Assembly (NCBI GenBank): GCA_018350325.1
Contig: JAEVLN010000015.1
Coordinates: forward strand, 2,315,289 to 2,379,288
Length of the DNA stretch: 64,000 nucleotides
DNA from: Globodera rostochiensis
Taxonomy: Eukaryota > Nematoda > Chromadorea > Rhabditida > Heteroderidae
Reading direction: 5' to 3'
Each line of letters begins with the position of its first letter. The stretch's first letter is position 1. Below are positions 1-64,000 of this stretch, piece by piece. The position numbers and the translations under genes are program-made. Under the pieces are notes generated by a model. It ran no database searches and was not told where the DNA came from. It saw only the letters and a program-made list of their open reading frames with translations.

Positions 1-126
1 ATTCATTAATAACTATCGTGATCAGCGCTAGTTCTCAGAATTTTACCAAACCCTCAAACTTTTTTTGTGGGACCTGTAAACCCTAGACCCGGGTACGGGA
101 CCAGCCCAAGCTCTAATTTTACTCAC

Positions 127-516
127 AATCGAAGCTCCGGCCGCCAGCAATATTTTGTCGCCTCCCGGATGAAGTGCAATAAAGTCCGTTATGTCGTAAA
201 CGCCCTATGACAATTATATTAGGTACAAAAATGCGCATTTCTTTAGTTGTAAATGGTTGATGACCTGCTTAAACGTGACCCAAATTCTTTCAGCATCTTT
301 CCCATGGCGTCTCACTTCTTCCAGACTGAAAGTGGGCAAATCTGCCCTTACTGGCAGGGCCATAAAATTGTGCGATGATGCCGCCAGAGGTTGTTCCTTT
401 AGATGGCATATTCTAAGCAGTGGAAAATTCGGTTGAAAATCGCCTCTTTTGAATTGGTGGAACGCAAATCCCAATGAACCGCCAGCTATTGCCATATAAA
501 CAAATCGCTTCACCAC
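127..516 (-). CDS. suox-1: Sulfite oxidase, 5' exons (partial, runs off the window)
   Basis: Two exons are clear: 516-265 and 204-127, joined by a 60-nt GT-AG intron, with a further donor at 126. Sulfite oxidase oxidises sulfite to sulfate in the mitochondrial intermembrane space. Visible is the start of the cytochrome b5-like haem domain (LPTFSLEEVRRHG, then GVYDITDFIALHPGG), whose HPGG motif carries a haem-ligating His. Before it is a short hydrophobic segment (VYMAIAGGSLGFAF), as expected for the N-terminal targeting region. The molybdopterin domain lies beyond base 1. The true start is not fixed: the first in-frame ATG of the exon is at 495, but the frame is open back to a possible acceptor near 570, and a mitochondrial-presequence-like stretch beginning with an ATG at about 674 may be exon 1. 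The family call is secure; the 5' end is not. Confidence 0.85.
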
Positions 517-809
517 TGCATTTGTCCATCGAGTCTCTATGAATAAAAATTCTTTCTTCTTTTGTTCTGAAAAAAATAATACCTAACACTTTGGTGTATC
601 CATAAGATGAGATATTTTTTGAGGTAGCTAAACGAAGAATTCTTAAAAGTTCAGAATGTTTCGTGAAATATTTCATATTTGGGCATTCTCTAAATTATGT
701 ATGAATTAAAACAAAAATTTTGCAAAATTATAAAGTCGGTGTAGAGACGATTCAGGAACAGACGTTTCGGCCCCAAAGACAATTTGGCACTTTTAATGTC
801 GGTGGCAAG

Positions 810-1067
810 TAGAGCCCGGTGATTTCACGTCTTGCGGGAATAGTATCGTCTCTTCAAAGCCGCTACGTTGAAGGCGCTCTCTCGCCGGGTAGAGACTAGT
901 GATAAGAAATGATAAGAAATCGAAGACCAGAGAACGATATCGCATCCCAGTGTAGTGATTTTTTCCATTTCTTATCACTAGTCTCTACCCGGCGAGAGAG
1001 CGCCTTCAACGTAGCGGCTCTGAAGAGACGATACTATTCCCGCAAGACGTGAAATCACCGGGCTCTA
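810..1067. mobile_element. Near-palindromic foldback MITE, hAT-like
   Basis: Two 102-bp arms (810-911 and 966-1067) are inverted copies differing at about one position and separated by a 54-bp spacer. The ends read TAGAGCCCGG...CCGGGCTCTA. The element is flanked by an 8-bp direct repeat GTGGCAAG (802-809 and 1068-1075), the target-site size of hAT transposons. There is no coding capacity, so this is a non-autonomous element. The high arm identity points to recent insertion or gene conversion. It lies in the spacer between the sulfite oxidase and enoyl-CoA hydratase genes. Confidence 0.85.
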
Positions 1068-1430
1068 GTGGCAAGTCTCAAATATTTGACTAATAAATCA
1101 TAAAAAATTCGAATATCTTGGAGGGGATTTGAACCTTGGTCGTTAGTTTAAATTTCAAAATAATCTAAATTTTGGCATTTCGCCTAATTTTGTCTGCTGT
1201 TTGGAGTTGACCCATATTTAGTGCTTTGGTAATGAATGTGGCGTGACATTACTGAAAATGAGATCATTAGATCAATATATTGATAACAATTGATAACAAA
1301 TTCCCAATCATTAACGGAAATGATCATTTTACTTTTATGTGTGTTAGTGAATTAGATTAATGATCGCGTGATTGAGTATTAATTTCAGACTAATATCCAT
1401 TTTTCCTTTCCTACAAGTCATCTTTCATCA

Positions 1431-3682
1431 ATGTTCATCAAATTGCTGCCATTTTTATCCCTAAAAATAAGACAACCAATGGCCGTGGTGGCCTCACGCA
1501 CTCTTATACAACAAGCTAGGAAATTGTCAACACCTGGTAAGTTATTGAAATTTTTGCAATTATTAAAATTTATTTATAATACACGTCTAAATTTTTCGGA
1601 GAATTATTCTTTATTAAATAGTGTGGAACTGTTAGTAAAATCTTAATAAAATAGATTGCAGTTCATGCTATTAGCAATCTATTTGAGTTTACTGCAAAGT
1701 AATCACGCGATTTTGTCTGCTCGTTTGCTAGTTACTGATAACATTCGACGGTTCGTCCTTTTTCTCTGTCTATTCCCTAATCTATACGCTTCCCCCTCAT
1801 TTACTCCGTTTCCTCAATGTCACATTCCGCCCTAACTAACAAAATAACACATAAAACTTCGAGCCTATTGGATGAATTCAAAAAGATTCAAATCGACGAA
1901 ATTTCTAATGAGAGAGAAGCGACTAATTTGGCGCTTTTGAAGCAAAGGCAAAGAACGCGAAGTTTTTTGGGTATTTAGTTTAAACTTAATCGCGTGATGA
2001 ATTTGATGACATGCGCAGTGTTTAAATGATTTGGTGCTCAAAGTTTTTATTTCATTTCTTTGAAATGTTTCATTAATTATTTTTGTAAAGACGAACATAA
2101 AGTAACTCTAAAGATAGGACTAGCCTTGTGAGTTAAATGCCAGGGTTGGGTTTGCGAATTCCAAATGAGTGCGTTTTTGGCAGTTATGGCCAATTATGAG
2201 ATGATCAAAGTGGAAAGAGTCGGTGCCAACGACGTCGTCGCCCTCATTACGTTAAACCGTCCGAAGGCTCTCAACGCGTTGTGCACTCAACTAATGGACG
2301 AGGTGGCCATTAAAATCATATAATTTGTGATAAAAATGTTATTGCAATTATATTTTCTAAAAATGAGGGGGGCGACAACAACACTATTTTTTACCCTATT
2401 TCTTAGCTTGCTGATTCCATCGTGAGTTTGGACAACGACGCGGGCGTTCATGCCATTGTGATCACCGGAAGTGAGAAAGCATTTGCAGGTGCATTTCCGC
2501 TGTTTTCACTGTATTTCCGTCGCATTTTCAGCCGGGGCGGATATTAAAGAAATGGTACCGAAGAAATTCGCGGAGGTATTCGGCGGAGGTTTTTTGGAAA
2601 ATTGGTCCCAAGTCGCAACTGTGCGGAAGCCGACTATTGCGGCAGTGAATGGACACGCGCTTGGGGGAGGTTGTGAGGTGATTTGGGGGGGGGGGTTGAC
2701 GATTTGTCCGGGCAAAGTTTTCTTAACTTTCAGTTGGCAATGATGTGCGATATTATTTACGCCGGCGAAAAGGCCATGTTCGGACAGCCAGAGATCAAAA
2801 TTGGGACAATTCCGGGTCAGCCAGCGGCTTAAACATTCATTTTTTTGAAAGACATTTCGTTCAGGAGCCGGCGGAACTCAACGTCTTACAAGGCCGCTTT
2901 AGTGTTAAATCGTGTCGCATTACTTTTGGGGTTTAGAGTTGTCGGAAAATCGCTCGCCATGAAAATGTGTTTGACTGGGGAACCGATCAATGCGAGCAAA
3001 GCACTCCAGAGTGGCCTTGTCGCCGAAGTATTAACTCCATAAGCGCTGCTTTTTTTATATATTTGTGCAGGTTTTTCCGCCTGATCAGCTCGTGTCCGAA
3101 GCGATTAAATTGGGCGAGAAAATAGCAGCAAATTCATCTTTGATGGTTGGAATGGCCAAACAATCGGTGAATCGCGCGTATGAAACGACGCTCCAAGAAG
3201 GTTTGTTGACTTTTTGCCCGATTTGGTCGAACTCATCCAAATGGAAGACCTCGATTCATTAAGCTATGTAATGTACAAAAAAGTGAATATCCAAAAAGTG
3301 ACATTTTGGGGAGGCGGGTTGGGTTTTATGGTTCCAACTTTTTTGTGATTTGTTCAATTAATTAGCTTCTGTCGGGTGATAGCTTCTGAATCCTAGCTTG
3401 CAGTTGGTATATCTTCTCGACCAAAACGGCTTGGAAAATATACTAATTTTTAACAAATTGACGATTCGACCTTCGGAAGCGAAACTTTCGGGGAAAAGTA
3501 CAATTCGCTTTTACAGGCCTTTTGTTTGAACGTCGACTCTTTCACGCTTCATTCGCGACGGTAAATAAAACATGAAAAATCGTTGAACATCAAAATATTT
3601 TGCTGTTAATCTGAAGAATGACCGCAAGGAGGGCATGGAAGCATTCCAAGAGAAGCGAAAGCCGACTTGGCAGAATTCGTAA
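1431..3682 (+). CDS. ech-6: Mitochondrial short-chain enoyl-CoA hydratase (ECHS1 type)
   Basis: Ten exons: 1431-1536, 2184-2302, 2407-2488, 2532-2677, 2734-2815, 2865-2892, 2937-3027, 3071-3200, 3517-3560, 3617-3682. The protein hydrates 2-trans-enoyl-CoA in mitochondrial beta-oxidation and valine catabolism. The N-terminus is basic and hydroxylated, as in a mitochondrial presequence; a second ATG at 1473 is an alternative start. Crotonase signatures are in order: [25 protein letters not shown] (oxyanion hole), [30 protein letters not shown], and a C-terminal [12 protein letters not shown]. All junctions keep frame. Intron 2893-2936 must begin with GC rather than GT to restore the conserved [13 protein letters not shown] stretch. 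The intron after exon 4 carries a G-run just after its donor. Confidence 0.93.
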
Positions 3683-4964
3683 GGCGTGCCGTGGACTAAC
3701 GCTGCAGCTGCAGTACTGTGAAAAATTTTGCCTTAATGTGCCTGTTTCAGTGCCACAATTTTATTCCGAAATATTATGGAATTGTATTGTTTTTAATTTA
3801 TTATACTTTGAATAAAAAAATACCCTAAAGTGCAGTTTTTTCCGCCAAAACAAAGAAGGCGATATTAAACTCCTCATTTCTCCCGCTGACATGGGCGAGG
3901 TTGTTTTCATCAAGCCGGCTACGTTTGTGGGAGAGGAAGAGTCGAAAACGCCTCGGGGGTTGTCTATATGAGACTGGTCCCGGGGGAGCTTTTCCCCTCT
4001 GGTGGTTGGCGTTGGTTGGTGGTGGAGGCGGGAAAAGAGACATCCATCCGTGCCGTTGTCCAATCTTTGCCTGTTCGCATAAAGGCTAAGCATTGGGCCG
4101 ACAAAAGTCCTATCCCCCGGGGGGGGGGGGGAAATGGATTTACGGATGAATCCGGCACTAATTGCACGCCTTATTCATTGCATAATGATGCATAATTTTT
4201 TCGCTTATTTTTGCTGCACCTCCTAAGAATGCTTTCGCTGTTTTGGTGGATGGGCCCAATGATCTTTTAGGCTATTCCCCCCGAGGGGTTTTTGTCGTAA
4301 CATTTCACCCATTACTCATTCACTAAACGCTCACAAATCAGCATCATCTGACAGACAACGCGACCCGAAATAATTGCTTTCTTTTCATTTTAGGGTAATT
4401 GGGGGGGGGGGGGAATTCCCCACAATTCGTCGACATAAAAACAATAAAATCATTAGGCCGTTTAACTTACAAAAATGAGAAGGAATTCGAAAGTAAAAAA
4501 TGATGTCATCGATGCCAATGTCCGCCCTTTCCCCTCGTCTCAATTTCGGCACCGATTTGCCCCTCCAATTCTTCGAGTCTTTCCCGACCATTGGTATTTA
4601 TTTTTGTTCCCATATAAAGTTGTGGAAATTGGCCCTTCTCAACCTCTTCGTGCCCTGAGAATGCCTCTCACCAGACGATGGCCCTCGAAGGGCTCTTTCA
4701 GCCGCCGAAAGCTCATCTTGCCCCCCCCGGAGTTTCCCCCCCCCCCCCCCCAGTGCCACCCTCATACCGAAATTCAATATTTTGCCAACAAATTACCTTT
4801 TAGGCCCTACGCAATTTGACAAATGACGACGAATGGATAAGCAAAACGCAAAGAGTTTCGGAAAGCGTCGTTTTTAGACTGGAGTTTTAGATCAAATGCA
4901 CCAATTAAGTGCCGTTTTCGCGACTTTCCTTCCCCTTCCCAACTTTGCAAGTATTTCCAAGTGA
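3683..4964. other. Intergenic spacer, no gene recognised
   Basis: The 1.28 kb between the enoyl-CoA hydratase stop and the receptor start holds several poly-G and poly-C runs (for example around 4119, 4401 and 4738) and short open frames on both strands with no family resemblance and no convincing splice structure. It presumably includes the 3' end of the upstream gene and the promoter of the receptor. Confidence 0.6.
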
Positions 4965-7900
4965 ATGCCTTTCCGAACATTTGCCATCGCCGGCAATTCG
5001 ATTGCTTTGGCCTTTGCTGCGGTGACTCTCCTCCTGTCCTTGACATTAAGCCTTTGCCTTTCGCATATTGTCGAGGACCGAACGACGACGACGACGACGA
5101 CGACACCGGTGCGATTTGTTCGGATGAGAAAGAACGCGGCGTTTGGGACGACGGGAAAAGCGCCCGGCTCTCTGTTGGCCGTTCCGTCGCCTTCCCAACC
5201 GACGAAAGGTGCCGAAACGTCTCCGTCCCCTTCTGAGTGCATGCCGGATGCTGAGGCGAGAAGGGCATCTGAGTGCATGCCGGATGCTGAGGCGAGAAGG
5301 GCATCTGAGTGCATGCCGGGTGCTGAGGCGAGGAGGGCATCTAAGTGCATGCCGGGTGCTGAGGCGAGGAGGGCATCTGAGTGCATGCCGGGTGCTGAGG
5401 CGAGAAGGGCATCTGAGTGCATGCCGGGTGCTGAGGTGAGGAGGGCATCTGAGTGCATGCCGGGTGCTGAGGCGAGGAGGGCATCTAAGTGCATGCCGGG
5501 TGCTGAGGCGAGGAGGGCATCCCACAGAAAGAAGCGCTTTTATTACGAGTTGTTGATGGATGAGGAGGAGGGGGAATTGGTCGGTCGTTTGAGGAGGAGA
5601 CGCAAAGCACCGGCGGCTCAGCCCGACTTTGTTCTTACAGAAAGTTTTCGGTTTGTGGGACCATTTTTGCTTTCGTCGGCCATTCAATTGCTTACTACCG
5701 TAACCAATACCATTTCCGTCAAATGCCATAAAGTTTGGTGGCCTTTTGAATTGCCCGGCGGTCTCTTTTTGTTGTCAATGCGTTTACAGTTCACTGAGAC
5801 GCAAAGAGCTTCCGGTGACGTACCGACTGCACGACGACCTTTTGCGCTATTACCGCAAGGGCACACGTCCGGTTACCCACCCCGGCAAAATCATCTCCGT
5901 CTCCATGAGCGGTTAGTTGGTCAATAATTGTTGCTGAATGCCGCCCCCTTCAAAATTAGTGTTCCTCTACCAAATCATCAAATTGGACGCGGTCAAGAAC
6001 ACCATCTCATTGTCGGGCAGTTTCGAACTGGTCGGTTTTCAATTCAAGACGCGGTTTTGAGTTTTAATTTTGAAAAAAGTCTTTCGAATTAGTAAAATGA
6101 ATGGCTGGAACATTCTCAAGACGTATATTTGTTTGGATGCCTTCACAAAAGCAAATAGTCGTGAGTCCGTCGGAACCTTTTGGACACGCGTTTCTGTGTC
6201 CCGGGCTGTCCCCGCAGGGCATAATCCAACCGTTCCTCGAGGGTATCTTTGTCCAAAGCGCGAAACGAACGTTGGACCTTTAAGGGAATGAAATTTGGTT
6301 CCTTGCGCGAAATTAATTAACCGTCTCTAAGTGAATTCGGTCCCCCATTTGGTCGAATGTCCGCGGCTGACAATCGCGATGCCATCGTGTGGTCAGAAAC
6401 AGAACGCCCTGCCCAACCAATTCGCCCTCCTCAATGGTCATGACCCCTGGGGGGTGGGGGGTGGTTGAGAGTCTCCGCTTAAAGTATTATGCCCACCCGT
6501 GTTGCTGACCAACGCCATTGCCACCATGTCCCGTCCGTGCGGCGTTCTGCCCTCTTCCTCCACAAATCCCGTGTCTTCGTGCGCGGGTTTTACTGTCAGA
6601 AAGCCGACTTCGTTGTGTTCGTCCAACCCGTCCAAAGTGCGGGCTCTGACGCTTTAATTTTGGGGTTCGATCGATCAAAGACAAAAGTTGGGTTGGGTCA
6701 CCTAATGTTCAGAGGCGGTCGGTCGAAGGCGGGCACATCGGACAATTGAACGTCCAAAATCTGATCATTTCGTCCTCATGGCGTTACTTTCTTTCTTCTC
6801 ACCTCCACGTAAGGTCCGCTCGACATCGGTGCCGGAAACCGATCGGAGTGCCGGCCGACCGTTTGCGTCTTCCATCGCCCGACCAGCCAGGAAAGGGACT
6901 CCAGCATCGGAGGAAACGGAATTGGAAGGCCTTCAAATTGGGACAGACATTTTTTGGATGGACTCGCGCAGTTAATTGGTACTCTTTTGTCCCGGCGCTC
7001 TTCGACAGACTCCGCATGTGAGCGGGCAATTGTCCATGAAGAAAGAGGAGAAGGGACGCGTCCACAGACAACGCCCCTCCTGGAGCCATCGGTCGCAAGA
7101 ATTGTAAAGTCCTTTGGGGGGGGGGGTGGGGTCAGAACGACGCCGGGGGGGGGGGGAGGGGGTCAAACGATGCCGGGGGGGAGGGGGTCAGGGGTCAGAA
7201 CGACGCCGGGGGGGGGGAGGGAGTCATACGACGCCGGGGAGGGGGTCAAAACGCTGCCGGGGAGGGGGTCAAAACGCTGCCGGGGGGGGGTCAAAACGCT
7301 GCCGAGGGGGGGGGGGGGGGGGAGGGGTCAGAACGACGCCGGAGGGGGGGGGGGGAGGGAGTCAGTACGACGCCGGGGGGAGGGGGTCAGAACAACGCCG
7401 GGGGAGGGGGTCAAAACGATGCCGGGGGGAGGGGGTCAAAACGATGCCGGGGGGGGGGGGGGGGGGGTCAGGGGTCAGAACGACGCCGGGGGGGGGGGGA
7501 GGGGGTCAAAACGCTGCCAGGTGGGGAGGGGTCAGAACGACTCGCTGGGGGGGGGGGGAGGGGTCAGAACGACTCGCTGGGGGGGGGGGGGGTCAGAACG
7601 ACGCCGGGGGGGGGGGGTGGACGGAACAGTGCAAACCTGGCAAGACCCTGAGGGGTTCCAAAATGTAAATGTGTGGGAATCACTCAACTCACGCCGGCAT
7701 CCCGCGCCCATCCATCCGGCCGCGCATTGACATCGCGCGCCGTGCGGAAATGGAACGCATTTTCCCGACGGGCCACAACTTCCGGACTCGCACAAATCGA
7801 TCCCTTCAGGGCAAATTCCAATTAAAATATGCCAACAAAAATGAACTTGTCTTGGAGTGGAGAAAACGAATGGCCAGAACTTTTGTCGGGACGGTGAAAA

Positions 7901-10900
7901 GTATTAGCAGCAGTCGAAGCAGAGAATGCGGAGACATTTTGTGGGCAATTGGAAAATTGGGCCTTCCGCCGATGGGCAAAACTAAAAATTCTATCGCTTG
8001 GGGGGAGGGGGGGAAACCTCGCAGTAATCGACGACGCTTTTTGTCCCTTCGTTTTGATCATTTAGATCAAATTTGGAGGCAACAAAAGGTAATAATTGGC
8101 TCCAATTACTTTAATTAATTGCGTCTGCGGGGGGCGAAGGGTTGCGAAAAACAAAAATTGTATTTTTAGTCAAAAAAGTCCGATAATTATTTCTTAAATA
8201 ATAATTGTTAGGGTTCGGTCCCGTCAACCGAAAAGAACAAATTGGGGCTTAACCCCCAAAGTTTAGTATTGGCAAGACGAATTTCTCCAGTGGGACCCGG
8301 ACACTTATGACGGCGCCACCGAAATCTTTTTGGGTATGTTTTTTTTGTTGGGATTTTGTTCTGATGATCTCTGGACTGTTAAGCTTCAACTGACATTTGG
8401 ATCCCCGAATTCTCTCTTTATTATTCCGTCAACTTCAACGACGCCGTCAAATTGCAGTCCAACAACGACGTTCGTGTCAATTACACCGGTGAGCATCGAC
8501 AGAATGGGCGGCTGGGACTGAACAAAAGCATTTGAACTCCCCCAACTTCCCCAACTCCCCCAATTGTCAGGCCATGTGCGCTATTGGATCCCGTTCAGGT
8601 TGGAAGTTCAAATATAATCTAAACATCGGCTGCTTTCAGCACGGAGTCGCTGTGCAGTTCGGTCGGTCTTTTTGCAGTCCAATGAATCAGAAATTTCCGA
8701 ATTTCTTCAAAAAGTGAAACCTTTCGCCGGCTCAGGTCGACGTGAAGTTCTTCCCCTTCGACATGTGAGTCGTTGACACAAAATGACGTGAATGGCACAA
8801 ATGAAATAATCTCTGATCACTCAAATGGAATCGGCAAAATTCTTTTGTTCCCCTCCCATTCAGCCAACGCTGCACTCTGTTACTCGGTTCCTGGGCACAT
8901 TCCAACGATTCTATCAAGTACTCGCTGTACTCCAAGAACCTGTCCCTGATCGACTTTTACGACAACCAAGAATGGCAATTGGACTTGGTTAAGCAATCGA
9001 CCCAATAGGCTAAATGCTTTGTTTCAAGGCCCAGAGTCACATAACTTCGGACGGCTTTCTTTACGACTATTTGGACCCGCCGCTATTTTGGGAGATGATC
9101 GTAATTGACCTTGTGGTGGCACGCCAAAGCTTCTATTACGTAAGATTGTCTAGTCGTACAAATGTGCAAAAGCATCCGTTTGAAGGTGTTCAACCTGGTC
9201 ATTCCCAGTGCCATCATAAGTCGGCACAATTCCCCCGCCCATTACGTCACTTTGGCCCCATTTTAGCGCTAGTCGCCGTCATCGGCTTTCACACGCCGAG
9301 TACCAGCGGGAAGATGCGGTGAGTGCGAATTAATTAGCGACAAAAGCGCAAACGGAAACATTCAGAGACGCCAAATTCCAACTGGGCATAATGACGTTGA
9401 TGAGGTCTAATTACCTAAGTTCATTTGGATGCATTAGGCCTATCACATTTTAGAAGGAATTATCGGATAAAATATTGTACATATTTTGGTTTCTGATTCA
9501 AATTGTTGACGGCAACAATCTCCGTCCCAATGTTCAGCATGTCCATGATTCTGCTTGCCATTGTTGAAGACATGCCGAAGTTCAGCATCTCCAGCAGTCG
9601 CAAGGGTCGCGGCTCCTTCTCCGGCATTCCCCTGATAGGTCAATCCCCCCCGCCCCCTCAAAATCGGCTTTTGCCCATAGGCCTGTACTACTTCATGTTG
9701 TTGGCCATCGTCGGCATGTCCACCGTGACAACGTGACAATTTAAATTCAATCTTTTATCCGATCACCCGCCGATCTTTTTCAGTTCGGTACGTTGGGGAT
9801 TTGCGCTTCTCGGCACTTTCCCCGTCAGATGTTTGTGTACGTGGAGCGCAATGTGCGCATTCATCATCACATCCCGTTTTACTTGCGCTGGCTGATTGCC
9901 ATTGAACAGCGCAAGCGGAGGATAGGGTTGGAGGGGCACAAAAGCATAAAGGGGGGGGGTCAATTGCATTCATTGCCCAATTGCTTTAGCTTCAGGTACA
10001 GCTTCCGCTTCTCGAAAACCAAACGCGCCAGGGCAGCGCCGCAACAGCAGCAGCACAACGCTTCCGGGGATGGGGCGGGCGAAATGGTCAGTGAATGGCC
10101 CCAATTTGTTTTCAAAACGCGAACTTTCTGAATGTTACTGCTGTAATTGCATAGGACACTTTGTTGTCGTCACCGCCGGCGCCGGGCGGACGAAACGGCA
10201 ACAGAATGGGAATGTGCGGGCACCTCAACGGATTTGCGGGCATTGGCGGTTCGGACAGCAATTTGTTCGGCTCCTCCTCCCCGACGCTATCCGAACAGCA
10301 GCAGAAGGGAGGCGCCCAACGAGCGGCCAGGAGTCTGTTGAGGCTGATAGCTCATAATGGCAGAGGCCGGTCGAGCGGAAGCGATAGCCGATCACTGATC
10401 AGGGGGAAAGCCCCTCGGGAGCAGAAAGAGGTCGACGGGCGGGTGAATGAGTCGCTTTAGAGGGGGGGGGGGGCTTTTGGGGGAGGGGAAACTTTGGGGG
10501 GGGGGAGGGGCTTTTGGGGAGGGGGACTTTGGGAGGGGAGGGCCTCTCATCCCAAAAGCCATGAACTGGCACTGATTTCAGAGTTCGGCGGATCGGCCCT
10601 TTCCGCTTCCATCGCCGTTACTTCGGAAGCGGCACAGTCTGCTTTACCAAGAGAACTTGCTCTTCTACCAGTGCTTCCAACAACTAATTGAGGAGATAAC
10701 CTTCGGCTTGGGTCGCATGGAGAGGACTGTTCAAAGCATTCGGTTGGAGTTTTTCTCTAATCATTCCCAACAATAAACTCAAAAACCCCTTAATCTGAGC
10801 ACAGCCAGGACATGGCGTCGATGGTGCCCCAGAATGACATGGAAAGTGACTGGCAGAAGGCTATCCGACGTTTGGAGCTGCTTTCGTTGGTGTTCTACGT

Positions 10901-11085
10901 GTCCTTGTTGTCAACCACGATGTGGCTATTCTTCTACCACGATTGGTACTGCTCCATCGGACACAATCCCTGCGGACAGCAGAATTTGGTAAGGGCGGTG
11001 GTGCCTTTGTTTACGAGGGCTTAACGTCGTTCAGAAATGTCCTTGGCTGGCCAGCGACCCTACCTCACCGTCTTGTCCTAGCTGA
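4965..11085 (+). CDS. Orphan nematode Cys-loop ligand-gated ion channel subunit
   Basis: About 22 exons. Exon 1 (from 4965, end unresolved) gives a signal peptide, a Thr run and a 36-bp coding repeat. Then 5790-5911, 5960-6030, 8267-8333, 8384-8488, 8571-8598, 8640-8661, 8736-8764, 8864-8987, about 9035-9139, 9186-9219, 9267-9318, 9366-9404, about 9505-9638, 9681-9732, 9829-9926, 9996-10086, 10155-10442, 10582-10728, 10809-10988 and 11035-11085. The ligand-binding domain shows GTRPVTHPGKIISVSM, LSGSFELYWQDEFLQWDP and the Cys-loop CSSVDVKFFPFDIQRC. M1 is near 9186-9300, M2 9366-9560, M3 9620-9880, and M4 10840-10930 (LELLSLVFYVSLLSTTMWLF). Resemblance is to nicotinic-like subunits, but the pore entrance is unusual and I cannot name an orthologue. 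The intron 6031-8266 contains two antisense genes. The junction before exon 14 is unresolved. Confidence 0.85.
5232..5519 (+). repeat. 36-bp in-frame coding minisatellite, 8 units
   Basis: Eight tandem 36-bp units encode twelve-residue repeats of the form SECMPGAEARRA (variants: D for G, K for E, V for A) in the extracellular N-terminus of the Cys-loop receptor, upstream of the ligand-binding domain. Because the unit has no stop in any of six frames, it produces long spurious open frames on both strands. Each unit adds one cysteine, which is odd for a receptor ectodomain. Confidence 0.9.
6143..6907 (-). CDS. Nitrobindin-like (THAP4 C-terminal type) haem-binding protein
   Basis: Five exons (6907-6803, 6760-6702, 6651-6497, 6446-6322, 6277-6143) sum to 579 nt, 192 residues, all phases consistent. 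The protein aligns along its length with the nitrobindin/THAP4 beta-barrel: MLESLSWLVGRW at the start (family pattern PLSWMLGTW), GPYVEILDVQLSD, DEHNEVGFLTVKP, VAMALVSNTGVMTIEEGE, and QRSFRALDKDTLEERLDYAL near the end. Known members bind ferric haem and react with NO or peroxynitrite; whether the proximal His is kept was not established. It is a standalone barrel without a THAP zinc finger and without a signal peptide. It starts 64 nt after the stop of the EGF-ShK gene on the same strand, consistent with an operon. The whole gene is inside the receptor intron. Confidence 0.83.
6972..7937 (-). CDS. Small secreted EGF-ShK protein nested in a receptor intron
   Basis: Three exons (7937-7847, 7803-7693, 7111-6972) sum to 342 nt, a 113-residue protein. 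Residues 1-22 form a signal peptide (MSPHSLLRLLLILFTVPTKV). Next is one EGF-like module with six cysteines (LCESGSCGPSGKCVPF, then GARCQCAAGWMGAGC), then one C-terminal ShK module (CDRWLQEGRC, then DNCPLTCGVC). No membrane segment is present, so it is probably secreted. Intron 1 is 43 nt. Intron 2 (7692-7112) is 581 nt and is almost entirely a C-rich tandem repeat in the sense direction, ending in a C-run and AAAG. The gene lies antisense inside the 2.2 kb intron of the Cys-loop receptor; a nitrobindin-like gene starts 64 nt downstream on the same strand. Role unknown; an extracellular adhesion, protease-regulating or host-interaction role is inference. Confidence 0.8.
7112..7620. repeat. G-rich tandem repeat array (intronic)
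   Basis: Roughly 20 irregular units of about 20-30 bp have the core GTCAGAACGACGCC or GTCAAAACGCTGCC followed by 6-20 G. They fill intron 2 of the antisense EGF-ShK gene, where the transcript strand is C-rich and forms the pyrimidine tract at the acceptor. Long open frames here on the plus strand are artefacts of the repeat. Confidence 0.85.
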
Positions 11086-12439
11086 ACACGACGATCGATA
11101 GATTTCTGATGCTAATGATAAAGCGATCGGTGCATCGGACGCTTTTGAAAGGACTTCCATTTAAAGCTATTTAAACATTTATGCGATAAAAGTGATCGTA
11201 TCATCTCGCCCTTTCAAATCAGTTGACTCTGCCCCTTTGGCGCTGTTTTCGCGGTTACCCACCGCGGATTGGCCGGTCGGCTGACGCGGGGGAAATCATT
11301 AATCTCATCAGAAAGCTCGCCGATCGCCCCCCCCCCCGCACTTCGCCGCGCTTTACACCCCGACATATGGACGGACGGACGGACGGCAGTGATCACTTTC
11401 CCACATTTCCCTCCTCCCACACCCGCGCCAACTGTTCCTCCCTCCTCTTCTCCAATGCGCGGCGAAGAGAAGCGATGGAAACGGTGATCGGTTAAGAATG
11501 AATTGAGCAAAGTCGGACTGCCCGACAAACGCCCCCCCCCTTTCCCCTCTCTCTCTCTTCCCAGTCTCTCCTTACATCTTGCTCGCCCGAGGCAACAAAT
11601 GTTCTCCGGGGATGCTCCCGGGGCAAAGTCTCGGATCGGCCGTTAGAGTGAAACGCTGACAATGCGCGGGCGGGGAAATGGGAGTCAAGCGCCTCGGGGG
11701 AGCGGACGGCCCCGGGCGAAGGGAAGGGTCGATGGGAGGGCGCGGCTGTTGCCCCCCCGGCCAATGGCCTCGGGCGGAATAAATGGTCGGATTCCGAATG
11801 GCTGGCAATTTCGCGTCTCGAGACCCATCCACCATCCATCCGTCCGCCCAGCGCCGAGTCGGGAATGAATCATCCGCCGAGGGGGGGGGGGTCCCGCATC
11901 GACAGATTGGCCCCATCCCCTCCATCCATTTCATCTTCCACCGTTTGTGGGCAGATCGCTTAGGACTTTCGCTGGCGGCGTTTTATCCGCCTCCGGGGGA
12001 ATTCGACCAAACAAAACGAATTCCTTTTGCATATTTTAACTGCGCACTTTCATTGCAAAGTCTCACTGATCCGCCCGCAGCTGTAACAAATGCGCCGCCA
12101 GCGTCTCTTTTGAATCATTTGTAAAATCATTCATCCCCTCAAGTGTCCTAGCCACCCGCCGCTTGCTTTATTTGAACCAAAATGTGTGGACGTCGATCGG
12201 CCATCCCACCCCCCCCCCCGGCCGCCGCATTTTCCCCCCCCCCCGGCCCGGCGATGATGTTGATGATGATTATTCAGCGCCCATCGCGCGACGACGGAAT
12301 TTGGAATTCATCGGTCGCCGCTTCTCTTTCAGTGTAAAACAAAAAATGCGGGGATAGGACGGCTTTTTGCGCGCTTTACGATTTCACACATTCGGATGAA
12401 ACGGACGGATGGGATGAAAGTCGGGTGAGAGGGGACAAA

Positions 12440-12486
<47 letters not shown>

Positions 12487-15400
12487 GGGGGGGGGGGAGG
12501 GGGGGGGGGGGAGGGGGAGGGGGGGGGGGGGGGAATGGGACACAAAACTCTTTCCCGCCCCCCCCCCCCTCTCCCCGCATCCTTCCGCCGCAGAGATTGC
12601 CGGGGTCGATAATGGCAACAGCAGAAAGGGCTGAACTTTCTGTTCGTCACCAAATTGTGCACTCAAATGCCTTGAATTGATGGACTGAATTTGAACATAT
12701 CGAAATCGATTCAGTCAAAGTATTGCCTGAGGGCAAACAATTTGAACATTTCCAAAGGCACTTTTGCCAATTTGGTGCGCATAATATTCTATAAACAGAA
12801 TCAGCTAGCACTTCCTCCGTGAAGGAAAGAGAGTTAATTTCCTTTGCTGAAAGGACCGATAACAGCGCAACGGAAGAGAGGGGTTTGGTCGGATGGGTTG
12901 ATGGGGGGGGGGAGGGGGGGGGGGGGGACGGTTGGGTGAGTTTGGGGGGGGGGGGGGTTGGTTGGTCGGTACCCCCCCCCCCCCCCCCCCCCCCCCCTCC
13001 CCACCCTTTCCCCCACAGTCCATAATTCTGTTGCTGTCGGTGATATGGTGGGCATGGAAGGACGCGCACTTGCGCATTGGTTGCAGGGGCGGGGGCGAAT
13101 TGATAAGGGAAAGGGGCGAACCCTCACAGCCCATCACCGCTGTTTCATCCCTCCCCTTCATATTCTCATTGCATTCCGTCCGATGATTGGGAGGGGGAGG
13201 GAATGTTTGGATGACAATCACCTTCCCCCCCCCCCAACTCCCCCCCCCAACCCCCCCCCCCCCCCCCCAAACCCCCCCCCCCCAACCCCCCCCCCCCGAA
13301 CCCCTCGCCCTCCCCCCGTCCGCCTCCAGAGTTTGCATATTCACACCGCTTAATCCCCGCGCGGATTCTCTGATGGGTGGGGAGAGTGAGTGTGACTGTG
13401 TTTAGTCCGCCCTCCCCCAACTCCTCCCACCCTCTGTCACCCCCCCCCTCATGAACTCCCCCGCCCTCCCCTCTCCCCCGCCCTCCAACTCTTAAAAACG
13501 GCCCTTTAAAAATTCATTCTCTTCGCGCTGTTTGGGACGCAGAGACTAGTCAAGTCCAAACTTTTTCCATAGGAGCACGGACAACAATGGAAACGGAAGA
13601 ATTCTTTCTTTACGAGAAGCTCTCGGCCCCCCGCCAGTCACTCGCTCAGATAAGAGTCCCTGCGGGGCAAATTCCCTCCGTTTGGAAAACATTTGGTGCC
13701 CTGAGGGTCCAAGGGCGGTCTGCTGGCCTAAATTCCGCGCAACGCCGCCAGCGGGCAAAAGAGAATTGGGAGGCCAAGCGAAAGCCTTTGGCCCTTCCGA
13801 GGGCACAGCTGCTGGAGATGTCGGCCGAAGGCCAAAATGCCGAAAATAATCCCGAGGAGTGAACAAAACCTTCGGTGGAATTTTAGCCCCTGGCATTTGC
13901 CCTTCCCCCCACATTTTGTCCCCGCGCACAGCCAGAAATGTTCCATTCATTGGTTAACTCCCCTCCGCCAACTCTATTTGGCCGTGCCGACCCTTATCCA
14001 TCTTCCGAGGCCAACCAATAAGTTTTTCGCCAAGTCCCTCGGGGGATGCGCACAACGCCCCCGGATGCACTCCACTGATGGACGGGGGGGGGGGTCTCGC
14101 CTCCGGCACCCCCCCCCCCCGCCCCACCTCTCCCAGTTTCGGCCCAATTCCACCGCACCCTAAGTCCCTTCGGCCCATGCGCAACGGGGGAAGAAAAAGA
14201 GCCCCATAGAGTCCGTCCATCTTTTTGGCCATCCGTCCTCGTTTTGGCCGTTTTCCCAAGAAAGGGAGGGAAAAAGCGGGGGGGGGGGGGGGGAATTTGT
14301 CCGTCCGACGGCCTCCGATGGCGCTTCTCGAGGGGAGGGGGCGAAGGCGCCATTTCCCCTCCCCAATCCTCGCAGCCCCTCCCCAAAATATTGGTCCTCT
14401 CCCTCCGTCTTCCTGAGCTAACGCCGAAAAATGGTGGTTGCCGGTGGTGTGGAGTTGGGGGGGGGGGGGAGGCGCCACCGCGGGAGAGAGTGCCGGTGCC
14501 AAATGGCGAAGGAGGCGAAGTTTGGATTGTTCCCCGCCGGGTTTGCCAAAGTGCCGCTCGGGGCCCCCCCCCCCCCCCAGCGACGACCTCATCTTCTACA
14601 CCAACCCCCCCCCCCCCTCCCCCCCCCCCTCAACAGTCAGGGAGGGCCCTATTTCAATTCACATTAGCAGCAATGGATGCCATTTCTGCTGCCAAATTTT
14701 GCTTTCGCGCAACGGTTTCGACTTCCTCCACGCGTTGTTGGCACCCGTGGCGGCTTCCAAATCGATGCCTCAGGGCTATTCGCCATAGGGCGTACATTTC
14801 GGCAATGCTTTTCCCCTCCAGCGCCTCCCTCACTTCTTGCGCAATCCTTTAGTCCATCGTCCCCAAATTTTTGTCTCTGCCATTGATTTGCACGGAATGT
14901 GCCTCTCGCTTGGCACACTTCGCATTTTGGCCAAAAGAAAGGGGGCCGAATAGTACATAAAATGAATTCCCGGAGGGATTGGCAAAGGGAAGCGATGGCG
15001 GGGGGGGGGGGGGGAAGGGTTGCGTGCGCAATTGGGACGGAATTGAATAAATGGGGCGGGGGAGGGGAGGTGGAGGACAAACTCGTCCATCCCTTTAGGG
15101 GAAGAATATGTCAGCCCCCATCATCCCCCCACGACCATTACGGTAATCTCTTCCACCGCTCCATAAACTCTTAAACCCCCCCCCCCCCCTCCGTTCCCCC
15201 CGTAATTCGTCCCTTTGGGGGGGGGGGGGGGTAACCTTTCAAAAGAATTAATAATCACTGATCTGTTAATAAATAATGAAATCTTTTGCTTTCTTATGTG
15301 TGTTATTTGGCAGTTTCTGCGCCTTTTTCTGTTTGGGATTGCTGAATCGTGTGCATTTGCACCGCCCTCTCCCCCACAATCCGTCCCCCCCCCCTCCCTC

Positions 15401-16073
15401 TCCCCGTCATTCACTCGGACGCTTTGTTTATTTAATTTTTATTTATCATTTTATGCGCGAACGATATAGGAGATGAGCCGAGTTTGGGTGTGGAAGGGCG
15501 GGATGGTCTCATAAACTTTCGTTTGTTTCGGTGGAGGGGCATTTTCTGCATTTGGAGATGGGGGAGGGGGAGGGGCAGTCCAGCAGAGGAGCAAAAGGTG
15601 AGTTTACAGACTTTCTGCGAAGTTCCTTATTTCCTTGTCCATCTTCTGACGATTGATCGTTCATTTCCTCCGGGATGTGTTGGGGGGGGGGGGCCCCCCC
15701 CCCCCCCCCCCCCGCCGACGGTGGGCGGTCTTTCGCTCGTCTCATTGTTTTACCCTTTCCACAAAGACTGTAACCCTTCCCCTCTGCCCATCATTCGCAT
15801 TTTTCTCGCCGATTTGCGCCCCCGCACTGCTGAATCAACGCATCCCTCCCCCCCTAATAGGCCCACGATCTTGCGGGGGGGGGGGGGGGGGAAATCCAGC
15901 AATTCACTTGGTGGCGACTGATTCTCGCCTGAGACGGGAGGAGAGTCCCAGGAAAGGGAAAAGGGCCAATTTGAAAGCCCCCCCCCCACACATTCCGTCC
16001 CTCCCTCCCTCCGCGTTGTCATCAATCTGAATCCACCCCCTCCTCTACCCCCCCCCCCCTCATTTCCATTGCG

Positions 16074-16121
<48 letters not shown>

Positions 16122-16600
16122 CCTCCCCTCCAATCCCAACCAAACAAAACGTTTTCACGTCCCGGGACGATGATGATGAACGGGAAAATTGGGGGGGGGG
16201 GGGGGGGACCGCGCATTCCTCCGCTCCGCCACTTCTTGCCTTTGAACCCCAGCCATCCGCATTCATTCTCACGTGTGTTCAGCCTCAACGCCATTTTCCA
16301 TCCTCGAAATGGAAACTATCCATTCTCGACGAGGGGAATGGGGGGAGGGGGGCGTTTGGGAAGAATGGGACGATGGGGGGGGGAGGGGGGGGGGTGGGTG
16401 CGCGAGTCGACGGATCCATTCAATAACGTTTCAGTTTCCTTTTTTTAATTAGCTTTTAATTCGATACCAGGATTAAAATTCCGGGTTTTATGTGGGGTTT
16501 GGGGGGGGGTCGCCTCTCTTAATTTCTAATGCTGCGAAAATAACGGCAGATTCGCCATCGCATAATTCTTTCAAAATTCGGCAGCTTCGGCACACTTTCG
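11086..16600. other. Gene-poor, homopolymer-rich spacer (5.5 kb)
   Basis: I see no gene I can support. Mostly G-rich, C-rich and mixed low-complexity DNA, with dozens of G or C runs of 8-50 nt. Proline/glycine-rich open frames on both strands (for example 12329-12666, 12805-13353, 13954-14592, 15653-16294) come from those runs. One 91-codon frame at 13587-13862 (METEEFFLYEKLS start) is less repetitive, but an overlapping minus-strand frame (13546-13950) is equally open and neither resembles a family I know. The end should contain the promoter of the CENP-B-like gene. Confidence 0.6.
12440..12533. repeat. Very long poly-G tract
   Basis: About 94 bp is nearly pure G with only a few A interruptions. 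It is the longest homopolymer-like tract in the window; other large ones are the C-runs at 12971-12997 and 16074-16118. Such tracts can form quadruplexes and are prone to assembly errors, so the exact length is unreliable. Confidence 0.9.
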
Positions 16601-18682
16601 ATGGCGGCCTCTTTTGCGGAGTAAGTGCATAACAGGGGTATTGAAACGAATACTTGTAGTAATTAATAATAAGAAATTTACATATTTATGTTTTTTCTTC
16701 TTTCTTTTATAAATTTTGTAATTGAATCCGTCATTTTGAAATCCCTAAACCGGATCCTAGATGAAGTGCTTGGACCTGATTTCCTGAACAAAAATCCAGG
16801 TCATGGATGCCTGGATTCAGGCGTGGACCTGGATTTTCTCAAAAAAAATTTAATTGACCCTTAAAATCATAATGTCTATGCGGCTTTTACCAAAATTTTT
16901 AATTAATAAGAACGAAGAGGTCCGGGAAACATTTTTTGATTCTGCTTAAATATTAGGTTTCCAAGGGAGGGGGGAGTAAATTTGTCTATTAGCCAGTTTC
17001 CATTGTTACCCCTCCCCTTCCTTTCCCTCAGGTACATGGCCCGAATGTCGGCCTCAATGATCCACGCGGCGTTGGCCAATGCGGCCGAAAAGGCAGCAGC
17101 GGCACACCAGCAGCAGCAGCAAAGTCGCGCCAATGGCACACAGTCGCTGCCGTTTTTCCCGCTCCCTTTGCTCACTTTGCCTTCTTCCACCCCACAAACA
17201 CTTCAAAACGGCACCGTCAACGACACAAATAGAACCGACAGCAGCAAAACTTTGACAGAACATTCGGCAAGTACAGCCGCCGCAACTTCGGCAAAAGTAA
17301 AAGCAACCAGAAGCAACGACAGCGGAATGTTCACTGCTGCAAATGCGTCGAATGAACGAACTAACGGGACCGAACAACAACAGCAAAAACCACAAAATGA
17401 TGGGCTAAAGAAACGCAAGAGGCCGTGTCCCCCAACGCCGGCGGCGGAAGAACCCCAAAAGCAGCAGCTAATTGTGCCAGCCGAGCGTCAGCCGTCCGAT
17501 TCGCCTCTCTCCAGCAGAATCAGCTCGCCCGATTCCGTACATCGCACCGCCAATGGCAGAGGGGCAAGGAAACTGAAGCTTTACGTTGCGGAAGGTGAGA
17601 GGGCGAGGGCAATCTGGTGTCTGATCAGATCGGACTGATTTGAAATGAGTTCAGAGAAAGTCGATATAATTGACTACGCAAAGTGTATCGGCAACAGAGC
17701 AGCTGGACGCGAGTTCAACGTGGCCGAGTCGTCCATTAGGTGGACATTCGATTAGATTATTCGGGAATAAATTTTGTTTCAGGGAGTGGCGTAAGAATGA
17801 GGAAAAAATCCGACGCCAGGCCGAAACAACGTTGGGCTGTACTCAGCACTTTGAGCTGGCACAACCGACCATTTTGGCGTGGATTGACGACGAGTTGGTG
17901 AAGATGGTCGACGAGAAGTGCGAGGAGTGCGCAGATTGGTACGGAATTGCGACAAAAGCGCAGAAACTGTGGGCGGATCGGGTGGAGAACAGCGAGCAGT
18001 TGGACGGGTCGGAGATGAAAGTCACGATGGTGCGTTTTTTTGTTTGTTTGTCCCCAGGGGCCGGTCTAAATCTAAAGCACTTATCAGTGTGTTCGATCAT
18101 TGCTTCTTTTAGGGATGGGTGAGCCGTTTTATGCGTCGAAATGAACATCGAGTGCCAAAAATTGCGCCACCGATTATTGCCACGGGCAACGTGCCGAGCA
18201 GCGGCTCTTCCTGCTCCGCCTCTGGCAATGCCAACAACGCCCGAGGGGCGGGGGTAGGGTCGTCGTCCGGTGTGAGCATGGTCAAAAGGTTGATCGGAGC
18301 ATTCAATTTGGGTGTGTAATTAACAGATTATTACAGTAATCCACTTCCGGCGAGCACTTCGCACCCCAAACAGCAGGAGACGCGGTCGAAGGCGCGGCCG
18401 AAAACGACGGAAGAACGTTCGCGGCAGAAGAGAGCGAAGACATCAAACGGAGCGGTCAAAGCGAATGTCGTCGACACTCTAGGCGACCAGGCTTCATCCC
18501 CCGAGGCCTTCGTGCCGTCCTCTTCCCGGAGGCGAAAGTGCCCGAGGCCAATGCGAGTGAGCAACGTTTTCGTCCAGTCTGAAACAATTGCTCCCGTTCC
18601 TTTGCAGGTGGACGCCGCTTGTGCCACCCTCCTCACCACCAGCAGCCCAACGGATGTTGGCCACATCGGAGGAGTGGCTTGA
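16601..18682 (+). CDS. CENP-B/pogo-type helix-turn-helix DNA-binding protein
   Basis: Seven exons (16601-16620, 17032-17594, 17655-17739, 17783-18029, 18113-18288, 18337-18556, 18608-18682) sum to 1386 nt, 461 residues. Residues about 7-195 are low complexity (Ala, Gln, Ser/Thr, Asn). Then come a Brinker/Psq-type helix-turn-helix (DIIDYAKCIGNRAAGREFNV, then REWRKNEEKIRRQAE) and a CENP-B-type second helix-turn-helix (GIATKAQKLW, then GWVSRFMRRNEHR). The C-terminus is basic and Ser-rich (SRQKRAKTSNG, SSSRRRKCPRP). No DDE transposase domain follows and no terminal repeats are seen, so this looks like a domesticated or host transcription factor rather than an active Tc5/pogo element. Probably nuclear. 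Family call firm; orthologue not identified. Confidence 0.8.
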
Positions 18683-19412
18683 GAGAGAGGGTTCATGCCC
18701 AACACGGTCACTCACTTCCCGTCGTGCCACAAGTGCCTTACTACCCCAAACCCCCAGGGCCTACATTTCAGCTTGAACGACCTCCGTCTTTGTTTCTTAA
18801 TGTACGCAATCAATCCGATAATTTACGCCCCCTCCCTTCCCCCGATTCTTTCACACGATTCTTTTTTGAAAATGATTCTGTTTAAGGCAAAGTGTGCAAT
18901 CCGATGTTTTGTTCCTACTTACCGCTCTGTTAAACCCCAGCACCAAACAAACAATGTTTCCATGTTAAAAAATGCTCAATTTTACATATAATATGGCTTT
19001 GTGCATTTCTCTCCTTAAATAAAGCTGTTATTCAGTCAGTCCAGTGATTTCAGTTCATTTTATCGATGGGATTGGATTCCGCCGGGGGACGGAGAGCCAA
19101 AGGAACCTTTTATGGGTTCTAAATGGAAACAACCGAGCTGTTTTAAAATGTTGTCCTGCAAGTTACAAGTTTTTGCCATTTTTCAGTAAAAAAAAGTAAT
19201 TAAAAGAAAATGGCGTGCCCCTTTTTAATTTCTCAAAGGAATTTCAAAACGGTAGACTTGTTTATGAATGCATTTGAGCTATGGATAGTTTATGCAAATG
19301 CCTCTCTACATTTCACAGATACTAACAACACAAAAGACCGAGTACTTAAATTAGGGAAAAGGGCGGGGGAGGGACAAGCTTTAACTCGGAGCAAAGGAAT
19401 TTATTCTTCCGA
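18683..19412. other. Spacer between convergent genes
   Basis: 3' flank of the CENP-B-like gene (+) and of otubain (-). It contains an AATAAA at about 19018 that could be the polyadenylation signal of the plus-strand gene. No gene recognised. Confidence 0.6.
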
Positions 19413-21089
19413 CTATTGGCGGTCGCTCGTCTCTCGCCGGTAGAGAATGTCGTAGTGGCCAGGACGGTAGAGGAAGAACAGCTTGGGCTGCTGGTCGCCT
19501 TCAACAAGGAAATCGTGGTGCCAACCCCCGCTGGGCGCCTGACTTCTGTCCATGTACTCAATGCGAATTGAAACGCCTGAAGGGTTAGCGGAGAATGACA
19601 TTAGACACAAAGTCAATTGGCCGTACCAATTGAGTTTACCAATGCTATAATGGCAACGTGATCGCACTCGCGCCACATCGGTTCAATCTGTTATTAATTT
19701 GTTGTAGAACAAGAAACAAAATAGGACCAGGAGGGCAAAACAAAGTTGATTTTTAGATGTATTTTCCGTTATTTTGTATTTGTTTTAAAAATACCGATTT
19801 TTCAAGCTTTTTAGGAATGGGAGGGGTCCGGTCTTCGGGAAATTTTTTTGAATAAGAAACTGGAAAGACAGTCAATGCCAAAAGGTAGCCCAGGGAAACA
19901 AATTTGCAAATATAAATCGGAGGCTGCAACTACCAACATTACCTCATCCCGGCAGAATTGGTCCAGTGATTTGACACCCTCAACGAAGCCAGAGTAAAGT
20001 GCTTCATTCTCGCGCAGATACCCCGAACAGATCAGACGACAGAAGGCAACATAATAATTGGCAATGCCGTCTTGGTTGAGGTCATCTAACAACATTTGTG
20101 GCAACATCGTGCCATTCAGCATTGAATCCACCAATTGGTCCATCTGAGTGCAGAATGTTTGCATTAAAATGAAGAAAAATAGTCTCTTTTTCGAAAATGG
20201 GTAAAAATAAGCCAAACTTACGGAATCGCAAAAATCGCCTGTTGTCAAATCCGGGAAAGAGCCCAAGGCCAAGAGCCGTTTACGCCACCCTTTGACAAGT
20301 TCGCCAAACCTAAACGACGTCAAGTCGAAATTGTTGAATGAGGGGGGGGGGGGGTGTAAATGACTTGGTTTTTCGCAAATACACCAAAATGTTCTTTTTC
20401 ATTTATAATAAACCATTAAAGTTGAACCTCTTCAGCTCATTGGCGTCCTCAAAACAGCGTCCGAGTTGGGCAGTGAGCACGGCGCGGTAGAAACAATTGC
20501 CATCGCCTCGAATTCGTCGAATGTGCGAATAAACAGTGCCGAGCTCCTAAAAAGCGTAAAAAAGAGTCATTTTGGTTGGATTTATTTATTACCGTCGCCT
20601 TTTTGAAATATTGAGGGCTCGTCTTCTCGTCAAATTCGCTAATCAAATGAGCAATCTAAAAATTATAACAACAAAAACAGCGATTTGCAAACAAACTTCT
20701 TGCTTGGACGAGACCAACGGCTGTGTCTTCCGAACCTGAACAGAAACTATAGTAAGTTACAGAAGTTTAGTAAAAATTCGTCCCTTAGCCTGTAACCCAA
20801 ACATATACACACTTTAAAAAATCCTCTGTGTGGGAGTGTCGCTTATTAAGTTATATGTTTCCCGGAGTGCAAATAGGCTCCACTATGGTGAAATTTAGCC
20901 AATTTGTTTTAGTACAATCGATTAAACAATTACCTCGTCTTCAATTTCCTGTTGGTATTGCTGCGATCGCTCATACATTTTGCGCTCGTCTTCCGCAACC
21001 TGTTGCGCCAAAGTTAAGCTCAGTTTCTCTACTTTCTGTTGACAATGAGTCTGATCATTGCTGGTAGAAGAAACGGTCGGTGGATCCAT
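19413..21089 (-). CDS. otub-1: Otubain, OTU-family deubiquitinase
   Basis: OTUB1-type cysteine protease that cleaves or binds K48-linked ubiquitin chains and can inhibit E2 enzymes. ATG at 21089 directly follows a TTAG acceptor, suggesting trans-splicing. Exons in order: 21089-20934; short exons encoding KTQPLVSSKQE and ISEFDEKTSPQYFKKA; the catalytic exon (about 20547-20430) with RGDGNCFYRAVLTAQLG (catalytic Asp/Cys); then FGELVKGWRKRLLALGS, MDQLVDSMLNGTM to FCRDE, IEPMWRECDHVAIIALVNS, and the last exon ending at 19413 with IRIEYMDRS and FLYRPGHYDILYRR (catalytic His). Splice phases between the exons checked agree. Sequence runs collinear with OTUB1, including the N-terminal ubiquitin-binding helix region. 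It ends in a short basic tail. Confidence 0.92.
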
Positions 21090-21861
21090 CGCTAACAATG
21101 AGAATTGGATCAAGTCAATGCCCAAGGGTTATTCTTTAGGGCTCAGAATCAATACGGAATACGCTTAAAATTTATAAACTGTCAAATGTAGATCAGGGCC
21201 GTAGACAGAAAAAATTTTCGGGGGGTGGGGCAAACCAAAAAAAAAAAGTCGATTCTTAGGGGCGGATTTCCATTTACTATAATGCATTTTTTAAGCAATT
21301 TTTTTTTTGCGAATTTTGCTTCTTTTTGGGGCGCGCGTGGGTCGGCGGTGCCGATAGGCGCCGTATGGGTCACAAGCCCAGCAGAGTGGGGGTCGATCGC
21401 GTTTGGCCAACGCGTCTCAGTAAAAAAAGCCGACTAACAAATAAGTCACCAACAAAATTATAAAAGCAAAATTGTCAGACAAAATAAACGATGCGCCAAA
21501 AATATGCCATTTTACCACTATTTCAAAAATGAGTGAAAGTCACAGTGTCAGTATTAAAACCCGCGTTTCTTCCATAATAAATAACCCTTTTTCCACATGG
21601 GCCGGCGGTGCCGGAAATTGAAATTTCGACTGTTACGAAAATACTTTTACAATATACAAAACTGGTAGGCAAAAGGGCACAATTTGGCATATACATTTAA
21701 TGTAATAGATCTAATTATCCCACGACTCTCGACTTCACATCTTTCTCCCCGTTTCATGAACCACAATTCGAAAGGGATCTTTCCTCCCTCCATTATTTGG
21801 CAGCTCTATCTGATGACGTTCACCACCTTAAATGTTTCATATTTACGCAAACAATTGTATT
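21090..21861. other. Spacer with a probable truncated MITE
   Basis: From 21194 the sequence CAGGGCCGTAGACAG followed by a run of A, TTTTCGGGGGGTGGGG resembles the left ends of the intronic elements at 29463 and 39088. I could not find a matching right end, so a truncated or diverged copy is likely. A similar fragment (GTGTAGCCAGATAAAATTTT, then CGGGGGG) occurs at about 33315. No gene recognised in the rest. Confidence 0.5.
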
Positions 21862-23499
21862 TTATGAACTGAAGGAAGTTCCGCTTGGTTTGAAGAAGAA
21901 CAAATCTTCTTCCTCATTCTCTCCCTCTGCGAATTCGTCTTCCTCTTCTGCTGATCGTTCCCTTTCTCCAAGCAATTTTTTGTTTTGAAATGACGATGAC
22001 GGCACCGTTGGAGTTTCTGCTGCTTCCGTAGCGAGTGAAGGCGGGTCGACCATCACTGGCCCGCTGTCCGTCTCATTGACTTCTTCGTCACCCTGGACTT
22101 GTTCATAATCATCCAAAAACAGAATTTGTTTCAGTGGTTGATCGTTCTCAACTGCTGGTGCCTTCATGGCTTCCACCCATTGGCTGTGCTCACTCGATCT
22201 CTGAGAATTTGACATCAGCTCGGCATTTTGCAAAATCATCAATAGTGGAGATGAGACTGTCATTGGTGTTGTCGTGGCTGATTCCTCCGTCGTTGGCGAA
22301 TTTTCTTCCGCAAGAGGCCCTTCGGTTGTACTGAATGAATTGTCGCTTCCCATCGTCCCGATGAGTGGCGGTTTTGCTGCTTTCGGTTGGTCTTCGTCCA
22401 TCTCCTGTTGCTGTCCTGGTTCCGCGTCCACTTGCTGAGGCTGCTCTCCATCCCTAAAGGGTTTTATGTGGTCGTTTTACCTTAATAAACAACGTACAAC
22501 TGTTGGGGAAGAGCGTCCTGATCCGTCGTGTACAAATAGGGCGGGGGACGACGTGACACTTGGTAGATGCGCGTTTGTGGGCTGTACGTCTGAATGAATA
22601 GTAAGGAAAGACTTTGTCAAATATTTGGCCTTAAAACCACGTAATAGCGATTCTCCGGTTCTCTGTCAGTTTGAGTTGAGGAATGGCCACCTCCACTGAA
22701 TTTTATGACACTTTCTATGCGACACAAAAGTTTCCTGCCTTATCAGAAGTGGCGGAATAAATCGCGTGCGCACTTTTTCCCCCTTTAAGCGCCTTTTTAG
22801 CTCCATTTTCCATTGTCGCCTTTTTTCGGCATAGCTTAATACTGACGAATTTGTGGGCCAACGACGGAAAGGCGTTTGACGAAGTTCTTTCACGCGGCTT
22901 TGAGCTGCCTAAAACTAAATAAAAATGATGTGCTTCCAAAATTAAATTTATTTGAGCTTATACCCTCAAATAGCTTGGAGTTTGTGACGCCAATTGCTTC
23001 ATGCTTTATGCAAAGGGGAATCACTGGCATTCTTATGAATTCCATACCGGTTCCTTGCAATGTGTTGCTTTATAAGCTGACTAAGCGTTCTCGTAGGGAT
23101 TGCCTAAATTGGGCATTGCCTTAAGGGTGAACTCAGATAAGCCATAATTCAATTACTAAATTATCCCATTGATTACACCTGAAGTTGATTGCCCGCGGGT
23201 GCCACAAACGGTATGGGAAGATAAAAGCTTGGCCGTGTGAATTCTGTCTCTGCGAATTCCAAGTATCGTGTCTTCGACTTCGTCCCCCCTCCGTCCTCCT
23301 TCTGTTGTTGTTGTTGTTGTTGCTGTGTCCGGTTTTCGAGCCCCTGAGGCGCCTCATAAGTCTCAAAGTGTTCTCGATAATTGGCCGCTCTATCAATCCG
23401 CGTATTTGTCGTAAACTCTTCCGCTGTTTGTCTATCATTTTGTCGAGAACTCTTCGAAATGATCAGAACGAAAAAGAGCGGAAATATAAGTTGAGTCAT
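21862..23499 (-). CDS. Unrecognised secreted, acidic, largely disordered protein
   Basis: Five exons (23499-23179, 22908-22739, 22695-22638, 22589-22498, 22453-21862) sum to 1233 nt, 410 residues, phases consistent. The intron 22738-22696 starts GCAGGA after AAG, so it is a GC-AG intron. The N-terminus is a signal peptide (MTQLIFPLFFVLIISKSS). Then come a Gln run (8 Q), a basic middle part (KRRQWKMELKRRLKGEK), a Pro/Tyr-rich segment (YSPQTRIYQVSRRPPPYLY), and an acidic Ser/Thr/Glu-rich C-terminal half with almost no cysteine. I do not recognise the family. It starts 402 nt from the divergent deoxyhypusine hydroxylase gene. Possible roles (secreted gland or matrix protein) are guesswork. Confidence 0.65.
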
Positions 23500-23901
23500 C
23501 GGTGCTTAATGAGGGTAATCTGTCGGCTGTTCCATCAAAAGATAACGCCGCCATCACACATTCATTGGATTTGCAACTGAAGTCGGAGAATTGGCGAAGC
23601 CGACTGTTGGAGGTCCCACATTAAAACCAAAAGAGCGGGATCGATTAAGCACTGACGGCCTCGATAAAATAATAACTCTTGGCCAATCTTCTGCTAGGGA
23701 AAAGAATAATCGACGAACATCGAAGCGTTTGTCGTTGGAAGAAGCAAAGCTTTTCCCGAGCACATACTGTAGAAACGGAAAGGGAACTGGATTTAAATTC
23801 AATTTTGGCATTGATGAAGAGGCATGTAATCGTTAGCCTTCTGTCTTTTGGACTTAAATCATTTCACAAAAATTCATTTACAGATCGGGTAACGGACAAA
23901 C
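23500..23901. promoter_or_regulatory. Shared upstream region of two divergent genes
   Basis: 402 bp between the start codons of the secreted disordered protein (-) and deoxyhypusine hydroxylase (+), so both promoters must lie here or overlap. No specific element was recognised. Confidence 0.5.
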
Positions 23902-25194
23902 ATGAGCGGAATATTGGAAGATCCAAATTTTGTGTCAGAAAAACGAGTTAACGAAGCTGGCTTGGTTTTAAATGACCCAAGGTGATAATTTTTCGGTGTC
24001 AGCAATTTTTGTTTTCTTTAGCAAAAGTTTGGCCGTACGTTTCCGTGCACTTTTTCTTCTTAGAAGTGTCAAAAATGAAAATGCCGTTCGATGGATTTGC
24101 AAAGGCTTTTTGGACCCGTCAGCACTTCTCAAGCATGAACTTGCTTATTGTCTGGGTCAGATGCAAAATCCTGCTGCAATTCACAAATTAATCTCCGTTT
24201 TACAAGACACTGGACAAGGTGATGCTGACACTTTAAATTAAATTTAAAAAATTTATTATTTTAAATTTTGATGTAGAGCCAATGGTCAGACATGAAGCGG
24301 CGGAGGCACTCGCAGCGATTGGAGACCCATTGGATGACAATGGATTATGCAAAATATTTGAACATTACAGCAATGATCCGGCCCGCGAGGTGGCAGAGAC
24401 TTGCCATTTGGCTTTAAAACGAACGCAATGGATCAAAGAGAATAAATTGGATGCTGACAAAAGAAGCATTTATGACTCAATTGGTAAGTGCATTTTTAAT
24501 CAAATATTTCTGAATTAAACGTTAAGCTTAATATTAGACCCGGCGCCCGCTGACAATGAAAATGCCGATGTTTTGGAGCTCGGTCGAATTTTAGTCAACC
24601 AGGACTTGGTTAGTCAGTTTTGTCGTTCTTATTTCGACTCCATATTTGTGTTGGGAATTGCGTTTTTTAGACTCTGTGGGACAGATATCGCGCAATGTTT
24701 GCCCTCAGAAATATGAACAACGACCAAGCCACAAAAGCTTTGGCCGATGGTATAATTTACTTAACAAAAGTCGAACATCCCGGAACTTAACTTTATTAAG
24801 GGTTATTTTGCAATGACAGCGCCCTTTTCCGGCATGAAATTGCTTACGTCCTCGGCCAAATTCAATCGCCCGTTGCTATCCCGGCGCTTTTGGCCCGGCT
24901 ACAAATGGACGAGGAGAACGGAATGGTGAGGCACGAGTGTGCCGAGGCCCTTGGCTCAATTGCAACCGACGAATGCCAGCGGTTGTTGGTACAATTTGTC
25001 CATGACAGAGAGGTTTGGATTTTGAATATGCAAAAGAAATCCGGATGGGCTTTTTGGTATTTTTGAGAATTAAAAACTTTTGTTTTTGGTTAGCCGACAT
25101 TACTTAACCAAACATTCAGAGAATTGTGCGGGAAAGTTGTGAGGTTGCATTGGATATTGCTGAATTGAATCGGAAAGACGAGAAAGCTGAATAA
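23902..25194 (+). CDS. dohh-1: Deoxyhypusine hydroxylase (HEAT-repeat di-iron enzyme)
   Basis: Seven exons (23902-23981, 24022-24218, 24277-24483, 24538-24608, 24671-24749, 24801-25012, 25120-25194) sum to 921 nt, 306 residues. The enzyme hydroxylates deoxyhypusine on translation factor eIF5A. All four His-Glu iron-binding motifs of the family are present: [29 protein letters not shown] and [11 protein letters not shown], arranged in two symmetrical HEAT-repeat halves. Length matches the family (about 300). The protein ends in a short acidic/basic tail. The next gene on the strand (DAP3) begins 287 nt downstream, which may indicate an operon, though the gap is somewhat long. Confidence 0.95.
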
Positions 25195-25480
25195 GAAAGA
25201 GGAAGGAGAAAGGTCTCATAAAGAATAAATTATCAATCACAATTTTGTTGTTATGTTGTTGTTGTATACCATAAATTTTTAATAAAGGAAATTTGCCTTT
25301 CTTATGCTCATTTCAAAAACTGAGTTCTTTTGCTTGGCTTAGTGCAAATGTTTTTTGCTCGAATATAGAACCATTTTTTGCATTAAAATCTGCCGTTAAC
25401 GCAATAACCAATATTTGATTCGCACGTTTTGAGGCGTTCTTTTATTCGAAAAGGTCTTTGGGTCCTTAGAGACTTTGTCG

Positions 25481-27277
25481 ATGCTGTTTTGTCGCAGAAT
25501 TCTGTCAAAAGGACGTCCAGTTGCTGTTTCTGGTGGGTTTTGTGGCGATTGACGTCGCTTCTATAATTTTGTCTTCTCATAGTTTCCTACGGGAGCCGCG
25601 CCACTTATTTGACGACCTCAACGAATGAACCGGTCGGATGCATTTACAGTAATTTTATTGGAAATAGTCTCAGGCAGAATTGGGTCCGGAAGACGTTGGG
25701 AAACTGTACAGAGTGCCCGAAAGTCTGTTCGGCACGCTGAATTTGCCTTACTTCTACAACAAACAATTGGAGACGTTGCGCGAGTGCGTTTGGCTTTACC
25801 GGCAGCAAACGCACGAGGTCAAAACAATCCTAAGAAAACATTGCACCGAAATTTGATTGGAATTTTAGAAAAATATGAAACGCTAAAATTTGAGGTTTTC
25901 AACTGCTTGCATGAGGTGGACGTGGCCCAGCGGCCCGCCCTTCGTCTCGTTCTTTGGGGCAGATTTGGCACCGGGAAAACAATTACATTAAATCAACTCA
26001 TCCAATTGGCACATTCTCGGGGATACATCATCTTCACCGTACAAGATGGTAAATTCGGGTATTCATCTGAATTGTCTAAAAAGATTTAGGCAATTCCGAG
26101 TTTATTTTTCTTTGTCAAAATGACATTAAATTTAGCGATGAAATGGTCCCGTGACAATTATCGGCCCATACAAATGTCCACCTATAAGCCCGGCCGGGTT
26201 GACAGTCCGTGGTGGGCCGTCCGTCTGCTGAACAACTTCAAAAGACAAAATTCCGCCTCGTGGGATAAACTCGCGGTAATTAACGACTATACTAAAACAA
26301 TAATCTCCCAATGACTCAGTCTTATACTATAAATTCACATTTTAACTTTTCATATCTACATTTAATTTCGGCTTTGATTGAAGACTTTAAATGTTTTTGA
26401 TTTTGCAAGCTGCGTTTTTTCATGTTTTTTTAAATTTTATTTGCAGCAATTGAAAACAACAAAGTTCTACCAATGGACAAAGGCGGAGACCACACCGGAA
26501 GGAAAGCCTTTGACGGACATTGTCGAAATGGTAATTAATTTCGAAATTGTGCCCCAAACTCAAACTTTCGTCTGGTATTCAGCACGGAATTCCGCGTCAG
26601 TCTGCTTATTGTTTCTTTCTTTTAGGGTCTAACCGCGCCTTACCTTGCCACTGACTGTCTGGGCGCGCTTTGCAGGGAATTGCGAGCGCACGCATCAGCC
26701 GGCTCAATAAAGCTTTTAGTAGCCATTGACAAGGCAAACGGTCTCTTCGGCAAATGTGTGGTAAAACGAGCAGATCGGAAAATAGTTAAGCCCGTTGCCT
26801 GTTTCATTGGATACAACTTGAATTACACTCTCATTAAGGCATCGTCTGAGGAATTGTCGCTGAACATTTCCATTCGGAAGTTTCTGATGCCAATTTGGTC
26901 AAATGGTCTCTGTGCGATGATTGCAGACAAAGCGGCGATAAGCGATGCCCGAGACCATTTGTCAGTCTGTCCGACTGACCCGCGCAGTTTGTTCGGCGAC
27001 AAAGTGAATAAAATTCCAATGTTACTGTCAGAAATTGTCGCTTTAGGGCTATGAGCAAATCGAGCCTTTTGTGTCGGTGGAAACGAAGTCCTATTCGGAG
27101 TCCGAGTTCAATGTGATTCATGACTACTATTTGGAGAAAAATTGGATCAGACAAAAGAAAGGGCCCGATGGAGAGGAAGCCAAGCGTCAAATAATGTATT
27201 TGAGTGCATTCAACCCGTTCTTCTATGAAAGATTATGTTCATTTGCATGGGACATGGGCTGTCGTGTACCGTCTTAA
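25481..27277 (+). CDS. dap-3: Mitochondrial ribosomal protein S29 / DAP3 GTPase
   Basis: Nine exons (25481-25532, 25583-25632, 25674-25817, 25895-26048, 26136-26275, 26447-26530, 26626-26784, 26839-27003, 27047-27277) sum to 1179 nt, 392 residues, close to human DAP3. It is a GTP-binding protein of the small mitoribosomal subunit. A mitochondrial presequence (MLFCRRILSKGRPVAV) is followed by DVGKLYRVPE, a P-loop LWGRFGTGKT, DAMKWSRDNYRPIQMSTYK, LLVAIDKANGLFG (Walker B-like) and the C-terminal YYLEKNWI and MYLSAFNPFFYERL. A gene of unknown function starts 51 nt after the stop on the same strand, so the two are likely co-transcribed. Confidence 0.93.
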
Positions 27278-27328
27278 TCAAATGAAGATTCAAAATTTAC
27301 ACATGTCATTGGATAAATTGGCACATTG

Positions 27329-28035
27329 ATGATAGTGCGTGAATTTTACAATTCGGGCGGGATACGTATGTTCATTCTGGGCGTTCCATCCGACTTCAAG
27401 TGATTGTAACGGAACTAATCCCGCTGCTGCTCACGGAAGATGACGAGGAAGTACGCGTCAGTGGTCGGTTCCGCACCGCAAGTCCGGGATCCGTTTCCTC
27501 GCGTTCGTCGAGCAGTTTTCGCTCCAAAATAACGCGGCCTAAAATTCACGCAAGTCAAGCAGGCAAGTGCTTGCCGCTCTTCCCTTCTTTGTACTGCTGC
27601 TGTGGCTCATGAGCGAATTCGTACATCCATCCCAATTTAAAGTTGCAGGTTTTGCAGAAGACATCGCGGACCATGTGTTGTCCGGTTATCATGAAGCGCG
27701 ACTCGACCTAAACCAAACGGGATTGGCAACTAAAAGAGCTGCTGACCTTAGCAGTGACGATGTTCACAACAGTTCTAAAAAGGTATGCCTGTCCAGTCGC
27801 ACCTATAATGATCAAAGCACATATTAAAATTACTTAATATTTTTATCACCCCTGAAAGTCTGCGAAAGAACCTCCCGCTTGTTGGTTAAATAAGTTTTAC
27901 AACGGAAACCTTAACCAATTTAACTTTAAAACATTTACAATACATTACAACGCGTACATGTGTAATACTTCTTGCCGCCCATATGCTCCAAAAATGGTCG
28001 ACCCATGCCCGCCGGTCTCAGAGTATTTTAGATAA
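27329..28035 (+). CDS. Unrecognised gene immediately downstream of DAP3
   Basis: Proposed exons 27329-27365, 27401-27562, 27649-27782 and 27859-28035 sum to 510 nt, about 169 residues. The second intron begins CAG|GCAAGT, an exact match to the GC-AG donor consensus. The N-terminus ([11 protein letters not shown], then [18 protein letters not shown]) is followed by a Ser-rich basic stretch and [20 protein letters not shown]. The first intron is only 35 nt and the last exon is weakly supported, so the ends are uncertain. No signal peptide or membrane segment. I do not recognise the family. The 51-nt gap from DAP3 suggests a downstream operon gene. Confidence 0.5.
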
Positions 28036-28193
28036 ATTACAAAAAATAATTTAAAAGTAATGCGACATAAAATAACATGCTCGATTATAAATACGAGTGA
28101 GTGAATGTCGGTGAAATAAATAAATATTTGATTGATTTCATTAATTCACGAAAATTTATACGGAAGACTCGTCGGATCGATTTGGCTCATCCA

Positions 28194-28457
28194 TTACATT
28201 TCCTTTTTGTTTTCCTGCTCCCCTCCGTCACAGACGTCGCCGGCAAGCTCAACAGGATTTGCACTTCCTTTCGAGTCTTCACTATTCTTTTCCATTTTTG
28301 CAGCATCCGTCGTGGGTTTGACTGGGCAGGTCGGGTACAGAACGGAATCGAACCAAAGCTTCCATCTCTGTGGCACAAAACGCAGAATGAAGGGTTGGAC
28401 AAATTTGAGGTAAATGGCCAACACAAAGGGCAGAATTATGCACGGAACACAAACCAT
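28194..28457 (-). CDS. UPF0729 (C18orf32-like) small membrane-associated protein
   Basis: A single exon of 87 codons. The start MVCVPCIILPFVLAIYLKF matches the conserved N-terminus of the UPF0729/C18orf32 family (MVC-PC then a hydrophobic segment and a FV-P motif), and the C-terminus is acidic and lysine-rich as in that family (EQENKKEM). The family is small and of uncertain function, linked to ER or lipid-droplet membranes in animals. The ATG directly follows a CTCTCAG acceptor and lies 99 nt after the ATG5 stop on the same strand, the classic spacing of a trans-spliced downstream operon gene. Confidence 0.85.
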   Translation of the reverse strand: MVCVPCIILPFVLAIYLKFVQPFILRFVPQRWKLWFDSVLYPTCPVKPTTDAAKMEKNSEDSKGSANPVELAGDVCDGGEQENKKEM

Positions 28458-28556
28458 CTGAGAGCTAAAACGTTAAAACGAGGCACAACTTCGCTAACAA
28501 TAAAAACAATTCGAAAGAAACGAATAAAACGCAGAAATTCAAGAATATTTATTAAT

Positions 28557-30146
28557 CTAATCGTTCTTTAATTTTTGCCGCAATATAATGTGAATGAAAT
28601 TATCGGGATAAACGAGATTTCTGGCGAGCCAAATGATCGGAGTTTCCAGTGGCAAAACGATCCCATGTGTCACAGCTTCAAAACCCGTTTCAATCAAATA
28701 TCCGGGAAACGCCTTCTGCAACGTGTCGATCAACAACGTTTCACTCGAAGTCCCATCTTCGAAATGGTTTCTCGAATTTAATAACAATTGCCGAAATGAA
28801 TGTGGTGACTAAAAGGGAGAGAGTTTGGAGCCAAATACAAATTTGTACAAATGGTAAATCAAATTGGCCCCAACCTTTGTTTGGGCCAATATAATGAAAC
28901 CCAAAGTCTAGTCTACTTTGTTTGGTATGGTTGGCGGTCTGTTAAACCCAATCAAAAACCTCGTAAAATCGAGCAGGAATTTTGCCGAACTCATCGCCGC
29001 TTATAGGGCTTTTGAAACTCATCAGCCTCTCATTGACCTCCCAGAAGTCGTTAAACCTCTCTGAATTTGTAAGAAATTGAAGTGGACTAATAAAAATAAA
29101 ACAAAAAACCGTTGTAAAGCCCGTCAAATAGCCGCGCGTGCTCATCCTTGGTCATCGATGAGGCAATGTTATGCCGGTGTTTGAGTTGGCACGCTTCTTT
29201 TAGAGATTGCAAAAAGTAAAATTTTAGTGTTTCTTTTGTACGGCATCGAATGAGTTCATCGGGGAAATTCTTAAATGAAAGGCGCGTATTAATTTTAAAT
29301 TTTAATATGCCCGACGTTTGCAAAAATTTATGTCTTCGGGTAAATTTAATGCTTCACTTCCGACTATTTTAAAATAAACAAAATTTTCGATGCTCTTCCT
29401 CCCAAAATAAAGCGGCTTTTTTGAAACTTTCCAACAATAGAGTAAAAACGGAAAACGCACCCCAGGGGCGTAAATAGGGGAGAGGCAAGCGGGCCATGCC
29501 CCCCCCCGAAATTTTTTTTTGGAGGGAGAAAAATAATCCCAGGGGGTACCCTTTGATTGGCACCGCCGTGAAACCGTTGAAAAAAAAATTGCTAAGAAAA
29601 ATGAAATAAAGCACAAAAATGCACCCCAAGAATCGCGACTTTTTTTGGCGTGGCCCCGAAAAATTTTTCTGCATACGCCCCTGACCAGCCCGCATTTTAT
29701 GTTTTTTTTTGGCTCGGATCGACTCGTTATTTTCAGTCTTGTTAGTGGAAGGAATAACCTTTAAGTGCACAATGATTGTCCAGGGAGACGTTTGATCAAA
29801 AACAGTTCCATGGGCAATATCGTAGAGAACTCCGATCGGATAATGCCATTTAAGAACTTGTCCGTCGTACTGAAGCCAGGCATTCAGCAATTGTTCTTCG
29901 CTTGCATCTCCACCGGTCAAAATTCTGAGTGCTTTGTCAAGATAAACAGGAAAATAGGAGGCACGGGGAAGCATCATCTGAAAGTAGAAAATGGATATAT
30001 AGGCATTGAATCTAAGAGAGGAAACCCACAAAACACGACTGTTGTGTGGCTAAGACGGATTCCGAACTGTCCAATGCAAATTCCACCGGTATTTTGCTGT
30101 CCCAAATTGTTCTTCGCGCCTCAAAGTCATTTGATGTTGGGTCCAT
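28557..30146 (-). CDS. atg-5: Autophagy protein 5 (ATG5)
   Basis: Five exons (30146-30030, 29977-29759, 29269-29110, 29060-28960, 28808-28557) sum to 849 nt, 282 residues (human 275). ATG5 is conjugated to ATG12 and, with ATG16, promotes LC3/ATG8 lipidation on the phagophore. Visible are TIWDSKIPVEFAL, LPRASYFPVYLDKAL, VLKWHYPIGVLYDI, SLKEACQLKHR (the region of the ATG12 acceptor lysine), FNDFWEVNERLM, IPARFYE, and the C-terminal PLETPIIWLARNLVYPDNFI. Intron 2 contains a 221-bp MITE-like insertion. A UPF0729 gene follows at 99 nt. Confidence 0.95.
29463..29683. mobile_element. MITE-like element in ATG5 intron 2
   Basis: A 221-bp segment is bounded by perfect 10-bp inverted termini CAGGGGCGTA...TACGCCCCTG and contains CCCCCCCCCGAAATTTTTTTT and related A/T-rich words shared with the element at 39088. 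No convincing target-site duplication was found (flanking octamers ACGCACCC and ACCAGCCC), so the insertion is old or the ends are slightly misplaced. Confidence 0.6.
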
Positions 30147-30718
30147 TTACACTGAAAATGACAGTCGACATTAGACTAATCACAAATGTAAAAATATCAG
30201 ACAGAAATAAAAAATATATCTCTCCAAGAAGCGACAATAATGGCCTAAAAAACTTTTTTTTTTCATGGTAAAATTACCAATCCGTAGGGTTGCTACTTTT
30301 AAGCAAGAAAAACTGCAAATAGGCGCCTAAAAAGCCCGAAATTATATGAAGAATCCTGACAAAAATTTCGATAATTTTATTATATTTTTCATGAAAATTT
30401 TTCAAAAAATTAGTGATCTGGGCAAGAAAATTCGAATTTTTTTAAATAAATTTTTTGAAAAAACGCCAAAATAGTGGCGAAAATAGGGACGAAAAGCCAT
30501 TTTTTGCCAAAATAGTTTTGTCACTATTTTAGGGACGAAAACCCCGAAATAATTTTTTAAAGTTACGAATAGTGACGTTAAAACGACAAAATTTTCGGCT
30601 AAAAACATGTTTTTCGTGCATAACTCGTCAAAACAAAGCTGCAGAAAAATAGTTAAATAACTAAAAATCCCCACCCTATTTATGAGCACATAACATTTTT
30701 TTAATTAGAAAGCATAAA
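30147..30718. promoter_or_regulatory. Divergent upstream region of ATG5 and a proteasome gene
   Basis: 572 bp of AT-rich DNA between divergent start codons, with many A/T-rich near-repeats (AAAATAGTGGCGAAAATAGG, TTTTGTCACTATTTTAGGGA). It must contain both promoters; no specific motif identified and no coding sequence seen. Confidence 0.5.
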
Positions 30719-32587
30719 ATGGACAAATCTTGCGAAGTTCTGAACAAGCCTATTGGAGGATTGGGTGAATTTGATTTCTCAATGTGCGAGCGTAATCTTG
30801 CACTGAAGCAGCAAATGGATGAAGAGGGCTTAGGAGAGGAGTTCAATAATATGACGAAATTGACAAGCTCAGGGACAACCATCGTCGGTTCAATTTTCCA
30901 GGTAAATGGCTGTTACTTTTTTCAAATCTCGAAAAAACTACGAGGCCTTCTCTGCTCTTTATTTAAGATAAAAAAGAAGCTATGGTCAAAAACAGTCAAT
31001 AAGACTGCTTTATTACAGTTGAGGAATAAGACTGCTTTATTACAGTTGAGGACTAGTGCAGGGCTCGGATCTCAAAATTTTTAAAATCCGCATCGAAGGA
31101 TTAAAAAATCCTCATTTAGTACCTAAAATCCGCATATTTAATTTCTTCATTAGAATCAAAAATAAAGTTAAATTTTGCTTCATTCGTTATATTTATAGGT
31201 ACAAATAAAACTTTTTGAATTTTTGACTCAATTTGTTACCATTTGCATCCAAAATTGCAAGGAATGTGATGCTTTTTTTGCATTAAAAAACCCCAAACTT
31301 TTGAAACCATATAATGAAAGAGGTCCGGCGAGAAAATTTTTTTGAAGATTTTTAATTGTTATGAAAAATGCTTTTTTATTGTCCTTTCCCCAAAAAAAAC
31401 ACAAAAAGTCCACAAGGATCTCAAAAGACCACAAAAATCCGCATTTCAAAAAAAAATCCTTATTGGCCTTTCCAAAAACAACAGGATGAGGTAAAATCCG
31501 CAGATATCCGAGCCCTGGTTTAGTGCCACCAATTCTGGCATTGATCCGTGCGGCACTGAACTGATTTGTATCCGGGGGCTTGAGGTGGCAGAAGGGGGTG
31601 GGTAACTAAGTTCTTGCAGAGATTAAATTTAAAATGGTTCAAATCATTGGTTAATAAGGGCGGTGTTGTTATGGGCGGTGATTCGCGTGCAACGCAAGGG
31701 AACCTTATAGCGGACAAAAAATGCATGAAAGTCCTTTGCCTTACTGACAAAATATATGTTTGTGGAGCTGGTGGTTCTGCTGATATTACTAAGGTTAGTT
31801 CGGGTTTCTTCTTGGTTGAATTGTTTTGACAGGTTGCCCAAATCACCAGTGCTGAATTAAAACTTTTCGAGCTGAACAGCGGGCTTCAGGCTCGAGTTGC
31901 CATGGCGGCTCGTCGTTTGCGACAATACCTCTTCAAAGTATTTTTGGCTTTTCATCGGAACGAATATTCCCTTTTAGCATATGGGATACGTCCGATGTTA
32001 TTATTTGGTCGGCGGCGTCGACGTCACGGGGAGCCATATATATTCTGTCTCTGCCAGCGGTGCCGGTATTCGAAAGGCGTTTGATGCCGACGGGTCTGGG
32101 TGCTACTGTGCGATTGCTGAGATGGAGGCTATGTTCAAGCCTAACATGACGGTCGTTTCTTTACTTTTGCGGGGAGGGGGTAGTTGGGAAATATCCGGAA
32201 GTACCTCCCGTTCCCTTACTTGAATCCCGGGTTTAACGTCTCTCATCTTACATTGTTTTTAGGAAGAGGAATGCATTGCTTTAGTGAAAAAAGGGCTTGA
32301 AGGCGGGATGCGTGGTGACAACATGTCTGGGTATGACAAGGAAAGACTCCATGCTTTCGACCAATATTCTTTAAGGAACTCTTATAACCTTACCATCGGC
32401 ACGGCTGACGGGTTCAGATGCGAGGGACCCTTTAAGCCATCATTCGTGAAGGCGGAGAAGGCAGAAAACAAATTTATGTTCGGTCCTGAGTCAATGTAAG
32501 ACAAACACTCGTCGAAAGGATCTTGTCATGTTTTATTATTATTTCAGCACTGTGCTCAGCAAATGCGTATCTATGCAAAAAATCTGA
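30719..32587 (+). CDS. pbs-2: Proteasome 20S beta-2-type subunit (PSMB7-like, divergent)
   Basis: Six exons (30719-30901, 31659-31793, 31833-31937, 31978-32151, 32263-32495, 32548-32587) sum to 870 nt, 289 residues. The propeptide (GLGEFDFSMCERNLAL) precedes the processing site SG|TTIVGS; the mature N-terminal Thr1, Asp17 (GGDSRATQG) and Lys33 (DKKCMK) of the catalytic site are all present, so activity is plausible. VCGAGGSADI and LVGGVDVTGSHIYSV follow. From about residue 200 the sequence departs from ordinary beta-2 (LRNSYNLTIGTADGFRCEG, then a Lys/Glu-rich tail), where a conserved Gly-Ser-Asn region is expected. A rapidly evolving paralogue is possible; the window cannot tell. Intron 1 holds a MITE and a 27-bp duplication. 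Confidence 0.85.
30998..31051. repeat. Two-copy 27-bp tandem duplication
   Basis: Two identical copies of a 27-bp unit beginning AATAAGACTGC (30998-31024, 31025-31051), ending just left of the MITE in intron 1 of the proteasome gene. Confidence 0.9.
31059..31517. mobile_element. 459-bp MITE in proteasome gene intron 1
   Basis: 15-bp inverted termini with one mismatch: CAGGGCTCGGATCTC at 31059-31073 and GATATCCGAGCCCTG at 31503-31517. The octamers outside, GACTAGTG and GTTTAGTG, agree at six of eight positions, compatible with a decayed 8-bp target duplication. Internally AT-rich with repeated AAATCCGCAT words and no coding capacity. A related terminus (CAGGGTTCCGATATC) occurs at 55666. Confidence 0.7.
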
Positions 32588-32804
32588 CGATGGAAGGGCG
32601 ATACGTTTATGCCAATTTGATGACTTCGTGTTGTTTGCTATTATTTAAGAAAATAAAGAAAGTTAAAAAATAGTAAATACGACTCAAAGATCCCAGAGTT
32701 CACAACCCACTTTATAAATCACCATGAGGTGGTCCTATTTTTGTCTCGCAAATATCAATTACCATACCTAATCAATTTTTGATCCCAACGGAAAAGCGTC
32801 CGTT

Positions 32805-34846
32805 TTGATGCACGTTTGTGGTGGCCAGCGCATTCTGATGAGCCTGCCGCCGTCGTCTTCCTCCGCCGCACTATTTAATCGCTTCCCAATATTCAGCTTT
32901 TCGGCATTTTCTCGCCTTCGTTTTAGTAGGGGTGGTTTTCAGGAATGGCACAGTCTTCGCGAGCTTTCGACCTGCCAACGGTTGGACCAGAAAAGATTCT
33001 TTTTAATGCAACCAAATAGCTTTCAGCAAGAACCTTTACAAGGTGTTGGGTGTTGCCCCAACAGCTTCGCAAGCGGAGATTAAAAAGGCTTATTACACAT
33101 TGTCCAAAAAAGTGAGTTTAAACCAAAATTAAACTCACTTTGTTGTTAAGTATCATCCCGACGTCGCTGGTTCCAATGTTTCGTGTGCTCAAAAATATAT
33201 GGAAGTCAAAGAGGCTTATGATATTCTACGAGATGAACAGGTGGGAGGGAAAGTCCCCGCCTTAGTGCTTATCCATGGGTTGCTTTGGTCTACGTCGTGC
33301 CCTTAACCCGGTCGTGTAGCCAGATAAAATTTTCGGGGGGACGTCTCTGTCGTGACTTCGCGGGGTTAGGGGGAAGGTGTTCAGTGGGGTGGGGAATTTC
33401 CAAAGACCGGCGACTTCAAGGCAAATTTATTTTTTCTCAGCAACCGAAAGGCACGATTTTAAGCGAGCTGTGAATAAAGCGAAGGGTTTTCCACAAAGGA
33501 GAGTAAAAAACGAAAGTGAGAAGCGTTCGGGTAAACTCGGAGCGGGGGCGGGGAGTGGGGGCGGGTCAATTCAAAATCCGTTTTTAACACCTGCGGACAT
33601 GGCTCGGCCAAAGAAGAACACAAAAAGGGGGGAGGGGGCTGGGCAAAGCGGGGGTTACGAAATCCTTTTACTTTTCGGGACGCGACATCTCAAACAAACA
33701 CTTTTTTTGGGGGGGGGGGGGGATATTCGGTCTTTTATGGTTTATGTTCATCTTTTTTCTTTGTTTATCACTTCTTTTAAATGTTTTTCTGAAATTTATT
33801 CTTTTCTTTTCTGTAGAAGCGAACTGAGCACGACCGATGGTTGGCGGCGGAAGAGTTTTACCGGCAGCAAACGGCCGCCGGACGTCACGGGGCCCACCCG
33901 TTCGAAGACCGACAGCAAACGCAAAACGATTGGATTAACAAACGCGCGCCGAGAGGCGCTTTTGCGGAGGAGGAACTCCAAAGAGTAAAATGAGTCCCCA
34001 GACCGTGCGACATTGAAACTTACCCTTTACCCACCCAAGATTTTCTTATAGAAAAAACTTTTTTAGTCTTTTTCATTCTCCATTAAAACCCAAACTACCG
34101 TCTAGTTTTAGCCATAAAACCAAACTTAGGATGCCAAAAAATAATACCATTTTCAGATTTGGCGGAACTTGAGTGAGAATGCCGAGTTCAGACAATCGCA
34201 CAAAGACTTTGAGGCGGCAGTGAGGAGAAGGCGGCAAATGGCTTATGAGGAACAGTTGAGACGGAGGAGCGAATGGGCAAATAATGGCTTCAACAACAAG
34301 AAACGGTGGACGGGGGAGGGGGGGGGGGGTTAACGAACCTTTGATTTTGAATTTCTTATCGCAAACGAGAAAAGAGCAATAATACGCATTTATGTCAAAC
34401 AACCAACGCTTTAGGGATTGGACTGACGGGGACCAAACGCAGCTTGTTGGCCAAATAATATTTATGTATGTGCTGATTGGTCTCCTCGTTTCAGCTGCTA
34501 GGTAAAGCGTTCCACGAATGTTGAGGATATTTCCCGAGGGAAAATCGGTTCCGGCTATACTTTGCCGAGAACCCGTCCTGATAGTGAGGAGCGATCAAGT
34601 ATCGGAGGCAAAATTCAGTAGAATCTCGATTTTTGGAATTGCGAGACCTAACAAACAATCAAGCTTATAAAACTATTTTTTATTAGGACCAGTAAAAATA
34701 ACTATTACCATCCGATTTGTCATAAGACATTATCATATATGATTTATTTTAGGTCTTTCCATCGGAGCGTCTTTCCGCAAACAACAATTAGGGAAGAAGA
34801 CTACAGAAGAAGAATGATTGATGAAATGACCAGAAGGATGCCTTAG
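32805..34846 (+). CDS. Mitochondrial J-domain (DnaJ/Hsp40) protein with one membrane segment
   Basis: Seven exons (32805-32980, 33027-33111, 33151-33240, 33817-33984, 34157-34305, 34415-34501, 34753-34846) sum to 849 nt, 282 residues. An Arg/Ser-rich presequence (FSAFSRLRFSRGG) precedes the J-domain: NLYKVLGVAPTASQAEIKKA, KKYHPDVAG with the Hsp70-activating HPD motif, and KEAYDILRDE. After it come a charged Arg/Gln-rich region (WLAAEEFYRQQ, AAVRRRRQMAYEEQLRRR) and a single membrane segment (LVGQIIFMYVLIGLLVSAA), then a basic tail. This layout resembles DNAJC30-type mitochondrial J-proteins, but orthology is not proven. Intron 3 (33241-33816) carries G-runs and a repeat fragment. Start at 32805 or the downstream ATG at 32838. 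Confidence 0.83.
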
Positions 34847-35047
34847 TTAATACGAAATTATAAGCCTGGTGCTGCTTCGTTTGCGATAGACATAACTTTT
34901 AAAAATAAAATTTCCCTCAAAACACGTCACCTAAGGGGAAGGTGTACAAATGAACAATTTATCAGACAATGAATTGCAGACAAAGTTTGCAAAATAGTCT
35001 CGACATTACTCTGGACAAAATAAAGTCGCATCATGGGATTTTCCCTT

Positions 35048-37910
35048 TTACATTCGCTCGAGGGCGCGGATTCCGAGAATGTTGAAACACCTCTGCATGA
35101 CGTCGGCGGTCACTTCACAAAGCACCAATCGGTTGAAGTTGACTTTGGTGACAGTTTGTTCGCCTTCTGACAGAAAAATCTTACTAATTTAACACCGTCA
35201 AATTACCTTCCACCGGCAATTTGCTGACAACGTAACAATCTTTGTAAAAGTCGTGGAACATTGTGGCCAATTCGTAAACGTAGTCGCAAATCTTGTTCAG
35301 TTGCAGGCCTTCGATAACTGACAAAAGAACGTCCGAAAACTTCAGAATTTGTTTTGCCAATTTAATTTCGCGTGGGTGGTCCAAAGGGACTCCGTCTGAG
35401 GTGAGCCCTTTGATGTAAAGGTCGATCTCGTCTCGAGTAACTTGGGCATTTCGAGCAATCGAACTGTAATTAAGGGGAGATGAGAGTATAAATATGAACC
35501 GTAGGAGATTTAGGAAAAGAAACAAATGAGTCGTTTCAACTTTTTGAACACTCACCGGATACGTGCGTAAGCGTACAATAAATAAACGGCCGTGTTGCCT
35601 CGGTCGTCCAACATCTTTTTGGGGGAGGTGGGGGAAAAGTCATTAAAAATTAGGCATTCATCGGCCAGTCACCCTGTCGAATGAGAAAACGTAGTCACCG
35701 GTCCGAGACTGGGACATGTCCGCATACCGAATGCAGCCATATGCGACTGACTCGGCGACCTCTCTGAACTGCTCCGAAGTGAACTCCTGAGACAGCCCGA
35801 GTAAAATGCAGGAAACCAGCCGTTGGCTTCTTACCTCATCTCGGCCCTTCGATCGCAATTTTTCCTCTGCCCGACGTACGCCTTCGTCCAGTAAATCCAT
35901 TAGCTTGACATTATCTCCAGACCGAGTTTTAAATTTCTTCCTAAAATGGTTTCTTGAATTGACAGGAACAGACGAACTTCAAATGGCATCTATTTCTAAC
36001 TTCACTCTGCACACATACTTTTCTTTTCCCATATTTGTTAAGGGCGTGTTTAGTAGTGCTGCTCGAGAGTCCTCGGGCTTTTACCCCTCCCCCCCTTTAG
36101 GAAGATGGATTTCAATGTCACCAGTCATAAATACGTCCCTGGCGTAACGACCTGTCTTCTCCAAGCACCAATCCAAATTGGACATGTTCAACCCGCTTCT
36201 GTTCAGCTTCATACCATCTTAGCTGGAGACCAGCAGCAAAAATATTCTTCAAAATCAGATATTTACATATATTTCTCTCGCAAAAGAAAGGGTACCTCTA
36301 AATGTTCGGATTGGCCTCGGTCGACCACGTAAAGGACCCAATCGGCCCTCTCCTCAAACAGTCGTTGCTTCAAAGTAGCCAAATCGCTCGTGTCGTAAGT
36401 GAAACCGCCGTCACTTTTGACCACCGTCAGGGGAATGTTGCAGCCCTCCGGGAAGAAAAGCTTTCCTGAACATAATTAGATGGTCCAAATGCTACGACAA
36501 CAAATCGCTCACTTCCGTCGTCGTCGCAGAGGACCCCCGCCTGTTCCAATTCCTGGACAACCAATTGCATGCGCGACTGGTAAAAGGATTCGCCCCGCTC
36601 AACCAGTGAAGAACTTCCCAACCTCTCGTAAATTTCGGCAAAATCTTAAAACGCAACAATTGGCATGCATCCCACGGGGTCTCAACCCTTTCGGCTGACA
36701 TCGCAAATCATCTTCCAAGCCTTCACAATGTCCGGCTCAAAGTTCTGAAGCTGGACAACACATCGATAAGCCTCGGCCTTGAATTGCGGGTCTTCATCGA
36801 ATTTCACTTTCGATTCCTTAAAAGTTGAAGAAAAATGATCAAAAATTAATGTTAGGGTTGCCTTGTAAAACTGTTGCAAGTCTTGGATGGGCGGGGTCTC
36901 ATTCAGATAATTTGGAAAGCACTTCTTGAGATGAGCGATTAGCATTCCGAACTGAGTGCCCCAGTCGCCAATGTGATTCAGGCGAAGGACCTGTGGAAAA
37001 ATCCGAATTTGTTGTAGGCGCCTTTAAAAATGCCTCTCCCAAACTCACTGACCGAAAAGCCAACGTAATCCAAAAGTCGCGAGATTGCCTCCCCAATGAT
37101 TGTGGAGCGAAGGTGCCCGACGTGCATTTGTTTGGCAATGTTCGGTGACGAATAGTCAACGACCACGTGCTTCTTGGCAATTTTTGGGGTCACAAAGCCA
37201 TGTTTGAAAATTTCGGCAATTCTCCGTCCCAAATGTTGTCGGCTGATGAACACATTTACGTACGCATTGACGGGTTTGTACTGGAATAAACTTTGGAGGT
37301 TTCTCCATGGCCCTACCGCGCACCTTTTCCACCAACGCAATGTTCTCCAACCCCGCGACTATTTTCTTTGCCACTTCCCCCGCTGTCTCTTTCACACTGT
37401 GCTCGCTGAGAAGACGACGTGAAATTTGCATTGCCATGTCGAACTGGTAATCGCCGAATTTGGGGTTGCTTGCCTCTTTGACGAACGCGTCCAAACTCAG
37501 CATCGGATAGACCTTCACAGAAAAGTTGCAAAAAAACATAAATCTGTTCCCACCGTTTTTACGGCTTTCGAAAAAACGCTGTTCAATCGCTCAATGATCG
37601 AATCACCAAAGTCTTCAATTTTCAAATGGCCACTTGTCCCAACTTCGTTCCGATTTGTGCGAATGCTGTCGCCATTTGTCAGTTTCTTTTTGATTTGTTG
37701 TTCACTGCCCGTGGAGTCATTGCCATTAGTCTAACAAATTAAATACTTTTCAATGAATGGCCCGTTAGTTTACTACGCGCACCCCGCAACACAACACCTC
37801 ACCCTTTTCAGGATGTTCAGCTGGTACTCTAGCTTGTCCCTCTCCTGCAACTTAGCGGCCAAATCCGGACATTCTTCCATGAGTTCCTGTCCAAGGTTTC
37901 CTTTTTCCAT
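35048..37910 (-). CDS. rars-1: Arginyl-tRNA synthetase, cytosolic
   Basis: Fourteen exons: 37910-37803, 37730-37554, 37512-37324, 37280-37053, 36990-36862, 36816-36687, 36644-36513, 36465-36296, 36246-36152, 35940-35835, 35786-35673, 35614-35556, 35463-35207, 35166-35048; total 2013 nt, 670 residues (human 660). Class I synthetase charging tRNA-Arg. The HIGH-type motif is in [20 protein letters not shown]; further family blocks are [79 protein letters not shown], and the C-terminal anticodon-binding domain ending [12 protein letters not shown]. Intron 36861-36817 begins GCAACC and is 45 nt, so reading through it would keep frame but add a hydrophobic insert; a GC-AG intron is the better reading. 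Lies 216 nt downstream of RPB8 on the same strand. Confidence 0.96.
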
Positions 37911-38126
37911 ATCACCCAAAACTTGTTCGATCAGACTTATCCTTTTCTAAATTTTCATTCGGTGAAAAGATATATTTGTAGAAAACTCCTGACTTTATCG
38001 GCAGCAAAATCCATTGAACAGTACAAAATAATTGCTAAACTATTAAATCAGATTTAAGAGCTTTCTTCGTGATAAAATTAAGATTAATTACTGGAGGTTA
38101 TAAAAACAAAAATATTTAATGGTTTA

Positions 38127-38753
38127 TCAGTTCGGAACTTTCTTCAACAACAAATAAATGTTCTTATCCTGCTCAAATCCATTCAAATTGTTCGCCTCTC
38201 CCTGAATCCGCATCAGAAGACCTCCAAATGAAGCATAAGCCGTCAACCGGCTCGTCTCCGCGCTTCCCTCGTCGTTTTCGATCAAATATATTTTTCCATA
38301 CATTACATACTCAAACATTCGAACTCGAGGGATGTTTTCGATCTGAATAGACATTAATCGAAAAGATCGCTAATTCTCTGTAAATTACGCAATTCCTCAA
38401 TATGGGACCGCCTGCTAGCCCCGGGCTGGTAACTTGCCATCGGTTAATTATTTATTTGGTTTTCTCCAATTCTTGGACGACCCAAACCCGCCCCTAAACT
38501 CCAATTTCACTAAATTTACCGATTTGTCGTATTCGCCCTCTTCTGTGAGTCCGTCGTCACGAATTGAAGTGCAAAGCATCAGCCGAAATTTGTCATTGAT
38601 GCCCAAGCTGTACAGCTGTGTGTTCACATCCAGAATAAGGTCCATTTTGAATGATTCGCTGTCGCAAAAAAGTCGGCTCACACGATCAAACTTTTTCCCC
38701 TCGGGGTCGATGTTCTTTACGGTGAACAAATCTTCGAAGTATAGGCTGTTCAT
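38127..38753 (-). CDS. rpb-8: RNA polymerase subunit RPB8 (ABC14.5)
   Basis: Two exons (38753-38520 and 38342-38127) sum to 450 nt, 149 residues (human 150). Shared small subunit of RNA polymerases I, II and III. Conserved blocks: [66 protein letters not shown]. The 177-nt intron contains an unrelated short open frame that I judged not to be an exon, since direct joining restores the family alignment. Arginyl-tRNA synthetase follows after 216 nt on the same strand, a plausible operon. Confidence 0.95.
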
Positions 38754-39003
38754 GGAAACTAAAATTAAAATAAACGGGAATGCGTTGTTGATGATGTTTT
38801 ACAGCCAACATGAAGAAATAAATGCTTAACAACAATGCAGCGCTAAAATTCGTTGGATAAGCAAATCAATTAAAGATTTAAGAGAATCAGATCAAAACAT
38901 CAAACAAAAACCATTATGGTACAAAGTCGATAATCGTGTAACAACAGTTACAAATAAATAAATAGGCATTCCTTTAAATTGTTAAGCCCATAGATCAAAG
39001 TCT

Positions 39004-42000
39004 TCATTCCTTGAGATTCAGTTTCTTAAGCTTCTGGAACTCGTCGTTCACCTGCTTCAGAAGTTTCTGAAAAGATTGGTACTGAATCAAGGCCGTACGC
39101 AGGGGGGGGGGGGGAATTCCCCCCCCCCGAAATGAAATTTGAGAAAAAAAACAAGAGGGGGGACCCTATTGTTTTACACTTATACAATTTTTTGATAAAT
39201 TTTCTTAACAAATTGCCATCAAAAATCCAGCAAATTTCCCCGGCGGGGCCGCTCCTGGCGCGCGCTCAGACGGACCAATTCCCCCCTCCGAATTTTTTTT
39301 CTAGGTACGTCCCTGTACTAAATGATCGGGATAAATGCTTTAATTTATAAATAACTTAAGCCATAATTATTATTCTGAAGTCAATCACCGGCCAAATGAC
39401 AAAATCACCTCCAATTCGCCCGCTGTTGCTGAGAATCTGTTGTCTTGCTTCCCACGCTCCTTCCATTCCTCGATCCACCCCTTTATCTGATCAGAAATCT
39501 CGTCCCTTTTCAACCAGAAATGGAGTTGAACAACATTTTCCAACTCTGAAAGGATTATTTAACGCATAATACCGCCGCGTCCATCATTAATTCAACAACC
39601 AATGGGCGGTCTTTTCAGCTGCTCCAAGATGGCCCATCGAACGGTCGCCACTTGAATAACCGCATTGTACCGCTGAGAAGCCTGAGGGTATGAAATAACG
39701 GTTAAATTTAAACAACAAATTTTGAATTCAAAATTAAAATCTACTCGGTGCCTTCTAGTAGAAAAAGGTAATACCAAATCGCCTTGTTGAGTGTTGTTGT
39801 AGCGTTCATAGCCAGGCTCGTTGAAATACTAAGAAAATGTAAAGAATGCAAATACCAGATTAATAGTATTCACCGGATCGTTGACAAAAATAAGCGACTG
39901 AATGGAAATGATCACTTGCAACAACGAAGACCTCTCCGCATTCCACTGTTCTTCAGGTCGCCCTGGCCAAGTGCCTAATAATTTGTAAATTAACATTCGT
40001 CAACTAAAATCGTTTATTACCAAGAATTGAAAGGCAAACTTTGCCCTCATTATACAAATTCGGATTGAAGCGGACGGTGTTGTTCCCCGTGGTTCTGAGA
40101 TGTACTTGAGGCGCCGATTGAGGGAAATTGGGCGGAAAAAAGAAGTCGAATTCGAAGCAGCCATTCTGATAAGGCGTACCCTCCGGGCCGGTAATCAAAA
40201 CCTTTTTAAAATAAATCCATTTAACACTTATCCAACAGATAAACCTTCATCGCGTCCAAATGCTCCTCGCAAGAGCGAACAAAGGCACTGGTACTTTTTG
40301 TCAACATGAGATTCGACTGCAACGATTGAATTTCTCGCGCAATTCGCCTCGAAGTTGTATTTGCTGCACCCGAAGTTTGCTCTTTTTTGATTTTTTGGCG
40401 GTAAAAATAAGCCTCTTTTTTGAAGATTTTCTCAAATGTAATTACAGCTAAAATCAAAAGCAATTTTAAACTAAATTTGCAATGCCTCAAACTGTAACTC
40501 ACCAAACTTCAGCCCTTGCATGGCATTGCAATATTTTTCCGACTCATTGTCAGTAGAAGCAGAAGTACCCGCAGTCCCATCCAAACATTCACTCGAACTC
40601 GGATCCCTCACTCTCAATTTTTTCAAAATTTCACCGCTGATTGAACCAATCTCCGACTTGTCTAAACAAATTGTTTTAAAGTTAAAGTAACTTCTTAATA
40701 ATTCAGATTGACAACTTAGTTCATGGAAAATGGAGGTCACATTCTTGCAAATACTGCTCAATTCCTGCAGCTGTTTTTCCTCCTCACGCCCCGCCACTTC
40801 CTTTTCCCCGCTCTCATTGCGTACAGAGCCAAAGCCAAAAAAGGAGAAGAGATCAAAGTAACTGCAAAGTAAAATAATCATTAGGCAAGCAATTATTTTA
40901 CTCACCCATTTTGCACTTGGCTTGGCTGGTTTGTAATTGTGGAGCCAATTCGTTTGAGGTAATTGTCAATATTCGTTGAAAAATGTTTAAGCAATTCAAT
41001 CAGCGCATTCCTTTCGACCTTAAAGCCACCGCCTTCTTCAGTGCAGAAAATGACGTCAAACGGCAGGATTTCCTGCTTTTCCTCAGCTTTTGTCCTTCCA
41101 CCAAATGAGAGCCCTTCGTCGTCGGTGTCAATTTCTTCGAGTCCCAGATTGTCATCATAAAAATTGGCGAATAAAGAGAGAACATCCGTTTTAATTGGAA
41201 GCGATTTCGAAAGAGCGACAAGCAATTGGAAGACGGCGTGATAACTGGCGATGTTTTTGTGGACCTCCAACAAAGTGTCACTCATCAAATACGAACGGAT
41301 CACCAAACGGAGACTTGAACGCTGAAGAAGTTTCAAAAACTCTTCTTCCATTGGAATACTATTGCGATTCGCAAGAGCATCCATCGATTTTGATGGCCTT
41401 TTTTGGTCCGAATTTTTTCTTCTGTTATTCTGACCTCTTTTGGATGTATTCTAAAGATGGTTGGTAAAATATTCAATTCTTTATCGGATTATATACTTTA
41501 TTCTCAGACGATCTTTCAGAAAGTGTAGAATCCTGTTCATGAATGGGCGGCATAATAAATGCACGGAGTATCTGTTGCATTAATGGGTCGGCCTTGAAAC
41601 TTCCGATGCCCCCGTCCAAAACATACATTCAATAAACACGCAATGTTGTCGTCGTCGTATCGAATTTTCTGCGCCGTCTCCTTGTAATCCCACAACTGCC
41701 GCATGTCCCCCGACCCATACCCCGTCCCCTTGGCAAAACGAATTTTATCTCTGTAGGCGTATTCGGATTTAGAAGGTTCCGCTTGATTTTGATCACTTGG
41801 CTCTTTTGGTCGCTTCACATGATTTTCCATGGAAAAGGAAACCTTAAAAGAATGAAAACCATACAAATCAAACAATGTGGAAACAAACACTGTATTGAGG
41901 CAACGGCATTCGCCAAGATCGGGTTTTTTTGAAGTTCGAGCGTTGGTGAGTGAAATGAGAAATGCACTCCAGAACAAAGTCCTAAAAATGATTCTGCAGC

Positions 42001-43286
42001 ATTTAAATGTGTCAATAACTAACAAACCATGACGCCCAATTTGAGAGCTTGATGGCGGAATTCGGCTGCTTTTTGCGCCCCAACCCGATCGGGCGAAAAA
42101 CGACATAAAAGCTTTTCCAGAATCAGTAACGGGTAAAAGGCAAGTTGACGATAATCAAGCTTGTCAAGATCTGCCAGAATAAAATGGTTAAAAAGCATAC
42201 CCATTCACTCTAAGATCTTACCAGTCTTCACGGACTGCGAAGAAGTTCGAATCATCGTAGCAATTTGGTCCAAGTCTTCGCAAGAACTGGTAGGTAACAG
42301 CTTATTAAGCATGGGCAACAAATACTCCTCTAAAATGCGCGGAAATAAGTGAAAATGTGGTTGGTGAATGTCAAACTTTGCTGCGGATTGTAATTCACCG
42401 TCTGCTTGAGCAGTTCAACCGCCTTTTCTTTATCGGACTCAATGAGAACATTGACAAACTGTTCAAGGTTAAGAAACACTTTGAGCAGCTGAATCGAATG
42501 AGGACTTGTGATAGATTCCGAATAATCGACGTTTATCAACAAATTAACCGTTCTCTAGGATTGGGTGTTAAAGGGATTATAGACAAAAGATGGCTAACCT
42601 CGAACGGCGAATCGGACGGAACTTCCAGATTTTTGTTGTATTTTTGCATAAAAAACTCCTTGAACGCGTTTTCACGCGCTTTAAATTCCGCAAAGGCCTC
42701 CGAACGTTCATACAATTCTAAAGATTTAAGTAAATGGGCAAATCATTCGCTGTGTTGAACTTGTGTCAATTTCACGCCTTAATATGCGATCAAATAAGTC
42801 TGGACTGTTTTCGGTAAGTTGCGAGAGATGTGGCTCATCTTCAGCTCTTTTCTCCCACTCCGCTCTCTGTTCATCTAATATCACCTTTTTCCACTAAAAT
42901 TGCAAGGTGTATTAAAAAAAATGTAGATCGTCTTTTTATCAGTGAGGAATTAATTTTAGATTTTTTTGCAGGGTCGAAACTTTTGTAAGCTTAATCTTAA
43001 AAGAAAACTAGAACTAACCACCGCTCTTATAAGGTAAAAGTAGCGAAGATGAGACGGCACATTCTTTTGATATTTGTCAATTTCTTTGCTGAAAAAGCAT
43101 TAAGTTTTTTGTTTGATTCGCCCTAATTACATTAAACAATTACTTTTTAAAGTAGCTGACAAGCATGTCATCAGTGAATCTGCTTATGAACATCCCAAAT
43201 CCAGGAGTAACGTATTTCATCACAGGCTCGGCATCCAAACGGAACAATTCAATTCTTTTGTCCGGAGATGGGAGATCGAATGTCAT
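39004..43286 (-). CDS. ubc-17: BIRC6/BRUCE-like ubiquitin-conjugating enzyme
   Basis: A long multi-exon gene whose C-terminal half matches the E2 end of BIRC6. The UBC core has [39 protein letters not shown] (catalytic Cys), [17 protein letters not shown] and [14 protein letters not shown]; the last exon is [19 protein letters not shown]. Upstream are [28 protein letters not shown] and [15 protein letters not shown], in the same order as BIRC6 before its UBC domain, and helical-repeat-like exons ([39 protein letters not shown]). The N-terminal exons ([15 protein letters not shown] at 43286) are joined by consistent splice phases but I do not recognise them, so a separate upstream gene is possible. 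No BIR domain is seen. A MITE occupies the last intron. Confidence 0.78.
39088..39315. mobile_element. 228-bp hAT-like MITE in last intron of the BIRC6-like gene
   Basis: Left end CAAGGCCGTACGCAG and right end CTAGGTACGTCCCTG pair as imperfect inverted termini (11 of 15). The flanking octamers TACTGAAT (39080-39087) and TACTAAAT (39316-39323) match at seven of eight, an 8-bp target duplication. The inside has a G-run, CCCCCCCCCGAAATGAAATT and GC-rich words shared with the element at 29463. Confidence 0.75.
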
Positions 43287-43736
43287 TGCAGTAATCTCGT
43301 TCATTTTTACTGAAATTTGGTTGTTTGTTTATGAAATTTTCATATTAATAAGCATTAAATAAAAACTGATTTTTTAAAACGGTTTTAAGCTTGTTAATTA
43401 TAGGCACGGAATGCGGAAACGAAAGTAATTTGAAGCTCATAAAAAGCGGTTTTAAATATCTTGATTCGAGCAATAATTTTGAAAAATTAAAACAAAATGC
43501 CAATTCTAAATTCGCTAATTATTCAATTTTAAATCAAGCGGTAACCATTAGGAAGCAGGATTTGCCATGAAATACTTAAGCCTTTTTATCCTTTGGCAAA
43601 TACTTTTTCTTCTGGGATTTTCCCTTTTAGCATTAGCATCTTTTGTCGCTTATTCTTTGAACCCTTTTACTTGGCTCTTTTAGAGATAATTTATCTAAAT
43701 TTGTGGCACTCCGAATTAGCAGCCAATCAGATACAT
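43287..43736. promoter_or_regulatory. Divergent upstream region (BIRC6-like gene / POT1-like gene)
   Basis: 450 bp of AT-rich sequence between divergent starts. No recognised gene. An open frame runs into the POT1-like exon from about 43593 but its N-terminal part is hydrophobic and unlike the family; AATCAG just before 43731 could be the acceptor for trans-splicing. Confidence 0.5.
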
Positions 43737-45639
43737 ATGATTGAGAGGAACCGTTATTATTATACCAAACTTGGAGATCTTAAGATTAAGGATAATGTGA
43801 GTGTATGGGCTGTTGTTGCATTCATTTCTCACGCAGGAGGTAATTTAATCGCAACTTTCTAAACTACAACCAATTTTTTTCAGCTGAAATTAAAATGATG
43901 TTGCTTGATGAGTGTGAATCTCCAGTCTTTTGTGTTTTAGGCATGGACAAATGCTCAAATTTCGGAAGTATTCCCTTATCCAATAGTATGATTGTTCGAA
44001 TTCACCGCTGCAGAGTGAGTTTCATTTTGTCGTAACTGGCAATTATTTAAATAAAAATAACCTTACAAATTAGGTGCGTATTGCTAGCAATAATCAAGTT
44101 ACGATCATTGGACGAATAAGTTTTTGCAACTTTTCGATATGTAAGTCTTTTTTTAACTCAGATTGTGCTGGTTTACATGTCGTCGCTTGGTGTGTGGATG
44201 ATTTGGATTGTTCAACACGGTACAATAGTTCGAATGGGTTCACTTTCGATCCACAGTTAGACGCCCAGCGGGTGAGTTATATTGGAGAGAGGTTTTCCGT
44301 CTTCACAAAAGAAATAAATCTACCGTAGAAAAAGGGAAAAATCGATATAAAATGTTTCAGAATTGGATTGTGTTTGTATTATTTTGGTTTTTTATTTAAA
44401 TTTACGTCTCTTTTTTAGTTGGATGAATTACGCAGGTACTGGAAAGCAAGGATTGTCGATGATGGCATGGCTAGAAAATTGTTTTTTGGAATGGTCAATC
44501 ATAGCCAACTCTTTACTCGTGAACGGTTAGCAAACGATGCCGGAATTACTGAGCAGCTTCGGCAGCCTTCCGAAGTCTTTCAAAACAGCTTTGATCTATT
44601 TGCTTGCAATGCGATCAAAGGCAACGCTACTGACAATAACAATGAGCAACACTCCGCCAATTGTGATCAGAACCAAATGAATGTTTTGGAGGCAGAAGAC
44701 GCTTTCCTCGGAAAGCTCAAGGAAATTATCAGAAAAATTACATGCGAATCGACATGCATTTCTTTCTCGCGAGTTAGGCCGAATTGTTACTTTGATGTGG
44801 TTTGCCAGGTACATATTGAGAATGAACAAAATATTACAAAAATAACTTGTCCATTAGTTCAACGATTTTTGCAGTTACAGCTTCTTACTGTTGTTTTTCT
44901 TTTCAGATAGTAGCGGTCCACGTTCCATTTGAAGGTTTCGGAGGTGCGACGTACCTGAGTGTTTGTGACGGTACAAAGTCTCAAATGTAAATAGCTTTTA
45001 TTTATTTTTTACTCTTAGCACTCGAAAAACCCGGGAAAGGGTGGCTTTGCGCTGTTTTCTTTTTCGATTTAGCGTTGATATGATAGCATTTGAAGTTTAG
45101 AAATTACAATTAAATCTGTTTTGAACCCCCCAGTGATGGCAATTTCTATTGTGTCGGAGGAACGCACACAACGCAAAGCCAAATGTTTTCTGATAGCGAG
45201 CACATTAAGGACTTTGTCTACGTAATCGGATGTTGGGGTATCTTTGCGCCTTAAAACTGGAGATCAGACTGTATCTGTATTTATTTTGTACTTCGGAATG
45301 GATTCTTTGCTTTCTTTAGACGATTATGCTGAAAAGGCCAAAAAATTCGAGGTAAAGAAAGCAAATCCGGTTTAATATATTCCAAAAAACGTTCAGGCGG
45401 GTGACATCGTTAGGATTTTGAATGCCAAAGTTGGGCCTAAAGACGCGAACGGTCAGTTTCATCTCTCTCTGCACGGGCACACAGCGAACAGCGTAAAGTA
45501 CAAAAGAGGCATTGAATGTGTGAGGAAGGCGAAGAGACGACCTTCGGACCGGTGTGCAGAGGACGGCGCAACGGAGGCGGAAAGTAACGCCCATCCGAGC
45601 GGAAAGAGGACGCGACAGCGGGAGGACGGGGGAGATTGA
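43737..45639 (+). CDS. POT1-like telomere-end-binding protein
   Basis: Eight exons (43737-43839, 43884-44014, 44074-44271, 44419-44808, 44907-44986, 45134-45237, 45320-45351, 45397-45639) sum to 1281 nt, 426 residues. The first OB fold has the POT1 pattern: YTKLGDLKIKDNVSVWAVVA, CVLGMDKCSNFGSIPLSNSM, IVRIHRCRVR. A charged linker follows, then a second OB fold: VHVPFEGFGGATYLSVCDG, FVYVIGCWDDYAEKAKKFEA, GDIVRILNAKVG, and QFHLSLHGHT, the counterpart of a FHLHGGTSYGRGI block in vertebrate POT1. The C-terminus is a basic Arg/Lys tail (GIECVRKAKRRPSDR). POT1 binds single-stranded telomeric DNA and protects chromosome ends. Call rests on motif order, not on a search; nematodes often carry split POT paralogues, whereas this has both folds in one protein. 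Confidence 0.72.
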
Positions 45640-45745
45640 GGCGGAGTTTTGGAAAGCTTTGACCTTTGACACCCAATCTTCCTTTTTATGAACATTTTAA
45701 ACATGATGATATGCGAGGAGGAGGTCATTTTATGATATTGTAGTT

Positions 45746-46636
45746 TCATGAATTGAAACCTTCTAGTATAAAACGCAAACAGAATTGGAAGAACTTCCTA
45801 AAAAGCATTTCGGCCTTCTCATTGAATCTGTCCTGAAGGATTTCGCTGATCATGTACAGAAAGGGCGCTTCCAGCTGTTGGAAGTCGTCGAATTTGATGC
45901 CATTCACTTTCGAACGGTGCATTTTTCCGACGGACGAAAGACGTTGGCACGCCGATGATGCGTCGGAGGGCGTTTGCTCGACGGCAGTTATGACCTCGTC
46001 GAACACCTGGCAGATGAAAGGGGGGGGGGTGTATTGAGAAGGGCTTACGATATTTCATATTTTCTTGACAACGGATATTTGAATTGCTGAATAATAAATG
46101 ATGACTGCCCCCCCCCCCCTCCGGCGTCTTTTCGCTTTCCTTTACGAAGAATGTTATCAACAGTTAAAGTGTCGGACCCACTTTCAAGTAATTTGAGGCT
46201 ATTGTTTCGAAGGCCGGCTCGGAGCACTCGGGAGAATCGATGTTCAGCCCGTTCAGCTTTTGGTAGCGTTCTTTCGCCTCAGGGCATGTTTTCAGATACC
46301 TGAAGAGAGAAGAACTAATTAGACGTTTCGAGATGAGTTCGCATGGAATGCCTATGATATGCCGTTCCCCGCCCCGCAATCGTGTGATTGATTAGTGATG
46401 GAGTCCAACCCCGAAAAGTCCGGTTCCGCATCCCCTCACTTATAAAGCATTGTCTTCCCGCACGCCACATCATTCCTCCTCACTGTTTTCCAATAGTTCT
46501 TTAGCGTGAACAACTCCCGAAAGTCGGTGTACGGAAGCCGGGAGTCCATTTTTATTTTCTCCTGCGGTTCACCATCGGCGAGAGACTGCGCTATGGCTAC
46601 GGCCTGACCGACGTTTTTGCTGGCACCGGTACCCAT
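45746..46636 (-). CDS. Nematode globin
   Basis: Exons 46636-46440, 46299-46182 and 46006-45746 sum to 576 nt, 191 residues. The N-terminus MGTGASKN has Gly2 and Ser6, a plausible N-myristoylation signal, as in several membrane-attached nematode globins. The globin fold runs from DFRELFTLKNYWKTV through KYLKTCPEAKERYQKLNGLN (B-C), FETIASNYLKVFDEVITAVE (E), SVGKMHRSKVNGI with the proximal His (F8), and FLYMISEILQDRF to FCLRFILEGF (G-H). The distal E7 position appears to be non-His, but the alignment by eye is not decisive. An alternative pair of first exons lies 1.1-1.4 kb upstream (47751-48010). The 3' end is only about 100 nt from the convergent POT1-like gene. Confidence 0.85.
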
Positions 46637-47389
46637 TAATGAGCGAATGGGAGGAAATTATGTGCACTTGGGGAACAGAACGGAGTGGGGAATGAATGCT
46701 TAATGACTGAGTTTTGGGTCAATTAAACGTAGAAGAAAAAGGCAATTGTATGGAAAGGTGAAACAACGAACGCATTTGTTCTATGAAATAAAAACTGAAA
46801 GTGGGCAAGCCCCCCGGGGGGGGGGGGAAGTGTGCGATGGCACCAATCAATGGGTGAATTGGAGAATTAAGGACGGACGAATGAATGCTGGCGGCGACAA
46901 ATTAATCTCCAACTTCCGAGGGGATTTGAAAGCGAAAAGAAAGAAAGAAGACGGCGGGGAGGGGGCGGCAATTACTAATTAGTGGTAATAAATCAACCAG
47001 ACAATCATTCAAATTCAAAGAGGATCATTTTCATTATTGGCACATTTGGGGGGGGGGGTAACAAAAAGGAAGGGACGGCAAAACAACGATTATGAAACCC
47101 CCCAATAAACTTTAAACCTTTTGATCATGAAAGACGGCCGGGCGAGGCCCTCACATAATTGGGCTCTTTCCCAATGGCCTGGATAGATCGATCGATGCCC
47201 GCTTTGTCCCCCGGGGCGTTTCCCGGGCAAAAACACAATTAGCCGCTCTCTTAGCAGAAAGCGAGGAGCATTGGCTTTGGCCGCCTTTTTATTGAATTTC
47301 ACGCATGCCTTTCCTTCTTAGGCAGCGCGCAAATTTTACATTATTTCGGCAGAGAGTTGGTGGGAAACTGAGCGAATGCCCTCGAGGGC

Positions 47390-47690
47390 CGATGTCCCCG
47401 CCCAAAGTCTCCCACCCCCCCCCCACCTGCCCCGAGGGCCGATGTCCCCGCCCAAAGTTCCCCCCCCCCCCCCCCCCCCCACCTGCCCCCGAGGGCCGAC
47501 GTCCCCGGCCAAAGTCCCCTCCCCCCCACCTGCCCCGAGGGACGATGTCCCCGGCCAAAGTCCTCTCCCCCCCCTCCCCGCTCAAAGCCCCCCCCCCACC
47601 TCCCCGGGGGGCCGATGCCCGCCCAAAGTTTCCCCCCCCCCCCCTGCCCGAGGGCGATGTCCCCGCCCAAAGTCCCCCCCCCCCCCTCAA
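47390..47690. repeat. GC-rich minisatellite between the globin first exons
   Basis: About six units of roughly 45-55 bp with the core GGGCCGATGTCCCCGCCCAA followed by a C-run and ACCTGCCC. On the globin sense strand this is a G-run array just downstream of the donor at 47750. Confidence 0.8.
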
Positions 47691-47750
47691 CGAGGCAATA
47701 ACGACAAACACATAGCGGCCCCCACCCCGGGCACAAAGACCAACACCAAC

Positions 47751-48010
47751 CTGTACATGAACAGTCCATGCGACTCCTTCCAACGTCGATTCACCGTCTT
47801 CCAATAGTTTTTCAGCGTGTAGAAGTCCCTGAAAAGCTTTACGTTAAATCAACAACCGGCCAAAAGAATTGCTCACCTGTAACCGTCCATGCCCAGTCGC
47901 GAGTCCAACTGCTTGACCGGCTGCGTTCCAAAATCGTCGGTTGACGCCGCAACAGCCGAAGGCGCGTTGTCGTTGTCGCGTTTTTTAATGGATTTTTTGA
48001 AGACGGGCAT
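47751..48010 (-). CDS. Alternative 5' exons of the globin (or exons of a second, broken globin)
   Basis: Exons 48010-47877 and 47828-47751 encode MPVFKKSIKKRDNDNA, then QLDSRLGMDGYRDFYTLKNY and WKTVNRRWKESHGLFMYR. The part from DSRLG to the helix A-B region is a paralogue of the globin's first exon (DSRLPYTDFRELFTLKNYWK). The donor at 47750 has the same phase as the donor at 46439, so either first-exon set can splice to 46299 and give an open 196- or 191-residue globin. No second copy of the E-F-G-H exons is seen between them; that gap is filled by C/G repeats. Either alternative promoters or a partial gene duplication would explain this. Confidence 0.65.
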
Positions 48011-50603
48011 TTAACCAAAACAAATATTGGTTTAACTTTAAAGACACAATTATAGTTGTGAAATGGAAAATTCAAAGGCACACGACGCAGAGGAATTGGG
48101 AATCGGGTGGGGGGGTGGGAGGCGGGTGCCAACCCGGGGATGGGGAAGGGGGGTGGGTGGGAGACGGAGTGCCAACACGTTTGGGGGAAGGGGGGGGGAG
48201 GATGGGAGACGGAGTGCCAACCCGGGCATGGGGAGGGGGGGGGGGTGGGAGACGGAGTGCCAACACGTTTGGAGGGAGGGGGGGGGGGATGGGAGACGGA
48301 GTCCAACCCGGGGATGGGGAGGGGGGGGGGGGTGGGAGACGGAGTGCCAACAGTTTGGAGGGAGGGGGGGGGGATGGGAGGCGGAGTGCCAACCCGGGGA
48401 TGGGGAAGGGGGGGTGGGTGGGAGACGGAGTGCCAACACGTTTGGAGGGAGGGGGGGGGGGAGACGGAGTGCCAACCCGGGGATGGGGAGGGGGGGGGGG
48501 AGACAGAGTGCCAACCCGGGGTTTGATTCGATGTTTCCATTCCAACCCAATACGTCCCTAAGATCCATTTTCAAAATACGCCGCTTTCCCTCCCCCCCCC
48601 CCCCCGGCAATCACTCGCCCCGCCCGCCTCCTCCCAATTGGCCGCGGCCTCGCCTCTCTTCCCGACCATCCCTTTCTGCATAAATAACGAATAATCGGAG
48701 GCACTTTGTGTGTTTTGCTAAACAGTGGCGGAAACCGGGAGAGAGTGGTGTAAAGCGATCACTGTGTCCGGAGGTAACAATTTACGAAAAATCAATTCAT
48801 GATGAATTTGGAGGCATTTAGGAATGCTTATAATTGTGCCAATGGGCCATCGACGGCACCAAACCTTCGCGAGAGCATTTAAATGAGTATTGCTGGATGA
48901 ATGGGGTGGTGGTTCTTGGAAGAAAGCCCATTAGACAGCGCCGAAGGAGGCATTACGAGCTGTCGACGTCACGAGAAATGGAAACGGATGGGAGAGGGCG
49001 GCGGGAGGGCGGCGGGAGCGGGCGGGGGGGGGGGCGGGCGCGGCCGCAAGGGGACGGACGGAGAGGAAAGCGACGGACGGCCGACGGATTGATTTTGTCC
49101 CTTCGGGCGAGCACCGACAAAACATTGGAAGGTCTAACGGAGGCAAACACAAAAACAAACAGAACAAACGATCCATCCGCGGAGGCGGCATTCCGAATTA
49201 CGTTACGACGGACGGGCGATATAACTTTGGCCATTATCCTTGGTTTAAAAATAGCGCCATCCGTTGATGGCACTAATTGGAGTTTGACGTGTGGGCACAG
49301 GAAATGTACCGCCGACCGGATTTGGGACATAATTGCCGCCCGCCGCAGCCTTTGTGGGTTGGTGGGAGGGGGGGGGGGGTGGGGGGGAGGGGGGGGGGGA
49401 GGGGGGGGGGGAGGGGGGGGGGGGGAGGGGGGGAGGGGGCTCATATTTCCCAACAATTTATTGTTCTCAAAATGGCACAGAATGTGAGGGGGGGGGGACT
49501 CTGTTAATTAATTATTGTCGAAGCAATTCATTGGACGAGCCATCGATGAAGTAAGTGTTAAGCATAGTCTAATTTCTGTGGGCAAAGGGATTGAAATGTC
49601 GGGGAGGGGGGAGGGGGGGTTGGGAGAGAGTGTTTGGGCGGGGAGGATTTGCTTCGTCCTTAGGGTTGGTCCACAAAGTTTGGCCCCTTCCGGCGATTTC
49701 CATGAAAATGCCATTTCAATCCGTCGGCTTCCCATTCAGCCGAGCCGAATAATTTGGCTGGGGCCCAATTTGTTTCGCTGGCATTGTCTTTCTTTCCTTT
49801 CATTTTTAATTTGCCCATTTCTCTTTCCCCCCCCCCCCCCCCTCCGTTTTGGCTTAAATCCACGGGATTCCGGAGTTAATGCTGCACAAATATTCCATTT
49901 CTCAGTTGTCATCAACCCTTTTTCGCGTGCAAAGTCGCCGCTGGCGTATTCTTTCTCTCGCAAAATGCCCGCGGGGCCGTCGTCTTCATCCTTCTGCTAC
50001 CCTCCTCCATTATGCCGCCCTCTCCCCCCCGGGGGGCTCAACCGGAAGACCGACCTTCGGCGTTTTCCAATCGACTTCCAATTCTTCCTCGAGATGTGTA
50101 ATTGCCCGATTTAACCCATCCGTTCTATTCGTTCGTTCTCTCATCATTTGAGTCGAGATTCATTGTTACAGTATTTTAGAATCTGATTGTAGGTACGGTA
50201 ACTTTTGTGCCCGCTGTGTGTGGAGGGAAATGAAGAGGGAAGAAGAAAAGTGTGATAAACGACGCCACATCTGAACATTGACCGTGACATGAACAATCAC
50301 AGACAATAAATATGGGACAGACAATGGGGGGGGGGGGAATTGGGGGGAATGGGGGGGGGGGGGGAATTGGGGGGAATGGGGGGGGGGGGGGAATTGGGGG
50401 GAATGGGGGGGGGGGAATTGGGCGGGGGGGGGGGAAGAATGGAGGATGGGCGGATGCTTTATGGATGACGGGCGGGGGAAGAGACGCCGAGAGTGAGCAA
50501 AACGAACGGACGTCGCCGCCCACCGCGCCAACCAAATTCGGAAACGGATCCCTTCCCACTTAAAACCAATTTCTGAGCCAAAATTGTTCGAATAGCCCAT
50601 AAA
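48011..50603. other. Gene-poor spacer (2.6 kb)
   Basis: Contains the minisatellite at about 48107-48520, poly-G tracts around 49021-49040 and 49369-49437, and a (GGGGGG)AATTGG array near 50325-50430. Long open frames here (48050-48683 both strands, 48834-49487, 49515-50114, 50166-50732) are repetitive or compositionally biased and match nothing I know. It must hold the promoters of the upstream globin exons and of the first ShK gene. Confidence 0.6.
48107..48520. repeat. G-rich minisatellite, about ten units
   Basis: About ten units of 41-47 bp, alternating two subtypes: GAGTGCCAACCCGGGGATGG and GAGTGCCAACACGTTTGGAG, each followed by a G-run and GGGAGACG. The alternation suggests growth by duplication of a two-unit block. 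Confidence 0.85.
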
Positions 50604-51677
50604 ATGCGTCTTTTGCTGTCTCTTGTCACCGCTTTCTTTTCTCTGTTCGCATTGATCCGACGAAACCGCGCCCAAAATGGCATTTGTCCTCTGGGCTTTG
50701 TTTGGGGAGGACGTAAGTGAAGTTCCTCCCACTTTTGTCTGTCCTCAGGGTTTTCTTGGGAGTTTAATTATGCAATTATTGTTACAAAATGTGCATTTGC
50801 CAATTTGCTTCACCTCCCCCACAGAATGCGGCTTCGGCGTCGTCTGTCCTCCGTCTTTGCCGCCTTTTCGCGTATGTAAAGATCGTTTGTTATTTTATAA
50901 TTGAAGAAATAGGCCCAAAACTTTGCATTGGTCGTGGGTGCCGCCAATAATGAACAAAAGCAAAAATAATGTCATAATTACCACGGCTTATGGGGGTAGG
51001 CATTTCGTCCTGCGAGAGTTGCGCCGGGTCGAGAAAAAGGTCGGGCCGGGGGCCGAGTTTAGAAGCTTCAGCTCTTGGCTTTTTGGTTGTAAATTCGCCT
51101 ATTTAAAGGAAGCTGAGATTTATAAGCATTTTTGTCTTGAATTGTTCCCTCCTTCTAAAACCCCCCCCCCCCCCCCCCCCCCCCCCCTCCCCCCTCCGTT
51201 ACAGTGTCTCAGAGGCTCTTGTTGTCGGGACCAGCGCCCGCTGTTTGCCCGTCTCGGGCCCATTGTGTACCCGCAAGACTTGCTGGGCGGGTTCGGCGGC
51301 ATCTCTCCGGGGACATTCGGCGGCGGTCTGAACAGTCTCATAGATCTGACCTGCTTCGACAGCGCCCTCAACTGCTACTTGTTCCAGCCCTACTGCTTTG
51401 TACCCATCTACCAATTGTGCATGTTTACGAACTGCAGAAGAACGTGTGGATACTGTGGGCTCGGCACTTTTAGCGCTTTTGGTGGATTTGGTATCGTTGG
51501 GAACATTATGCCTTGTTGGTAGGCTAAAACTGTTATGGATTGAGCATTTTAGGTGGACTTGGGGCCGGAAACCTCGGTGGATTTGGCGGTGGACTTCTCG
51601 GAGGGACTGGAGGATTAAATGGATTTGGGGAACTCGGGGCATTTGGCGCCTCCCCCGTCGCGCCGGGAATTGGTTGA
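50604..51677 (+). CDS. Secreted Cys-rich ShK protein with Gly-rich tail
   Basis: Four exons (50604-50712, 50825-50871, 51205-51490, 51553-51677) sum to 567 nt, 188 residues. A signal peptide (MRLLLSLVTAFFSLFALI) is followed by a short Cys-rich stretch (GICPLGFVWGGQCGFGVVC; CLRGSCC), a Gly/Leu-rich linker, one ShK module (CFDSALNCYLFQPYC, then CMFTNCRRTCGYC), and a C-terminal tail of GG-F and GGL repeats. No membrane segment, so extracellular. The acceptor of exon 3 follows a long C-run. A second ShK gene lies 205 bp downstream on the same strand with a similar module, so they look like tandem duplicates. Gly-rich tails suggest a matrix or cuticle-associated role, which is inference. Confidence 0.8.
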
Positions 51678-51882
51678 CGCATAAATAAAGTTACGGATTG
51701 ATTCACTGTCGACTTTGTGGTCGGCCCCCCCCCTCCGTTATTCTCGGCTCTTCCCATTCCGATGTCATAGATCCCGAGTCCCAAACGGCAATTGAATAAG
51801 CTGCCCAAACAAAAGCATTAATTCGTCACGTTCAACGCTTCGACAACGTCAACTTCATCAGCAGAACCATCCCAATGCTCAA

Positions 51883-52386
51883 ATGCCCTCCCCGCACATC
51901 TCCGCCAACGCGTTCCCCTCGTCCCTTGTGCTTCTCCTCCTCTTTGCGCCCTTTCCCCCGACCTCCTCCCAATTCATCTCCTCCTCCTCCTCTGCCCTGC
52001 TCGCCCTTTACTGTCGGGACAATTCGCCCCAGTGCCCGTTGTACTACAGCTACTGCTTCATCTCCCTCTATAAGTGGTGCATGTCAACGCACTGCCGTCG
52101 AACTTGCGGTTACTGTGCGCGACAGTCCCTCTTCCCCAGTGTACCGTATGTGCAGCAACAGCCCGGCGTAATGCAACCGATCATCCAGCCAATAATCCAA
52201 CCCGTCCTACCACTAACGCCCATCGGCAACACTTTCGGCGGCACATTTCCAACTATCAACACTTTCCCATCTGCCAATACTTTTCCCGGTGGCACAACAT
52301 TTACCAATTTTCCTGGGCGGCCAAACATTCCCACAGTGTTCTCCAACAATTTTCCATTTGGAAATGGCGGCGGATTTGGGAGATGA
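51883..52386 (+). CDS. Secreted ShK protein with Pro/Asn/Phe-rich tail
   Basis: Single exon, 167 residues. Signal peptide with a Leu-rich core (SSLVLLLLFAPFPPTSS), then one ShK module (CRDNSPQCPLYYSYC, then CMSTHCRRTCGYC), then a low-complexity tail with PIIQPIIQPV repeats and TFP/NTF repeats ending GNGGGFGR. The C-terminal ShK core is nearly the same as that of the gene at 50604-51677 (CRRTCGYC in both), so the pair arose by duplication; this copy lacks introns, perhaps by retroposition or intron loss. The secreted nitrobindin-like gene converges on it with only 97 bp between stops. Confidence 0.8.
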   Translation: MPSPHISANAFPSSLVLLLLFAPFPPTSSQFISSSSSALLALYCRDNSPQCPLYYSYCFISLYKWCMSTHCRRTCGYCARQSLFPSVPYVQQQPGVMQPIIQPIIQPVLPLTPIGNTFGGTFPTINTFPSANTFPGGTTFTNFPGRPNIPTVFSNNFPFGNGGGFGR

Positions 52387-52483
52387 AGCAAAAGATCTAA
52401 TCGTTATTACCAACTTTTATCCGCTCAAAATTTGAAAAAATGATTAAAACTGAATTTATCCATTTCATCCGACCTAAATCCGT

Positions 52484-53443
52484 TCAGAAGAGAATCTTTG
52501 TGTACCAAGCGGTGTAAGATTCTGTCTGAAAGGACGTTTCGGCACGCACTTTGAGCGTCATCGAGTGGAAGCCGGACAGTTCAAATTGGCGTTCAAACTG
52601 AATAATTTACTGGCATTAGCGGAGAAATAATTACGTTTAACCGATCAATTTCTTATGCTTTGATCCCCCCCCCCCCCTCCTCCCATTTTCACACCTCTCT
52701 AATGTCCAAATTCCCTCCGGCGCCTCCTGCACCAAAAGATCGTTTCAGAAATCTGCAGATAAAGCTGATTATTCACTGCACTTGGGGGCAATGCTCCATG
52801 TAACTAACTGTTTGAGGTGCAAAATTAGCTTTCCGTCCTTGAAGAAGCCCTGCTCCATCATGGACCAACCTTCGAATTGATCACTTTATTCTAAATCAGT
52901 CTCTCTAAGCCGACCGACCTTCGCTGCTCGTTGTCAGATAAGCCACATGGACCCGGGGGTCGCGTCGGGTGGCATTCTTCACCGGCATGAAGCCATAATC
53001 GCCTGACATTGTCCCGAAGTGTTACAGAAATCAATGAAAGTTTACTTCGAATGACATTTCGACCCGCATCAAAGTAAGTGTGCCTTGGACGTTCCTTTTT
53101 TTGGCATTTGTTCCATCCCTAAACCCACGTAATGTTCACGGTCCGTGCCCCAAACTTCGGAATTGGGTTGATTGCCAAATCGATCAAATTTGGAGCTGGC
53201 AATTCCTTGAAGTTTCCGCTACTACGGTCCATCTGCCAAAGGCCGATGAAGTCCTGGACCGGTCGGAGATCCCAGGGGAGCATGTTCAGGTTGTAGCCTG
53301 GGGAATGAACGAACGAACGAACAGTGGGCACCCCCAGGACCCGGGACTGAATTCTTACGGTCTTCATAACGAGAACGGACAAGTGGAAGTGAGACAAAGA
53401 GGATGAGCAACGAGAACAGAAGCTGATGAGAGGTCGAAGTCAT
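52484..53443 (-). CDS. Secreted nitrobindin-like protein
   Basis: Exons 53443-53359, 53297-53129, 53083-53046, 53002-52919 and 52869-52809, then one or two more ending at 52484. The ATG at 53443 is close to a TTGCAG acceptor. A signal peptide (MTSTSHQLLFSLLILFVSLP) precedes a barrel with the nitrobindin/THAP4 order: LRPVQDFIGLWQMDR, FGARTVNITHTYFDAGRNVI, DYGFMPVKNATRR, VHVAYLTTSSEGWSMMEQG, and near the end FERQFELSGFHSM followed by LKVRAETSFQTESYTAWYTK. The junction between the exon ending 52809 and the last exon could not be made in frame cleanly, so one small exon is unresolved. Haem binding is not shown. It pairs with secreted ShK neighbours as the nitrobindin-like gene at 6143 does. Confidence 0.68.
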
Positions 53444-54175
53444 CCCAATTGCCTGCAAATAGGAGATAAAAAGACCATAAAAATGCAATTAATATGAATG
53501 GGTGCACGCTCAATCGATTAGTGATCGGATGGACAAAGTGATCAACAACAGATAATAGGCGGTTTGGTTGGAGGAAGAAGTGATTAAGGCGAAGACAATG
53601 AATTGGTGGGGGGGGGGGAATAAGAATAATGATGGGATTGACCGGTAAATTTGCCCGGTCCTCGTCTTGGCTGTCCCCCCCCCCCCCCTAAAAATCGAAA
53701 CTTTCCCTGCAAAGTCCAAAAATTGTTTCGCAGACGGAAAGCGCGCAACCAAATGGGAGAATGGAGAATAACCAATGCATGGCGGGAGGGTGAAAAGGTT
53801 ATGCTGGAGCTGAAGGAGGAGGAACGGGTTCCACCTTCCCGCCACACTTATCAACGCAACGACAAAGGGTCCTCCGAACGAGCGAAAAGTGTGGTAAAAG
53901 CAACAGAACACTGGGACCGTGAGGTTTTAAGCAATTTTATGCGCGCGTACATTTCATTCTATTAACCATTTCAATATGAATTTTGATAAAAACCCGTTAA
54001 AATGAGGGTACAATGGCCAGTGACAATGAGGAACATAAAACGGTGAAAAAGATCATTCTAACAAAAAGTTCAAATTGAATATTGCCCGGCCCCGGGGAAT
54101 GTAATATGTTATGCATATTCAAGTGATGTACACAGTACAATGATTAGTATCCTTCAGAACTACACCCAAAGCGGA
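53444..54175. other. Spacer, no gene recognised
   Basis: 732 bp between the secreted nitrobindin-like start and the LigD-type polymerase stop, both on the minus strand. Contains G/C runs near 53608 and 53675; open frames on both strands around 53584-53965 have no recognisable content. Confidence 0.55.
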
Positions 54176-55336
54176 TCAATCCGGACTCAAGTGCTGCTTC
54201 CACTTCTGACTCTCCTGCCAAGGGTCCGTCTCCTTGACACGTTCCAGCATGTTCTTAACACATTTACAGTAAAAACTCAGGCAGTTTCAATCGATCTGTA
54301 CCTTTACGTTGTATTCGCCGGGTCCTTCAGCTTTTTCCAATTCATCCCAGGTTACCGGTGCTGCAACGGGCGCTCCCTTTTGATTTCGAGTCGAATAAGG
54401 CGCAATTGCAGTTGCCCCGCGGCTGTTTCGGAGATAATCAATGAAAATACGGTCCTTTCTGTAAATAAAAATGCAAAACATTTGGCTCTACAATTACCGT
54501 TTTGCTTTTGCCGATTGCGAAATGTATTTGTCCGGGTCGTCCTCTTCCATTTGCTTGGCAATCTCCTGAGTGAACTTGTGAACTAAATCCCAATTCGCCT
54601 TCGGAATCTTAACAAAGTTTGTAGTCAATTTATATGTTAATGCCATCGCACCAATGGCGCCACCACATGCACTCCCTTCCCGCCAGTTAACAACGGCAAA
54701 GAGTGCAGTCCATTCGATTGAAGCCGTTCTTTGAGTTCAACCGCCGCACTCTTCACGTGATCAAAGGTGACGCCTTCGCCCGGGTCGATGTCCATCACAA
54801 TTCGGTCCGGATGTTCCAAGTCACTGAAACGAGAACCCCAAATGTGGAATTCGAGCACGCCCATTTGGACACCGGCAATCAAAGAGGCAAGCCCAGTGAC
54901 ACACGCTTAAGTAGAAATAAAACATACAAATTATTGTAAATCATTGATAAAAACACCGTAAGAAGACTTTTGCCCAGTGGTTCTTGTTTCCTTCACATTA
55001 ACAAGTTTCATCGCGTCAGGAAAATTGCGACAGTGCTTCTCGTACCAACTTTTGCCCTTTCGACCTTCAGTCCGCCCGTCAGGGCATCGGACGACGCTGA
55101 GCAGGTGGTCATTCACCTGAATTCTAAAACCTCTGACCGATCGTATCAACAAAACATTCGAATAAAAATCGATGACATTTGTTTTAAAAACCCACTAAAG
55201 GAAGCATCCGATTCGCGACGTTCTGATAATAAACAGCCAAGTCTTTCTTAGTCAACTCCAACTCCGGGTAAAGCATTTTGTGTAGATTTGAAAATGCCAC
55301 GCCCTCAATAATATCGCGCTTCTCGGGCGTATCCAT
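54176..55336 (-). CDS. Standalone LigD-type DNA polymerase/primase domain (bacterial origin)
   Basis: Six exons (55336-55196, 55116-54957, 54905-54652, 54607-54498, 54458-54302, 54253-54176) sum to 900 nt, 299 residues, the length of a LigD polymerase domain. In bacteria LigD polymerase fills ends during Ku-dependent non-homologous end joining. Seen in order: FSNLHKMLYPELELTKKDLA, LLSVVRCPDG, SWYEKHCRNFPDAM (phosphate-binding region), VQMGVLEFHIWGSR, the metal-binding DxD in VMDIDPGEG, LLTGGKGVHVVAPL, DRIFIDYLRNSRGATAIAPY with the third catalytic Asp, and GAPVAAPVTWDELEKAEGPG. No ligase or nuclease domain is attached. Five short GT-AG introns (40-80 nt), intact frame and all recognisable active-site residues point to a functional nuclear gene acquired from bacteria; contamination is unlikely with introns and nematode neighbours. 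No mitochondrial presequence is evident. Confidence 0.92.
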
Positions 55337-56107
55337 TGAATTGAAAACACAACGGTGTTAATAAAGCTTAATTAAACAATGAAATCATTTTAAATCTTTA
55401 AGCGAGCAATAAATACCTATGTAGGTGTATATACAACGGACTTCAAGTTTGGAAACTTCGGACTGAATGAAAAAAAATGAAGGAAATAAACAAGGCAAGC
55501 AAATAACAATAAACAGCGATACTTCAGCTGATGCTAGCGGAGTGTTGGTCTTTAATCCCTTCAAATGATTGAATTTTTTTATTAATGTTTTGCGACGACA
55601 AAAATTGATTGTAAAATTGAGAACTCTGGCGCAAAAAAATACGTAAAACACGGGTATTTATTTACCAGGGTTCCGATATCTGTTGCTTTAGCAGCTTTTG
55701 TGGTTTTTTGAAAGTTTAATGATACTTTTTTTGGATATTTTGTGGTTTTTTTGGAAAATTAACAAAAAAATTTAAAAAATGTTTATATTTGAATTTTGTC
55801 ATAATGTTATGTAATAAAAAGTGATTTTCGACAAATTGTTCAACAAAAATGCAGTAAAATTGAATTTTTGTTTTACAAATTAGGGTTTTTGGGAAATGCT
55901 CAAATTAATTGTTTGTAGCCAGAAACTTGCCAATTCGCTACTCCCCCCCCCCCCCCCCTCCCATTCCTAAAAAGCTTCAATAAATTACCGTATTTTTAAA
56001 TTTTTGGTTGCAAATCTCAATAAAATTACTCAAAAATTCAAATTTAGCGAGACGATATTTGACGATTCAAATCATTTTTAGATTAATTGAATCATCGCTT
56101 TACAATA
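55337..56107. other. Divergent spacer with a MITE-like terminus
   Basis: AT-rich 770 bp between the LigD-type gene (-) and clathrin light chain (+). CAGGGTTCCGATATC at 55666-55680 matches the terminus of the element at 31059; no partner end was found, so it is probably a truncated copy. A C-run lies near 55944. Confidence 0.5.
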
Positions 56108-57581
56108 ATGTCAACTTCAAATGACCCAGTGTCGGAATTTCTAGCCCGTGAACAAACTGCTCTTGCCGAGCTTGGCGACGACTTTGTGGCTGCGCCTCTG
56201 CCGCAGCCCGACAATGGTTTGGTTGCTTTGTCTTTTTTCTTTCTTATACTCATCCAAGACACCCGCCGACGGACGTTGTTTAAACGCCAGAATTTTTATT
56301 TTGTCAACCAAAACCTGGACTTAGAATAACATCGCCTTCGGCGAGTTGTCCTTTTTCGTCTAACGCTTAGTTAAAGACCCCCTCAAATGCTTAAAACATG
56401 GCGTGCTGTGAAGAATAGGCAAAAACACTACACGGACCAACCGATTTGCGGCACATAATGCCACAAATGTCCACTTGCCATAACACCTCCTCTTTCTTTA
56501 CTTCTAATCACTTTTATTTATTAAGAAGGGATTGTGCTGACTAACGGCGGCTCGGACTTTGGCTCCGATGTAAATTTAAATGCTTTTGACGCGAACGATG
56601 TTCACTCTCCCGTCAACGGAATAAACGGTCCGTTTTTTTCTAAAAAAATAGATTCGATTGGTGCTGTTGTAAAGAATTTAATTCGAATTGATTGAAAAGC
56701 ACTAATCAAAATTCCTATTTTATTTATGCATTTCTTATTTTTGGACTAATTTCTCAAATTTAAGGCTCTCTTCGCGGAAGTCCCGCATTTTCCCACTCTC
56801 ACAGCCAACAGCTCGAGAAAGAGCCCGAAAAAATTCGCAAATGGCGTGAACAGCAAAAGGAAATAATTGCGGAGAAAGGCATTTTTGTTTTGGGGACGCA
56901 CTCGTGGAACTGAATTTTGTGTTATTTTTTCTATCGTTTTTTAAAACAAATTTGGATTGTTTTTGGAGAAGTTCGGCGAAAATAGAGTATTGTTCTTTTC
57001 TTTTGGTTGCGTCCCTGGTTAATTTATTTTGGAAATAACGTCAACTTCACTTGAAGACAAAATTGAGGAGCAGAAGAAGGAGGATTTGCGTCAGCAAGCC
57101 AAAAAAGAGTTGGAACAATTTTATGCTCAACGCAAGGAGGAGTTGGAGCAGCGGAAGAAACTCAATCGGTCGGTTGGCTTTACCGTCGTTGGCCTTAGCG
57201 AGTCAAAAATTATGGCGACGTCCGCAAAAATTAATCTTTAAATAAATTTGAGCATTTATAAGTGTCGATTTCCTTCCCCTTTTGTTTGTTAATAATTTAG
57301 TTAATTTCAGTGAACGAGAAATCGCTTTGAAGGAGGACCAATCTTTGAACAATCAGCAAGAGTCCGCTGCCGTCGTTTGGGAGAGAGTGGCGCGGATGAT
57401 CGAAAGCGGTGGCGGGACGGGGGCGGCCATTTGCGGCACTGGCAAAGGTACGAAAGGCGCGCAAAGTGTCGCATCGGGCAAAGACACGTCGCGGATGAAG
57501 CAGCTGATTGTGTCTTACGCGAGGGGCGACCAAATGGGCGACAAAAGTCCGTCTCCGGACAAAGAGGCGGCGGACGCGTGA
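56108..57581 (+). CDS. clic-1: Clathrin light chain
   Basis: Five exons (56108-56216, 56526-56627, 56765-56878, 57057-57168, 57311-57581) sum to 708 nt, 235 residues. The light chain regulates clathrin lattice assembly on coated vesicles. The N-terminal acidic region (DPVSEFLAREQTALAELGDD) is followed by the heavy-chain-binding coiled coil (KIRKWREQQKEIIAEK; KKELEQFYAQRKEELEQRKK) and a C-terminal part (WERVARMIESG, then MKQLIVSYARGD, SPSPDKEAADA). Exon 3 ends AAAG and the intron begins GCATTT, a GC-AG intron by the best in-frame reading; a GT alternative would remove conserved coiled-coil residues. Confidence 0.93.
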
Positions 57582-58484
57582 GAGGACGCGACGCGTAAGG
57601 GCGGGCGGACGGACGGATCGGTTGTGGACAAATAACCAAATCCAAAATTGACATTTCTCCTCCGAATGTTGGCGGGATTGCCCTTCTCTGCTGGTACATG
57701 CAGCAATGCTTCTCAAGTTTTCCCTCAGTTGGCCATTTCAAAAATTTTTTCCAAAAATTGAAATGCCAATTGATTTAACTGAGAGTGACATTGACACTTG
57801 AGAAGTACCTTCCAACAAATTTATACGACCCGTAAATTGTAACTTATCCGTTTTTATCATAATGTTTTCTTGGGTTATGTTTTTCGTGATTGTTCGCATT
57901 TTTATGCTTACTTAAAATGAGTGGACTCCTCTCCATGCATTTGTGGAAAAAGCGCATTTATACAATAATCTGGGCCCATCCTCAATTTGAACTGGAGAAG
58001 AGGTAGACGTTCGTGTTGTTGATTATTATTTTATTATTTTTATTTAATAAAATTCAAAATCGATAACAAGTATTTGAAGGTTTTGTTGATTTCTGAAAAG
58101 TTGTTTGGGGCTAAACGAATTAAACCCCCACCCCCAATTAAAGCGACGTACAAAAATGACACTAATTAGGCTAAAGCATTGCCTCGAATGCGTAAGGGCT
58201 ATTGCCTTTTTCCACACGGCGACATAATAAAATATTGCGTCCATTCATCTCTTTACCGCCGCTTTTGCGAATGGTCTTGGCCATTCCATTTTTGTTCTTT
58301 CATCAACGGCTAGGCCATTCATCGCCAAAAGGGGGCCCCGTTGTCTGATCGATTCATTCGAGCCAATAATAAGAAAAAGTATTTTATTTATTGCCCCGAA
58401 CATTCAACAAAAAGCGTACAAAAGGCGCCGCTTTTCCTTCTCTCACAGTCAGTTTCTGCGCGAGTGCCTTTCCCTCCCCGCCGA
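57582..58484. other. Spacer, no gene recognised
   Basis: 903 bp between clathrin light chain and the carboxypeptidase, both plus strand. AT-rich in the middle; no conserved coding sequence or RNA gene recognised. Promoter of the carboxypeptidase expected near the right end. Confidence 0.55.
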
Positions 58485-61327
58485 ATGATTGTCGCCCATT
58501 ATTTGTCCATTCTGGTTGTGGCCGTACTTTTGGCACATCCTTCAAACGGAGAATTTCGTTCATATGACGGGTAAGGGGTGAGGGGGGGGGGTATCCGACT
58601 TAAACCGGGGCCTTCCGTCCACCTCCAACTCGATGCCCCCTCCCCTCCATGGTATCCGACTCAAACCGGTACCTTCCGCCCACCTCCAACTCGATGCCCC
58701 CTCCCCTCCATGGTATCCGACTCAAACCGGGACCTTCCGCCCACCTCCAACTCGATGCCCCCTCCCCTCCATGGTATCCGACTCAAACCGGGACCTTCCG
58801 CCCACCTCCAACTCGATGCCCTCTCCCCTCCATGGTATCCGACTCAAACCGGTACCTTCCGCCCACCTCCAACTCGATGCCCTCTCCCCTCCATGGTATC
58901 CGACTCAAACCGGTACCTTCCGCCCACCTCCAACTCGATGCCCCCTCCCCTCCATGGTATCCGACTCAAACCGGGACCTTCCGCCCACCTCCAACTCGAT
59001 GCCCCCTCCCCTCCATGGTATCCGACTCAAACCGGGACCTTCCGCCCACCTCCAACTCGATGCCCCCTCCCCTCCATGGTATCCGACTCAAACCGGGACC
59101 TTCCGCCCACCTCCAACTCGATGCCCCCTCCCCTCCATGGTATCTGACTCAAACCGGGACCTTCCGCCCACCTCCAACTCGATGCCCCCTCCCCTCCATG
59201 GTATCTGACTCAAACCGGGACCTTCCGCCCACCTCCAACTCGATGCCCCTTACCAGATATCGTCTCATCTTCGCATTGCCTTCCAACCCTTCGCATTTGT
59301 CGGCGCTTCGTAATTTCTCCAAACATTATGACGCCTCCGGACACGGGGGCGTTCAGTTTTGGAGACTTCGTCCTCAGTTGGGTGTGCCCTGCGAAATTTT
59401 AGCGGGTCCCGAAAGCAGGGAAGAGGTGAAGCAGTACCTGAAGCACAACCGCATTCCGCATTACACGGCTGTCAGAGACTTTGGAAAGTGAGGGATTGGG
59501 AGGGGGAGTGGGCTTGTTTGTTACTGACTATGATGCTTGCGTGTGATGAAGACAGATAATGAGGGAGAATGAGGCATGGAGAAGTCGGGACGAGCCGATG
59601 GAGCAGTACCAGCAGCTGGACGAGTTCGACTTGGGACGTTTTCACAGCTTTGATTCGGTCAGACGATCGCTTATAATTTTATAGCCCGAGGTTTTCAAAA
59701 TGTTAATTTTGTTGAACAAAAGGCTATTTCATTAAACGCCCAAAGTGTTCAGATCCTCCGTTACCTCCAAATGGTGGCACATTCACATCCGGATTTTGCT
59801 CGTTTTGGCTCCATCGGACGAACTTTCGAGGGCCTTCAATTGCCCATTCTGACGGTCAATCCTTTCGACTTGCCTCGCCTCCCTTTCAAATCCCCCCCCC
59901 CCCCCGCTCTTTTAGCTCGGATATTCCTCCCGAAACGATTCATCTGCTAAAAAGCCCTCTCTGCTGGTTGATGCGGGTATTCACGCCCGGGAATGGATCG
60001 CTCCTGCCGTGGCACTTCACTTTGTGAATGCGGTCAGTTCGGGTGGACTTGAAGTTGATCCCTCCCACCCGTCAACTTCAAGCTGATCAACGATCCCCAA
60101 TTCCATTCTTTACTCCATCACATCGATGTGCACGTAATTCCGGTGCTGAACCCCGATGGATACGTTTACTCGAGGGACAAAGACCGTGGGTCCAAAGCAG
60201 AGATGGCCAAAATTGCGGATTTCAGAGTTTTGAATAAAATTCTGTTTTGTGCCCACAAGCATTTGGCCTGCCCTGCCCGAAATGCTTAAAGTGACGGGCA
60301 CTGAATTCCGTTCCTTTAAGGGCTGTGGAGGGGCACTCGGTCGGGTCCACGGAAGAGCGATGCGCAGAAATGTCCGGGACGGGAGGAGGACGACGCGTTT
60401 TGCGTCGGAGCGGACCCCAACCGGAACTTCCCTTACCATTGGGTGAGTCTCGCTTTAGCGCATTTAACAGTTCTTCCCTCGACAGGACGAATCGGGGACC
60501 AGCCAATGTCCGTGCAGGTGATCGAACGGTGCTATTGGCTTATTCCTTCCCCCATTCAGTCAGGTGTTCAGTGGCGATCAGCCGCTCTCCGAGACGGAGT
60601 GTGCCGATCTCGCCAAATTCCTGCAAGACAACCGCGGCTCCCTAAAAGCGTATCTGACGCTGCACTCCTACGGCAACCTCATCATCCACACGTGGAACTT
60701 CAAGCCAAAAACGTATCCGGACAATGTGAAGGAATTGGTGGGTGAGAAATGTTGGCATTTTGATGCTTTTGAGCATTTATAATAAACGGACCAGAATATT
60801 TGAGCGATCGTTGGCAAAAAGGATGGCAGAAGCGATAGTCAAAGCGGGCGGGACGCAATACGAAGTTGGCACTGCTCCAGACATTCTCTGTAAGTGCGGC
60901 TAAATTAGGAAGTTGCACTGAGAACAGAACACTTTCGGTGCAGTCCGAATTTATTGGTTTTGTGTGGTCGTTGGGGCGAACGATCGCTGAGATTCAAATA
61001 TCCCTGGCGGCGCAAAGCGCCCAATCGTTTTGAAATTTCCTAAAGATTCGGCGGCCGGCGGAAGTGACGATTATGCGCAGAGTTTGGGCATCAAATACGT
61101 GTACACAATGGAATTGAGTTCCGGATATTTTGGGGGAAAATTCCGCGGATTTTTGTTTCCGGAGGAGCAAATAAACGACGAAGCGGCCAAAGTGGGACGG
61201 GCGGGCGGGCATTTGGGCATTTGCCTGCTTTTTCTTGCAGATTCTTCCCGGCATCCGAATACTCGCCGAAAAAGTGCGGGACGAGGCGCGCGACGGTCGG
61301 CGGAGGGTCGGAGGAAATTCCAATTAA
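58485..61327 (+). CDS. Secreted M14A metallocarboxypeptidase (procarboxypeptidase type)
   Basis: Twelve exons (58485-58570, 59257-59487, 59552-59657, 59753-59854, 59916-60032, 60083-60185, 60321-60442, 60486-60517, 60560-60737, 60805-60889, 61046-61191, 61241-61327) sum to 1395 nt, 464 residues. Signal peptide (LSILVVAVLLAHPSNG), activation pro-domain (about residues 30-110), then the zinc peptidase: VDAGIHAREWIAPAVALHFV (first zinc His and Glu), VIPVLNPDGYVYS, DPNRNFPYHW (substrate Asn-Arg), LTLHSYGNLIIHTW (third zinc His) and YVYTMELSSG (general-base Glu). All catalytic residues seen are intact. It would trim C-terminal residues of peptides outside the cell, for example in digestion. Intron 1 consists almost wholly of a 61-bp minisatellite. 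Subfamily specificity was not determined. Confidence 0.94.
58591..59256. repeat. 61-bp minisatellite, 11 units, filling a carboxypeptidase intron
   Basis: Units start at 58591 and every 61 bp after (58652, 58713 ... 59201), each reading GTATCCGACTCAAACCGG...CCTCCCCTCCATG with one or two variable sites. The last unit is cut at GATGCCCCTTACCAG, where it provides the 3' splice site (AG at 59255-59256). Since 61 is not a multiple of three, the long open frames of 189-280 codons here are repeat artefacts cycling through all phases. Confidence 0.95.
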
Positions 61328-64000
61328 ATTTTTGAGCCTTTTTCGTTTTTTTGATTTGAGACGAATGGATTTATAAATAATATTCCGTTACAAATGTTCA
61401 TCCAAAGACAGCCATTTATTTTTTCTTTTTCCAAAATTTTTACTAGAAAATGGGGGGGGCAAAATGGACGGACTCTTCCCCGGAGGGTGTGAAATTGAGC
61501 GGAAATTGAAGTCGAGGGCTGGAGAATGGGATGGGTTTACACTTTGATCGGGAGTCTCGGTTTCCCTCCGAAAAACACTTCAAAAGCCAAAAGCCCGAGG
61601 GGAAATTTGATGCCACCCACCGTTTGTTGTTAGACCATTCCCTAAAGGGGCCAATCCAGTGCCAAAGTGCCAACACTCACACGCCCTCTATTAAGGTAAT
61701 TTGGCATTAAAATGTTCATATTTTAACTTCACTTTCGCTGTCCCGAGTAAAACTTTTTCTTGGCTCCCCCCCCCCCCCCCCCCAAATACAAATTTCGCTT
61801 TTTAATCCATTTTTCTTTCCCCTGGTCTCTTACCCATTTTGGCATTTCTCACATCGTTTCCATTTCGCCGTCCTTTCCATTCGCACTTAGCTTAATTCAA
61901 TGAATTTTGGCCATTTGCTTCCGCGCTTTTGAGGCCGCCATCTAAGCCCTAAAATAAATTAAAAATTGCAAATTGAATTGGACTCAACACAAAGTGCCGA
62001 GCTCATTGATGCCATTGGTTTCCCACGCAATTTTCCGTTTTTCCTTTGCCGTTAATTCGAAGGGCCCCCCCCCCTCCCTCTTTTTGTGCCTGCCACCGCC
62101 CAATGTTTGACGCAATTTCGCCGCCAAAAAACCGCTTTTGAGGTTTATTTTGTTGTGCCGTCGGTATCAATTGCCGACGTCAAAAGGCGTCTGAAGGGAA
62201 AGTGCCGTCGATTGGATGGCTTTCCAATTGAGGCGGCCGATGTTTTCAATAAATTTGGTCTTTTTTTTCACGCCGCCAAAAGTTTGCCCTTTAAGACCGG
62301 TCAATTTGCTGCTTTTTGTGACTTTTCGAAGCTTTGTGTTTTGTAGATTTTTTGAAATGAATGAAAAATAAAATAAAATGCTTAACTTCGGCTTTTATCA
62401 AAAATTACCGACTTTTTTTCGATCGGTAAAATACCGGTTACCGTCGATACCGACCCATTTTTAGCTTCCAACCGTAAATTACCTAAAAATTCATATTCCG
62501 TACATTAAATTGGACACAGGCAAAGCTTAAATGAATTGTCGGTGGATGCTGCACAAAAGTTGCAGCAAAGTCTCTCGTGCGCGGCTATTCCCCCCCCCCC
62601 CCCCCTCCCGGGGCTATCCCTCCCCTCCCGAGGCTCCCGGGGCTATCCCTCCCCCGGGGCTATTCCCCCCCGGGCCTATCCCCCCCCCCCCCCGAGGCTA
62701 TCCCCCCCCCGAGGCTATCCCCCCCCCCCCCCCCCCCGGGGCTCCCGGGGCTATCCCTCCCCCGGGGCTATTCCCCCCCCCCCCAGGGCTATCCCCCCCC
62801 CCCCCCCAGGGCTATCCCCCCCCCCCCGGGGCTTCCGGGGCTATCCCCCCCGGGCTATTCTCTCCTCCCCCCTCCCGTCCCGCCTCCCTCCGCCCCATTA
62901 GTTGGCATATTCGCGGATTATCCCCCATATGAGAATGATAAGCCATATTAATGCATTCCTGACCCTTTTCATGCCTTCAAATTTTTCCGTCTCCCAGCGC
63001 GCACATAAAAATGCATTGGCTTGGACATCATTCTTTTATCGAAAAAATTAATTAACGTTAATTAATTCTCATCGTGACAAATGATCTTGTAAATTTGCAA
63101 AGATTCGAGGCCAAAGGTCGGCGGCAGAATTTTCCCGAGGCATAATAAATTTATTTTATTTTATTCTTTTGATCAAATGCTTCTGATCAGTGCCGGTTGA
63201 TCGAAGAAGTCTAAGCTTGGCTTAGCTTAGAGCACTGTCCAAACATTTCCGTCAATTGAAGCCTTTCCTTTCTGCGGGGGAATGAGGGGATTCCGGCATG
63301 GACCCCCCCCCCCCCCCCTCTAATCGGAAGTTGGGGGGAGGGAGTGTATTTTAGTCCACCCCTCCTCTGCCATCCGTCCCCACCTTTTTCTCAATGCCAA
63401 TGCCGACTTGGCAATTAATTGAATTCGCAAAATGCGTGCCGAATCTCCTCATTTTCATATTTAAGCCCCCAGCAGCATGGCGGCGTTCTTTAGTTTCATT
63501 CAATCCGGCTTAATGTTAAAATAGCACAACTTAAACATCGCCCTCCCCTCCAGCGATACCGTCACTTTGCTTTCGTCCAAAACACTCCGCCCGATCGAAT
63601 CATTCCATTAATTCATTTTGCCAAATTGTTTGTCTCCCACAGCGCCCAACGTCGGCTCTTTTTCCCAGACAATTCCAAGCCCAAATTCCCCCCCCCCCGT
63701 CCCGTTTATGCAAAAACCGCACAACAACCACCCAATCCCCCCCCCCCCCCCCATCTCCCGCAATATCCGTTCCCGCCACTCTCGCGCAATAATCTGTCTG
63801 TCCGGCTTTATATTTAAGTACATGTCCCAACAATGTTGACGAATTGTCGTTTAATCCCCTTCGGCCCATTCTTTGCTTCAGTTTCAGCTCATTTCACTCC
63901 GTCGCAGAACAAAGTGCTTTCTTTCATCTGGCTCAACCAACATTCGGCGGCACTTTCATTATCCTCCAAAATATGTCCCCAAATGCTTCATCCCCCGAGG
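61328..64000. other. Gene-poor right end (2.7 kb)
   Basis: No gene I can support. C-runs at about 61769, 62067, 63303, 63690 and 63739, and a C-rich tandem array at 62588-62870. A frame at 62086-62346 (FEVYFVVPSVSIADVKRRL) has normal composition but no recognised family and no clear splice partners. An exon of a gene lying beyond base 64000 cannot be excluded. Confidence 0.55.
62588..62870. repeat. C-rich tandem array
   Basis: About 10-12 irregular units of 20-28 bp built on CCCGGGGCTATCC with C-runs of variable length. The proline-rich frames across it are artefacts. Confidence 0.85.

Follow-up and report, generated by a model that had tools for sequence, protein, structure and literature searches.

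A bacterial LigD-type polymerase that cyst nematodes appear to have borrowed and kept

Introduction

The partner genes of NHEJ are co-operonic in many prokaryotes, according to passages of one account (PMC4538821). Polymerases of the LigD family, as described in portions of that paper and of a second (PMC3898472), add nucleotides at breaks and gaps, prefer ribonucleotides, recognize a 5'-phosphate, and promote synapsis via their loops 1 and 2. For the Mycobacterium enzyme, the sections of PMC3898472 used here name H83, R84, and S85 of apical loop 1 for synapsis, and Lys217 and Arg220 of loop 2. In mycobacteria, parts of another study tie ribonucleotide repair by LigD-type polymerases to stationary phase (PMC5663958). 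Prim-PolC has a C-terminal Loop 3, given as residues 313–333 in the relevant passages of PMC7442782.

Cyst nematodes, for their part, have acquired bacterial genes that include cellulases, PanC, and others. In the sections of PMC4901422 drawn on here, introns are reported in 91% of 519 candidates, and in the rows of its Table 2 that we used the acquired genes concern cell walls, vitamins, and nutrient use. Here we describe a LigD-type gene in a 64,000-nucleotide stretch of the Globodera rostochiensis genome; this stretch is called the window below, and coordinates refer to it.

Results

The LigD-type gene lies on the minus strand; it starts with an ATG at 55336 and closes with a TGA whose last base is 54176. 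When the exon model was rebuilt from the sequence, the six exons, 299 codons, five introns, and coordinates proposed in the initial annotation were reproduced exactly. The joined exons comprise 900 nt including the stop codon and encode 299 amino acids without internal stops, and the introns, all GT..AG, measure 79, 51, 44, 39, and 48 nt. GC content is 50% in the exons versus 30% in the introns. The parts of the gene and its host neighbor are:

55196 to 55336, minus strand: exon 1, with the start codon at 55336 and N17, K20, and K30, which align with the 5'-phosphate pocket
55117 to 55195, minus strand: intron 1, 79 nt, GTGGGT..TTCAG
54957 to 55116, minus strand: exon 2, with the aromatic pair W71/Y72
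54906 to 54956, minus strand: intron 2, 51 nt, GTGTTT..TTAAG
54652 to 54905, minus strand: exon 3, with H121, the DxD motif (D139, D141), and the TGGKG block (174–178)
54608 to 54651, minus strand: intron 3, 44 nt, GTGCGA..TTAAG, where the matches of P0142 and P0143 stop
54498 to 54607, minus strand: exon 4, with the loop 2 residues K219 and R222
54459 to 54497, minus strand: intron 4, 39 nt, GTAATT..TACAG
54302 to 54458, minus strand: exon 5, with the third catalytic Asp, D229
54254 to 54301, minus strand: intron 5, 48 nt, GTACAG..TTAAG
54176 to 54253, minus strand: exon 6, with the stop codon TGA at 54178–54176
56108 to 57581, plus strand: clathrin light chain, host neighbor (PF01086, 91.1 bits), five exons in the model, one GC-AG intron

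The protein gives a single continuous match to profile positions 1–254 of 254 of PF21686 (E 3.7e-83). This full match, together with nematode matches at 95 and 76% identity, excludes a chance reading frame. With 279.4 bits for PF21686 (curated cut-off 27.4) and 270.6 bits for TIGR02778 (cut-off 214.7), the full-domain matches exceed both cut-offs, and the LigD polymerase identity first proposed for the gene stands. The DxD motif and third Asp that had been recognized earlier are D139, D141, and D229, which, like H121, are present in all three nematode proteins and in 108 of 108 presumed bacterial rows. By alignment, a 5'-phosphate pocket also appears to be present: N17, K20, and K30 align with the pocket residues N13, K16, and K26 of the Mycobacterium tuberculosis enzyme. 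Among the 108 relatives, K30 alone is invariant (108/108), K20 occurs in 63 and N17 in 18, and P0003 has H at position 17. The loop 2 equivalents K219 and R222 are found in 108/108 rows, and the counterpart of Met215 is Ser in the nematode protein.

In a computed model of the G. pallida orthologue, the predicted fold is that of a LigD-type polymerase, and strands 81–86 and 94–100 flank a loop, a candidate for loop 1, in which conservation of H83/R84/S85 is not evident. The nematode protein has neither a UL52 zinc domain nor Pri1/PrimPol as its closest fold, and a vertically inherited eukaryotic PrimPol is ruled out by family match and fold. The ML tree described below is no test of this point because it contains no eukaryotic PrimPol rows. 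The N terminus lacks a hydrophobic stretch like that of a signal peptide (mean hydropathy over 15 residues peaks at 0.71), which makes a secreted effector unlikely.

Among the best 120 of 2885 matches in a protein search, the top entries were G. pallida A0A183CAL4 (95% identity) and H. schachtii niasHS_010205 (76%), followed by P0003 and P0005 at 60% and by matches named bacterial at 44–51%. A five-sequence profile placed the same four database proteins on top, after which the score dropped from 472 to 421 bits at P0004 (best 120 of 3876 matches). The named relatives are only nematode and bacterial among the matches listed. A family search of the window's genome (92.6 Mb, 80 contigs) matched the LigD-type gene only. 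Two short pieces of the window protein, DTP close to its start and VK where exons 5 and 6 meet, are absent from the G. pallida database protein (P0001), which may reflect a difference in annotation. The reading AC..GL.S, which is joined across the intron 2 junction, is found again in P0001, P0002, P0003, and P0005.

Exon 3 alone as the query gave eight matches, among them P0142 (79 aa, contig of 1131 bases) and P0143 (86 aa, contig of 2792 bases). In P0142, 57 of 71 residues match the core of window exon 3 and 70 of 71 are identical to H. schachtii; in P0143, 54 of 71 match. Both sequences diverge right after VAPV or VAPL, which is where intron 3 starts, and their next residue is V, as a GT donor would read. 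Judged from these sequences, intron 3 is apparently common to P0142 and P0143, and the break supports the splice site as well as an intron that predates the divergence of these lineages.

Bacterial loci were picked by patterns from the nematode alignment, and of the 80 obtained, L074, L082, L083, L084, and L086 lacked a usable frame and were left out. Protein matches were taken at 0.55–1.75 times the query length from the best 120. The tree was then built from 67 of the remaining 75 loci and 45 of 141 proteins; the 108 rows called bacterial here comprise the 67 loci plus 41 of the proteins, with a bacterial source presumed for many. The nematode-derived patterns, the length limits, and the use of the best 120 matches bias donor sampling to similar sequences.

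In the resulting ML tree of 113 rows, the window protein, P0001, P0002, P0003, and P0005 form one group (100/100, stem 0.59) that branches amid alphaproteobacterial sequences, with the midpoint root falling between Bacillota and all other rows. The neighbor of the group is Phyllobacteriaceae-rich (Mesorhizobium, Chelativorans, Nitratireductor, Aquamicrobium), and as the union has support of 82/66, the donor family is weakly supported. When P0003 was compared with 397 Hyphomicrobiales genomes, 138 matched at 1e-60; the best match was 56% (Mesorhizobium J18), and the others listed were at most 51%.

The age of the transfer depends on what P0003 and P0005 are. If they are bacterial, the donor would be an unsampled lineage near them, and the group of five would make the transfer look older than it is. 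A bacterial source would suit several observations: the two frames have no introns and come from short contigs, P0003 shows 55.8% identity to Mesorhizobium J18 (59–61% to the nematode proteins), and the tree pairs P0003 with P0005 only weakly (95/28). However, some residues found in these two and in the three nematode proteins hardly occur among the 108 presumed bacterial rows, namely A101 and C102 (0/108) and N78 and N275 (1/108 each), and the stem under the group of five is long. Moreover, the Hyphomicrobiales comparison yielded nothing closer than the Mesorhizobium J18 match, and the 615 plasmid records that match P0003 are all below 60%. A bacterial identity of P0003 and P0005 is a possible reading, which we consider less likely than not.

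The bacterial relatives themselves differ in architecture. The Mesorhizobium sp. J18 relative (L008) is a separate 301-aa gene with 52% identity, in a genome that also has two Ku domains and, on another contig, an 838-aa frame with a further LigD-type polymerase. The Chelativorans sp. ZYF759 relative (L010), with 50% identity, forms the C-terminal portion of a LigD of 845 aa whose gene immediately follows Ku. The polymerase domain belongs to an open frame longer than 800 aa in 65 of the 75 usable loci. Possibly, then, the donor was either a stand-alone gene or a piece of LigD. Profile search found neither a ligase domain nor LigD_N in the 299-aa protein, which bears out the absence of the ligase and nuclease parts noted earlier. 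Their loss need not follow, however, because with a stand-alone bacterial relative such as L008 in existence, decay of a full LigD after transfer is not needed. Transfer of the polymerase domain alone is also possible, with full-length proteins at 65 of the 75 usable loci. A scan of viral contigs gave 77 pattern matches and no relatives. Phage records gave two distant matches (33 and 32%); the proteins, which resemble LigD-Pol and have ∼32–33% identity to P0001, are encoded in MT836529.1 and MT838650.1, two phage records that derive from human faeces and carry no annotation.

We also looked for potential partners in the host genome. Ku_N and Ku domain matches are present, and the Ku match lies on a contig other than that of the LigD-type gene; the best PDB match of the Ku domain is Ku80, a weak one (E 0.02), and the Ku_N frame has no PDB match. 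A host ligase (L088, G000 C7:2214925-2215555) is best matched by DNA ligase 4. This DNA ligase 4-like gene shares its contig with the LigD-type polymerase, ∼154 kb apart, which is probably a coincidence. The bacterial arrangement of a phosphoesterase with fused or adjacent ligase and Ku was not found in the window's genome, and a bacterial LigD polymerase need not bind animal Ku. An exon-wise profile search of this genome detected neither LigD_N nor an X-family palm or thumb domain; these negatives are weak because a search of the same kind returned no family A polymerase, and a mitochondrial family A polymerase is expected in any animal. Caenorhabditis elegans is not known to have X-family polymerases. 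The UL52 zinc domain, which is typical of PrimPol, gave one exon-sized match in the genome (39.4 bits, L091, G000 C34:4311215-4311358).

Rather than in end joining, the enzyme could act as a short-gap filler in base excision repair, in the manner of Prim-PolC, and stand in for X-family polymerases. The X-family negative on which such a substitution would lean is weak, as family A was missed too, and most of the nearest relatives in bacteria are LigD proteins, as the loci with frames above 800 aa show. Further, Loop 3 of Prim-PolC (313–333) has no counterpart, for the last residue of the nematode model aligns with residue 303 of 6SA0. A role in excision repair therefore seems rather unlikely to us. 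Identity as Prim-PolC proper is ruled out by the absence of Loop 3.

The gene had also been said to stay under selection. At the protein level, and on protein-level evidence only rather than dN/dS, constraint is evident. Conservation reaches at least 95% of the 108 rows in 53 columns, of which 49 are unchanged in all three nematode proteins; positions 18, 71, 100, and 138 are altered in at least one, and at 71, the first of the aromatic pair, F is replaced by W in Globodera. The 73 Globodera–Heterodera differences fall at bacterially variable sites (entropy 2.02 versus 1.20 at the 220 unchanged sites, p 7e-10), and the same tendency is seen at the 13 positions that differ from G. pallida (p 0.013). 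The short introns and weak-looking donors (GTGCGA, GTACAG) might suggest a functionless passenger in decay. However, the five donors of the gene, all of them degenerate, are matched by equally degenerate ones in the neighboring clathrin gene model (GTTTGG, GTCCGT, GCATTT, GTCGGT). Moreover, the frame is open and ∼76% identical between Globodera and Heterodera, the catalytic residues are intact, the differences are concentrated where bacteria vary, and intron 3 is apparently common to two other sequences. We consider decay very unlikely.

The LigD-type gene sits inside a 2.53 Mb contig with nematode genes on both sides. The setting between RPB8 and a carboxypeptidase that had been described is correct in that both genes are present; the direct neighbor, however, is the clathrin light chain gene, which lies immediately upstream in divergent orientation, with the M14 carboxypeptidase beyond it. 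RPB8 is ∼15 kb off on the opposite side (38139–38735). GC3 is 0.55 in the LigD-type gene and 0.52 in the clathrin light chain gene (over four exons), compared with 0.74 in L008 and 0.84 in L010. Intron 3 of the clathrin model (56879–57056) has a GC donor, GCATTT; the sections of PMC4901422 used here report such GC-AG introns as frequent in Globodera. At ∼58575–59400, directly upstream of the carboxypeptidase propeptide, similar repeats (PPTSNSMPPPLHGIRLKPGPSAHLQLDA-like) form an array that is open over long distances in three reading frames. An origin of the segment in bacterial contamination or a faulty assembly join, as might be supposed from named relatives that are bacterial apart from the nematode entries among the matches listed, has a negligible chance of being right and is ruled out by the contig and its flanking nematode genes, the five introns, the host-like GC3, and the presence of the gene in G. 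pallida and H. schachtii data.

Discussion

It seems that an animal acquired a break-repair polymerase from bacteria and has retained it. The family scores, the tree, the presence of the gene in two other cyst-nematode species, and the apparently recurring position of intron 3 support the original proposal of horizontal transfer from bacteria, intron gain, and retention. We judge it likely overall that the gene is an alphaproteobacterial Prim-PolD, since domesticated, that functions in end processing with host ligation. In this scenario, a cyst-nematode ancestor would have taken a LigD-type (Prim-PolD) primase-polymerase from an alphaproteobacterium, probably of the order Hyphomicrobiales; the transferred gene would then have gained spliceosomal introns and a host-like base composition and been kept as a stand-alone enzyme. 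N17, K20, and K30 may dock the enzyme on the recessed 5'-phosphate at a DNA break or gap, and the aromatic pair W71/Y72 may position the templating base. With two metals held by D139, D141, and D229, the enzyme would add a few nucleotides, preferably ribonucleotides, a preference that we infer by analogy with the family. The nick could then be sealed by a host ligase, most likely the putative DNA ligase 4, with the Ku80-like gene product.

A more specific version is that cyst nematodes practice a hybrid end joining, in which a LigD polymerase of bacterial origin takes the place of X-family polymerases, fills breaks with ribonucleotides together with animal Ku and ligase 4, and helps to maintain the genome of eggs and juveniles through their years of dormancy in cysts. 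We regard this version as tentative and, on balance, somewhat doubtful. Its most speculative element is the benefit, which might be repair in long-dormant, non-replicating encysted juveniles with a low dNTP supply. The mycobacterial link to stationary phase (PMC5663958) suggests this dormancy hypothesis by analogy, and such repair would be the animal counterpart of the stationary-phase role of LigD-type polymerases in bacteria.

We found no description of a LigD-type protein in nematodes among the open-access papers listed, as judged from titles and the beginnings of abstracts, and term searches of the main text of three plant-parasitic nematode genome papers (PMC4901422, PMC6367775, PMC7696266) turned up no such gene. 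To this extent, the statement that no such gene has been described holds. The sequences, however, were already public under automatic names ("ATP-dependent DNA ligase" in G. pallida, "hypothetical protein" or "DNA ligase D polymerase domain" in H. schachtii), so the novelty lies in the recognition of the gene and the evidence for its domestication.

If our reading is correct, genome-maintenance enzymes, too, can be imported and retained by animals. It raises the questions of whether a bacterial end-joining polymerase can work with animal Ku and ligase 4, and whether ribonucleotides or a particular joint signature are left in cyst-nematode genomes. Were the hybrid pathway true, an animal would have taken over a part of NHEJ from bacteria. 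If the enzyme is important to the worm, it is a possible control target, its named relatives being only nematode and bacterial among the matches listed.

Compared with the LigD polymerase domains of Pseudomonas aeruginosa (2FAO) and M. tuberculosis (2IRU), the nematode protein has the same whole domain, with the DxD motif and third Asp, the His, the GGKG block, the loop 2 Lys/Arg, and the predicted fold. In contrast to them, the nematode gene lies in an animal chromosome, has five introns, and is without ligase or phosphoesterase parts and without an adjacent Ku; its potential partner genes are not adjacent, unlike those of co-operonic prokaryotic NHEJ. Identity to the archaeal NHEJ polymerase of Methanocella paludicola (5DMU) is 34%. 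The nearest named bacterial relatives, from Mesorhizobium J18 (L008) and Chelativorans ZYF759 (L010), are intronless, have higher GC3, and reside in genomes with bacterial Ku. Prim-PolC of Mycobacterium smegmatis (6SA0) has the C-terminal Loop 3 for short gaps, whereas the nematode protein ends before it. Finally, the gene is like other acquired genes of cyst nematodes in its bacterial origin, and it differs from them in that its product has no signal-peptide-like N terminus and that its putative role is in DNA repair.
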